The position numbers and the translations under genes were made by a program. This document shows, piece by piece, positions 1-64,000 of a stretch of 64,000 bases of DNA (its first letter is position 1; every line of letters starts with the position of its first letter). Origin of the DNA: Planoprotostelium fungivorum (Eukaryota; Evosea; Variosea; Cavosteliida; Cavosteliaceae). Under the pieces are notes generated by a model. That model saw only the letters and a program-made list of their open reading frames with translations. It did no database searches and was not told where the DNA came from. The stretch spans positions 43,655 through 107,654 of the forward strand of contig MDYQ01000362.1 of the NCBI GenBank assembly GCA_003024175.1, given 5' to 3'.

Positions 1-64
1 CCACAGGTGAGGACGTGAACGACTCTCCCTCTGGCTGCCTCTCACCTTTCGATAGAGTCTTCAG

Positions 65-358
65 ATCCCTCGCTTCTCGTGGTTGCGTCAAGTGGAAGGA
101 ATTGGCTTCTTATTGAACCCTAACACGAGGAAATTGTTATCGAAGATCGTCTATGACAACCACTGGAGGGAGTCCGTTCGGCAGAGCTTTGGAGAGCAGA
201 AGGAGGAGATCGAGAAGATCCTGGCGAATCACAACAAAGAGGTGGAGCACATCAAGAAGCAATTGAGCCCAGAGATACTGGACTTTCTCTTGCAATGCGT
301 GCCACTCGCTCACGGCGAGGATTTTCTCAAGTTAGCACGACCGATCAAAGGAGAATAA
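65..358 (+). CDS. 3'-terminal exon of an unidentified gene
   Basis: An open frame runs from a plausible splice acceptor (CAG ending at 64) to TAA at 356-358. An in-frame TAG at 53-55 lies inside the presumed intron, so the frame is exonic only from about 65. The roughly 97 residues are charged and helical, with a stretch rich in E and K around FGEQKEEIEKIL and a hydrophobic tail (SPEILDFLLQCVPLAHGED). I do not recognise the family. The remainder of the gene lies left of the window. A TTG at 83 could be read as a start but is unlikely to be real. Confidence 0.5.
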   Translation: MPRFSWLRQVEGIGFLLNPNTRKLLSKIVYDNHWRESVRQSFGEQKEEIEKILANHNKEVEHIKKQLSPEILDFLLQCVPLAHGEDFLKLARPIKGE

Positions 359-509
359 AGATAGAAGAGAGAGGACCATGGATCGAATGTAGTGCTGATC
401 AGACGGTGTACATGTCACGGTCGTTTGTTGAAATGGAAGAAAAATCACTCGTATGGACTACAACGAAATCACACGCAAAATGGGCCCAAATTTTCTCTGC
501 ACGGGAGGC

Positions 510-2540
510 ATGTTCTCTCAGTTGTTTCTTCTAAACCAAAGAGGAGATGTCATACTATTCAAAGATTGTGAGATGAGCTTTTCGGATGACGATATCACAC
601 AATCTGACGATGTGAACAGATAGAGGCGATGTTCCCTCCAATATTGACACGGCAGAAGTATTTTTCTCGGAGATCAATCGAAGAGTGAGTATTGTAAAGC
701 GTCCCATCACATTAATGCGTCTCTCAAGTCACCACCGCCTCCATCTTTCTTTCAAATGAAGATCAAAGGAGCAGCGTTCCATTACGTATACGTATTGAAA
801 GAAGGAATCTACACTGTACTGTTATGGACTCAAATAGCTGAAGAGGAGAGGATGACACCCTTCTCTTCCATCCAACTGATCAACAAGCTTCTCCTTCTAC
901 TAGAAAACTTCTGTGGCACCCTCTCTGAAGAGAATTTGAGGAAGAACTTCTCCATGGCTTACCAGATCTTGGACGAAACCATCGTGAGATGTCTTTTCAT
1001 TTGTTCTCGAGATCACGTGTTCTCGAAACGAGGAGGCGAGAAGGTTAAGACGGATAGGATTATGGCTATCCACAGACCACAGAAACGAATTCACTGATGG
1101 ACGTCATCCTCGATAAGAATGCACACCCTCCATCATCCGATCTGAAATCATCGGGTCTACTCAGTGCCTTAACAGTGATTGATTCAAACAAATGAAAAGA
1201 CGTCCGAGGAGAGAACGCTGACACCATGGACAGGCGTGGGGTTCCAACTCTGAGTCACACTCCGTACCGACCCATTCGGCCACCAGTGCGAGCCAAGGAC
1301 AAGAGAGCTACACATCCCTGTTCAAGTCTTTCGTTGGTTCCTACACCGGAGGGCTGTACAATGCCACGAACACCACAGAGGAAGGATCCATCTACGTCGA
1401 CATCGTCGAGAAGATCAACGTCATCTTACGCGCAGACGTGAGCACCTGACACCATCCGATGTGACGTGAAGCAGGGAGAACCGTTTCATTCGAGTGTGAC
1501 GGGCAGCATCGAGGTGAAGAACAAGATGAGAGCAGAAGAGAAGAACAGAGACATGGTCGTCATCCTTCGCCCCATCCCCACAGTCGCTCACAAGAAGATC
1601 GTTCCCCTCGCAACTGATTCAAAGGTGGATGTACGATCACGTCGAGTAGTTGACACGGTAGCAGACTCTGTTGATGGACGATGTCATCTTCCATCGCTGT
1701 GCGTTGATACCCAGCGTCAATTCTCGACCACTGAAAGAAGAGCTTCCCCTTGATTTCAAGCCACCGGCAGGGCCCTTCACTCTATTACATTACAGGGTGA
1801 GTTTATGTCATCGTGTGACACATCGATGTGTACGTGTCCTGATCGATGTGTTGACGAGGGGATCAGGCCAGTCAGAGCGTAGAGGGTGATCGACCCGTAG
1901 CTGTGCCCTTCATCATCAAGAACGAGATCACAGTCATGTCAGAGAACCGAGTGGACATATCCATCAAGGTGAATCACTATCACGAATCGTCTGATGGAAT
2001 CAGATCGAATGCCTGTTACCAACAGACAAACAAGCCCACTCGGTCAAAATCCAAGTTCCAGTACCAAAGAGCCATCACATCAACAGTGTGTCGTGCCAGA
2101 CCATGGACAGAGAGGGGACCACCTTGGGTACCGTCCAATACTCGCAAGAGACGAACCAAGTCACGTGGAACTTTCCAAAGTTTTACGGTGGGATGAAACA
2201 ACACCTGAGGATCAAGGTGTGTCCTCGTTTTGGATGTTGGTTGAGATATCGACCGTTGACAGTGTTTCACGAGTGTGGGACAATCAAAGAACATCAGATC
2301 ACAGATCGTAGGCTCAGTCAGGTGAGAAAGTTTGAAAGAGTAGAAGATGATGACGAAAACAGCGTTCACTTTGAGATTCCCATGTGGACTTCAACTGGAT
2401 TACGCATCAAGTGAGTGGAAGGAGAGAGAAGGTGAATGACGGAGAACAGGAGCTTGAATACGATCCACGGTCACAACGAACCGACGAGATGGATTCGTTA
2501 CATCACGCAATCTGATTCTTATCAAGCGAGGTTGGGATAG
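510..2540 (+). CDS. AP4M1: AP-4 adaptor complex medium (mu) subunit
   Basis: This is the medium chain of an adaptor complex that binds tyrosine-type sorting signals at the trans-Golgi. The start MFSQLFLLNQRGDVI at 510 is the longin-type N-terminus. Splicing 568-619 gives KDYRGDVPSNIDTAEVFF, and splicing 685-728 leads into SPPPPSFFQMKIKGAAFHYV. Exon 3 ends at 983 and exon 4 resumes at 1058 (DYGYPQTTETNSLM). Later exons carry the mu-homology domain: NTTEEGSIYVDIVEKINVIL (about 1364-1432), the pieces around DFKPPAGPFTLLHYR, then VSENRVD-type and WNFPKFYGGMKQ segments. The last exon encodes EPTRWIRYITQSDSYQARLG and TAG at 2538-2540. The order and spacing match mu4 better than mu1-3. Exact borders of the middle exons (1200-2330) are uncertain. 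Confidence 0.85.
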
Positions 2541-2707
2541 TCATCCACTCGAAAGGGCCAAGGGGACCACAGAACATTCGAAAAGGCTAATGGTAGTGTC
2601 AAGAGATCACAAGAGGATCAGAAAGCAGAACAGAGGAACGAGATCAATTGACTTTCTGAAGAATAGATGACAATGTCTATATCATGTACAATTCTTCTTG
2701 GTTTCAT

Positions 2708-4559
2708 TTAATCGTCTTCTTCCTTCCTCTTCTTTGGCTTGGGATGTCCTCCATTCTTCTTTCTCTGCCTCACAATTAATATTTTACTGAATGAGGATGG
2801 TACTACTTCACCTTTCCAGACATGGTCAGAGCATCTAAGAAGTCACCCCCGTCACCATCCTCTTCATCTTCATCCCCCAAGTTCTATTTCGATCTTCAGC
2901 CACAATATCGATTACCTTCACACCTTCTTTCTGTCCTTCAACAGTTGGACTTGATACTCTTTCGCTTGGATCTGATTCTGAAGGGATAAGGTCATCACGA
3001 TGTCTTGTCTGATCTGATTGAAGACTCTGCTGATCTCTGTGCAGATGTTATCGTTGGATTCATGGACGATAGACATACCTGCAGTGGGCATAGGTCGAGT
3101 GCCCACACCCAATTGTGTCAAGATCTCATCTACCTTAGCTCCCATCTTATTGCTGACAGGTAACACTGTCAATATCTGCATCTCTCGTTCATCAAGTGAT
3201 TGTAGATGATGGGTTGACGATCACGATGTGGTTCGATGGATGTTGTAGATGAAGAGTGGATTCTCACGGTAGAGCTACGGGCATATACACCAGACTGTTT
3301 CTCTCTTCGACTGAATGACTTTGCAAAATTGGCCATGCTCTCTGCAGAATCCACTTCGTTCTCCACTTCCTCGACAACTTCTTGCTTGTTTGCGGTAGCC
3401 CTCTTTGGTGGCTATCCATTCACTCAATTTCGTATTCTCTCCTTCACTCACCCTCTTTTGTTTCTTGTCCACAGCCGCAATGTTCTCCTTCGACACGTGT
3501 TTCTTAAGGGACTGCATCGTCTCAGCTTCGACTCTCCACAATGTCCACGATCCATGTGTGACGATCATTCACTCACACTCTCGATTCTCTTGATGTGAGC
3601 AGCCAACGTCTTCTCCTCTTCGACTTGTTCGGGTGTTCGATTGTACAGTTTCTCGTACTGTGCTTTCCTCTCGATTTCGTGATCCTTCTCGTTTCAACGA
3701 AGGAACGTCGTACGATTTACCTTCTTGAAGACAAAGAGCTGCAGGGGATGAGCTGAACCATCTTCCATAGTTATGTTCGACTGCTCGAGTAGCGTTCGAG
3801 AGACAGAATAGTATCTCTCTTTCAGGTCTTCCATCGTCTTCGTTGCATCCGAGAAACTATTCGAGTGAGTGATGAAGGAGGAGGATGATCACCGGTCCAC
3901 GATGACTGGCCATCGTAAATCGAAACGTTTACACAGAGACCATAGCTCGTCTGTCAACTCTTTCGTCCATCCTTCTGATTCTATCGCACGTCTCAGACTC
4001 AGAGTTTAACGTTTGAATGATGTGGGAATAAGAAGAGACACACCTAGATAGTTTTTGTATGATTCCTCATCGTAATCGAACATCGTGATCTTCTTATTGA
4101 AACGTGCGTAGTAGTAGTCTGTGAGGGTCAAGAGAGCTCATGCACAGACCGTTACCATCATCAGCGTCTTCTTCTTTGATCCAATGGTACAAGACTAATC
4201 CATCCGTTCGTGCTGGATTACGGAAGGCACGCCAGATCCTACCGTTTCATCATTCGTCTGTCGAAACAAAGGAACTCACCAGGGAGAGACTTTCTGCGAC
4301 GTCAATTTTCTCGTCTGTTTGATTCCAGCCAACAGATCGGGAGCTGATGTAGGTGCAATCGAGATACCGTCGACGATGATGGTCCCAGCGGGTGTTTCTG
4401 ATGTACGTCATACAAGATCATTATCGATCGATGTGTTAGCCCACCTTTCTTCTTCTTCGGTTTCTTGGGTGCTTTGGGTGACATGATCTCCTCTAAAGTG
4501 GCTGGTGCTTTAGACTTCGTGTCGGCCATGCCGAGAATGTCCATAACATCATCGCTCAT
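2708..4559 (-). CDS. DMAP1: DMAP1/SWC4-like subunit of NuA4 and SWR1 chromatin complexes
   Basis: The family is a shared subunit of the NuA4/TIP60 acetyltransferase and SWR1/SRCAP remodelling complexes. On the minus strand the start MSDDVMDILGMADTKSK (ATG 4557-4559) is followed by a lysine-rich segment. Next comes a SANT-type helix bundle (EGWTKELTDELWSLCKRFDL, then RWPVIVD, about 3890-3990), the diagnostic LYNRTPEQVEEEKTLAAHIK (about 3600-3655), and the C-terminal DMAP domain (DEILTQLGVGTRPMPT...VFNQIRQDIVM, 2940-3130). The tail is rich in K/R/E/D and ends at TAA 2708-2710. Several short introns interrupt it. An upstream in-frame ATG at 4625 is less likely. It diverges from TAF10, with 104 bp between the start codons. 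Confidence 0.85.
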
Positions 4560-4663
4560 GTCTCGTTCTTTCAACCGCTGTTGTTCATCAGATGAGGTCT
4601 CGACCAACCATTGTAGATTCATCATTAATTTTGGGTTTTACAGAATCAGATCAACGGCATCTG

Positions 4664-5154
4664 ATGACCAGCATAGAGAGCAACAAAGAGGAGAAAGAGA
4701 ACTTTCTGGCATCTCTCGGTGAATTCATCCCAACGGTACGACCGTACTCACATCAGAATCTCTCTGAATCGCGCAGATTCCAGATGAAGTGACGAAATAT
4801 TATCTCGAAAAGACAGGATTTCAATGTCCAGATGTTAGAGTGTGAGTGATTGAAGCGTGCACGATCAATCTCACTCCTATCAGACAACGATTGATCAGCA
4901 TCGCCGCACAGAAATTTGTTACGGAGATGATTCACCAATCGCTTCAACATGCAAAATTAAGACAGTCTGCTCAGAAAGGAAAGAAGGTGAACTCTCGAAA
5001 CGAATACTTCTGAACTTGTGCGAAGGAGAAGAAATTAGTCTTCAAGATGGAAGACCTGATCTTTGCACTGAAGGAATACGGGATAGTCATGAAGAAGCCT
5101 CAGTATTTCCCAGAGAAGGAAGAAAGTGAATCATCAAAGAGTGGCCCGAGTTAA
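4664..5154 (+). CDS. TAF10: TAF10 histone-fold subunit of TFIID/SAGA
   Basis: TAF10 is a histone-fold subunit of TFIID and SAGA. Exon 1 encodes NFLASLGEFIPT. After a short intron comes IPDEVTKYYLEKTGFQCPD, then RLISIAAQKFVTEMIHQSLQ (from about 4899), and a final exon with MEDLIFALKEYGIVMKKPQY and TAA at 5152-5154. These blocks match the family in order; the whole is about 120 residues. I chose ATG 4664 (MTSIESNKEEKENF); an in-frame ATG at 4592 would add 24 residues. Introns are GT-AG and about 40-60 nt. It shares a short upstream region with DMAP1, another chromatin/transcription subunit, so coordinated expression is plausible. Confidence 0.88.
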
Positions 5155-6143
5155 TTCTCTCTTTGTCGACAGATGAGAGAGAAGAGAAGATGATAAAGTT
5201 CTGTAACACCTCTTTGCACCGTTACGCACGAGCATCAGTCGGAAGTATATTCACGTTACCTTAGTCGCATGTTTGAATGTACATGTGTGATTGTCATAGA
5301 GATTATATATGATGGGTCACGTGAGTACCTACGAGACGCGTACGTCAAGATATGGAGGTGTGTCTGCGCACAGCTGTCCACAACCATTCATCCTCACAGA
5401 TTGTCGCTGGATGTGCTCATAAAAGTGAGGCTGACTGTCGATTGCCCTATCAGGTGTGTGAACGATCGATCTGTGAGTGATCTTCACTCGTGGATCATAT
5501 ACCGGATGCTTCTCGGACACCAAGCGGATATCAATGTGGGTGATCAAACGTACACGGCAGATGACAATTTGGACGTTGTCCGCCTGCGAGATTCGGGCAA
5601 CAATCTATATCGAAATACCTCGGTACTTCTCTCTAGAATGATCATAGGTACCAGTCCTGCTCACATACAGCACGACCATACCTACGACGTAAGTATGACC
5701 CTTCACGATGAAGAGTCGTTTGAAGAGATCTTAATCATGGATACTACTACCCAAAGATCTGTTCGATCTGCAACCCCTTTCTTCCGGAGCTGAACTGAAA
5801 CACAACTCAACCAAAGCGGAACGTTTGCAATTTCACTCATGAGCCGATCTCTCACTCATCGGCTCACACTTTGTCGATATGGAAGACGGATCTTTAGCTC
5901 AAAATGCCAAATTTTCAGGTTGCAGACGATGCAAGCTCTGTCGCAGCGCTGCGAAGGTTTCCCGCCATATCAATTTGATGCCGTCACCGAAGGCAACGAC
6001 AGATGTGTCTCTGGAGTGTGCAATTTTGTCTACGAAGACTTTGACACTGACGTCCAATTTTCGCGAAACGTCAAGAACATTTCTTTGTCCAGACAGAAAG
6101 AACAAATAAGGAAAGCAGAAAGAAAAAAAGCGCACAAGAGAAG
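5155..6143. other. Spacer upstream of the secreted-protein gene, source of a duplicated segment
   Basis: No gene is recognised here. A long open frame runs at 5269-5793 (+), and part of it is also open on the minus strand (5329-5547). The piece from about 5390 to 5645 recurs in reverse orientation at about 9830-10085. The two copies differ by non-conservative changes in every frame (D/G, V/D, R/H, TSV/IPA), so coding constraint is not evident. The stretch 5875-6140 holds no convincing exon; its 3' part is probably the 5' leader of the gene starting at 6144. Confidence 0.5.
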
Positions 6144-7897
6144 ATGCGAGCCATCCTCCTTCTTCTGCTCGCTTTGTCCTGCCTGGCCAGCGCCAAGTCT
6201 TTGAACGTCACCCTTCAGGACTATACTGTCACAGACGACAACAGTCTTCTGTGTGGAACTGATCTCAGCAACACCTTGGTCGTCTTCTCAGCTACAAATG
6301 ACCTTGTCGTTCAGAACCTCACGACTGGCGCCTCTTCGTCCAGCATCTCGGGAGACGGGCAGTGGATTGTAGTCATTCAAAATGAGACCATGACCATCTA
6401 CATCCGCAAAGCACAAAGCTGGAGCATCTTCGTAAGTTTTCCTCTTCCACTTTTTCCAACTATACTTTAGACTTCTGTACCTATACCCTTCAATCAGACG
6501 TCCCTCTCCTCTCTGTTCTTTGACACGACCGGCTCTCGTCTGATCTTGGTCACTGACGACGAGACGTATTTCTATTCCAAGTCTTCTACATCGAAAGACT
6601 ACACCTCCTGGTCACAGTTGGTCCAGTCAGATAGTAGACAGGTCTCTTTCAGTAAAGACCTCAGCACTGCATTCGAGAAGATTAACTCTTCTCTCCTTGT
6701 GTCCACCGTCGACTGGACCAACAAGAAGATGAACGAGTCGGTGGGCATCTCACTATGGAAATGTCTCATCTTCCTCAGACAAAAATTGCCGATTTAGACC
6801 AGGGAGGATATTTCGTGGCCGTCAATTCAGCTGGAACCGCCTTCGTCTATGGAGATTCTAACAATCGCCTCTATAGAAAGAGGTCAGATGAGATACATAC
6901 CCACTCAATCCTCATTGTCTTGCAGTTCAGGTGGTTGGATCGCACAGGACGTGGGAGACTTTTATGACATTTGTGGTTTCTCTGGTGATGATCAGTTCCT
7001 CTTCCGTATTACAAATCGAGGAGAACTATCCAGGTATCTCGTTGGTGACGTGACGAGAGCTCAATTACCCCGGCAAGTGTGAGTGACCATCACCTTCCCC
7101 TCTCTCAACAATTCAGTTTATCATCGAACGGTGAAGACCAAGGCTGGTACGTACATCCCAACTATGATGGAAGTCAAGTCATCTACGACACTCAAGTGAT
7201 CAATCAATCCAACGCAATCAGCCCCATCCAGCTCACCATCCCATCCACGCTCCACCAGGCCGGACAGATCTGCCAGAACGACACTTGGTGTCAGTCTGAT
7301 CTCAGGTGTGGCCCCGGTCACTACTGCCACCAACCGAACCGCACGGCTCAGCCAGACTCTTACACGGCGTATTTCAAGGACTTATGGCATCCAAGCGGCG
7401 ACGGTGAGGTCCTCCTCACCTTCATGTGGTAACGAAGATCAGTGGTGCTCCAATTCAAATTTCCAGCTCTAGTGACCTGCAACGTTGCAGGCTCGACTCC
7501 TGTTGGAGTTGAAGCGGCAGCTCACAACGCGTACAACAACACAAAGTTGCAAGTGGTGTATCACAACTCGACCGGCCTCTCACGAATGGTGGATGCAGGG
7601 TACCTCAAAGTGGGCCTGAACTCTCTTCGCGTGGAGCCGCTGGAAATGGAGAACAGGACGGTCGAGTTCTGGCTGAGTTGCGTGTGCGTCGATGACTACG
7701 CGTCATCTGCACCCACCATCTTTAGTCTCGAAATACCTGTGGCCACGAGCAGCACCCAAAGCGGCACCCAAAGCAGCACCCAAAGTAGCACCCAAAGCGA
7801 TATCTATACCGCACAGCCGACCCATTTGGACAGTCCAGCCGCTGTCATCGGCATCACAACAACACTGGTCGCCTGTCTGTCGATGATGATGATGTGA
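6144..7897 (+). CDS. Secreted or GPI-anchored surface glycoprotein, function unknown
   Basis: The protein starts MRAILLLLLALSCLASAKS, a clean signal peptide. It has many N-glycosylation sequons, a cysteine-containing segment (CQNDTWCQSDLRCGPGHYC, near 7270-7330) and a C-terminal hydrophobic tail (AAVIGITTTLVACLSMMMM) ending at TGA 7895-7897. A serine/threonine tail before it contains a short tandem repeat of (S/G)TQS units. A signal peptide plus a hydrophobic terminus with no cytoplasmic tail suggests a GPI anchor. Introns begin at about 6433 (GTAAGT), 6730, 6881 and 7076. The middle has blade-like repeats (SGDDQFLFRITNRGELSRYL) that could belong to a beta-propeller, but I see no known domain. 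Fragments of this gene recur at 9.5-10.1 kb. Confidence 0.7.
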
Positions 7898-8685
7898 GAA
7901 TGCAGGATACTCGGTGGAATAAAAGAGCTGCATACAATGAATTTCTGTTCGCTTGTTGGCTACGTCGTCTCTACTCCCTTTGACCTCCAGCATTTTCGCG
8001 TCGATTCCTGAACGTTACGGCCACATATAACGCGGCCGTAGAAGCGGCAGCCGTGTCTTACCTCTTCCTCCTCTGCGGGAAATTGGGATGATTGAAATAA
8101 ATTCATTCCAATCCATCGCATCGACGATCATAACGAACAATGAAACCGTAAACACCACTACTAATGCGGCACGTATGGATACAGAGACTCTTATCAGAAC
8201 AAGTAGAAACATCTACCCTCTGAAAAGATGTAGAAGGTGGATTCTAACGTGAAATGAATGACGAACGATTTTGATCCCTCACAGCGAGAATCTAGAGAAG
8301 AGCGCGGTGCGTCTATTGGCAGAACTCTATGGCAACGTTGAATCCCACGTCAGTGAATCGTATGCCTGTCTGATGAACGCGAGGAGTGAGATCTTACGTC
8401 ACCTAAAGACATTCCAGACAAGGGTGAGGTATCGTTCGAAGCTGAACAACACATCAATAATAAGACGAGGAACACGAATGAGGTGGCGACGGGCTCAGAG
8501 GTACATTGACCTCGGTTGGGAGAATTGGATCCATATGTACAACCAGGAAAGTCCACAATAAGAGGATCTCGTCGAGGGATGACACCATCAGGCCTCATCT
8601 AAACAGAAGGAGACCTCCGTTCATCTCATCCATAGGTCTTCGAAGCCCTGTCATCTTTCCATCGGTTACAAGAGTGAAGGGAGAT
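7898..8685. other. Spacer without a recognised gene
   Basis: The stretch follows the secreted-protein gene, whose probable poly(A) signal AATAAA lies near 7919. An open frame at about 8283-8561 (+), preceded by a TCACAG acceptor-like site, encodes a basic helical peptide (LLAELYGNVESHVSESYA). It could be an exon, but no family is recognised and no partner exon is clear. Nothing else is supported. Confidence 0.35.
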
Positions 8686-9415
8686 GCTGTTGCTGTGACG
8701 CTTGCTCACATCCCGCTGTTGGACATCTTGCAGATCTCTCTCCCTATATCCTCGAACAAACTGTAGTGGCTGAGAAACTCTACAGAACGATGGAACTGTC
8801 ATTCTCTATAAACCTAGGGGGAATACACAGGCACTCGAGGATAAATCTCTGTCTTCAAGTTCCGCACAGCAACTCGTGCAGACACGACGTGGATCCTAAT
8901 CGACACGCACTCGCGCCCAGATGCAGGAGATCACGCCGTCGAGAATACATCCGTTGTAGACGTCGTCCGTCCAGCACAGGCGCCAAACATGGCACCTTCT
9001 GCCGTCGCTCAGCCTCCTATCATCCTCACCGAGTAGGCTCACACATGATGCCTCTTCTGAATGCTTCCAGGAAGGATCTCCTGCTGCAGAGGCAGGTGGG
9101 CAATATACTTGCCTTGTCACGTGGCACAGTGCGTTCAGAGGACTTGTCTGATGTCGATCGTCAAGAGATAGAGAATAGGAGCTCTTATCGAAGCAGCCGC
9201 GTCGTGAGCCATTCCATTTTTGCCTCTTCTGCAGTCTAACTCGACTCAGTTCTCAGGCGTAAGGCGAAACAAGGACACGACCACAAGTCTTTCAATAAAT
9301 CACATTCACGCATCTTCTCTGTTTTATACAAAGACTTCTCATACACTTCAGTTCCTCATACTCGTTTATCATGCCCCATGCATAGTTCCTGACATTCACA
9401 TCTCGTGATGAACAT
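8686..9415 (+). repeat. Dispersed repeat copy 1 (family A, divergent subfamily)
   Basis: The 3' half is a copy of the two-exon family A. An exon encoding SVVDVVRPAQAPNMAPSAVA runs to a GA|GTAGGC donor near 9032. A short intron of about 38 nt ends in TTCCAG, and the second exon encodes KDLLLQRQVGNILALSRG and DLSDVDRQEI. AATAAA lies near 9296. It is closest to the minus-strand copy at 63.35-63.8 kb, sharing the 3' flank with the GCGAAACAAGGACACGACCA stretch. The 5' part (8694-8800) matches, in the opposite relative orientation, the promoter-side segment at 28.73-28.87 kb and 55.08-55.2 kb. The coding frame fades after IENRSS, so this copy may be decayed. Confidence 0.65.
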
Positions 9416-9539
9416 CACTTCCAGACGTCGATAAAGGGATTGCATCGAGTGCATCACAATTACACCTCCTATCAACACTTTATAGATCGTTACACTATCA
9501 GCAGAAATCTACATTCTATATCTACTTGTTGAGGCCTTT

Positions 9540-10096
9540 CCTGGTCATGTCACGTCACCAACAAGATACCTGGATAGTTCTCCTCGATTTGTAATACGGA
9601 AGAGGAACTGATCATCACCAGAGAAACCACAAATGTCATAAAAGTCTCCCACCCGCTGTCAAGGTGCGTGAAATTGTCTCGTTGTAGTTCGACGTATCCG
9701 CTCTGATGTCACGTGCTCACGTAACGACAGCCCCTGCACAAGAGAAGATGCGAGCCATCCTCCTCTCTCTGCTCGCTTTGTCATGCCTGGCCAGCGAAAA
9801 TTGGACGTCAGTGTTGTAAGTGTCCTTCATGAGAGAAGTGCCGGGATGTTTCGATAGAGGTTGTTGCTCGAATCTCGCAGGTGGACGTCGTCCAAATTGT
9901 CATCTGCGGTGTACGTTTGATCACCCACATTGATACCCGCTTGGTGTCCGAGAAGCATCCGGTATATGATCCACGAGTGAAGATCACTCACAGATCGATC
10001 GTTCACACACCTGATAGGGCAATCGACAGTCAGCCTCACTTTTATGAGCACATCCAGCGACAATCTGTGAGGATAAATGGTTCCTGGAAAAAATGA
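9540..10096. pseudogene. Scrambled partial duplicate of the 5.4-7.1 kb secreted-protein locus
   Basis: Three source pieces are joined in altered order and orientation. About 9545-9650 is the reverse complement of about 6955-7060 (the exon with DFYDICGFSGDDQFLFRIT). About 9735-9800 is a direct copy of 6130-6195 (signal peptide MRAILLSLLALSCLAS). About 9799-9820 is the reverse complement of 6045-6068, and about 9830-10090 the reverse complement of about 5390-5645. No single reading frame joins them; the signal-peptide frame is cut by a GTAAGT site at about 9817. I call it a rearranged pseudogene, although a spliced transcript from the copied start is not excluded. Confidence 0.75.
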
Positions 10097-10201
10097 ATTA
10101 AATGATATCTAGTGGCTTTTATTGTGATCGAAGAACATCACATCAGATCGCAACTTTTTCTTGTTGTACACGAAACACCTTCTATAGATCATCCAAGAGA
10201 A

Positions 10202-11211
<1,010 letters not shown>

Positions 11212-11294
11212 ATGCATCATCGTTTGATGGTTCGATTCATCTCATCTTGAAGTGGTAGACGTGGGCGGGCCATTCATCGTCGGTCTTGTGGTGT

Positions 11295-11578
11295 TCATTT
11301 ATCTCCTTCTTTCCCTGTCTGAGCTTGCTGACTCAGAGTGGCTTGTCTCTGCATCTCCTCCATCTTGAGCAGAGTTGGCGATTTGATGGCCATGATCTTC
11401 GGCTTGCACACGATCTCATTCAACGTTTGTATCTGTCTCTCGTCGGAGATGTCTCTTATCACCTCCCACCTCTGAATACAGGATACCCTGTTTGGCCAAT
11501 ACCTCTGTGAGAGGCTAATGAAGGTTTAATAGAGAAAATCGAAGCTGTCGAGGTCACCTGTTGCTTCTCTTCCGTCAT
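11295..11578 (-). CDS. BBIP1: BBIP1-like BBSome subunit (63 aa)
   Basis: Three tiny exons on the minus strand, 11578-11558, 11502-11470 and 11432-11295, give a 63-residue protein. Exon 1 reads MTEEKQQ, exon 2 VLAKQGILYSE, and exon 3 begins IQTLNEIVCKPKIMAIKSPT and ends KEGDK with TGA at 11295-11297. The order VL-KQG-LY, then VCKPK, then KSPTL-K-EEMQ is the signature of BBIP1/BBIP10, about 70 residues in animals. BBIP1 is part of the BBSome, which moves membrane cargo in and out of cilia. Both introns are GT-AG in phase 0; the second is 37 nt. It diverges from the C1orf43-like gene, with 60 bp between start codons. Confidence 0.8.
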
Positions 11579-11638
11579 GTGGTTAAAAGTGCCACATCGG
11601 AACAATCTGCATCACATCACATACAACACTCTGAGGAC

Positions 11639-12788
11639 ATGGGGACGTTCCTCGATAACAAAGTCCCCGGGACGAATCTAACGGGTCTCCAATTCGTCAT
11701 TGGAGGTGGCGTGATATTAGCTGGGGTAAGATCTCCTCAGAGATGATATCTGAACAGACGAACAGATCATCACGGCCCTCTTTCTTATACAGTATCGAAT
11801 TCGTTCGGCTCGCTCTCGAGCGAAAAACATCCCTCGAAAAGTCATGCCATTCTTACGACCTGGAGATCTTTCTACGGTGATCAGGATTCTCTGTCGAACC
11901 GTGCATCTAATCACATCATTTCGTATCGTTCACTTGTCAGACATCACATTTCACCGTTCTGACGCAGAACACAGGGACAAAGGAACTACATCATCAACGA
12001 ATTGGCGAGATCTGATGAGACGCACATTGGTAGGAACCACTGGAACGATGTTTCAGAAGGACTAACTTCTCTTTAGAACCTCAGCTGAACGTCGCGGATC
12101 ACATGGGATTTGGAAGAGATGAAGAGGATCAAAAGGTGATGCACTTCAAGACCACCATTGCCACATCCATCTGGGTGTTAGGTGAGCTAATCCCTCAATC
12201 CAATACCCCACATCGACTGAAGATGACTCCCAACAGAGAAAGCGGTGGCCCATCTCAATCCCATCCTGCGTCAGAGACCCGTGCTGACCGTGAGAGAGCT
12301 ATTTCTGCAGGACAACAACCCCAAGTTAGACCGAGAGCTGTGTCGCTACTACATCGAAACGTACGAGAGGGCCAGGTTCTCGAAAGATGAATTCTCTCTC
12401 GGTGAATACCAGACTTTTGTCACGAGGTGAGCATGACAATGAGACGACTCTGACTCGTGGAGGTTCCAAACGATTCTAAACGCTTTCGTGGTGGCCAGTC
12501 GACGCAGGGTGAGAGGGAAGAGAGTGAGGTGGAGCTGATGTGACGCAGGGAGAAGAGCCCATCAACATGAGCGATCTGGAGAAGAGGGTGAGCCACACAG
12601 AAGAAGACAAAGTCTCATGCAAACAGTTGTCTGCCTCGGGGGGTGTCGATCGAACGGATATGGAGATGAAGAACGTAACGAGTCCCCACTCGGAGGACGT
12701 TGTTGGTGGGGGTGACATTCGAGAGGTCAACATCAAGCTGAGAAAGATGATGCGAGACACGCAACAGAAGGTGAAGATCACATCGTGA
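11639..12788 (+). CDS. C1orf43/NICE-3-like single-pass membrane protein
   Basis: The N-terminus MGTFLDNKVPGTNLTG precedes one membrane helix that runs across the first intron (QFVIGGGVILAG, then IITALFLIQY), followed by the basic stop-transfer RIRSARSRAKN. Later exons give RNYIINELARSDETHI, EPQLNVADHMGF, EKAVAHLNPILRQRP, CRYYIETYERARFSKDEF and EYQTFVTRFQTILNAFVVAS. The order (helix, then EPQL, then Y-ETAR-like and YQ-F segments) resembles the metazoan C1orf43 (NICE-3) family, implicated in Golgi integrity and phagocytosis. The tail is acidic and low in complexity, ending at TGA 12786-12788. Family assignment rests on pattern memory and should be taken as probable. Confidence 0.55.
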
Positions 12789-12965
12789 GAGGAACAAACT
12801 GAGGAAGGAAAGAGGGCGAGAGGGGAAGAGACGAAGAGGATGGAAGAATAAAAGGAGATAAAAGGAAGATGAGGCAGTAGCAGCGTACCGGTTTATGAAT
12901 TGGGTATGGATTAGTTCCTCTCCGATTTACCGCTCCACTGTGTGTAGAGCAATAAAATGGTTCAA

Positions 12966-13339
12966 TCAAAGTATGATACAGCAGCTTGAAGAATCTGATG
13001 TGTTCCGTGTGCTTGGTGCGCTACCCCCTCCCGTGCGAGATTTGTATTCAATATGCTCCTGTTACAAGGTTAACCCCAGGAGGTTTGAGATGAGAGGGAG
13101 AAAGAAAATGAACTCACGACATCCTGCAGACTCTCATAAGTGTTGAGAAGAGAGTTGTCATCTAGCCAGCGCTTCTCGTCTGGTAGATAGAGTCCGATTC
13201 CAGCGTCGTTCGGGATGTTGAGTGTCTCCGCTATAAACAGTACTGCCTCGTGAACTGTAAGGTTGGCATCGATACGGAGAGTTTTATAAATAAGGGGATA
13301 TGTAGGTGGGAATTTGATTCGAAGCACCAGTGCCGCCAT
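12966..13339 (-). CDS. Small ubiquitin-fold protein with talin-F0-like sequence and CAAX box (104 aa)
   Basis: Exon 1 (13339-13118, 74 codons) starts MAALVLRIKFPPTYP and contains LTVHEAVLFIAETL, IGLYLPDEKRWLDDN and LNTYESLQDV. Exon 2 (13058-12966) gives EHIEYKSRTGGGS, a short Ser/Thr linker and the end CCIIL, with TGA at 12966-12968. The intron is 59 nt, GT-AG, phase 0. The exon 1 pattern (beta strand, helix with E-A, GL-LP-D--RWL, final strand with IEYK) is that of the ubiquitin-like F0 subdomain at the N-terminus of talins. No FERM or rod region follows. The C-terminal CIIL is a prenylation (CAAX) signal; leucine at the last position favours geranylgeranyl. Membrane-anchored ubiquitin-fold proteins are an alternative family. 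Confidence 0.65.
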
Positions 13340-13847
13340 ATTTAACTGTAATCGTTCGAGTCAATACGATGTTTATTTCTTCGGGTGAATTCGAATCGGA
13401 GCTATGTTTATCATATGTTCTATATCGTATTTATTCTTCCGACGTAATGCAACTCTCCTCGAAAGTTTCGTATTGAGTTTTAACAAAATGTCTCACCTAT
13501 TATCTATGTATTTACTAGTCCTCGAGTCGACAAATCGATTATTGAAAAACGACGGCTCCCAATCCTCCCGATGGCGACCGATTATGTTGTTAAAGATCCG
13601 AAGACCTTCCGCTTACTTCTATCGCTGGTATGTCACGCTGTCGTCTCAATGGTAGGTAGAGAGAATACCAGTAAGCGCAGTCTCTCTCTTTACTTCCTCT
13701 CACAGAAACACGGGCAGAAAAGATCCTCTCGTTGCGAGCGGAGTTTAAGTTTTTTTCCTTTCTGCCCTCCCCCCCTCCAACGTCCCTCCCCCCCCTCTTC
13801 GAATCCCTCGCGTGCTCTTTTTTTGTCGCCGCCGTTGAGCTGTTACC
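13340..13847. other. Intergenic region between the CAAX mini-protein and TMEM107
   Basis: The interval separates two divergently transcribed genes. It contains open frames on both strands (13571-13999 +, 13590-13982 -), but they overlap known exons in the wrong frame and carry low-complexity runs. A C-rich tract (CCCTCCCCCCCTCC-like) lies at 13766-13796 and a T run at 13819-13824. I see no gene. Confidence 0.4.
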
Positions 13848-14447
13848 ATGAATATCCACGACCTTCTGTTGCCCAGCCGCTTCTTGATGTCGTTGGGACA
13901 CATCATCTTGTTGTTTATGATCGCACAGACGCTGGTGAAAATGTGCATCGATGTATCGAATTGACGACCGATTCAGGTTCAAGACTATCAGAACAATAAC
14001 GATCAGTCTGCTTCACAGTTCATCTTGCAGCATAAATCGTGAGCGTGAAGAGGCAGAACGTGTTTAATGATGATAGGATCGGATCGGCTGTCGGTTTGAG
14101 TATCGTAGGTATCTTCGTCCAATTGGGAAGCTTTCTGGGAGGCTTCACTATGTTTCATTCTCTTCTCAGCTTTGTTCGTATCCTATTTCAGTCCCTTTCG
14201 TCTGGCACTTTCCTTCATTCTCCACAGACATCATCGTCGATTTCATCGCCGTCATACTACTTTCGTTTTATGTGACGGATAATTGGCCTCAGAATGCTCT
14301 CTGGTGGATATTTGGTACCCTCAAGTAAGTGACGATTGCATTCCAGTGTTGAATTGAATGGTATCAAGCGCTCCATTTGCTTTACTGGAAATGGGCTCAA
14401 CGATAGCACAAACCGTCGCCATCAAGAAGAGCAAATACAAACTGTAG
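13848..14447 (+). CDS. TMEM107: TMEM107-like ciliary transition-zone membrane protein
   Basis: TMEM107 is a four-helix membrane protein of the ciliary transition zone (MKS module). Exon 1 (13848-13934) reads MNIHDLLLPSRFLMSLGHII; the VPSRFL-like motif near the N-terminus is typical. Exon 2 starts at 13977. Following exons give the second helix (VGLSIVGIFVQLGSFLGGF, then TMFHSLLSF), the third (IIVDFIAVILLSFYV, then NWPQNALWWIF) and the last (APFALLEMGSTIAQTVAI), ending KKSKYKL with TAG at 14445-14447. The Trp-rich loop before helix four and the basic C-terminus agree with the family; total length is about 140 residues. Introns are about 37-55 nt. BBIP1, 2.3 kb away, is a second ciliary gene. 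Confidence 0.75.
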
Positions 14448-14973
14448 AGCAATTCATTGGCGTGAGGCGTTCACCATCTTCATGTATTTTAACGTGAATT
14501 GTACAGTTGATATTCCAATCATTTGATTTCAAATATGGAGGGGAGTGATCAACTGCAAATATATCTATCGAGACGATTTTGTACGTAACGTAACAATGCT
14601 CGTCAGATAAACACCAACACTTTTTATTTTATTGTAATGAGGTTTCTGCTAGAACGAGAAACCGAACGGTTGTATCTATACCAATTGTATGATCCATCTT
14701 GAACTCGAAATCAAACGATTTCGAACATCATGAGCACCAGAAGTGCGTTGATGACGGAATCGTTTCACAAGTGTGGGTATTCCTCAGTTTCAACTTTCCT
14801 CGACCAAAGGTGCTCATTCTCTCTTCTATCTCAACACCAGAGAGAGACCACCACAAGTGAAACGACATGAAATCTGGGTACATCCCCAGACCCGAAACCG
14901 TCCCGGAACCAAGTTTATCCGATTCTCCTAAATCCCGCGATCAACAAACCTCACAGCCACATCCTGAATCTCG
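14448..14973. other. Intergenic region upstream of the acyl-CoA synthetase
   Basis: AT-rich in its first half. I see no open frame with coding character. It presumably holds the TMEM107 3' end and the promoter of the gene starting at 14974. Confidence 0.35.
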
Positions 14974-17642
14974 ATGTCGCTCGATCTGATCACCACTTCG
15001 CTATCGCACGGAGCGGGTGCACTGGCAAATGCCGCTCTGTCCGCTTACCATCTGGTCCGTCCACAGATCGTCTATTCGGTCGAGGTTGGGCCCAAAGTCC
15101 CCGGAGAAACGAGAGTCAGAAGATACTACAAGAATGCAGATAAGATCACGACCACTCCCCACGAAGATGTGACCACACTCTACGAATTGCTACGCTTCAG
15201 CGCTCAGAAGAGACCGAATCGCAACGCTTTCGGGACGAGACCTCTTGTCAAGGTCAGTTATCGATTCATCGCCGAACTGATTGAAATCAGATCCATGTGG
15301 AGGAGAAAGACGTGAAGAACGTACAGGGTGTCGTCGAGAGGAAGAAATGGACCTATCTGGAATTGGCAAACTATGAGTGGAAGACATACAAGGTGGAGGC
15401 AAATGCTGTAGAGACACACTGAACGACAGACAGCAAGTCTTAGAGGCATCTGAAAAGATTGGATCGACTCTCACGACAGATACTCTCGGATCGCTCAAGA
15501 AGGGCAGCGTGGTCGGAATCTACGCAGAGACGTCAGAGCAGGTGACAGAGATCATTCTGGCAACATCATCTGATCGTGCATCTCACATCGTGACAGTGGT
15601 TGACCTTCGCCCATGGTGCTTTCTCTCAAGGAATCGTCGTGGCGACCATCTACGCCAATTTGGGAGAAGAAGGATTGATCTACTCCCTCAACGACACCAA
15701 ATTGACTCACCTGCTCACGGACGCTACACTCCTCTCCGGTATTCTAAAGGTACATTCTCCCTTCATTCTCTCTTCTCACCATCTTCGTTCCTCTACATCA
15801 CATGTCCATTCACGTGATCACGATCACTCATCATGTGACGATCACTCACCTTCCACAGAATCTGAGCAAGACACCACACCTCAAATACATCTTCTACGTG
15901 GACTCTAGAGAGTCAGCCGACGCCAAAGTCGTAGACTCCCTCAAAGACAAGGGCATCAAGGTGCGATGCACGTTCCATCTCCACTCACCCCCTCAGGTCT
16001 TCTCCTTCTCCCAACTGTCGAATCTATCTCAGAGTGTCACCGTGAGAGTGAATCCACCGAAACCGGAAGACATGGCAGTCATCATGTACACATCGGGTAC
16101 GACCGGAACACCAAAGGGTGTCATGATCACTCACGCCAACGTGGTCGGTGCCATCTCTGGCGCAGCTCTCGTGGTCGCCAGCTTCGGCATCGGAGAGGGA
16201 GACACGTACTGCTCCTTCTTACCCCTCGCCCACATCTTAGAATTGGTCGTGGAGCACTGCATCTTGTTCTTCGGGGGCGAGCTCGCCTTCGGTTCGGCCA
16301 GGTGACGATCGAACTCGTCTCGTTGTAGATTGACCTAAATCAGAACCATGATGGATAACATGGTGAAGAACTGCAAGGGAGATCTCATGGAGGCCAGACC
16401 CACCCTTATGGCCGGTGTCCCCGTCTTGTGGGAGAGAATCAGAAAGGGAGCTCAGGAGAAGATCAACGCCGCTCCTTCTCTTCGTCAGGCAATCTTCCAC
16501 ACGGCTTACAACATCAAATACTGGCTCCTCCAGCACAACATCGCATCGGCACCCGGACTAGACCAGGTGACGTGTACAGAAGAGAGAAAGTTGAAGAGGG
16601 ACAGGTCGTCTTTGCAAAGTTCAAGGAGACAGTGGGAGGAAGACTGAGAGGTATCGTATCCGGTGGAGCACCTCTATCCCACAGCACTCACCAGTTCTTA
16701 CGCTGTGTCTTCAACGTACCTTGCGTCCAAGGCTACGGTGCGTCTCTCTTCCTCTCTCATCTCTCGTCGAGTTTCGATTGACTCAACTTCAGGCTTAACC
16801 GAGACGACTGGATTGCTCGCCGTTCAGCCACCAGAGAGCTTGGGAACTGAAGTCGTGGGAGCACCTTTCCCTTGCACCGAGTTGAAGTTGGTGGATGTGG
16901 CGGAGATGGGATACACTTCTGAAGACAAGCCCTTCCCCCGTGGAGAGATCTGGTCGAGGGGAGCCGGCACGACACTGGGCTACTACAACCAGCCAGAGAA
17001 GACGAAGGAGGAGTTCAAGGAGGGAGGATGGTTTGCCACCGGTGACATCGCTCAGGTGACTACCTCTAAATCATCTCTACACCCTCTGAAGCATCTCTAC
17101 GCTCGTGTTATGACATTATTCTCATCGCATGACAGTGGAACGCAGACGGCACCCTCAGCATCATCGACCGAAAGAAGAACTTGGTCAAGTTATCTCACGG
17201 AGAATACATCGCGCTGGAGGCCATGGAGTCCAAGTATAAGCAGGACCCCTTTGTCGATGAGATCTGCATCATCGCAAACTCCCAGAAGGATCTACCTGCG
17301 GCCATTGTTGTTCCGAACCGAAAGACTCTGACAGCCTGGGCCGAGCAGAACGGTCTCGATACCTCTGACTTTGACAAGTTGGTGAAGGAGGAGAAGGTCA
17401 GAGATGCAGTGAAGAAGTCACTCCATGCCACGGCGACGAAGGAGAGGATGAAGAACTTTGAGAAGCCTTGTAACGTCCTCGTGACGGCGGATGGTGAGAT
17501 GATTGGATCATGGAGATGTCGGTGGCTGATGTGTATTTCAGAGTGGACGATCGACAGTGGACTGGTTACGGCTGCGATGAAATTGAAGAGACAAGAGATT
17601 TCGAAGAAGTACAAACAGGACATAGACAAGCTGTTTGCTTAG
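14974..17642 (+). CDS. Long-chain fatty acyl-CoA synthetase
   Basis: The enzyme activates long-chain fatty acids with ATP and CoA. Exon 1 (from ATG 14974) includes VRRYYKNADKITTTPHEDVT, the usual opening of eukaryotic long-chain synthetases. The AMP-binding signature MYTSGTTGTPKGVMITH is at about 16086-16136, followed by YCSFLPLAHILELVVEHCI. Later come GGAPLSHSTHQFLRC, GLTETTGLLAV, PRGEIWSRGAGTTLGYYNQP, the GGWFATGDIAQ motif and DRKKNLVKLSHGEYIALEAM. The protein ends KLFA, TAG at 17640-17642, and is interrupted by about ten short introns. One intron (17494-17541, 48 nt) has no stop and a length divisible by three. There is a short hydrophobic stretch near residues 10-25, but no clear signal peptide. 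Confidence 0.9.
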
Positions 17643-17770
17643 ATAAATGTCTTAGTCAGATGGACGATGGAAATAACTTGTATATCTGTGACGTCGCGAG
17701 AGAATTGAATTGTTGTCGTTCTTTATCCCAGGTAAAACACCTCTACAGTATGAACACACAGTTCACCGAA

Positions 17771-18078
17771 CTAATGGTGACCTTTCTCGTGGTTGATTTC
17801 TGCCTTGGCGTCGGCGTTGGTCTTTCCGTTGTACTGGGCCTTAATTTCTCTGTAGAAGACTGTCGAGAGTTAGGGAAAATGTATGGTTAGAATGTATACG
17901 CACGTGATTCCTTCTTAGCTCCCTCTGTTTATGGATTAGCGATAAAGACTAAGGCAGATGTTAACTCACCCAGAGGCAGGGTGATAAAGAGGAGGTAAGA
18001 GGCTCCGAAACCAACCCAAATGGGGGCGAGGTCTTTAATTTGGTGCTTGGCGATGGCAAGTGCAGAAATACGGTTCAT
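17771..18078 (-). CDS. 65-aa single-pass membrane protein, possibly a mitochondrial subunit
   Basis: Two exons (18078-17970 and 17859-17771) make a 65-residue protein. It starts MNRISALAIAKHQIKDLAP, has one membrane helix (IWVGFGASYLLFITLPL) and a hydrophilic tail (FYREIKAQYNGKTNADAK, ending EKGHH; TAG at 17771-17773). The intron is 110 nt with a GTGAGT donor and a CGACAG acceptor, phase 1. Size, single helix and charged tail resemble small accessory subunits of respiratory complexes, but I cannot name one. It converges on the acyl-CoA synthetase, with about 128 bp between the stop codons. Confidence 0.65.
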
Positions 18079-18416
18079 GTTGCTGCTGATGTGTTGGGGA
18101 TCTGATGTTGGTCGTTTCTCATTGTATTAAAAATTCGAAATAAAAGCATCGCCTTAGTTTAATTTCTCCTTATGCCATTAGTCTGTGAGGCATTCGAATC
18201 ATTTAGAAGGTAGAAGCGATGCACTTCTAACGATGATCAACAGGGTGGCCACCTTGCATGCGTGACTGAATGATCTCACCAACGGTCACACCCTTAAACC
18301 CGAAAATTTTTCCCGCCAAAACGGGACGTCTGAAAGAGAGCTCATTCTTTACATTAGCAGCAAACCTGCAGGCGATCGCGAATTTTAGCGCGTGATCTTC
18401 TCGTCAGCAGTTAAAT

Positions 18417-19433
18417 ATGAGCCGTCCTCAGATGCGACCCAACAGCAAGGTAGTCCGCAGTGCAGACAGTCCAAGTCTCTGGAATTATACTCTATCACCA
18501 GGTGACATCACATATCTATGGACATCCTTGTTAATCATCACATAGGATGGACTAAAGAAGAGATCGAAGTGCTGAGATTGACTACCATGAAATGGGGTGT
18601 CGGTTGCTGGGTTAAATTGTGCAAATCCAACTGCCTCCCTGGAAAGTCAGCCTCTCAACTCAATCTTCAACTTCAGAGATTGATGGGACAACAGTCCCTG
18701 GCAGGTACCCTCTCATTCCTCACACCAACTGAGACCTTACAGAGTATGTCGGTGTTCACCTCGATCCAAGAGACGTGTGGGCCAGTAACAATGAGAAGCA
18801 AGGACCCGACTACAGAAGAAAGAACGGATGTATTATCAACACAGGAAGTATCCTTTTCATCTCATGATCGTCCTTCTTTTCATCTCCTTAACCCTCGAGA
18901 CAACCCAACCAGAGAAGAACGATTGGTCAAGATCGAAGACAACCGAAAGAAGTGAGCTACACCACTATCCACCCATTCTAAAGACGACCGCAGGTTCGGA
19001 CTCACACAAGAACAAGTGGATGCCATCGTCATCCCCACCCTCTCCGGCAGTCGAAGTGAACGCCATCTTTTGATGCCTCTCTGATTCCATGCAGTGTCCG
19101 CCATCAGCAACACCGTCTGGGAGAAGAAGGCCAGACTGAAGCAACTGAAGGAGAACCTCAAGATGTGTGAGTGGAGGCTTGTGGAGCTGAATCACCCGGT
19201 AAGAGGATGAACCTCATGCGAGTGTCTCACGGACGCAGGGAGAGTTGAGACCGACGGACAGATCACCTGCATCAGTGGAGGACAACAGCTCACGATCACC
19301 CAAGGAGATGATGGTCGAGAGAGACGATGACAGTGACTTTGACGTTGTCTCAAAGGTGAGTCCTCCTCTCTTTATGTGTAGCTGATGAGACATCCAGCCG
19401 AAACCAAAGAGAAGGATGATTAATAAATGCTGA
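18417..19433 (+). CDS. SANT/Myb-like domain protein
   Basis: The start MSRPQMRPNSKVVRSADSP leads, after an intron at 18502-18545, into GWTKEEIEVLRLTTMKWGVG and CWVKLCKSNCLPGKSASQLN, a Myb/SANT helix-turn-helix with the tryptophans in place. The next exons carry LQRLMGQQSLAEYVGVHLD, REERLVKIEDNRKKFGLTQE, WEKKARLKQLKENLKM and an acidic tail, ending KRRMINKC with TGA at 19431-19433. The ATTAATAAATGC at the end of the frame includes an AATAAA hexamer. I do not recognise a named orthologue; the GKS-QLNLQ-QRL-GQQSLA block looks strongly conserved in character. DNA or chromatin binding is inferred only from the SANT fold. Confidence 0.7.
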
Positions 19434-19498
19434 ACATACACGAGTGCATTCATTGTAATCTATGTGTATTTATGTCATTCGAAGTGAACAGTTAACGC

Positions 19499-21804
19499 TC
19501 AAGCGTCTGCTTCCTCTTCTAATCCTTGTATGATTTGATCTGCGGGATGTTCCACGTTAAACTTGAAGGGAATGGTCGTAGAGGCACCGGGCTCTAAGGA
19601 GACGGTCCACTGTATCGTGTTCGTCTCTTCGATCAACTTGGCCTTGGCCTTGGTCAGGTCCTCAGGCTCTTGCATCTTGATCTTGATGGAAGAATCGGCA
19701 GACAGAGGCAATTGGTCGTGAAACAACACGGTCACCTGTTCGACTCCATCAGAGGTGATGATGACGAGGCTGGTGTTCACTCACCGCCTTCTTCTTTGCA
19801 TTCGAGAGTGTCGCCTTGTGCTCCACCTTCACTTCCTTTGTCTTTCGGATGACCCCCGACTGTGTGACGACTGTCTTCACGGCCTCGTATCTGTCATCCT
19901 TTCAGTTCTTCCCTTTCTCTTCCTTCTCTCACTTGAGTCGAATGTCTTGATCGATTCCGAGCATGATGCGGTAGAGGGTAGTGTCGGCCTCAGCTTCCAG
20001 AGTGGAGGTAGAGATGAAGTTCTCGTTCAGAAAGACGTTGGCTTTACCTGGAAGGAGAGTGTTCTGTGGAAAGTAAGAGGTCGGTTTGAGAGAGGAAAAG
20101 TGTTCACCTCCGTCTTGTTCTCGGCTGTGGCTCGTAAGAAGACGTAATCCGATTTACCAGCCACGGCGTAATACTCCATCTGTTGAAATGTAAATGAATG
20201 GAATGAGATATCAAAGGAAACAGGATAGTGGATCATCAAGATAATGTATGTACACTCACTTTGGGTGTCATGTCGAACACAGTGATGACAACTTTGTGTG
20301 GCTTTCCGTTCGATAAGATCTCGGCCCTAACGGTATAAGCCTCGTCCATCCTCTCTCCTCACCTCCTGGGAATATCAAAGGTAGTGCTCAGAGCATTCGT
20401 CCTCGCCGTAGCCTTCATCACCTGCATCATCCATCACCATCACCTTCCATCACGTGTCCTCTATCTGAAAGAATGTCACCTGCAAGCGTGGGGCCGGTGG
20501 AGGCATCGAACCTCCGGGAGCGACCATAGACGATAGCATCCTGGGCATTCCAAAATAATCTTCCTTCTTCTTTTTTCCAGAGAAGGAAGAAAAATCTTCA
20601 TACTTGATCGTCCTCGGCTTCAACTCTGGAGCCTCACTCGTGGAAGTCGCCGCTGCGGTCGACAGACTGATGTGCGCCTGATGGGATGAGATGTCATGTG
20701 GTGTGATGAGATGATGGAGGTCAGATCGACTCACGTTCTTCCAATCTTCGTCTGTCGTCTGTCGAATGGTTCCGTAGTAAGTGACAGAGAGTGTGTTGGC
20801 ACCGCTATCACTGGCTGTGACACGGAGATCGTATTGAGGAACCCACCTGGAGAGAAATAAATATGAATAAATGTGGATCACATGAATCAATAAGGGACGT
20901 GTGAATATGTAGAACGGGAGGTCGTGTAGGACTCACGAGGCGCCGGAAACGACGTAAACCAACTTGAACATGATCTGGTGGAGGTTAGTGTGGGATGATG
21001 AGATGGGAAGAGGTTCTCACGTCGGTGGGAGCTGTGGTGGAGAAGGTGATGACGACTCTCCTCTCCTTGTCGGCGTCCGATACATAGCCTGACACTGCGA
21101 TCTCGTTTTCGATCTGCTCGATTTCTTCTACTAATTTGCGTCTCTGTTCGGTCGTGAGACTCGATCGTTAGCGACTGCACCGCATCACCTCGTCCTCTCG
21201 GTCCACTTTCTGATGGTCTAAACGTCTGTTGTTGTCGCTGTAGAAGGAAAGGAAGTTATCTAACTTGTTCACGTTCTCATCTGGAATCGATCAATTTCCA
21301 CCGTCGTCACATTTCCGCTCACCAGAGCTGAAGTCCTCCATCCTTTGAGGATTGTCGATCGAGCGGTCTATGAACTGGGACAACAGTTCCTTCTCTCTGT
21401 CCAATCTTGAGGTGCCTTTTGCCAATTCACCCAATCGTCTCCTCAACCGTTCGATTCTCTGTTTGAGTTCGGTCTCATCGCGTGGCTTGACCTCGGGACT
21501 GAACAACTCGTACGAGACGGATAAAATCGTGGCGGCACCTTTCAAACATGAGCTTTCAGAAGGATGTAGCTGTCACCTTTTCCTCCTGCAACATGAATCG
21601 AATCCGGGTGGACTCTATATTCCTGCTTTAGAACCGATCCTTGATGGTGATTCACCTCTCCGATAGACCGTTGATTCTAACCTCTTGAGTTCCTTGTTTC
21701 GCAGATACTCTCACGATCCTCACGACCTCTGCACGGTCTCCAAACACCGTGACTGAATCAGTCTCACACTCGGTGGCTTTGATGTCTATCACCTCAACCG
21801 TCAT
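19499..21804 (-). CDS. DUF4140/DUF4139 (MuiA-like) protein
   Basis: The ATG at 21802-21804 starts MTVEVIDIKATECETDSVTV, then FGDRAEVVRIVRVSAKQGTQ and VRINGLSER, the DUF4140 N-terminal domain. A coiled-coil middle (ETELKQRIERLRRRLGELA) precedes the DUF4139 beta-rich domain: WVPQYDLRVTASDSGANTLS, YYGTIRQTTDEDW, VFDMTPKMEYYAVAGKSDYV, FLRATAENKTE and the end ETNTIQWTVSLEPGASTTIP, with TGA at 19499-19501. About 600 residues once introns are removed. The family is widespread in bacteria (mucoidy inhibitor MuiA) and scattered in fungi, nematodes and protists, and has no firm biochemical function. Confidence 0.78.
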
Positions 21805-21984
21805 CTCGGAATGAAAAAATCACACACCAAAAAGGTGGGTGGCTGGCGCTTCGGTGAATGGTCGTGAGCCGAACAGACGTTGTAGATGATTCTATATGTT
21901 ACCTGAATTTCGATTCACTTATCGACCTTGATGAGATGAGAGGGTGAACCGATCTCACTGATGGATCTGTCGTTCGTCTCAACT

Positions 21985-22590
21985 CTACATTAGAGCTGCA
22001 AGTGCCCACCTCTGTGGCCTCTTCTCTTCCATTCAGTGCAGCAAACCCTCTGCCACCCATACCACATGCAACGCTTCCACTGTCTGACCCTGTCATAGCC
22101 GTCCAAGACTCTTCTGTGGGGTCTGCCATCGAGCATTCCTCCGTTGTAGACGCTGCCCTTCCATCTCAGCAGCCAGAAATGGCTCCTTTGACATTCGCTC
22201 AGTCTCCTGCTACCTCCAACGAGTGAGCACAGATATAGCTCCTCTCTTTAACGTGTATAGGAGGGACCTTCTGCTTGCGAGGCAAGCGGACAATTTGGTT
22301 GCCGTCGTTTTTGGGCAAGTACGTTACCAGGACTTGCCTGAAGAAGACCGCCGAGACATTGTGAGAATAGCAACTCTGGGACAAGCAGCCCCGTCGTAAG
22401 CCATTTCTTTTTACCTCTTCTGCTGTCTGACTCCACTCAGTTCTCAGGCGTGAGTCAGCAAAGTAAAATAAGGAGACGACCAGTCTTACAATAAATGACA
22501 TTCATTCATCTGATCTGTTCTTCTTGGCTGAGCCATTTGTCATCGTGCATAGTCTTCGAAATTCGCCTCTCGTGGTGATTGATGTTGTTC
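21985..22590 (+). repeat. Dispersed repeat copy 2 (family A), intact 3' gene portion
   Basis: The copy is 5'-truncated near the GAGCTGCAAGTGCCCACCTC stretch. Exon 1 encodes VPTSVASSLPFSAANPLPPI, PHATLPLSDPVIAVQDS, SVVDAALPSQQPEMAPLTFA and SPATSNE. It splices at GA|GTGAGC (about 22222) over an intron of about 37 nt to exon 2: RDLLLARQADNLVAVVFGQV, RYQDLPEEDRRDIVRIA, ending GQAAPS TAA (about 22398). The shared 3' flank has the CTCCACTCAGTTCTCAGGCG motif and AATAAA near 22492. The frame is unbroken across the retained part. Confidence 0.75.
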
Positions 22591-23085
22591 TGCTGCGGGA
22601 GATTACGTCGAGCATTACTCCGTTGTAGACGCTGCCCTTGCACCTCAGAAGCCAGAAATGGCTCCTTTGACATTCGCTCAGTCTCCTGCTTTCCCCAACG
22701 AGTGAGCTTAGATATGATCTCTCTCTTTAATGTGCATAGGAGGGACCTTCTGCTTGCGAGGCAAGTGGACAATTTGCTTGCCGTCACTCTTGGGATTGTA
22801 CGTTACCAGGACTTGCCTGAAGAAGACCGCCGAGACATTGTGAGAGCAGCAGCTCTGGGACAAGTACCCTCGTCGTAAGCCATTTCTTTTTGCCTCTTCT
22901 GCTGTCTGATTCCACTCAGTTCTCAGGCGTGAGCTGCGTAAAGCCTTCACTTCCTTGAAGCAGACTACCAGTGTTACAATAAATCACATTTATCCATCTG
23001 CTCTGTTCTTCGTGGCTCAGCCAATTGCTGTCGTGCATAGTTTCGAAATTCGTCTCTCATGATGTTCTGACGCGGGAGATTGCGT
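22591..23085 (+). repeat. Dispersed repeat copy 3 (family A), in tandem with copy 2
   Basis: A second, shorter unit follows head-to-tail. It begins within exon 1 (SVVDAALAPQKPEMAPLTFA, SPAFPNE) and has the same donor GA|GTGAGC. Exon 2 encodes RDLLLARQVDNLLAVTLGIV, RYQDLPEEDRRDIVRAAA and ends QVPSS TAA. AATAAA is near 22979. The junction between units lies at the CTGCGGGAGATTACGTCG stretch near 22594-22611. A similar junction follows the 60.7 kb copy (61.38-61.5 kb), so tandem partial units recur. Confidence 0.72.
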
Positions 23086-23198
23086 CGTGAGAAGAAACTT
23101 GGTCGATGCGATTTCGTTCTTTCCTCTGGTGAAGTTGAGACAGCGAAAGTAAAGTACTTGTTCAGATGGCTGCATTTATTGTGATGACCATTCCAGAG

Positions 23199-23834
23199 TT
23201 ACAAGAGATTGGTGGCGACAGAGCGTCCCCAATGTTCCATCAAGTAGTCATCCCATTGTGCGTAACCTTCTCCGTTCAAATGAACGTCATCACATCTCTG
23301 CATCTTTGTGATCTTGGGAGCCGCCAAAAAACGATCTCTTCCTCCTTCGATGATCCTCTTCACCTCCAAATTGTAATGATCGACGACACCATCCGGTACA
23401 TCTTCTCGGTAGAAGAGTCCAGTTGCCGTCACTGTGGCCTGAGGGAAAGACTCGTGGATTGCTCTGACCAGCAGTTCGTATTCTCGAAAGACTTGATCTG
23501 GTGTGTTCTTCTTCTTTAAGTTGTTTGTTCCCACGTGGATTAGTGTGTGATTGAGATTGGCCGGAAGGAGATCGAACAGACCACATTGGATGCGGTAGAG
23601 AACATTGGAGATCTTGTCACCGCCGACACCAGCATTGAAGCATCGACTCAAACGGTGCATGTGACAGTGACTGTCCTTGAAACGTTCCAGCATGGAGTCA
23701 CCGAGCAAGAGAGAAGTATAGTCGTGATTCTCTTGGAGTTCTCTCTCGTGCACGCTGTGCGTTTTCTGGCTCCTCTCCTTCCACTGCGCGCATCTTTCGA
23801 TGTCCTTGACCGTCTTCTCTGATAATCTATTCAT
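23199..23834 (-). CDS. SGNH/GDSL-type hydrolase
   Basis: A single-exon 211-residue protein starting MNRLSEKTVKDIERCAQWKE. The SGNH blocks are all visible: LLLGDSMLERF (block I, nucleophile Ser), FNAGVGGDKISNVLYRI (block II, Gly), LIHVGTNNL (block III, Asn) and DDVHLNGEGYAQWDDYL (block V, Asp and His). This is the platelet-activating-factor acetylhydrolase-like or esterase branch; the substrate is unknown. There is no signal peptide, so a cytosolic enzyme is likely. It diverges from the RING/PHRF1-like gene, with 168 bp between start codons, and lies next to repeat copy 3. Confidence 0.85.
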   Translation of the reverse strand: MNRLSEKTVKDIERCAQWKERSQKTHSVHERELQENHDYTSLLLGDSMLERFKDSHCHMHRLSRCFNAGVGGDKISNVLYRIQCGLFDLLPANLNHTLIHVGTNNLKKKNTPDQVFREYELLVRAIHESFPQATVTATGLFYREDVPDGVVDHYNLEVKRIIEGGRDRFLAAPKITKMQRCDDVHLNGEGYAQWDDYLMEHWGRSVATNLL

Positions 23835-24002
23835 GGAATTGGTAAAATGTTTCGTTACAGACGATAAGCACCACCACTTCTGTGAACGCTTTCCAAGATG
23901 AGATCATATCGGGTCGAGGGTGTAGCATTTGTAGTTTGATAGACAAAATAAAATTAAAATTACAATGATCTGCGCGGGAGGTTTTCAATTTGAACAATTC
24001 AG

Positions 24003-25159
24003 ATGATGGGATCCATCGGCACCTGCAATCGCTGCAACAAATGTTCTGATGTCTACCATTTAGATTGTTGTGAACATTTCTACTGTTTTACTTGTGTCTC
24101 TGCCCTCGAAGGTGAGCCACCTAATTCATGTAACAATCTAAGTCGACACGTAGGCCAAGGGTATTGTTTCATGTGCTATCAGCCCATTCGAAAGAAAATA
24201 GGGCTGTCTTTAAGGTGAGCCTGAGACGATTCCATTTTGCTAACTCCTTTAGAAATCGTATACAGCAGTCCCCTCGAAAAAAAAGGCATACGGAAGAGTC
24301 GAAAGAGAATATCAGCAACCAGGGATTGAAGGTGATCAACAATCGAAGAGCATCATCTTATAGTTCGAACAGCGACCTTTCGATATAGCAGAATATTCAT
24401 CTCAAATCTCTCTGTCCCCCGAAGCTCTATCCGAGTTGGAAAATGAACTTCACGGAGGATGCAACAACACCTCTTCATTAAGGAGATTGAAGAGACAGAA
24501 GGCGATACCCGGTAGAGACTTTTCTCTCGCCAAACTATGTTCTACTTCAGAACTCAACTCCTCGAAACGTACGGACATCAATCAGACGACGACAAGTGCG
24601 TATCTAAACACAAGATGATCGACATGAAGAAGTCTCCTTTCTCACACCAACAGAGAGGCCACCATTGATCGATCTCACGAACACGAACCACACGATACAC
24701 CACACGGAACCGAAGAGAGAACCAACAGAAGTCAAGACCCCTCGAAGCCTCCTCGATGCACAACGCATCCAGGTGAGACGCACCACCATACATCACCACT
24801 CACACGGACAGGTGCTTCACTATGTCAAGTCCTTGTTACAACCAGCATTTGAAGAAGGGAAGATCGACACGACCCAGTACAAAGTCAGTCACATCACATC
24901 ATCATCGCTTAGCGAAATATTCAAATCGCCTGACACCATCTCAGAACATTGCGCGTCAGGTGGTTCGAGATTTCATCGACCAACAGCAACGCTCCATCGT
25001 AGAATCACGCAAGGTGACGCATCATCCATCACCTCCATCATGATGAAATCAAGTGACTCTCTCCAGCCTGCCGTCTTAAGCCCACGACGGAAGGGCCGAA
25101 TCCATTGCATCGTCGAAGCGAAGATCAGCAGCACACGAAAGACACTCCAATACAGTTGA
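24003..25159 (+). CDS. RING-type zinc-finger protein with PHRF1/SCAF-like C-terminal domain
   Basis: The N-terminus (CNRCNKCSDVYHLDCCEHFY, then CFTCVSALEG and YCFMCYQPI) has the Cys/His spacing of a RING finger. After an intron near 24214 comes a basic, Ser-rich linker, joined by further short introns (32 nt at about 24331-24362; about 37 nt near 24597). Past the linker PPLIDLTNTNH the C-terminal helices read VLHYVKSLLQPAFEEGKIDT and NIARQVVRDFIDQQQRSIVE. That V-x-L-P-G-I-x-x-x-Y-K pattern is the C-terminal helical module of PHRF1 and SCAF-type proteins that contact RNA polymerase II. It ends LQYS, TGA at 25157-25159. Its stop lies five bases from that of convergent WDR33, so the 3' ends must overlap. 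Confidence 0.6.
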
Positions 25160-25164
25160 TCTAT

Positions 25165-27951
<2,787 letters not shown>

Positions 27952-28043
27952 TCGGTGGAGCCTGGGTGATCTTCACAATGCAATTCCTACCGTGTTTTGC
28001 TCATCATTCGCTGTAGACGGACTAGATTTTCGTAATTCACCGA

Positions 28044-28379
28044 ATGAACGACCTCCAATCCCCAATACCCACCAGACCCCCAGTGGCGAAGGAAGAGACA
28101 AAGGACATCACAACATTATCGAAACCTAAACCTCTCATCAATTCTCAAAACAACAACAACTGTGTCACACCATCCACACGAGCCACATTCACCACACCTT
28201 CGAAACTTCAGACAAGACCACCAACACATAATCGTCATCTCCGGAATACCAAATATCCCTATCACAACCAAACGATCCTCACTCCCCTTATCTTCAAAAG
28301 AATCTACCACCAATGGATTCTAGATGCATCCCGCTGGGCCAGACGTAATTTGATGATGTCGCTATTTGCATCGAAATAA
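28044..28379 (+). CDS. Hypothetical 111-aa protein
   Basis: An uninterrupted frame from ATG 28044 starts MNDLQSPIPTRPPVAKEETK. It has a Pro/Thr/Asn-rich middle and ends IYHQWILDASRWARRNLMMS with LFASK TAA. The N-terminal half is low complexity and looks disordered; the last 30 residues could form an amphipathic helix. No family is recognised. It diverges from WDR33, with about 92 bp between starts, as do many genuine pairs here. A run of AACG(A)A repeats follows the stop. Confidence 0.45.
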   Translation: MNDLQSPIPTRPPVAKEETKDITTLSKPKPLINSQNNNNCVTPSTRATFTTPSKLQTRPPTHNRHLRNTKYPYHNQTILTPLIFKRIYHQWILDASRWARRNLMMSLFASK

Positions 28380-28499
28380 AAACGAAACGAAACGAAACGA
28401 ATGAACGACCTCCGATGAAGTACACTCAATCACTCGATAGAACACAGCCCTATTACAAGCTACAGCGTATCCAATAATATCCTAGGTGACAATCTGTCT

Positions 28500-28870
28500 T
28501 GCACACGTGCAAGAACGAGACTCAAATGATCAGTGGAAACCCTCTACCAGGAAGATGAGTGGAGCAGCGCTCTGACCAGGCCTCAAAGTGGGTTGTTCGA
28601 AGCGTTGTTGTACTCCCTGGATGGGTAATATGAACCGTGTCATACCCATCCAATGTTTTAATGGTCCGCGATGGAAAATTGTCATGCAGTTGGAAGAAGA
28701 AATAGACGGTTCCGTCGTTCTGTGGAGTTTCTGAGTCATTGCAGTTAGTTCGAGGATATATTAATAGGGAGAGAGGCCTATAGAGATAGAGGGCGTGAAG
28801 CAGCTGGGCAGATGTCCGATGGCGGGATGAGAGCAAGTGTCACAGCTACAGTAGAATGACTGATGACACG
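28500..28870 (-). repeat. Repeat-associated segment facing family A copy 4
   Basis: On the minus strand this holds a promoter-side block (CTGTGACACTTGCTCTCATC, 28830-28850) shared with 8694-8715 (+) and 55104-55130 (+). It is followed by an open frame starting MTQKLHRTTEPSISSSNCMT (from 28739), which aligns with MAEKLYRTMELSFS at 8766. The frame runs to the left end of the segment without a recognised domain. It is divergently placed relative to the family A copy starting at 28856. Confidence 0.5.
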
Positions 28871-29765
28871 CACTACTTATCTCTCGGCACAGCACCTTTT
28901 GCAGCGCAATGGAATGAGCGTGGCTTCTCTTTTGTATACAATGAGAGCATCCTCCATCAGATCTGTAAGTCTAACATCAACAGACTCCACAAAATTATAA
29001 ATGAGGCCAGAGTGCTATGGAAACAGATGTCAGCCACGTCATCGAGCGCGCAAGAGGTTGAGCTCTGCAGTAACACATCCCTACATCACAACACAACAGC
29101 AACAGCAACACCCCTGTTATGCCTGGAAAGAAAGGGAACGAGAAGCTGCCTCCCCATTGATGGCCAATCGTAGGCTTCTACAGTCAACGCACAGCTGCAG
29201 TGCCCACCTCTGTGACCTCTTCTCTTCCATTTAGTGCAGCAACCCCTCTGCCACCCATACCACATGCGACGCTTCCACTGTCTGACCCTGTCATAGCCGT
29301 CCAAGATTCTGCTGTATCTTCTGCCATCGAGCATTCCTCCGTTGTATACGCTGCCCTTCCATCTCAGCAGCCAGAAATGGCTCCTTTGACATTCGCTCAG
29401 TCGCCTGCCACCTCCAACGAGTGAGCACAGATATAACCTCTCTCTTTAACGTGTATAGGAGGGACCTTCTGATTTTGAGGCATGCGAACAATTTGATTGC
29501 CGTCGCTCTTGGGATTGTACGTTACCAGGACTTACCTGAAGAAGACCGCCGAGACATTGTGAGAGCAGCAGCTCTGGGACTAACAGCCCCGCCGTAAGCC
29601 ATTCTCTTTTTACCTCTTCTACTGTCTGACTCCACTCAGTTCTAGGCACTTCCACGAAGGAGACGACCAGTCTTACAATAAATGACATTCATTCATCTGC
29701 TCTGTTCTTCGTGGCTGAGCCATTTGTCATCGTGCATAGTTTTCGAAGTTCGCCTCTCGTTTCCA
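28856..29765 (+). repeat. Dispersed repeat copy 4 (family A), longest 5' end, frameshifted
   Basis: This copy shows what may be the true 5' end: MTDDTHYLSLGTAPFAAQWN from 28856, then ERGFSFVYNESILHQI and a GTAAGT...ACAG candidate intron at about 28965-28982. The body includes MPGKKGNEKLPP (from 29118). Compared with the 60.7 kb copy one extra base near 29152-29158 breaks the MPGKK frame. Downstream exons are open: TSVTSSLPFSAATPLPPIPH, QPEMAPLTFAQSPATSNE|RDLLILRHANNLIAVALG and RYQDLPEEDRRDIVRAAA, ending GLTAPP. AATAAA is near 29679. It is likely a decayed gene copy. Confidence 0.65.
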
Positions 29766-30022
29766 GCCTGATGATGTTTTACCTTCATCCTCAACCTGTT
29801 GATGTTCTATGCAACATCGTGAAGAGTGCTCGAGGGCAGACAAAGAGGAGATGAGAGAGAACACGGGAGGGAGACATGCTGAGATGAGGAAGGCACATTT
29901 ATTTACGTGGAAGGTCTCCTCTTCGTGGAATGCTCACAGATGACATAACATATTCCCAGAAGAGAAGGAGAAGATAGAACCACTCGAGGAGAAGGAATGG
30001 GCTAGACTGCACGTTTATTGTT

Positions 30023-31904
30023 TCACTTTCTCCACACATTCAGAGACTTATCCATGGACACTGAGACGAAGCTGTTGGCGTCTTGTCCCCAGGCCACTCC
30101 CGTCACTGCTGCCGTGTGCTTCTCGAAGCTGGCAACCTCGTTGAATGTCTTTCCACTCGTAAAGAGTCTATACAAACATCAGGACCACTTCTTATTCTCA
30201 TGGTCGGTGATGAGATCACCTGATGTTGGACCCTGCGACGAGGAGGTACTGTCCACTGTGGTCGAATGTCACGGTGGTGGGGTTGAAATTGGCGGGAAGC
30301 TCTAACGATTGGAAGCTCTTCTGCTTGCGGAGGTCCCACAATCTAACCGTGTTGTCTGATCCAGCCGAAGCCAAGTAGTATCTACAACGCCTCAGGATGA
30401 TAGAAAGCGTACCGTACGTACCCGTTCTCGGAGAAGGACAGGGAGGTCACGTGACCACTGTGATCGTTGAACTGCACCAAGTTGCTGGACGTCCTGATGT
30501 CCCACACTTTGATACCCTTCTCCTCCCCCGAACCTATTGATGACGTCACTCTACGTCATTCCACGTCATCATCGGACTCACCGAAGAGGAATCCGTCGGG
30601 GTGAAATTGAATGGAGTGGATGGCATCTCCCGAGGCGTGGGATAAGATGGAAGCTCCTCTCTTGATGTCGTGGAAGTTCCACTGTCCATCGAGGGAACCG
30701 GACAAGAAGTAATCACCGGTGGGCTGGAGGGTGAGGCCAGAGACCTGATAAAGTTGAAAATAACTTCCACCGTCGACTCACTTGGTTGTCGTGGCTGGCA
30801 GTGTAGATGGGCTTCTCCTCTTCTTTGGCCCAGACTCGGACGGTTTTGTCTGCAGATGAAGACAAGAAGATGTCCTCTGTGGGGTGGAATTTGACCGCAG
30901 TGACCTTTTTTCCGTGACCTTTGAACGTCTGGGAGGTTCAGCACTTGGCGATGTCTCTCCTTTCACCTTGATGATCTTCTTGTTTGAAGAATCAAAGAGG
31001 ACGACGTTACCGTCGAGGCCGCCTGATAAGACAGAGTTGGATGAGCTGGGGTGGACGTCCACGGCCGTGATGCCGGGCTGGGAGGGTGAATGTGTGTGCT
31101 CTGATAATTGGACTTTGAATTGTTTCAGGTCCTCTACGGAGGAGAGAGTGGATGGCACTGCTCGCTTCCTTCTGCCTTCAGACAGCCTGATGACGTGGAT
31201 CAGACATGCGATCGAGATGCGATGATCTCACTCTGCACTCTTTCGGTCGATCTTTGCCTTGACATCGGAAGGCAGCTCGCCCTCTTTTGTCTCCACTTCC
31301 ATTCCATCCTCGTTGCTGTTAGTCGATCGGCTCTTGTAATTGGCCAGAGACCTAGTTTGTTTCAGGAGAGTTACGGAGATGATGGAGATGAACTCACTCT
31401 CTCGCGTCGTCCCTCTCTTTGATCAGTCTCGCGATGACTCTGCAAGCTGCGTCGTGTTGGTATAGGGCGTGGGCTAACTCTTGTCGAGTCTGAGATGATC
31501 AGAGATGATGGAATCACCATTCGAAAATGACTCACACTGTCCAGCTGCTTCTTCAGAGTGTAAGACTCCAACATGAGAGAATCGTATTCGTTTTGGAGGA
31601 GCATGAGAACTCCAGGTACGCTGGCGGCCGATGCAGGTCTAGGTTTGGTCAATGGATTCGATTTCACATCCAAAAGATCTTCCGGTGAGAGTGCCTGTTG
31701 AGTAACGGGGTCAATTCCTTTGTTAGACTCTAAGGCCTTCAGAATGAGTCGCTTCTCGTAGACATGTCCCGATTTGGTAGAGATGACGGGTTCTTGTGGT
31801 GTCTCTCCCGAAACTGATTCAAATGAGAACGGTGAACCATCATCGAGACAAAAGCCGCTTGAAGGGAGTTTAATGAAACGTTATGACTCACTCGCACACT
31901 GCAT
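30023..31904 (-). CDS. PRPF19: PRP19 U-box/WD40 splicing factor (E3 ubiquitin ligase)
   Basis: PRP19 is the scaffold and U-box ubiquitin ligase of the NTC spliceosome complex. Exon 1 is tiny (MQCA, ATG 31902-31904) and splices to [20 protein letters not shown] with KRLI, the U-box start. Then follow [40 protein letters not shown] with [15 protein letters not shown] (coiled-coil tetramerisation), [20 protein letters not shown] (first WD blade) and further blades (DGFLFGT, WGLMTK-type). The end is [13 protein letters not shown] at 30023-30025, with AATAAA directly after it. Length after splicing is close to the usual 500 residues. Confidence 0.9.
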
Positions 31905-32532
31905 CTTGATCTATACCTTTGTAAAGGTGGATTTATAACGGATTAGAATAGTAGGGCCCTAGTGCACCTTCGCTCGATGCAATTGCAATGACGATTAGGA
32001 GGGTCGTGCACCGTTGTAGAGGACCACGTTCAATAATTTTTCCACAACGGATCTTTGTTACTTGGAGTAGGGCGTGAGTTAGATACGAACGAGCTGTATT
32101 GTCTATTCTATAGGTATCCCTGCATGATAGGATCACCTTATATGTCTTCCATGAACGCTGAAGATCGCACTTGAGATGAACTGCCTCCTTCTCGCTCCAG
32201 AACATCTATTTCGACGCTATGATGACTTACTGAGGGTGTGTATGGCTTATCGCCTGTTATCTCCACGGGACATACATTCCATCCATGTTGTCATGACCCT
32301 CAAATCAAATAGATGTAGCGCTGATACATCTCACTGCTTCGCTCTCTATCACTTCCATAGGTATCGTGCAGAGGTAATCAGCACGAGGAGGTCGCTGTCT
32401 CATACACCGTGAAGAGAAGACCGTCGTCATGATGTTCCAAGTTTACGACAATGAAGAGACCACACATTTTCTCTATCGCTGAGACCTCCCATACGAAACA
32501 TCTCAATACACAACTTTATATCCATCAACTCG
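31905..32532. other. Intergenic region between PRP19 and the first Ras gene
   Basis: Open frames on both strands (31933-32205 -, 32176-32412 +) lack recognisable domains or a convincing spliced partner. It probably holds the PRP19 promoter and the Ras 3' end. I see nothing else. Confidence 0.35.
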
Positions 32533-33454
32533 TCACAGTAGAGTGCATCCTTTCTTTCCTCCCGACCCCTTCTTCTTTGTTGTGGTCGTCGATGTCTGCA
32601 TGCGCACCTGTCTGACCACCTGCATGAAACATTCTTCTACGTTCACTCCCAACTTGGCCGATGCCTCTACGAACGGACAGTTGAATGACTTGCCCAAGTT
32701 GGCTCCCTCTATCGTGCTCACCTGCATCACCATGAGAACATCTCTCGATTGACAGGACTCACCGCACGAGAGGATTCTAAATCGATCTTATTACCGACAA
32801 GAACGAGAGGGACTTGGTCGTGGTCCTTTGAAAAACTTAGAAGGCGTGATGGGTGGTTCTTCTCACCTTGCACATCTTGATTTGATCTCGGAATGATATG
32901 ATCTCGTCGAAGCTAGGCCGCGATGTCACGCTATAGACGAGAACGAATCCTTGGGCGGCTATTGGAGTGAGTGAAGGAAAGAGTGGAAGGACTCACATCT
33001 CATATATGTCTCTCTCAATGCTTTGTACTCTTCCTGTTGATTTGTTAATTCATCTCATCTTCTATATTCCCAGTGATGATCGACAAAACACCTGTCCCGC
33101 CGTATCTGGAGAAATGTCAGATTGCATGGAAAGAGATATCATTACCTAGAACGCTCAGAAGACATGGCTGTTCGTCCACTGTGAAGTTCTTCCTATATGA
33201 TTCCTCGATAGCTTTCTCCATCAGAAAACATACCACATTTGATCCAGACTCACTCGGGTCATATTCCTCCACAAACAGACCTTTGATAAAGTTCACTGTC
33301 AGTGCACTCTTACCCACACCTCCTTCCCCCACTACCGCCTGTATCCATGTGTCGGTTGAAACCCTAAGCAATCAACATCACTCACCACACTGATGCTAAC
33401 GAGTGATGGATCCACGGCCGGTGGGCTCGAGCTTGTCAGTGAACGTCCGCTCAT
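32533..33454 (-). CDS. Ras-family small GTPase 1 (prenylated)
   Basis: The start chosen (ATG 33452-33454) gives [20 protein letters not shown], about 15 residues longer than classic Ras. It splices into [20 protein letters not shown] (P-loop), FVEEYDPTIEESYRK (switch I), [20 protein letters not shown] (switch II, catalytic Gln present), [39 protein letters not shown] and [16 protein letters not shown]. The tail is Lys/Thr-rich and ends CTLL, a CAAX box. The switch I core YDPTIE is classical Ras/Rap. Introns are short GT-AG. It is paired head-to-head with a second Ras gene, 164 bp between starts. Confidence 0.88.
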
Positions 33455-33618
33455 CTCAATCTCCTTGCCCGATGGATGTTGGCTGTGCGACGAACTGCGG
33501 CTCAGATTTCTTGCGGAGAAGGTTCACCGAATCTTCAACCCAACACGTCCCTACATCGGCTCGTGGAGTAGGAGGACACTTGACTCTCTTCACGTGCAAC
33601 TCTTAGACCATCGAAGGA

Positions 33619-34511
33619 ATGACCTCTTATGATCTGGTGTGCTGAAAGAGATGCAACACATACGCTGAAATGTTGAAAGGTCATCGTTGGGGGTGGTGGT
33701 GTTGGTAAGTCTGCGCTGACCATCAAGTTCATACAAGGCCACTTTATTGACGAGTACGATCCCACCATCGAAGATTCATACAGGAAGAACTGCACGATCG
33801 ACGATGAAGCTTGTCTGTTGGACATTCTAGGTGAAGTGACTTCATGTGTTGACTCAACGACTCAAGAGTATATAGACACGGCAGGACAGGAAGAGTACAG
33901 CGCAATGAGGGATCAATACATGCGATGTGAGACCTTCAATCAGTTCTTGTCACACTGATGAATGTCACAGCTGGCCAGTCGTTCATCCTCGTGTACGCTA
34001 TCACTGCCAGAATGAGTTTCGAAGAAGTTCAGAGTATGTATCACCGCCAACCATTCCATCTCAATTCTCTCTTCATCTTTCAAAACCATTCTGACCCTCT
34101 CTCCAGGTTTCAGAGATCAGATCTATCGAGCTAAAGGTGATGCATGTTCCATCGGATGACCGACGACTCATGTGAAACAGACTCTGATAACATCCCCCTC
34201 GTTCTCGTGGGCAACAAGGTGAAACCGAGTTGTCATCCCATGTTCTTAATCATTCGCAGTGCGATTTGGAATCCGAGCGCACAGTCGGCACCTCAGAAGG
34301 AACAGAACTGGCCAAAACCATGGGTTGTACCTTCTTCGAGACCAGTGCCAAGACAGGTGACTCATCATCTGAACACAGACATCATGATGTTCTGATTCTA
34401 TAAGGGGTCAACGTAGAGGAGATCTTTTTCAGTGCAGTCAGGCAGATCAGAAAGAAGAACGCCATCAATGCACCGAAGAAGAAGAAGCAGAAGGGATGCA
34501 GATTATTATAA
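33619..34511 (+). CDS. Ras-family small GTPase 2 (prenylated)
   Basis: Exon 1 is only 18 nt (33619-33636, MTSYDL) and joins exon 2 at 33680: [40 protein letters not shown]. Then [55 protein letters not shown], a [10 protein letters not shown]-type G4/G5 stretch and [20 protein letters not shown]. It ends [11 protein letters not shown] with TAA at 34509-34511; CRLL is a CAAX box after a polybasic stretch, a plasma-membrane signal. All five G boxes and the switch II glutamine are present. It is about 190 residues and closer to canonical Ras than its divergent neighbour. Confidence 0.9.
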
Positions 34512-34556
34512 AACACATGCCTTGAGAATGTACGGGTATCAAACAATTTTTTTATT

Positions 34557-35988
34557 CTACTTGGACTGGTAAGCAGCCACCATCTTATTGTAGGCAACGA
34601 TAGCCTCCAAGTAGTAGTACTCTCTGTGTTCGTGTCACTCTCTCACGCTCATCATCATCGTCTCACCCCCATGATATACCCGTGTTCTGGTTGTTGGCGG
34701 GGACGTCTCTAGAACCCTGCTGCAGAATGGATTGCCAGTTGGATGTCGTGTTGAGATATGGAGGCTGAGACAGTTGCTGCAGAAGAGCGTCTGCCTTCTG
34801 GAAATAGACGTTGTTGATGGTGTCGTTCTGAAGGCTGGCCAGACGTAACAGACCGACGGCGAGAGCACCAGCGCATGAGGTGTCTCTGGGCTTGTTTCTG
34901 TTGAAGGTCAGTGAATATAAACTTTAAAATGGAATGTAAAACGATTTCGTTCGAGATGCCGATGACTCACGGTGTCGGATCATCAAAGTCCCAGACAGGT
35001 ACGTAGACTCCATCGGGTCCGGGTAGCTGTCGGTCGATCCAGTATTGTGTGATGCCTTGAACGGCTGTCAAAAATTCTGGGAGTTGGGTGTGTTGGTACA
35101 TGAAGGAGAAAGCGTACACGAACCATGCGTGACCGCGAGTCCATGTGCTTCCTGCGGAGTAACTGTATCACATCAGATGGAACGTCTAAGATGAAGTGAT
35201 GATGTTACCCTTGTTGTGTTCCTCTGACGAGAGGTCTGGCGTCGGTCTGGGACATATCCAGAACGTGAAACGATCCAAAGTCGGGGCGAACGAACCACTT
35301 GATGGTGTTGCGGGCATGAGTCAGAGCCAAGTTGAGGTAAGAAGTCTCGTTGGTGAGTAGGTAGACCTTCATGAACAACTCCAAATTCATCATGTTGTCG
35401 GCGATGACCTGGTAGGTTCCGGCTCTCGTGCTCCATGACTAGAGACAAGTCAGATAAGAGGTGATCGTTATGTCGGCACCTTCATAAGACCGACGTAGGG
35501 ATCGAATCGTGTCGTGAGGGAGTCAGCACCGTTTCTAAGGATCTGAGGGATGGAGGTGTTGCCCGTCAGACGGTAGCAATTTCCGAAGGTGGTCATCAAA
35601 ATCATTCCAACATCGTGAGAGGTATTTCGGTATTGATTGGGAGCGAAATAGTCTTGAAGGGTCTGAGCGGTGTTCTGCCAGTAGGTATCGTTCGTCAGCT
35701 CATACATCAGCCACGCGGCTCCTGTCGAAGATGTCAATCGATGATACGATTTCGAATGGGATTACCAGGTCCATAGTTGGCTCCCCATGTTGATTGATCG
35801 GACAGGGTTCCTCCAGCCCAGCTACCAGAAGTGGTAGTGGCTACTGGGAACTTGCCCCCGGTGTAATCAATCGCTCCAAGCATCGTCCTCAGCTGTTGAT
35901 TATAGAAGGGATACAGAGAGGTGAAATTGTATGGTGTCCATGCCAGGCAGCTGGCGATGAGAAGGGTAGAGAGGACGATGCTGCGCAT
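34557..35988 (-). CDS. Secreted GH88-type unsaturated glucuronyl hydrolase
   Basis: GH88 enzymes remove unsaturated uronic acid residues from lyase-cut glycosaminoglycans or related polysaccharides. A signal peptide MRSIVLSTLLIASCLAW opens at 35988. Domain blocks are GAAWLMYELTNDTYWQNTAQ, HDVGMILMTTFGNCYRLTGN, RFDPYVGLMKVP, VIADNMMNLELFMKVYLLTN, WFVRPDFGSFHVLDMS, YSAGSTWTRGHAWFVYAFSF, VPVWDFDDPTP and RDTSCAGALAVGLLRLASLQ. The Asp in HDVG and in VIADNMMN are the expected catalytic pair. It ends MVAAYQSK, TAG at 34557-34559, and AATAAA follows. About 400 residues and several introns. Such a secreted enzyme fits feeding on bacterial or algal polysaccharide. Confidence 0.8.
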
Positions 35989-37188
35989 GGTTACCTCGCG
36001 TGAGAATGGTGACTACCAGGATTGATTATCCCCGACTGAAGCCCGACCTTAGGACGTTTGATAGGGAGACAAATATCAATTCGGATATTTTCCGTCTCAA
36101 AATGCTCTTTGTGGTACCAGTGCGCGGGACATGGTTTCAGGGTTTTAACAGTGGAAATAAGGCGGATATTGATATCGTTGCCCCAGACTGACCTTGGCTT
36201 GTCAGGACGTCCTGGTATGGTCTGTCGGTATGGAGGAAGAAGGCAGGTCTGTTCCCTTTGTGCGAATGGTGGGGAGCTGACTTTCTTTCAGTCATCTACC
36301 TCGGTTCTGGCGCATTCAGCAGGTGTCGCCAAAGATGACTGATGCTTGAGCCATACTCTCCGTAGGATGTGTATGTGATTGCCATTATTGAACGCTCAAG
36401 AGGTCGTGAGTTCTAAATTATGGAGAGACCTCTTTGACTGTTGTCTCATCAATGCCATTTGGCATCGGTCACGTGACAGGGTCCGCGGGTCAAATCTTCC
36501 GTATTCTCCGGCTATGGGACTTCGACGCACTCAATTCTATCGAACTGCACAGAAACACAGCCAACAATGGCTGGTTGATTTATCGGAACACCCCTCTCAT
36601 ACATCTCAGATGTAGGGCAATGAATACACGAGGCAGCTGCAATATCATTCTGCGGAAACAAATCACGGTGGGGGATGAACGCAGAGCTGCTTGAAGGTCC
36701 ACCCTTGCCTCTCGTATTGCAATGGATCGATGAAATGTGGTCAGAGGAGACTGGGTGTCCCTCGACCATTCGTCACAAGCTGAAGAGCAAAACCCCCAGC
36801 ATTCTGCCGGCAATGACGATACAGCCTCCCGTGCAGTTTCAAGAGCCGTTCAAATTGCTACAGCCGTTGAAGACAAATCGATCATCGTAATTGACTTGTT
36901 CGTTCACACTCTCATGACAAAACCGATGGACTGATTCCGCTCTTCTATTCCTCACTTGGATAGTAGACTGGCGCTGCAGTATAACGCGTCTGTGGATGAG
37001 ATTGGCTCATTGTACTGCACGAGGAGCGTGTCCGCACGAGGAGCGTGTCCGCACGAGGAGCGTGTCTGATTCTAATGGATCACTCAACTGAATCCACGTA
37101 GAAATCCACCAATCGCACACATCTCCCCTCCACACTAAATACGGAACACATGAAAACTCAGTTTTTACACTCTGTCCTCTGTCTTGTA
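35989..37188. other. Gene-poor 1.2-kb spacer with a 17-bp triplication
   Basis: Several overlapping open frames occur on both strands (36058-36342, 36379-36615, 36512-36769, 36675-36890), but none has a recognisable motif, splice partner or frame preference. A 17-bp unit is repeated three times at 37017-37067. This may be decayed sequence; I see no gene. Confidence 0.4.
37017..37067. repeat. 17-bp direct repeat, three units
   Basis: The unit GCACGAGGAGCGTGTCC occurs three times back to back; the last unit ends with T instead of C. It lies upstream of the 3' end of NudC, outside any recognised gene. Confidence 0.9.
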
Positions 37189-38286
37189 TTAATTGAACTT
37201 GGCCTGACTAAAGTCGAGCTCCGGGTGCTGCTCTTGAAACTTTTTGAACATCTCTTGTTTCTTCAGCTCGTCACTGGTTGGCAGTCCCATCTGCTTCTGC
37301 CTCTGATCGAACATCATCTTTTCCACCGTTGATCTTGTCTCAGTGTCTAAATCATCCAACTTGGATGTCTCTGGGACGATCTGCATCATCGTCACCATCT
37401 TCATCATGCAGATCGTCGTGTGTCTATCTCACCTTCTTCGTAGAGATCTCCTTCTCTCCCTTCAGCAAGCGGCTCCACCATTCCATCTGATTAGCTTTGA
37501 CGATGCTGACGATGACCAACTTGTTGCTATCCAGAGTCCAGCTCGATTCACCAACGTTGATAGCCTTCTCGAATTCTCCATCGACAGTGGCAGTCTTACC
37601 CTTGAGGGCGACGGTGAGTTTGTTGGACTTCATCGTGATGACCAGATCTCTCGCCCTCGTTCCCTCGGGCACGGGTATGTTGACTTCTACCTCTCCCAGA
37701 GTTTGAGTCCAAGAGTAGCCATCACATTCGGATCCATTACCTATATGAGTCATCATGGTGAATGATGGAGGTGGTGGTCACCGTCGTTGGGCAAGAGCTT
37801 TCCCTTTTCGGACTCTTCTAATTCTTCTCCTGGCTCGGCGGTGACTTCGCGTGGCTTTGAGATGGAGGCTGTGACGGTCGGTTTAGAGGGTTGAATGGGC
37901 TGATCGTTCTCATCTAACTCGACGATCTCCCTCTTGGGTGGTTGTCTGTGGGTGTGAATCATCATTCAATTCACTCGAATCATGGTGCTCACCTTGCCTC
38001 CTGCAGCTTCTTGAGTTCTTCCTTCTGTCTTTTTTCTTCTTCTCTTCGCTTGCCTTCGAGGGCGATCGAATTATACTTATCGAACACTTTCAGCACCATC
38101 TCACGTGCTTGCCCGGGATTTCCTCCCGTATAGAAATCTAAATTCCATCAACGATCGACGATTCAAGCCATTCTCACCAGTCTTCCTTTGGAAGAAGCTG
38201 AACAGATTGTCCAACAATTGTGGAACTCCTCCCTCCATCTGCTGTGCGAGATTGAGTATAGTCGCATCGAAACGCTCGTTCGCCAT
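37189..38286 (-). CDS. NUDC: NudC nuclear-distribution protein (CS-domain co-chaperone)
   Basis: NudC works with dynein/LIS1 and Hsp90. The N-terminus [20 protein letters not shown] and [20 protein letters not shown] match the family, followed by a Lys/Glu-rich coiled coil ([19 protein letters not shown]). The CS/p23 domain reads [59 protein letters not shown] and [20 protein letters not shown]. The C-terminal signature is [39 protein letters not shown] and the end LDFSQAKFN (TAA 37189-37191). Length and all segments agree with animal NudC. It diverges from DIM1, 113 bp between starts. Confidence 0.93.
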
Positions 38287-38399
38287 CTTGTATGATCAAA
38301 ATCAGAGATCAGATCAACCAAATGGAATCGTGTTTTATTCCTTTGAGAAACATCATGTGATTCAGCAGATTCAACCCAAACGAAGACACAGCACACGTT

Positions 38400-38867
38400 A
38401 TGTCCTATCTATTGCCTCACTTGAAGAATGGATGGCAAGTCGATCAAGCCATCTTATCTGAAGAAGAACGTCTGGTCGTCATTCGATTCGGCCACGATTG
38501 GGAGCCAGACTGCATGCAGGTGAAGGATAAGAAACTCTATATGTCTAATGAGATGCAGGTAGACGAGGTGTTGAAATCGATTCAACCGAAAGTCAAGAAT
38601 TACGCAGTGATTTACCTGGTGGATATCTCAAAAGTCCCCGACTTCAATCACATGTACGAACTGTACGATAATGTGACGCTCATGTTCTTCTATCGCAACA
38701 AACACATCATGATTGATCTGGGTACGGGTAACAACAACAAGATCAACTTTGTCATCTCAGACAAACAAGAGATGATCGACATGTTTGAGGTCGTTTTCAG
38801 AGGTGCAAAGAAGGGAAGAGGTCTCGTGGTATCTCTCAAGGACTATTCTACAAAGTACAAATATTAA
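38400..38867 (+). CDS. TXNL4A: DIM1/TXNL4A U5 snRNP protein
   Basis: This thioredoxin-fold protein is part of the U5 snRNP and one of the most conserved splicing factors. It reads MSYLLPHLKNGWQVDQAILS, VVIRFGHDWEPDCMQ, VDEVLKSIQPKVKNYAVIYL, YRNKHIMIDLGTGNNNKINF and GRGLVVSLKDYSTKYKY. Read straight through, the frame is 155 codons, but 38520-38558 is a 39-nt GT-AG intron whose length is divisible by three and which lacks a stop. Removing it restores CMQVDEVL and exactly 142 residues, the normal length. The exons are therefore 38400-38519 and 38559-38867. Confidence 0.95.
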   Translation: MSYLLPHLKNGWQVDQAILSEEERLVVIRFGHDWEPDCMQVKDKKLYMSNEMQVDEVLKSIQPKVKNYAVIYLVDISKVPDFNHMYELYDNVTLMFFYRNKHIMIDLGTGNNNKINFVISDKQEMIDMFEVVFRGAKKGRGLVVSLKDYSTKYKY

Positions 38868-39061
38868 ACGACACCTGTATCACCTCTTGTGTCTCATGTC
38901 CCAAAGAGTCATATACATCTTTTACATCCAACCATCCATGATGCAGCTTCTTGTCTTCTTACTGATTGTGCAAGTGTCTGCCAACATCGTCTGACAAACT
39001 GAGCCTAGCCAAGAGATTTACGTTCAATCGTTCCACTCATCCTCTTATTTTACGTTTATTC

Positions 39062-41001
39062 TTAAGACCTGTGTTTATTCCTGCTCATCTCTCGCATGAG
39101 CTCAGCCTTCAACGCAGCGACCTGTCGTCTTCAGTCTCGACCTACACGAGACTCCCACCTCTTGCTGTGAAGATTCTAAAGACTTTTTCATTTGTACATT
39201 CTCTTCTCTTGTTGCCTCTAACGCTCTGTCGAAGCTTTGCATCTTTGGTATCAATCCTGATAGTACCTAACTCGTTCAGAAATTGTTTAAATTCCATTTC
39301 TTTCGATTTTATTTCGATCGGGATCTCACCTGGACGTATCGTTGTTTCAATAGATAAAATTGTTGCTCTCTCTTCAGCACCCTCCTCTCCAATCGATTCT
39401 GCACCTCTTCTGCAGTCAATTCATCCATCTCTAAACCTGTCCCCCGTCATCATCTCCTCTTCTTCATTGTTGTCTCTTGATATACATAGCATGGAAGGGT
39501 GATATAGAAGATGGTTTGGAGATGCATACCCGAGCCAATATCATCGACGGACGATCTGTAGTCTGCCAACACAGTCGTTCCCATTCTCGCTGGTGATGTG
39601 AAGGGAAACTCTTCCTCTATCTCTTCTTCCTCTTCTCCCTTGTCTTCTTTCTCTTCTCTCTCTTCTTTCTCTTCCTTGTCTTCTCTCTCTTCCTTGTCTT
39701 CCTTCTCTTCTCTCACTTCCTTCACTCTCCTCGCTTCCTTCTCTCTCTTCTCTCTCTCCTCCACCTTCTTGTACCTACCGACGTCACTTCCTCTCCTCTC
39801 CCCTCTCTCACCTCTGAAGATGCAACGTGCTGATGGTGATGATGTGCTTCTCCAACTCTCGATTGTGCTCTTGATTCTTCTCTAATTCTCCGTTTAACCT
39901 CGAACACAGCACGTTCAGTTCACATATTCCCGTCTCCTTCTTCTCCAACTCTTCTTCTACCGAAGTCATTTTGGCTCTGTAGTCTTCTACCTGTACGATC
40001 TTCACTCTTGTATCTCGCATGACTTCATCACCTGTTGTCGTAAGACCATGTTCTCCTTGATGAGAGCGGGTGTCGTGGCGTTGAACTGCGGGAGGATCGG
40101 TTTGTTCTTTGTCTTTGCAGTGCTGGAGGACAGTTGTGGAGGGGGCTTGCCCTTCGGTGTTGCGGGCCCGGGAAATGTTCCCTTGTTGTCCACGCCGACC
40201 TGGTATTTATTTTTAATGTCGTGCTTTATTTCTTTTTGGGAGGACTCACCCTCTTGAGTAGGAGTGGGGTGATGGTCCCCGCCTTCACACCTTCCTTCTT
40301 CTCTCCTATGTTTCCTGTGATATTCTTCTTCTCTGGATCTCTCTTGTCTGTCGCTTTCGTGCTTTCTTTGTCTTCTGCACCTCGGCTCAATTCACCAGAA
40401 TGGGTGAGACTGTTGGTGGATGAAGCGAGGGGATTTGAAGGATCAGGGGACGGATGCTTCGTCTCAGTTTGGATGGCTTTACGAAGGTCCTCTATTGAAC
40501 CACGATTGGATTTCCTATTTCAGCGGATGAGACCCATACCCAATTGGATGGACGGATGAGTGATTCGACTCACAATCGGGGAGAGTTCATCGACATAGTT
40601 CCTGATGTTGTACGGCATGGTCGATTCGTAGGCTGTTCGATGATGAGACATGATTTGGCAATTGAGATTGATGTGGGTGTGGTGATGAGTATAGAAGAGA
40701 AAGCGAGGGTTGTGAAGAGGAAGCACATACCTGATGAGCGGGCGACGACGGAGTTCGTCTAGCTGTGTTCTTCCTTATCGAACCATCGGTAGGTCTCATA
40801 TAACCAGGTATCGGATTTAATTCATCTATGGTGCTCACGCTGCCTTCAGAACAGATCGATAAATTGTCATCTAACACAGACAACTGACCATGTCAGTGAT
40901 GATGTATGATTCCCTCTACCAGACACCTGTGAAGCTACAGAGCCTTGAGAATTATTTGATCCCGAACGTGGTCTTGTGGGTTCGCCAGGTAAATTATCCA
41001 T
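39062..41001 (-). CDS. Coiled-coil protein with disordered N-terminus, function unknown
   Basis: The start (ATG 40999-41001) reads MDNLPGEPTRPRSGSNNSQG and continues through an intron into LSVLDDNLSICSEGSVSTID. Next are AYESTMPYNIRNYVDELSPI, a Lys/Pro/Ser-rich linker, GKPPPQLSSSTAKTKNK and FNATTPALIKENMVLRQQ. A long coiled coil follows (VEDYRAKMTSVEEELEKKET, LNGELEKNQEHNRELEKHII), then an extreme Glu/Lys run (EEREKREKEARRVKEVREEK). The last exons give MDELTAEEVQNRLERRVLKR, FDRALEATREENVQMKKSLE and VAALKAELMREMSRNKHRS, TAA at 39062-39064. Exon joins in the last 350 bases are my best reading. Elongated coiled coils of this type are common in cytoskeletal or ciliary proteins, but no family is identified. 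Confidence 0.6.
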
Positions 41002-41184
41002 ATCACCGATCGCAATGTATACTCATAAGGCCACCTCTCAGTGATCGACTCTCCTTATTTTGTCTGCGGTTTCCACTCGGGTAAGCAGCTCACCGCTTCG
41101 CCTCACTCTTTGCTTTTCTTCGCCGATGTTGGCCCAACCGAACAAATTCCGTTTCAACTACAAACGACTCTTTATTCTAATCCA

Positions 41185-43392
41185 CTACTTTCCTGCGATG
41201 AACGTGGCACCTCTGCTGTCCCTCTCATCGTATGATACGTCCCACAACCCTGTCTATGTCACTCTTTCGTTGTGTTGAGAGATCATCATGAACAATCTCA
41301 CATGGCCGATCGGATGATTCGTATCTTTGTGTCGGTAGTTGATAGGGTGTGAGAGCTAACCACTCCCCCGTGCTTCCCTCTGGACTGACTGCCGTTTCAA
41401 AATGTTCGACTCCGTACCGCGATGGTAAGAAGAGGACACCAATCTCATAATTACGGATCATGATCTGACTTCCATTCTTCTGGAGCGACCCCCAAGCCTG
41501 AATCATTCAGTCTCTCCATCCTCATACTTTTTCATCACCGCTTTCGACAGATTCGATGACGTAAGCATCTGATGGTCAAGGATGTTCTACTCTGCTCATG
41601 TCAAACATCTATGAAAGGATACGATCCACGCCGCTCTCGAATAGTCGTTCGAAAAAGTGGCGAACGTCTTGATGTGCGGAGCCACCCTCTCTCTTCCAGT
41701 CAGAGGTCGATATCGGTGCATCAATCCCCTCTCTTTGAAGAAAGCCTTGTCGTTCTTCTGTGGAAAACACAGACCACCTCCAGAATTCCAACCGTCTATC
41801 ACATCATCAACCATGTCATTCTGATTTCGCTTCTTCTTCACCGTTGCTGTCTCTCTGTGAGAATTAATGTCAATAAGACTCTGTCATGATGTTCGTGTAA
41901 CTCACGACGAAAGAGACGGTAGGCCACACGAGCTGTACGCCAGTCACTTGCGTCGTGTTGTCCTTCTTCTTTCCCTTCTTCTCTCTGGTGATGAGATGAT
42001 GTGGCCACATGCTGTTGCGAAACTCTTCGTTGATCCAATCTTCCGTGATGCTACCCATGCTGGAGAACTAAGATATCAGAAGATGACGATCTCGATGCTG
42101 ATGACGATCATCACGAGGGGCACTACTCACTTGACAGACGTGATGAGGTGATGAGAAATCTCCTTGGAAATTCTCTCTCGATAATGCTTTACGTAACGCC
42201 ATGTGTCCATATCGATCCAAACTCTCTCCCTGGAAATGACCTAAATCGAGTTCATTCGTCTCCTCCTTTGTTGTTTCTCTTCACCTGGCACTGAAGTGAT
42301 GAGAATGACCTTAGATGAAGAGAAATCGAAGGAAGAGAAAGGCTTCGGATCGGCTTTGATTCTTCTGACGTAATCCGTGATTGTTTCCTCGAAGGCACTC
42401 GTCGGTGGAGAGTCTTCTTTCTTTCTCGAAAAGTCTTCCATCCAGATGCCCTGCGTCGTGTCACGAGATGACATCGTGCGATCGATCGTCGTCGTGTCTT
42501 CATCATGTGATCCAATTTCTCACTTGTGTCTTGCGATCATAATCGGGTGCGACTAGATTGGCTGTCGATATTGCGATGCGTACCTGATCTATCGTTGATG
42601 TCTTCGATACATTCGCATCATTTTCGGTTGATTAGAAGGTAGAGGGACGGACCTTGTTTTCATAGAAGATGGCGAACATCTTTCCGTGGTTAGTACCATA
42701 AGAGAGGGGTAGAGGTGGACAGTGGACAGTCATCTTGTCTCGTTTGAAAGCCTGATGATCGGTTGAGATCGAGCTCGAGCGAGCGAGGGATGCCGATGGT
42801 GCGATCGCGTGATCACCTGGATGTTGGACATACCGTGGACGACTGTGAGGGGAACCATCGTGAGAAGAGGAATGGTTTCCAATAGCCACTGATTCAATAT
42901 TCAATGGGAGAGGAGAGCATGATGACATCACATCGAGGTCCAACATGTAAGTTGTCAACAGCACGGAGAGGATCTCTTCTTCAGTCTGTTTTCGAATGAA
43001 TCTAATGATGGACGAAAGAGACTCACAGAGAAGATATCCTTCAACCTGATGCTGTGTGCGTTACCTTGTGATGTCAAGCCAGGCATGGAATTAAACCTGT
43101 ACAATGGAACTGAGGACAGCTGATGAGATCAATATCACAGAATACAGGTGTTCTACTCACCCTGGGTTGTTTGTCATCGAGTGTCGTGAGATCAACTTCA
43201 GCTCTCCTCTTTCTGTCGTGAGGGACATCGCTCCGATTAATCTCTTCTTCTTGAGATAACAATATTGCCAATTGATAATCTGCTTCTTCTTGAGTCAATT
43301 CGCCCACTGCGATCTGAATCATCGTGATCAGACAATTGGAACGTGTCATCTCTTAATCTCACTCGAGCTGAAAAGTCTGAATAGATGTCCAT
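41185..43392 (-). CDS. TDP1: Tyrosyl-DNA phosphodiesterase 1 (TDP1)
   Basis: TDP1 hydrolyses tyrosine-3'-DNA bonds left by stalled topoisomerase I. Start MDIYSDFSAR (ATG 43390-43392) splices to IAVGELTQEEADYQLAILLS, a ubiquitin-interacting-motif-like helix. The first HKD motif lies in GTNHGKMFAIFYENK, then KTQGIWMEDFSRK, VILITSVPGRFQGESLDRYG, SMGSITEDWINEEF, the GGGLCFPQKN segment, and the second HKD in PHIKTFA with the partner LTSSNLSKAAWGSLQKNGSQ. The C-terminal block IMIRNYEIGVLFLPSRYGV and DRPWLWDVSYDERD closes it, TAG at 41185-41187. It diverges from the GAP gene (183 bp between starts). The N-terminal UIM-like helix is not part of the classical human enzyme. Confidence 0.88.
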
Positions 43393-43575
43393 GGTCACCT
43401 GTAACAAGTGTTTCTGTGAGATGATCAGGTGGTTCCTTTTTTTTCTGAATCATCCGAGACCGAATACAACCGAATCATCATCCGCATTCACACGGTGTCT
43501 TCATCGTCAGAGAGACTTCTGTAAAGGCGGAGTCAGAGGGAGTCTATATCATTCTCCTCTAGAGAGTCAGACAGG

Positions 43576-46500
43576 ATGTCTATGACGTCTCTCTTTTCTC
43601 GATCCCGACAGAGGGAAGCGAATAACAGCAGCACCAATCTATCTCGCAATTCGAACGATCCACCCCCTGATTTCAAATTGTCGAAGACTGAACAAGATGC
43701 AACAAAAAAGTTGTTCTCTCTCATGGTCGGATGTCCAAAGTGAGTCAAGAAACCAAAGAGAAGGGAGGGAAGGTGATTCACGATATGAACAGGTTATTAT
43801 CCTTTATGGAGAAGGCACCAGGTTCTTCAGAAGATTTACCGAGAGGACTGATTTCGTTATCACAAGCCACAGGTGATTTTCCATCTCCATCCATTATCAC
43901 TCTGCCTCTTTTAATCTCCATCTCGATTCGAGATACCCCTGCCATCAGATGAACGAACGAAAAACCTGCGATAACAAAGACAGGTACAACCTTCGACATG
44001 ATCCGATACTTTGTGGCAGAGGACTTTAAGAGGCATGCAGGCAGTGATGCTGGAAGTATCATGAGAGGCAACTGCATCGCATCTAAATTGACCAAAGAGT
44101 TCCTGAGTGAGTCGAAACGATTCGAGAGGAGAAACTGAAGAGAGAAGAACGAGTCGGAAGACCTTACCTCACCACGCTCCTCGCTGGACCTTTGAATCAA
44201 TTCATCGAGGATAACACTTCATTCGAAATCGACCCACTGTGAGGAATCATCCCATCTCTTCATCTCTCCATCGTCATACGTAGACATCACCTCTCTTCTC
44301 ATCATCTCGATCGAGTGATCATCACATCTCATCGGATCATCTCGAATCACACGATCATCTCGAATCGCACGATCATCCCATCTCATCGGATCACCATCAC
44401 CCCCCGTCATCTCCTCTGACGAGAGCAGTAAATTCGAAGACGAACCGTACAATGCAGAAGAACAGATGTCCGCCAACCGTATGAAACTGGTCGAAGCTGT
44501 GAAAGGTCTCGTGGGCACAATCACTTCACCCGAAATGGTGGGAGAATTACCCGTAGCCATTCGAGTCTTGGCCTCTTATTTCGGAGAATTCGCCAGCAAT
44601 TACGCACCCGATCAGTTCTACGCCTTGGTGGGAGGTACGTACGGTACGTATGAGTACGTCTGACCGTGTCTAAGGGTTCTTGATGTTGAGATGGATCAAT
44701 CCTGCCATCACCAACCCCGACGCATTTGGAATTGTTCCGGAGAGCAGAATTTCTCCGATGATGCGAAGAAATTTCGTCTTGGTGACCAAAGTCCTCCAGG
44801 TACGTACCGTACGTACGCTTTCACCCCCGCTCACCCCATCAGAATCTGTCGAACGGTGTCGAGTTCTCGAACAAGGAGACATACATGATGTCCATGAACG
44901 AGTTCATCAAGCAGAACTTCTGGCGAATGGAGAAATACCTCCGATTGGTCGTATCACCCGTCACAGCTCCACGCCTGATCGGTGAGACATGTGGTGGAGA
45001 AGTCACGTGACACCATATCAGAGCCGAACGTGCCCAAGCAAGATTACGCTCTCGTTCACAAGGTGTTTGCAGAGCACGAGCACAAGATATTGGATCTGTA
45101 CGACAGTCTGTCGGACGCAGAGAAGAATGGAGTCAATCGACAGCAGATCGAAGAGGTGTTGACCGTCTTCTCTCAGTTTAGACACATTGACAACTTCCTC
45201 GATAAGAAGTTCTTGAGGTGAGGGGACTTGCCATGTCATCTCATCACGTTAGACATGATAGCTCTGATCATACGTCAATATCGTACATCTAATCATCTAC
45301 ATCGATACGTGATATGCACGATAAGATGTGAGAATGATATGAAAAATGACACCATCAGTGATGAGACGATCACCATCAAGATGATCGTTGAGTCGGGTGA
45401 GCAGACCTTCGAGTCGGGAGTGGATGGTTCGGTTTTATTCCTTCAGCCCATCATCCAGAAGACAGTACAGAAGATGAGAAAACACGAGATGAAGAAATAC
45501 CCAAAGAACAACAAGCTGGCCGTGGAATCAACTCTCGTCTTTGGGAGGTCACTCGAGGACTACATGCAGCAGCAGAGCAGATACTTTATTGACATCGATA
45601 TTCCTATCTTCCTCTCCGAATCGATCAGGGCCATCATGTCTAAAGTGAGACGCGTTTCTCTCACTTTTCATTTTCATCATCACATGGATGATGACGATGA
45701 TCACCCGAGACGTCTCAAGACGAAGGGAAAACTGAACGAAGACAGGGACTGGCGGTACAAAACATATTCTCCTCGACGCACGGAAATCAAAATCATATGC
45801 AAGCTGAGGCAGACAAATTGAAGAAGGAGATCGACAAGGGAAACAAAGTGCAGATGCAGAACGTGGACAGGGCTGTCTTGGGTCAATTGATCAAACTGTA
45901 CCTCAGAGAACTACCCGAGCCTATTTTTCCGGAATCTTCCGCGCCATACATCAACGAACTGAGCACGCAATTATCTTACGAAGAGCTCAGCGCGTTTCGT
46001 GAGTTCATCTTTCACATCCATCACATCACAACTCATCCATCACATCTCATCTCATCCATCACATCTCATCTCATCCATCACATCTCATCTCATCCATCAC
46101 ATCTCATCTCATCCATCACATCTCATCTCATCCATCACATCTCATCTCATCCATCACATCACACTGCACTATCTCGTCAATACATACACGACGAAGTAAC
46201 GAACGAGAGAGAACAAAGATTGATCGCACGACAGCCACCAACTCCACCACCACCGTGGGGAAGATGCAGCAGTTTGTCAAGAGCTTGCCCTTCTTCCACC
46301 AGTCACTATTGTACCATCTCATGTGGTTGCTGTGGAACATCACAAAGAACTGTCAGATCAACCGTATGACATGTCCCAGCCTCTCCCTCGTCTTCGGACC
46401 CCTTCTGTACAGGAGTCCAGTCAAGAGTTCGAAGGGCAGCATGGGAAGAAAGAACACTGGGTCTGAAATGAGAAGTGAAACGAAGGTGAGTCGATCCTTC

Positions 46501-47989
46501 ATTCGTCACCCACATTCATCTCAACGGTCGACACGTTTCATTTCTTTTTATTCTTCTCACGGTGCGTAGGACCAATCGACCGTGGTAGAATATCTCCTCA
46601 AGTCCTTCGTTGAAGTCTTCGAGGTGATGAGTCTCTCGTCTTCCAGTGTGAAAAGTATCGCTGAAGAGAAACAGTTTATGGTCGACGCACAAGAGTCTCT
46701 CGTGAAGGAAGGACAACCTTTCCTGCGCTGTCGCCTCATGATCGACCCGGAGGACCCCAACTTGGGGTCCATTCAGAGTATCTCGTACCTCAAGTCATCG
46801 AATCAGAACGGTCTCGCCATCCTCTCCGTAGGTTATCGCATTCAAGTGTACGATATGGAGGTGAATCCGTTCATTTTATTCTGTTTTATTGTCCATCTAC
46901 AACTCGTACCCTTTCCAGTTCTGACATCACGACAGCAAGCACGCCTCATCAAGGCGAGTGACGAGAAGAAACCCGTCGATGAAGCGAAGAGGGGAGAGAT
47001 GATGATCTCCTTTGTCAAAATCGAGATGGACTTGGAGAACCGCTGCACCGGCCGCATCTGGGTGGCAAGGGAGCTGCACACCACCGTCTACGACGTCAAG
47101 ATGCAGAGCATCATTCCAATCGTTCGGATACCAAGGGGTGCAACATCCATCACGCAGTTCAAGAACCAGATGTGGCTGCACGATTTCCAGAGCAAGAACA
47201 TCCACGTGTACGACGTGGAGACGTGCAGGGAGCTCGAGACGTTCGGTGGATCGACTGATTTCGCGGAGAGCTTGGGATTCTTCCAATTGGCTACATTTGG
47301 AGATAAGGTGGGTGTCATCGCATGTTCTACTCGTGATGATGTTAAGATGATGATGATGATGATGATGATGAACTGAAGAGAGAAAAGGTGTGGGCGGGAA
47401 GTGTATCGGGATTGGTTTCAGTTTGGGATGCACAGACGAAAAAGATGATCGCAGAGAATCGAAGCGGACACAGGAAGAAGATCAACACGTTCGTCAACAT
47501 GGATCGAAGTGTGAGTCTTCTACACATGATGTCACCTCCATCACGATGATGTGACCATGATGTGACCATGATGCAGGTGCTGTCGGGCAGTGATGATGGT
47601 GGCGTCTGTGTGTGGTCCATAAGTGACAATCATTCGCTGGAGTTGGAGAGGAGGGTAGAGATTCACGCGGGAAAGATCAAGCAACTGAGCATCTTCAACA
47701 ACACTGTCTTCTGCACGACATGGGAGATGACCATCAAGATGTACACCAAGGTGGCTTTCCATCTTCCATCGTGATGTGTGTCTGATGGACGTTTCAGAAT
47801 TTCGAGTTGGTGCACGAAGTCAAGGAGCACGTGGATTCAGTGACGGGAGTCATCTTCCATTACAGCCCGAAGCAGAGGAAGTGGCTCATGTGGTCCGCCT
47901 CATACGATAACTCCATCTGTCAGTTCACCATCGCTTCGTCGGACTCCACACAGACCCTCCAATCTTCTTCATCCTACAGTGCGATCTAA
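43576..47989 (+). CDS. RasGAP - RhoGAP - WD40 multidomain protein
   Basis: The start MSMTSLFSRSRQREANNSST is followed by a RasGAP domain: TTFDMIRYFVAEDFKRHAGS, SIMRGNCIASKLTKEFLS (arginine finger), VAIRVLASYFGEFASNYAPD, FLMLRWINPAITNPDAFGIV (neurofibromin-type signature) and ETYMMSMNEFIKQNFWRMEK. A linker leads to a RhoGAP domain: LVFGRSLEDYMQ, DIPIFLSESIRAIMSK, then (exon from 45746) GLAVQNIFSSTHGNQNHMQA, AVLGQLIKLYLRELPEPIFP and HLMWLLWNITKNCQINRMTC. The C-terminal third is a beta-propeller: WVARELHTTVYDVKMQSI, VWAGSVSGLVSVWDAQTKKM, VLSGSDDGGVCVWSISDN and MWSASYDNSICQF, ending SSYSAI TAA. The RhoGAP arginine expected in the GIFR position is replaced (NIFS). It probably links Ras and Rho/Rac signalling. 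Confidence 0.82.
46010..46160. repeat. Tandem CATCACATCTCATCTCATC-type repeat in an intron
   Basis: About seven copies of a 20-bp unit (close to ATCTCATCTCATCCATCAC) fill an intron of the GAP gene, after the exon ending YEELSAFR. The same motif family expands introns of the neighbouring kinase gene. Confidence 0.85.
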
Positions 47990-48353
47990 ATAAATGTAAT
48001 CTGTAATCCTGATGTGAGATGCACCGATGATGCACTGCGAGAGGTGTGACGGGGGACGTTTGTTACCAAGCGGGGAATATCGATGCGTCCACTGGGAAGA
48101 CATACGTGGCATGATGTGAGCTGATCCCACATCTCTATAGGCTCAGTTCATATTATGAAGATGAAAAGGATGTAAGGTGTTGATAGACAAGTGGGGGAGT
48201 GGTGAGTGGTGCTGGTGTGGGAAGAAGTCCAATTCGGAAAATGGTGAAAATATTTTCCAAAACGAAAGCATCACATCTCGGACTGAAGAGAGATCAGAAC
48301 GATATAGCACATGAACCTTCACTCTTGCAGTGACGAATCATAACAAAGGTTCA
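47990..48353. other. Spacer between the GAP gene and the AGC kinase
   Basis: AATAAATG lies just past the GAP stop codon (47986-48000). An ATG at 48311 followed by a TCTTGCAG acceptor-like site could mark a short upstream exon or leader of the kinase gene. No other feature is supported. Confidence 0.35.
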
Positions 48354-51300
48354 ATGAGTAAAGAAGATGGCGGTGGAGGCATTGTGCCACACCTCTCAGA
48401 GAGCCCGCCCATACCACAGAGTCCAAAGATGAGAGCGGGACTGATAGACAAGACGGCATTGGTCTCGATGTTCGGTTCAACGATCACAAAAGCCCCTCAA
48501 GATCCTCCAGAATGGCAGGACGACGATGAACTCTCCAGCATGCCCTCTAAAGCAGTGGCACGTTTCACAAATATGAATTCAAGCCCTTATTCCTCACCCA
48601 AGAGGAAATCGAAGAGTGTGTTTTCACCCCGCACGCCCACTGATGTCCTTGTCATCTCTCCTCCCAAAGAGCCATTGTCTCCCTCTTGGCGCAAGGTGAC
48701 TCGATCGCCTCGACTCAGATGTCTTTCATATCGTTCGATCGATGATTTAATGATTCATAGACCTCTGAACGGCGGGTCATGTTTCAAGAAACCGTCGAAG
48801 TGAAAAAGAGGACCTATCACGGAAATAGTCTGGACAACGACATGATCTCCATCGTACCTCTCAGCCCAAGCCGAGCCCCCGTCCAGCGTATCATCCCCAT
48901 GAGTGAACAACCCAAACAGAAGACGATGGACAGACGAAGACAGCTCCTCACATCGGACGATGGTGGTAATCCCGTCTTCGATTTCAGAGGCCATCCCCTC
49001 TTCATGGACCTCAGGAAGGACAATGCAAATTACAACTCTCCCATGCTCGGTTTTCGCCGGGGTCGATCGGACAAGAGCTTTTCCACGAATGACTTGGAAC
49101 AAGTTGTGACCGATCAAGAGAGGAGGGAGGACACTCTCGTCCACGCCAAAAAGACCTGCGACGCCGAGTTGGAGAACTTCATGGAGTTGATCAGGAAGCA
49201 GAGGGACACGTTTAAAGATGACTCGGAGGCCACGCAGAATCACATCGAGAAGCTCGTCCTCACTTTCGAAGGCTTCTCGAAACAAGTCAAGAGCTTGTCC
49301 ATCTCACAGATCAGGGAGGGAAGATGCAACCTCATCGTCGATCAGCTGGCCTCCATCCAGCAGCACTGTTTCAAAGAGAGACTGCCTTGGAAGGAGAACG
49401 TGACGAAACTTCTCCTCATCATATCGAGAGTGTCCAGGCTGGTGGAGCACTTGGAGCTACACACGGATGCACCCAGCAAGCCCACAGTCCTCCAGCCCAG
49501 AACATCCAACAACAACAACACCCCCAACAACTTCAACATGCGAGCGAGCTACGAAGACGCGACGCTGAGGAGGTGAATCACGTTCGATGACGTGTGATGA
49601 CGTCATCAGGTGGAAATCCAACGAATTCTCCGTGGAGCCGTCGAAAGTGCGAACGAATTATGGGTCAGACGACACCGTGTCATCTCCACTCATCACACGG
49701 AAAAATCGAAGCCCGACACCTCCTCCCTCCCCCCCAGAATTTTTCGACAAGAATGAAGAGGATGTCATGTTCTCCATGGACGTGTCCGCCGCACAACATT
49801 CGACGCCAGTCCACGTGGCCGATCCATCTCGCGTGACCGACGAGAGGATTCTGACGCCCATCTTGAGAGTACCGGACGACGTGCCCGACGAGAACGTTCT
49901 GCTGGTGTGCAGAATCTGCGAAGAACTCGTACCCATGACCCAACTGGAGGAGCATTCGAAGCAGTGTGCCATGGATTCGAAGAGAAATCCGAAAGCCATC
50001 GCTTGTGACGAGAAGATTGCCAAGCTACTCAAGGCGTTGGACAGGAAGATGATGCCGGACGCACAGATCGAGACGGAAGACATCACGGTGTTGAAGAAGT
50101 TGCAGAGTATCTTGTTCTCGGCTCATCAGACCAACATCGATTTGGAAGGTGGGATGATGATGTGCGATCGAGTTGACGTGAGATCAGGGGCGGAGGCTGC
50201 CTTGGAGGGATTCATCAGTGAAGTGGAAGCCGTAGAGGCTTCTTACGATAATATCGATGAGGATGAAGGTGCTCTGTCTGATAATCTCGTCCTGGTATTT
50301 GCACAGAGAGTACACACAGTGGTAAGTCATCACTCTCATCACCACCTCATTATCTTCAACATCATTAACATCACCAACATCATCACCATCATCATCAACA
50401 TCATCACCATCATCACCATCATCACCATCATCATCAACATCATCTCATACTCATACCGTTGCACATCAATTCAACAGTGATGATCTGACGACGAGACAGC
50501 TGATGGAGAAATGGGATCTATTCTACGAGTTGGCCGACAAGAGCATCAACCAATTTGAAGCGGGAACAACCATCTGCGAGGAACACACGGACGGTGAGAT
50601 CAACGAAGAGACGATCGAGGCGGAGGAACACAAGAGCAAGACGAAAGTTCATCGGACGAAATCCAAGTTGACAGACAAGCCCAGACTCGATGATTTCGAG
50701 ATCATACGGCCGATCAGTCGTGGTGCATTTGGAAAGGTGAAGTCACATGTTACCTTTCGTTTTCATCTTTCAAATCCATGTACGTCGAGAGAGCGATGAT
50801 ACGTAATGAAAAGATGAAATATATAGAGATCTTCATTCTCAAATACGACAAGTCCATTCACGATGTGTTATGATCAAACGTTTACACTGGATTGAATGGG
50901 ATAAGGTCTTCTTGGCAATGAAGAAAAAGACGGGAGACTATTATGCGATCAAAGTACTGAACAAGGATGACCTGAGGAAGAAGAATCAGATCGAGCACAT
51001 TCGGGCAGAGAGGGATATCTTAGCTCACACGCAGAGTCAATTTTTAGTCAAGTTTTATTATTCTTTCCAGACCCGACAGAATCTATACATGGTCATGGAA
51101 TACCTCAGTGGTGGAGACCTCTATTCGTTACTGTGAGTTTTTCATCACCATCATCTGTCTCATCGATGTTCGTCTCATCATCCATCTCATCGATCGATGC
51201 TCGTCTCATTGTTTTCATCTCACACATCGAATCGTTCATCGTTCATCGTTGATGGATGACATCAAATCGACGATGTCATGAGCTGATTTCCATCAACAGG

Positions 51301-52948
51301 AAAGCCTGCGGATGTTTCGAAGAGACGATGGCTCTCATATACATCGCCGAAGTTGTTGTTGCTTTAGAATACCTACATAGTAATGTGAGTTTGCACCACC
51401 CCCTCCGTACGTAACTCTCTTCACAGAAGATTATCCATAGAGATATCAAGCCGGACAATCTGGTGAGTGGATTCACACGTTCTCTCTTCTTTCTCACGAG
51501 TGAAACAGTTGCTTGGTCACGATGGCCACATCAAATTATCTGTGAGTCGATCGATTGAGTTGAAAGCTGATGACGCATCAGGATTTCGGCCTATCGAAAT
51601 ATAATTTATATGATAGTTACATGTCTGATGAAATATACGATCCCCTGGTGAGTCATCATCATGTCTTCTCATCATCATCATGTCTTCTCATCATCATCAT
51701 GTCTTCTCATCATCATCACTTCTCAACCATCGTTCTTTTTTCATTTATGACGAAGAATATGAAGCAGATGTTGATTGTTCTTTGATGAGCTGAATGAAGA
51801 CAGACGATACACTTGGAACCCACCACGATATCACCCACTGATTCACCGAGGAAAGCGATCAACCCAGTCAACAAGCGCTACAGCTTCGTTGGCACACCAG
51901 GTCGGTGTCTCAATTCGATGAGACGATCTACAACTTGCCATCTACTCACACTCGACAGATTATCTCGCTCCGGAGGTTATTCTGGGAACACACCACGGTG
52001 GGCCATCCTCTATCGATTCATCACCATTCTCTCATCGATTTGATGCAATTATTCGACTCGTATTGATGTCTTCACAGACTATGCTGTAGATTGGTGGGCT
52101 CTCGGTGCCGTTTTCTACGAGGTGAGATCGACAAATCAACCCAGATTATAATAATCATCCCACACATCACATCATCACACATCACATCATCCCACACACA
52201 TCACATCATCATCCACGATGACATCACATCATCCACGACGACATCATATCATCCACGATGACATCACATTATCACACACATCACATCATCCACACACATC
52301 ACATTATCACACACATCACATCATCCACACACATCACATCATCCACACACATCACATCATCCACACACATCACATTACCACACACATCACATCATCATTC
52401 ACACACATCACATCATCATCCACGATGACATCACATCAACTCTCATCCAGTTTCTGATGGGCATTCCACCCTTCAACGATGAGACCCCCGCCCTCGTCTT
52501 CGAGAACATCCTCAACCGTACCATCCCTCCCATCGCAGAGGACATCTCAGCCCCCACCGTCGACATCATCAACCGTTTCCTCACCGTCAATCTAGACGAG
52601 AGGCTCGGCAGCAGGGGCGCCATCGAAGTGAAATCTCACGCTTGCTTCAACGGCATCGATTGGGACACGCTGTATCATCAAGAACCACCCTGGAAACCGG
52701 AGCTGCACGAGAGCTACTTTGATGACGAGAGGGCTGGGTTCGAAATCAATCAAGAGGCACCGTCACCGTTGGATGCAGAAGAGGACACGAACACGGACTT
52801 TCTGAATTTTTCGTTCAAGGTGAGGGAGTGGACGATTGGAAGGAACTGAAGGGAGAAGCATCTGCCTAATCTGGAGAGTCTGACGATGCAAGAGCATCGG
52901 ATGATCAAGAAGGGGACGTCTACGGAGAGGGTAAACACGCCGCTGTAG
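48354..52948 (+). CDS. IRE/Rim15-type AGC protein kinase with zinc-finger region
   Basis: The N-terminal region (MSKEDGGGGIVPHLSESPPI, with many SP/TP sites) and a helical block (DAELENFMELIRKQRDTFKD) precede a C2HC zinc finger, VCRICEELVPMTQLEEHSKQ with C. The kinase domain begins FEIIRPISRGAFGKVFLAM, with AIKVLNKDDLRKK (VAIK lysine), MVMEYLSGGDLYSLL, IIHRDIKPDNLLLGHDGHIK, SDFGLSKYNL, a long activation-loop insert, SFVGTPDYLAPEVILGTHHD and YAVDWWALGAVFYEFLMGIP. It continues with the AGC C-terminal tail (RLGSRGAIEVKSHACFNGID) and ends RVNTPL TAG at 52946-52948. Finger plus split activation loop resembles plant IRE and yeast Rim15, nutrient or polarity kinases; MAST is the animal relative. An extra upstream start exon is possible. 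Confidence 0.85.
50320..50450. repeat. ATCATCACC microsatellite in a kinase-gene intron
   Basis: Trinucleotide-like runs (ATC/AAC/ACC) fill the intron between the zinc-finger region and the linker exon. It remains open in one frame, so read naively it would add a His/Ile/Asn-rich insert. Confidence 0.8.
51640..51740. repeat. CATCATCATGTCTTCTCAT repeat in a kinase-gene intron
   Basis: Three to four copies of a 20-bp unit lie in the intron following SDEIYDPL, inside the activation-loop coding region. They extend the intron well beyond the usual 40-60 nt. Confidence 0.8.
52140..52440. repeat. Large ACATCACATCATCCAC tandem array in a kinase-gene intron
   Basis: Close to 300 bp of (ACACATCACATCATCC)-like repeats fill the intron between GAVFYE and FLMGIPPFN. 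The array is a purine-poor strand bias tract and among the longest introns in the window. Confidence 0.85.
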
Positions 52949-53300
52949 TTGGAGGTGGGAGGCTCATCATCACACACATCACACACATCACACACATCAC
53001 ACACATCACTCATCACATGCATAATCATCATCGCATCACCATGCCCACTCACCATCCCATCCCATCATCTGATAGACATCACATGTAGTAAAGTGATGCA
53101 TCATGCATCCTCATCTGTACTGAATAGAGGACAGAGGGTGTGGCAGTGTGAATATGTTATGTCATCTGTGAGCATTCCACGAAGAGGAGAGGAGAGACCT
53201 TCCACGTAAATAAATGTGCCTTCCTCATCCCCCTCCCGTGTGCTCTCTCTCATCTCCTCTATTCATCCTCTTTGTCTGCCCTCGAGCACTCTTCACGATG
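52949..53300. other. Spacer between kinase and repeat copy 5
   Basis: Contains a short CATCACACA run (52967-53010) and AATAAATG near 53210. No gene is recognised. Confidence 0.35.
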
Positions 53301-53722
53301 TTGCAATCTCTTGCAGCAGAACATCATCGGAGGCGAATTTCGAAACTATGCACGATGACAAATGGCTCAGCCACGAAGAACAGAGCAGATGAATGAATGT
53401 CATTTATTGTAACACTGGTCGTCTCCTTCGTGGAAGTGAAGGCTTTACGCAGCTCACGCCTGAGAACTGAGTGGAGTCAGACAGCAGAAGAGGCAAAAAG
53501 AAAATAGCTTACGACAGGGCTGCTAGCCCCAGAGCTGCCATTCTCGGCGGTCTTCTTCAGGTAAGTCCTGGTAACGTACTCTCCCAAGAGCTACGGCAAC
53601 TAAATTGCCCACTTGCCTCGAAGTGAGGATGTCATACCTATACACGTTAATGAGGGAGGTCATATCTGTGCTCCTCGTTGGGGAAAGCAGGCGACTGAGC
53701 GAATGTCAAAGGAGCCAATTTG
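53301..53722 (-). repeat. Dispersed repeat copy 5 (family A), 5'-truncated
   Basis: On the minus strand the copy begins inside the first conserved exon (about 53722), encodes LTFAQSPAFPNE, splices over an intron of about 38 nt and continues YDILTSRQVGNLVAVALG and RYQDLPEEDRRE. It then diverges (NGSSGASSPVVS). The shared 3' flank with AATAAA (as TTTATT near 53403) and the GAATGAATGTCATTTATTG stretch follows. Its 5' edge abuts the pseudogene-like unit at 53.73-54.11 kb. Confidence 0.68.
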
Positions 53723-54115
53723 CTGATGTCTCTGAGTATCATCTTGCATGATGGTCTCCATAGAGGTTCTAGAAGCAGGGATCCGATAGCGGCGTGGGCA
53801 CTACCTTACACTGACTGAACAAGTTGCTATGAAGAGCCATCCACCCTAAAGGCTCTTGGCTGGGTCTTGATCTGTCACGATGGTCGGTGTCGGAGTTTGC
53901 GAACGGGCTCACCTCTTTATGCCCATGTTGATAGGATGAATATGAATATCCACCCTTTGGTCTTTCAAGACACCCAATGGGTGGAGGCCACTCAGTGCAA
54001 GGTGTCACTTCTGAGAGCGCAAAGACAACACCGACTCCGTTTTGTGAGAACGCATTTCATGGAGCCGCGTTCAGCTCAGCCTTCGTTGAGAGGCTAGACC
54101 AGAGACGATCTCCAC
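53723..54115 (-). pseudogene. Truncated tandem copy of the unknown gene at 54.26-55.1 kb
   Basis: On the minus strand this repeats one exon-intron-exon stretch of its neighbour: IHIHPINMGIKR before a GTGAG donor, then SQEPLGWMALHSNLFSQC and a sequence parallel to SVLTPISDPTF. Here a base change or indel gives TTC TAG where the neighbour reads TTC TCG, so the frame closes. The unit is cut at about 53722 by repeat copy 5. It is a decayed, truncated duplicate. Confidence 0.55.
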
Positions 54116-54258
54116 TGTCTTTCGTTTGTTAATTCATGTGTATCCAAGCGCGGAGGCAAAAGACTTCAATATACCTGGCCCTTTCTCACGCCGACCTGTC
54201 AGAGTTGAGTACCTGATGAGATACATAGGGGCTTGAGATCGTCCACAACTTGCATTTC

Positions 54259-55115
54259 TCATCGAATTTCACCCTCTAAATCACGTAAGGGCTCTTGCAG
54301 AATTTTATGTTTGACCTTTTTGTTGACAGTACCCTTAGAGGTCTTCATCGCAACTGACGCTGGCTCATCGTGCGAACTCCCAGCAGAGCAAATCGATAAC
54401 GCAGCGATTTCACGATCATGATGATTCCATCAATTTTATGTACAGTAGATTGCGAATTGCCTCTTGTTGCGATTCAAATCATTCCTGTACCCGAATAAAC
54501 TCGGTGGCTCTACTGTCGGCCCGCATCACCTCTAAAATGGTCCAAAGAGATTCAATCTCCTTCGTCCTCTTACTCCCCAGCTCGATCGGTAGAGTGGTAT
54601 CTTGCATGATGACCTCCAGTGAGGTCCTCGAGAAGGTGGGGTCTGATATAGGAGTAAGAACGGATCTGCACTGACTGAACAGCTTGCTGTGAAGAGCCAT
54701 CCATCCTATTGGCTCTTGGCTGGGTAGCGCTCTGGTGGGTTTAGTCAGCGAAGGCGAAGTTGTGCACCTCACCTCTTTATGCCCATGGGGAGCGGATGAA
54801 AATGAGGCCATACAGGGCATCTAGCCAATGGAAGTCACGGTGGAACGTCAAAATGTCTTGGATTGATACGCGCCGTTTCTCAAGAATGCATTTTATGGGT
54901 TCCTGGTAAATTATGTTAGGCTCTAAGCATCCGAACATCATCAGCTCGTTCGGTTTGCATTTCTGGCTGCTGAGGTGGAGCACTCCGGCCTCATTTGTCT
55001 AGTCTGTTGGTGTTAGACTTACAGATCTGACGGAGAAGCATCGCATCACATACAAAACAGAGAGGCAATGCTGCGGCACGAGGATGTCATCAGTCATTCT
55101 ACTGTAGCTGTGACA
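54259..55115 (-). CDS. Unknown gene sharing its 5' end with repeat family A
   Basis: On the minus strand MTDDILVPQHCLSVLYVMRC (from about 55101) parallels the start of copy 4 (MTDD...), including the GTAAGTCTAAC donor and the ACAG acceptor that follow. Downstream, exons give CKPNELMMFGCLEPNIIYQE, KCILEKRRVSIQDILTFHRD, HFHPLPMGIKR, SQEPIGWMALHSKLFSQC, SRTSLEVIMQDTTLPIELGS and ESLWTILEVMRADSRATEFI, then DREIAALSICSAGSSHDEPA and VNKKVKHKILQEPLRDLEGE, TGA at about 54259-54261. Exon joins are partly guessed and the first exon may be broken (early TAG after splicing). No domain is recognised. It may be a pseudogene or a mosaic family member. Confidence 0.4.
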
Positions 55116-55432
55116 CTTGCTCTCATCCCGCCGTCAACCCAGCTGCTTGTCACGACCTCTGTCTCTGTATATCGATGAATTCCAATCGGTCTCGGCGGAC
55201 CTCTTGGCTATGTCCGATGTTTGTGAAATCTCTATTGAGGTGAAACGTGCACGTCTCAGAATCAGAATACGGCGCGGCTGTGAATATTACCTAATATTCA
55301 CAGCAAAGTCACAGCAAAGTCACCTCCAACTGATGACGAATTTGCACTCGAGATCTTGGGCCACCTTCTATTCGTTCAACACTTGAATAAATATTTACAT
55401 ATTACAGTCAAACTGTAGACGGCGAAGTCGGT
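55116..55432. other. Spacer with shared promoter-side block and a small palindrome
   Basis: The stretch 55104-55200 matches the promoter-side block of 28.7-28.87 kb (reverse strand) and 8.69-8.8 kb. A 22-bp near-perfect inverted repeat (GTGAATATTA CC TAATATTCAC) occupies 55280-55301, followed by a direct repeat of CAGCAAAGTCA. AATAAA lies near 55386. Confidence 0.45.
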
Positions 55433-55473
55433 GTGGAACAACGATCGTCACAAGATGTAGGAAAGAAGAACCG

Positions 55474-55785
55474 ATGGCAAAAGTGCAAAGAGCTCACCCG
55501 TCATCGTTCACCGACGCCAGATGGTTTCGAAGGAGGATCAAGATGGTCATTATTGATCATCGTTCGTCATATGTTGATCACGCGTTCGGAAATTTACGTG
55601 AAGGAAATAATGACAGAAGGAGATCTCTTGGAAATGGGTGCAACCACCCCTCCCAATGGTACGGTCCAGTGAAAGCCAGATTCAGTATTACACCACCATC
55701 TCGTGATGAAACGTGTAACATGAATTGCGATCTTCACGTCAACACAATAGAACAATTACGCTCATCTGTTTGGTTCGATGTCTAA
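55474..55785 (+). CDS. Hypothetical 103-aa protein
   Basis: An ATG-started frame without introns encodes MAKVQRAHPSSFTDARWFRR, MVIIDHRSSYVDHAFGNLRE, PSQWYGPVKARFSITPPSRD and ends SSVWFDV TAA. Composition looks protein-like but no domain is recognised. The upstream region includes a repeat-related block, so this may be a real small gene or chance. It converges on the acetyltransferase within a few bases. Confidence 0.3.
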   Translation: MAKVQRAHPSSFTDARWFRRRIKMVIIDHRSSYVDHAFGNLREGNNDRRRSLGNGCNHPSQWYGPVKARFSITPPSRDETCNMNCDLHVNTIEQLRSSVWFDV

Positions 55786-55789
55786 AATT

Positions 55790-56365
55790 TCATTCCAAAT
55801 GTCTCACACAGACATGGTCCGTCTGTCTATCTGTTCCAACGTAAAAGTCGTGAGTGCCAACCTTGACGAAGCCAAACTTGTTGTAAAATTTGAGAGCGCG
55901 ATGATTGTGTTCATACACCCCCAACCAGACATTCTTGAATCCCCTCTCCTTTGAATCGTTCAGACTGTGTTGCATGAGTGCAGCTGCTACTCCTCCGCCA
56001 TGATGTTCTACTCCAATGTAGATCTTCTGGAGCTCGATGAGACCATCGTAATCGGATAGACACGGCTCTGTGGTCCCCAGCATCATCTGAACGAATCCCA
56101 AGACATTTCCATCTCTCGTAGCCAGGAAGAAGTAGGTCTGTGGCTGTTGAAGGAGCGATGTGATGATGGATGGTGTATAGGTAGAGTCCAGATATTGAGT
56201 CATGTCCTCCGCAGAACACGTGTGGTGGAAGGTTGCGTGATAGACACTGCGTCCGAGCTGAGCTATGGCCTGAGCATCCTCTTCAGTAGGTTTGGCTAGC
56301 CGAATCATCGTCGGTGATGTGATATTTGGCAGTTGGGAAGGAACGGGCTCAGCTTGGGTCGGCAT
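55790..56365 (-). CDS. GNAT-family N-acetyltransferase
   Basis: Single-exon, 191 residues. It starts MPTQAEPVPSQLPNITSPTM, with the GNAT fold from about residue 20 (MIRLAKPTEEDAQAIAQLGR). Key parts are YFFLATRDGNVLGFVQMMLG (beta strands), LIELQKIYIGVEHHGGGVAA with ALMQHSLNDSKERGF (acetyl-CoA loop), WLGVYEHNHRALKFYNKFGF (motif B) and KVGTHDFYVGTDRQTDHVCV. The FYxKxGF and final strand match spermidine/ribosomal-type GNATs. The substrate cannot be named. It lacks introns, unlike most neighbours, which could mean retroposition or bacterial origin. Confidence 0.85.
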   Translation of the reverse strand: MPTQAEPVPSQLPNITSPTMIRLAKPTEEDAQAIAQLGRSVYHATFHHTCSAEDMTQYLDSTYTPSIITSLLQQPQTYFFLATRDGNVLGFVQMMLGTTEPCLSDYDGLIELQKIYIGVEHHGGGVAAALMQHSLNDSKERGFKNVWLGVYEHNHRALKFYNKFGFVKVGTHDFYVGTDRQTDHVCVRHLE

Positions 56366-57071
56366 GCTACTGATCCGATGATCCGCGATCGCTGTGAGAA
56401 TGCGAATCTCATTTCAAAACAATAAAAGTACCATTTTACGAATATCTCGTCTGATGGATCGTCTTTGGGTTAGAGTCTCCTAGTTGCGTTGTTCGATTGA
56501 CGGTATTACCTCTGGGAAGAATGAAACTCAAAAATATTCCAAGAGTTGCAAATCTAGCGTGCGAACTTAACGGTGGAAGTCGTTCTGATGCATCAAATGT
56601 GAGACGTGATTTCAAAATGTCTGTGCCAAGATGAAAAAGAGCAACTGGACCGGGGAGGAGGTGAGGTATGTTCCACAAGGGAAGTAAAGAGAGCGGTGTG
56701 GTGATGGTGATTCGAATCACATCCCATTCCACAACGATTTCCACGGGTCTTCTTCCCATTTCGTCAAGTCATCACGATTTCTCTATACTACCGCACATCA
56801 CGTGGTTCAACCTTCTTTGAGGTGGAGTTTTCATTGGAGATACTGAATACCCTCTCTGTACGAAACGAAATGAGATCTTGTGACGTGGTTGGTCTGAAAG
56901 CGTTTGGAACTCGTCGAAATGTGGGTATTTATCTTGGGAGTGCGTCATATCTGACACGTCTCGGAATCGAAAAGTCAGAGCAATCTCAGACCTCAACAGA
57001 AGGAGGACAACATTCTGCTCACGGCAGCTAAACAGCAACACACACGAATACGACTCACGAATAACAACATC
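56366..57071. other. Spacer upstream of the patatin gene
   Basis: Minus-strand open frames at 56436-56759 and 56772-57041 have no recognisable motif. The interval must include promoters of the two flanking divergent genes. Nothing else is supported. Confidence 0.35.
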
Positions 57072-58433
57072 ATGAAGACCATCATCCTCTTAACCGCTCT
57101 GGCGGCCATCGCAATCGCATTACCCATCTGTGAGAGACATTGCCAAATCGATCGACACGACTGACCATTCGTTTAGCATCTTACAATGTGGCACCCAACT
57201 TCAGCACTCCAGGTGTTGGCTGGGCCTTCTCTGGCGCTGGTGCCAGAATCGCGCAACAGGCCGCATTGGCTCAAGCTCTCCTCTTTGGAAAGTACCCCAA
57301 TGGCACCATCATCGTCCCCGCTTATGTCTCTGGAACTTCATCTGGATCTCTGTCTGCCGTCGGTCTCAACGGATACCTCGAGTGAGTCACTTCTTGTAAG
57401 ACGCCATCTCATTTCGACAGGTACGTCGCGTCCAATGGAAGCCGCGGATGGTCCCTCTCATCTTGGAACAACTTCATCTTTGGTCTGAGAGATTCTTCTG
57501 TCTACCGCACCGGCATCCGTGGAGTCGTGGACAGTGCCAAGGGTCTCACCGATGGTTTCCTCTTAGACAACACCCCTCTCATCACAACCCTCACCACTGC
57601 CCTCAATCAGCTCGGTACGTCTCCGCATCATCTTTCATATCACCATCTGATACGTGATGCAGGTTACTCGACCCTGGGAGACCTCTTCTTGCCCACTTAC
57701 ATCTCCACCGTCGATCAGAGATCCGGTAATGTCGTTCGTTTCCTCTCCACCGACAGAAACGTATCTTCCATCCCCCTCATCCAGATCTTGTTGGCATCGA
57801 CCGCCATTCCAGTCGCCTTCCCCCCCAGAAAGATCCCCGCCCTCACCAACAACACCCTCTTTGTCGATGGCGGTGTCTCCATCGATTACCTTCCCGTCAT
57901 CCCTCTTCTGTCTGGTGCTCTGCCCGTGACAACCGTCTACGGTTTCACCCCCAACAAGGACGCCGACACCGGAAGCAACAACGCCGATCAGTCGAGCATC
58001 GAGGACAATGGCATCGTCAGAAACACGTTGAAGGCATTCGAGATTCAAGGAAACAACCTGTTGACGGGAGATCTGGCGATTCTGGCCGCTTCGAACGCGA
58101 GAGGATACCTCTACTCTGCCGTTCTGAACCAGACCTTCTCCACCCTCAACTTCAACAATGAGCAGGTGACACGCTCGCACATCATGTTCTCACATGTTCA
58201 CACCATGTTCATCATCTGACCGCATGCAGGAGCAGTACAATCTAGTGGCAGCCTGGGCCGCCAACAACAACCCCACACCAGTCAGCGACGACAGACTCGC
58301 ATACACTTTTGGAAGTGTGTCACCTTCTGCCTTCTCCGTGAACAATGGATATGCCGACGCCTCCACCACAGGAAGCGCAGCCTCCATCACCCTGGGCTTC
58401 ATGATGATCGCATCGATCGTCCTCCTCCTCTAA
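57072..58433 (+). CDS. Secreted, probably GPI-anchored patatin-like phospholipase
   Basis: A signal peptide (MKTIILLTALAAIAIALPI) splices to the patatin fold: GVGWAFSGAGARIAQQAALA, VPAYVSGTSSGSLSAVGLNG (GXSXG nucleophile elbow) and YVASNGSRGWSLSSWNNFIF. Then VDSAKGLTDGFLLDNTPLIT, STAIPVAFPPRKIPALTNNT and LFVDGGVSIDYLPVIPLL (catalytic Asp in DGG). The C-terminus is Ser/Ala/Thr-rich and ends ITLGFMMIASIVLLL, a hydrophobic tail typical of GPI signals; TAA at 58431-58433. About 390 residues, four introns. It probably releases fatty acids from membrane lipids at the cell surface or outside. The Ser-Asp dyad residues are both present. Confidence 0.85.
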
Positions 58434-58669
58434 ACATGATGTAATGAACGACGCTACGTATATGATCTCTTGAGTGTGTGTCGTATGGTGGATCTAGTGT
58501 GGAGAGCTCTCGTGTTGATGCCTTATATAATGTTTTCCTCTGACGAACAGAAGTCATCGTTTGTATTTCTCAAAAAGGTGCGATATTTGCGTTGTAGTTC
58601 TGGGTGATGAGATGTTACCATTGTCACAGACACTCTCATATGAGAGTGGCAGACTGATCACATCACTCG
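58434..58669. other. Short spacer between the patatin and reductase genes
   Basis: No open frame of note. It contains the 3' end of the patatin gene and the presumed promoter of the reductase. Confidence 0.35.
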
Positions 58670-60614
58670 ATGAAAAGACCGGTGGCACCCGTCGAGCCTG
58701 ATCCCGATTCATGTTGTGGAAATGGATGTGCCAGTTGTGTCTGGTGAGTGTGTCTCTGTGATGTCCATCCGAGATTGACAGAGTTGGAGGGACGTGTATT
58801 ATGACAAACTAGAGAGGTATGAACTGCGTCTCACACAATGGGAAGAAAACGAGGCGGCTGGTAGTGTTGAACAGAAGGAACCCATAAGAGTGACAATTTG
58901 CTGTAATGTCCTCATCTGATTCGAAAAGTTGATCACCAGCGTGGACGATCATCAATCATCACACAAAGAGCCAAAGAAGGTGAGGAGAACTCCGAGATGG
59001 TTGACGAGCCACGCATGCAGATCGGACGATACACGTCAGATTGGGTATCCTCTAAGTACTTTTCTCACTATCCAATGCAACCCATTCGTGATGCACGAGT
59101 GCATTCCAGTCGCATCATGTACCAAAAGGTTCGTGGATCGCACGAATCACGAGCTCATCCGCAACAGAAAGAAAAGAACGAAGCCGAGAGGTGTGTCATG
59201 GAGGTCACATTCGATGTCGAAGGTCGATTGGACGTGAAGCCGTGGGACACCATTCACATCTTATCACCCAACCGATTCGATCACGTGACACGATTGGTCG
59301 AGAGACTCAAGTTGGCACCTCAAATGAGGTGAAGCTGATGAAAAGTCGGTCATTTACATCGGAAAGACTCAGCATCTTGGATGAAGGATCTGCCAAGCCA
59401 TGTCCTCACATCCCACCGGGCAGCACAATCGAACAGATATTCTCCATCTACTCAGACGTGGAGAGGTGAGGAGACATGTGATGTGTGATGATGCGGATGA
59501 CCGAGATGTTTCCAGCGTCATCTCGAAGGAATTCTTATCTGTGTTATCGATTTATTGTTCGAACCCGAGTGATGAGACGTGGTTGAGAGATGCAGCTGAA
59601 GCCCGTTACGACAGTTGGGTGGGTCCACGATGATCATCCATCATCACATCACATCTCATCCCAAAACAGATCGTGCAAAAGAGGAGAACTTTATTCCACG
59701 TCTTATCTCTGTGCCCCTCTTGTTCTCCACCTCTATCTCAGGTATTCCACCGATGACATTCCAAAGACATCACGATGAACGCCCTCAGATCTTGTGGCAT
59801 CTTCCCTCCAAGAGGGGCAGACAATATTCCATCTGCTCTCATTCTCACACGAACGATACGACGCGTCTGACTGTGTGTCTCAGCTTGAGGAGGACTAGTG
59901 TCACCTTCGGTGTCGATGAAGAACATCTCAGCTCGGTGTCGGATCACGTGTACGATGTTGTGACGTCAGGGGGTGAAACGATGGGATTGGCATCGACTTG
60001 TTCTGAAACGAGAAGGCGAAGGAGAGCCGGCTTTGTTGTACCACGTTCCGTCAGAGATGGGATGTGATGTCCATCGGATGATGATCATGATCTGCACGGG
60101 GACAGGAATCGCTCCCATGATGTCTGTGTTACGAGAGAGAGACGAATTACTATCGGATCATCCGACGGGTACATTTGAATGGGTAGATGATCACATCTGA
60201 TGAGTGCAGATCATTTTGGAAAGATCTTCTTTTATTACGGATGCAGGAGGGCAGACGAATGTCTATACCGAGAAGAGATAGAAGACTATCACAATAGAGG
60301 TGTCATAGAGAGAGTACGTACGGCCGTGTCTAGACCCGAAGGAGGAGGAGGTCGTCGCGTTCAAGATCTGATGAGAGAAGATGCAGCCTCCATCCGTCGA
60401 TGCATGATGCAAGATGACGCGGTCGTGTATCTCTGTGGGTGAGTCACAGCGAACAAGAATCGACAGTTGACCGTTTGAAAGGAGTGAAGAGGCATGTACG
60501 GAGGTAGAAGAAGTTTTGAAACAGTTGAACCCTATTCCAGAAGAAGCAGAGGAGCTGATGAAATCGTGGAAGAGGGAGAGGAGGATCGTGACAGAGCTTT
60601 GGAATAAAATTTGA
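58670..60614 (+). CDS. Oxidoreductase-like domain fused to a P450-reductase-type FAD/NADPH module
   Basis: Exon 1 (ATG 58670) gives MKRPVAPVEPDPDSCCGNGC with ASCV and, after an intron, WRDVYYDKLERYELRLTQWE, the CCGxGC...C...YY-EL signature of the Oxidored-like domain (as in OXLD1). It continues in frame, through one further intron near 58869, into the FAD-binding domain of the cytochrome P450 reductase/NDOR1/MTRR family: VEGRLDVKPWDTIHILSPNR, RGRQYSICSHS and TICTGTGIAPMMSVLRERDE. The NADPH domain gives YYGCRRADECLYREEIEDYH, VVYLCG and the end EEAEELMKSWKRERRIVTEL, TGA at 60612-60614. No flavodoxin (FMN) domain is seen. Exact borders of several middle exons are uncertain. Confidence 0.7.
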
Positions 60615-60649
60615 AGTGTCTTCAAAGCTAAACCATTGAGATACATGGC

Positions 60650-61505
60650 AAGAGGTTGAGCTCTGCACAAACAGATCCATACATCACAACACAACAGCAA
60701 CAGTAGCACGCCTGTTATGCCTGGAAAGAAAAGGAACGAGAAGCTGCCCCCCATCGATGGCCAATCGCAGGCTTCTGCAGTCAACGCACAGCTGCAAGTG
60801 CCCACCTCTGCCTCTTCTCTTCCATTCAGTGCAGCAGACCCTCTGCCACCCATACCACACGCAACGCTTCCACTGTCTGACCCTGTCATAGCCGTCCAAG
60901 ACTCTTCTGTATCTTCTGCTGTCGAGCATTCCTGTGTTGTAGACGCTGCCCTTCCATCTCAGCAGCCAGAAATGGCTCCTTTGACATTCGCTCAGTCGCC
61001 TGCCTTCCCCAACGAGTGAGCACAGACATGACGTCTCTCTTTAACGTGTATAGGTATGACATCCTCACTTCGAGGCAGGGGCGCAATTTGGTTGCCGTCG
61101 TTTTTGGGCAAGTACGTTACCAGGACTTGCCTGAAGAAGACCGCCGAGACATTGTGAGAATAGCAGCTCTGCAACAAATACCCTCGTCGTGAGCCATTCT
61201 CTTTTTGCCTCTTCTGCTGTCTGACTCCACTCAGTTCTCAGGCGTGAGCCAGCAAAGCAAACTTCTCCGGGAGACGACCAGTTTCACAATAAATGACATT
61301 CATTCATCTGCTCTGTTCTTCGTGGCTGAGCCATTTGTCATCGTGCATAGTTTTCGAAATTCGCCTCTCGTGGTGCTTGATGATGTTCTGCTGCGGGAAC
61401 TCCCGCTGTCCGCTGTCCTTCCACCTCAGCAGCTAGAAATGGCTCCTTTGACATTCGCTCAGTCTCCTGCTACCTCCAACGAGTGAGCACAGATATAGCC
61501 CTCTC
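60650..61505 (+). repeat. Dispersed repeat copy 6 (family A), best-preserved coding copy plus tandem fragment
   Basis: The frame from ATG 60717 reads MPGKKRNEKLPPIDGQSQAS, AVNAQLQVPTSASSLPFSAA, DPLPPIPHATLPLSDPVIAV, SCVVDAALPSQQPEMAPLTF and SPAFPNE. The donor GA|GTGAGC at about 61015 is followed by an intron of about 38 nt. Exon 2 encodes YDILTSRQGRNLVAVVFGQV, RYQDLPEEDRRDIVRIA and LQQIPSS TGA. AATAAA lies near 61290. A truncated second unit (61390-61505) repeats LEMAPLTFAQSPATSNE and stops in the intron. The copy begins about 35 bp past the reductase stop codon. Confidence 0.75.
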
Positions 61506-61647
61506 TTTAATGTGTTTCCTCTTAATTCCTCTACCACACTGCGGCGAAGAGAGTACTCCACCGGAAACCACTTGAAGTCATCATCGTGGCCGTACGATGA
61601 ACGTTCCGATAAAAAAAAGTGGACGCGATCTCGGATGATCTTTGTAG

Positions 61648-63023
61648 ATGAAGTACATCATCGATGATCTGAGCAGGCGAGTGCTCCAACACTGTGCCTC
61701 CAGTGGTATAGAACTATCCGGTATTACACCAGCTATCATCTCACGCGTAAATGGCATCAGAATGCGTGGCTTTGTCGCCACACAACCCCTAAACCGCCAT
61801 CACATTGCCTTACGGTTTCCTCTCTCTGCTTCGATCAACAGGAGCACCATCCATCATCTCGTTGATCGAGGTTGGGCTCAGTCGAATGCACCCCTACGAC
61901 ACATCCTCTCTCGTCCACCCGATCACGATGCAGACGTTCTCCTCTTATCTCTCTTTCTCTTCCAGATGGATCGAGAGCCCACGCAGATTGGTGTGGATAT
62001 GTACGATGAATTCTATATACCTTACCTCCTTTCTCTATCCTCCGCCATGAGACAAGGAGAAGATGCCTCACCTCTCAACAACTACACAAAATCTGAAATT
62101 GAACTTCTGAGGGGAACATCATTGCAAATCAGAGCAGACCACTGCCGACGGCGCATGCTCGAGACGATCGAGGGCAACAACTGCACACCCCTCCTGGACG
62201 ATTTAGAGCACATCTACAGCGTCGTCAATAGCAGAGTCTTTGGTGATGGCTCGTCGGCCTTCCTATATCCCATCGCGGACCTCTTCAATCATGCGTGGCC
62301 ACCCATCGACAGCCCCTCTTACATCTACACGATAGAGAATCATGTGTCGGACTGCTTCATCGTGGATAGAGATAAACAAGCCGGTGAAGAGGTGATCACA
62401 CATCGAGTGGGATGATGGTGGATGATGGATGATCAGGTGGCCCTGTCTTACTTTGCCTCCCCGGACAAATCAAGTCATGAGTACCTGATGGAGAAGTATG
62501 GATTTGTAGATACTGCTGAGACAGACTTTATTCGATTTCACGTAGAAGGTACGGAGGAATGAAACATCGCGATCGCATCTTCCCACACCATCGCCAACAT
62601 CATCCATCATTCAACAGCATCCTCTGTACTTTTTTGACTATTCATAGACATAGCGAAGGAAACAGTGAGAGAGGAATTACAGAAGGTGATCCTTGACATG
62701 CAAAGAAGTACGATGAGACCCGTCGCCTCTTTACGCCTCCTCATGAGAGGTGTTGACAGCGATCTGTCGACTCATCTGTCCAAAAGCACGCGCGAAGAAC
62801 AACAACAGACATTGAAGAGGGCAACTCTTTGCACGACTCCACATGTGTTGATGTGCCGCAGGTGCATCGTGTGTTACATCATCAGCTGGAAGAGATGAAG
62901 AAGGTGGAGTGGAACGTAAAAGACACACCAAACAAGAGAATGGCCCTGCAGGCGTCAAAGATTCAACACGACATCATCATCCGTACGATGGAAGAACTCA
63001 AACGTCACAGCAGCAAGATGTAA
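61648..63023 (+). CDS. SET-domain methyltransferase (SETD3/Rubisco-LSMT-like)
   Basis: The first long exon (ATG 61648) gives IRMRGFVATQPLNRHHIALR, a SET-domain start (GxGxxAT-like), then an inserted helical iSET region (DVLLLSLFLFQMDREPTQIG, YIPYLLSLSSAMRQGEDASP) and the SET core AFLYPIADLFNHAWPPIDSP (NHxx motif) and VSDCFIVDRDKQAGEEV. After an intron, ALSYFASPDKSSHEYLMEKY with GFVD completes the SET fold, followed by a Rubs-subs-bind-like helical domain (AKETVREELQKVILDMQRST, LEEMKKVEWNVKDTPNKRMA) and the end RHSSKM TAA. SETD3 methylates actin histidine; SETD6 and others methylate lysine. The substrate here cannot be decided. Confidence 0.78.
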
Positions 63024-63350
63024 TACTAAAGAATGGAGGTCCTACATACGTATCTCTCTCGTTAGTGTCGAATGGTGTACAAGTGATTCCTCTTTGCTGC
63101 TGGATTCCGCAATTGCCAACGGTGTCTTCTTTTTGTGGTTATCGCCGTATGATTTTCATCATGTGATTGTCTGATGGTGACCGCGAAGAGATAGATAGAA
63201 CAGAATGTCTATCCATTCCTCTCACCTTGGCAGTGACGCGATATCGTGCATCAGAACAACAGTCTGGAGGTGAACCGTTGCATCTCATCGATTTTCAGGA
63301 ACCATGCGTGATGGCACGATAAATAAATTGGGAGAACACGATTCATAAGA
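63024..63350. other. Spacer without a recognised gene
   Basis: No open frame with coding character. It lies between the SET gene and the 3' end of repeat copy 7; AATAAATTG near 63321 could be a polyadenylation signal. Confidence 0.35.
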
Positions 63351-63810
63351 GGTATGAAGAGAGATTTATTGAAAGACTTGTGGTCGTGTCCTTGTTTCGC
63401 CTTACGCCTGAGAACTGTGTCGAGTTAGACTGCAGAAGAGAAAAATGGACGGCTCCAACGCGGCTGCTTCAATAAGAGCTTCTATTCTATCTATCTCTTG
63501 ACGGTCGACATCAGATAAGTCCTCGAAACGCACTATGCCACGACGCATGGCTAAGAAATTGCCCCTCTGCCTGATAGTCAGAAGATCCAACCTGTGCAAC
63601 ATTCAGAAGAGGCATCATGTGTGTGCTCACTCGGTGTGGATGACAGGAGGCTGAGCGACGGCAGAAGGAGCCATGTTTGGTGCCTGTGCTGCGTGGACGA
63701 CGTCTACAACGGGTGTGTTCTGGGTGGTCCTGGCTGTCACAGGAGGTAGAGGCGAGGCGTATAGTGGGGCTGTAGTGTTGAGCGATAGAGAAGATGCAGT
63801 CACTCACATG
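63351..63810 (-). repeat. Dispersed repeat copy 7 (family A, divergent subfamily)
   Basis: On the minus strand an exon encodes PVVDVVHAAQAPNMAPSAVA and QPPVIHTE. A GTGAGC intron of about 39 nt follows, and exon 2 reads RLDLLTIRQRGNFLAMRRG and VRFEDLSDVDRQEIDRIEAL with IEAAALEPSIFLFCS. Its 3' flank (TTTATTGAAAGACTTGTGG stretch, 63368-63390) matches the flank of copy 1. The protein motif matches the other subfamily at the same positions although the DNA has diverged, so the protein sequence seems to have been under constraint. Confidence 0.72.
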
Positions 63811-63841
63811 GTCTCGCCGGCGATGCTACCACAGGTGGCAG

Positions 63842-63931
63842 CACTGTTCCTGGGGTTTCACTGTGCCTCGGATGGGAGGAAATCGATCGGACATCTCCCA
63901 TCCGAGGCACAGTGAAGCCCCAGGAACAGTG
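63842..63931. repeat. 37-bp inverted repeat with 16-base loop
   Basis: Arms 63842-63878 and 63895-63931 are reverse complements with a single mismatch; the loop is 63879-63894. Weaker pairing extends outward (GCAGCA against TGCTGC). Upstream sequence belongs to the 5' flank of repeat copy 7. A long, nearly perfect hairpin of this kind could be a foldback element end, a small-RNA precursor or a terminal inverted repeat. Confidence 0.85.
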
Positions 63932-64000
63932 TTGCTGCTCTTGACTGTTGCCGCTTCGTTATGTTGCAAACAAGTGCAGAAGCATAGTTCGATCTCTTGC

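Follow-up and report, generated by a model that had tools for sequence, protein, structure and literature searches.

Self-comparison of the window, the whole 64-kb stretch of DNA analysed here, reveals seven copies of a sequence that we call family A, at 8.9, 22.0, 22.6, 29.0, 53.5, 60.7 and 63.5 kb (c1 to c7), of which c1, c2, c3, c4 and c6 lie on the forward strand and c5 and c7 on the reverse. The copies are collinear in their exon/intron layout, and a motif and a first intron are common to all seven and to a fragment of about 106 nt at 61.4 kb. The similarity among them is far above chance (blastn of copy against copy, down to E = 0.0) and exon 2 as a tblastn query recovers seven of seven; the earlier note's description of a multicopy, intron-containing family with at least seven copies and a common C-terminal motif thus stands. 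By identity the copies divide into two subfamilies, A1 (c2 to c6) and A2 (c1 and c7). The surrounding DNA is eukaryotic in style, with short introns, and a Pfam scan of ten open reading frames of the window finds ordinary enzyme or kinase domains in seven of them (AMP-binding, kinase, GNAT, patatin, GDSL-type and NAD-binding) and none in the other three.

The full unit, about 0.75 kb long, has a 5' leader, three exons and an AATAAA site. The full-length A1 copy c6 (60648..61398, forward strand) is given the extent that it has in common with c4 (blastn 29050-29778 against 60648-61387, 87%), the match with c3 reaching 61398. From this sequence the gene would consist of three short exons separated by two tiny phase-2 introns. 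In c6 the predicted exon 1 (60717..61015) has 100 codons including a split Glu codon, is Ser/Pro/Ala-rich and ends in GA; it is followed by intron 1 (61016..61053; 38 nt, phase 2, GTGAGC...TATAG), by exon 2, which carries the motif domain (61054..61188; 135 nt), by intron 2 (61189..61234; 46 nt, phase 2, GTGAGC...CTCAG) and by the coding end of exon 3 (61235..61247), which would yield an SSQA ending and a TGA stop. Measured in the six copies other than c5, the first intron is in phase 2 and 38 nt long (39 in c7), and exon 2 is 135 nt in five and 133 nt in c1. Of the conserved intron position and GTGAG donor that had been claimed, the donor holds for five of the seven copies and fails in c1, which has GTAGG and so keeps the GT present in six copies, and in c5, where the site was lost through a 1-nt deletion. 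The two-exon gene proposed at the same time has its intron 1 in all copies and was incomplete, because what looks like a stop codon behind exon 2 coincides in part with GTRAGC, the donor of another phase-2 intron.

This second intron has a donor and an acceptor in six of the seven copies, c7 being without a donor; the acceptor is CTCAG (CACAG in c7) and the length is 45 nt (c2, c3) or 46 nt (c1, c4, c5, c6), and 42 nt in the donorless c7. The difference between 45 and 46 nt would shift an unspliced frame; the predicted spliced end, SSQA-stop (TGA), is nonetheless kept in c2, c3 and c6, and c7 would end in FSQA-stop (TAA) should splicing take out the corresponding stretch despite the lost donor, so that an SQA-stop ending is written with TGA in A1 and with TAA in A2. 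By sequence comparison, therefore, donor and acceptor pairs are kept and the frame is restored on splicing, as expected of spliceosomal introns. Downstream of exon 3 an open frame, noticed by eye, crosses the AATAAA region; we considered it as a fourth exon and left it out of the model. We infer the transcription, splicing, translation and function of family A from the DNA.

When the copies are held against this strict model, an ATG and a full exon 1 frame occur in c6 only, which is the one complete copy of the seven, and truncation, frameshift or insertion affects five (c1 to c5). Directly after c6 lies the fragment mentioned above (c6b, 61411..61515, forward; self-comparison and blastn), made up of an exon 1 end and most of an intron 1. 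The tandem A1 copies c2 (21993..22607) and c3 (22608..23088), both forward and with an approximate border between them, are 5'-truncated, no exon 1 start having been found in either; in c2, exon 1 runs to 22222, intron 1 spans 22223-22260, exon 2 22261-22395 and intron 2 22396-22440, and in c3 intron 1 spans 22702-22739, exon 2 22740-22874 and intron 2 22875-22919. The full-length A1 copy c4 (29050..29778, forward; intron 1 29421-29458, exon 2 29459-29593, intron 2 29594-29639) has an ATG, but exon 1 contains a frameshift and a stop, and its 3' end is altered with loss of the SSQA ending. In the A1 copy c5 (53303..53720, reverse; intron 2 53512-53467), which has also lost the intron 1 donor and 10 nt of exon 2, exon 1 is split by an insertion of about 1.24 kb (53722..54957, reverse, edges approximate), beyond which exon 1 sequence picks up again at 54958-54978. 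The A2 copy c1 (8935..9323, forward; exon 2 9071-9203, intron 2 9204-9249) has the intron 1 donor GTAGGC and, relative to c7, an out-of-frame deletion of 2 nt in exon 2. The other A2 copy, c7 (63363..63721, reverse; exon 2 63591-63457), has exon 2 in frame, with the exon 1 start beyond the shared part. Under an alternative, shorter model that takes the ATG within the MAP motif as its start, an ATG found in six of the seven copies and in the fragment, c2 and c3 would count as intact too.

Several other repeats accompany the family. The insertion in c5 holds direct repeats at 53741-53945 and 54599-54805 (72%), and a second repeat block adjoins three of the seven copies, at 28705-29016 (c4), 54979-55169 (c5) and, inverted, 8687-8800 (c1). 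A near-perfect inverted repeat (63838-63935; RNA fold -82.3 kcal/mol, z -13.7), which may be a foldback element or a small-RNA precursor, lies upstream of the region that c7 shares with the other copies, and at 63167-63205 part of c7 exon 2 (63480-63518) recurs in inverted orientation (39 nt, 85%, E 1.6e-4). Elsewhere, 9549-10082 consists of scrambled, partly inverted duplicate pieces of the region 5382-7054, 93-99% identical, and short tandem repeat arrays lie between the exons of the kinase gene (51653-52433).

The predicted protein of c6 has 148 aa, and its Ser/Pro/Ala-rich N-terminus is probably disordered. Twelve residues of exon 2 (D2, L4, R7, N11, A14, G18, V20, R21, D24, L25, D29 and R30) are invariant over the residues retained in each of the seven copies, the rows of c1 and c5 being short; the motif is thus kept in the divergent subfamily, as had been noticed, at an A1-A2 DNA identity in exon 2 of 65%. 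AlphaFold2, given a 7-row alignment, models exon 2 as a two-helix hairpin (helices 3-16 and 27-40; best model with mean pLDDT 78.6 and pTM 0.50, the other four models at 68-72), which would most simply be a small protein-binding module. That no domain could be recognised in it agrees with our searches. A Foldseek search with the model gave 20 matches, the best with E 4.1 and none usable; the motif has no Pfam match above cut-off, the best E in PDB sequences is 0.27 with a single copy and 0.29 with a profile, PHROGs gives at best E 0.17, phage records contain no match to family A, and the whole window has no Rfam match at gathering thresholds. The exact pattern is absent from both the viral and the genome contigs; a looser scan produced 113 pattern matches in the former, none confirmed, and 69 in the latter, one confirmed. 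This last, on a Thermoplasmata MAG contig (L001), covers query residues 5-36 at 50% identity and falls within an archaeal frame of 516 aa that we take to resemble a HerA-type ATPase, and was rejected as chance; blastn of the window against that contig gives at best E 0.65. Sub-threshold Pfam matches to Staufen_C (PF16482; two of five queries, 13.2 and 15.1 bits, cut-off 27) and Sigma70_r4 (PF04545; one of five, 14.7 bits, cut-off 24.1), with E values of 0.02-0.1, were likewise treated as chance. The family A protein is therefore unmatched in the libraries searched, which included no eukaryotic genomes, and the parts of the literature on similar multicopy families available to us held nothing that we judged relevant.

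The sequences of introns 1 and 2 are retained in all seven copies, single splice sites being lost in c5 and c7, and this, with the tandem pairs c2/c3 and c6/c6b, argues against retrocopying; neither intron loss nor a 3' A-tail typical of a processed copy or SINE is found, and no A-tract is visible by eye past the shared 3' end. On c4 and c6, from which the unit borders were deduced and whose 60-nt ends and 30-nt flanks were searched, there are no terminal inverted repeats (P 0.76 for c4, 0.23 for c6) and no flanking direct repeat or target-site duplication (P 0.30 and 0.88) of the kind that marks a DNA transposon or MITE. In addition, c4 and c5 have common flanks outside the unit, at 28779-29016 and up to 29958. 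The kept introns, the tandem arrangement and occurrence in both orientations, the common flanks and the lack of terminal repeats together favour duplication at the DNA level as the mode of spread. A possible but doubtful alternative is that the unit is itself a non-autonomous mobile element, or cargo carried by one, multiplied by machinery encoded elsewhere, with the reading frame as passenger or relic. Such an element would account for the local density (seven copies and a fragment in 64 kb, in both orientations), for the start of c6, by eye, about 33 nt past the presumed stop of a reductase-like gene with an NAD-binding domain, and for noncoding parts that are conserved as well as the coding ones; it sits poorly with the bare ends of c4 and c6, as these were delimited, with the tandem and segmental context of the copies and with the ten scanned reading frames, among which is no transposase or reverse transcriptase.

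The functional protein under apparent constraint proposed in the earlier note does not emerge from the tests for selection. Between A1 and A2, NG86 dN/dS over 60 codons is 0.57-1.00 (mean 0.77, eight pairs), against a neutral median of 0.84 and with P = 0.38, the null having been built for one pair from the 176 of 1500 simulated runs that were without stops and the observed value being the mean of related pairs; the fraction of runs without stops, 0.12, is also the P value for the absence of stops, and is non-significant. Within A1, the block of exon 1 tail and exon 2 gives 0.81-9.25 (six pairs); the A2 pair (c1, c7), a single pair, has a point value of 0.68. YN00 gives 0.80 to 1.68 for the five of 15 pairs with values. 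Exon 1 of A1 yields lower figures, 0.32-0.61 (c2, c4 and c6; 73-74 codons; three pairs, point values), and the sole indel in the tested part is of 3 nt. Across the copies of the window dN/dS is accordingly not clearly below one, and the exon 2 block fails the very check, a ratio near one, that had been named as decisive against constraint, as far as these copies tell. When A1 and A2 are compared in six frames, the claimed frame is the sole stop-free one in exon 2, while in exon 1 two further frames are also stop-free. Codon scores in the claimed frame, trained on 12 open stretches presumed coding, lie above the median of random frames and below their 95th percentile.

Intron 2 is more alike between the subfamilies than the exons are, with a mean A1-A2 identity (c2, c3, c4 and c6 on the A1 side, c5 left out) of 81%, where exon 2 reaches 65% and the final 80 nt of exon 1 reach 70% (Fisher P for intron 2 versus exon 2 between 0.001 and 0.13 in the six pairs tested of eight), and c6 and c1 agree there at 41 of 46 positions (61189-61234 and 9204-9249); this is the opposite of what coding constraint predicts. 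Neither intron 2 with the bases after it, taken from c6 (z 0.30) and c1 (z -0.76), nor intron 1 of c6 (z 0.79) folds much differently from its shuffles, so a simple hairpin does not account for the extra conservation of intron 2. The helical periodicity of variable residues (claimed frame P 0.05 in A1 and 0.03 in A2) was dropped as evidence for coding because the wrong-frame control was stronger in A1 (P 0.008), and we did not rely on the coincidence of variable positions between the two subfamilies, for which P is 0.03 across 31 residues and 0.16 across the first 20.

From the dN/dS, six-frame and codon-score results, exon 1 may be under constraint; for exon 2 this is unproven. It is unlikely that family A is a noncoding or once-coding repeat in which every copy is a pseudogene and the motif reflects shared ancestry rather than selection: the neutral-like A1-A2 ratios, the damage to most copies and the unclear codon-usage signal fit such a repeat, but c6 retains its 100-codon exon 1 frame and both introns, and the low ratios and single 3-nt indel in exon 1 of c2, c4 and c6 do not fit it.

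The dN/dS ratios are, moreover, confounded by mosaicism among the A1 copies. The five A1 copies are mosaic by a PHI-like statistic (none of 5000 permutations as low; 36 informative sites, of which the 31 two-state ones were used), and their informative sites sort into blocks that back different groupings. Variation among four copies is concentrated at the start of exon 2, where 21 of the first 61 nt are variable; the remaining 74 nt have 12 variable columns, intron 2 has 4 in 46 and the tail of exon 1 has 9 in 80. The variable columns of the hot stretch show no codon-position bias, and intron 1 varies as well (10 of 38, P 0.51 versus the start of exon 2), which means that this stretch extends beyond the coding sequence. 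Recombination between diverged paralogues explains such blocks without selection, and it is highly improbable that they betray a protist variable-protein system, in which block-wise gene conversion among paralogues and pseudogene donors would shuffle variants of helix 1 (encoded by the initial 60 nt of exon 2) while the scaffold stays invariant, and so build up a varied set of small proteins for recognition or as adaptors.

On balance, we lean towards a lineage-specific multicopy gene family that spread by DNA-level duplication and gene conversion and is now largely pseudogenised. New copies would arise through duplication of the DNA and exchange sequence through gene conversion or recombination of another kind, and most would decay; with most copies broken and selection not demonstrated, this resembles ordinary gene-family birth and death. 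Lineage-specific multicopy families of small genes occur in protists, for example the hssA/2C/7E small-protein genes of Dictyostelium, and consist of numerous short paralogues, some in tandem and others dispersed, that recombine with one another and include pseudogenes. Family A may be likened to these in general kind, and its exon 2 motif has no Pfam match above cut-off; it is ordinary in kind, and a genuine multicopy family within the window. If the protein is real, it would contain an undescribed domain in a eukaryote, and its mosaic paralogues could reveal how such families diversify. The locus also offers a worked case of a conserved-looking motif that shared ancestry and recombination between copies explain equally as well as selection does.
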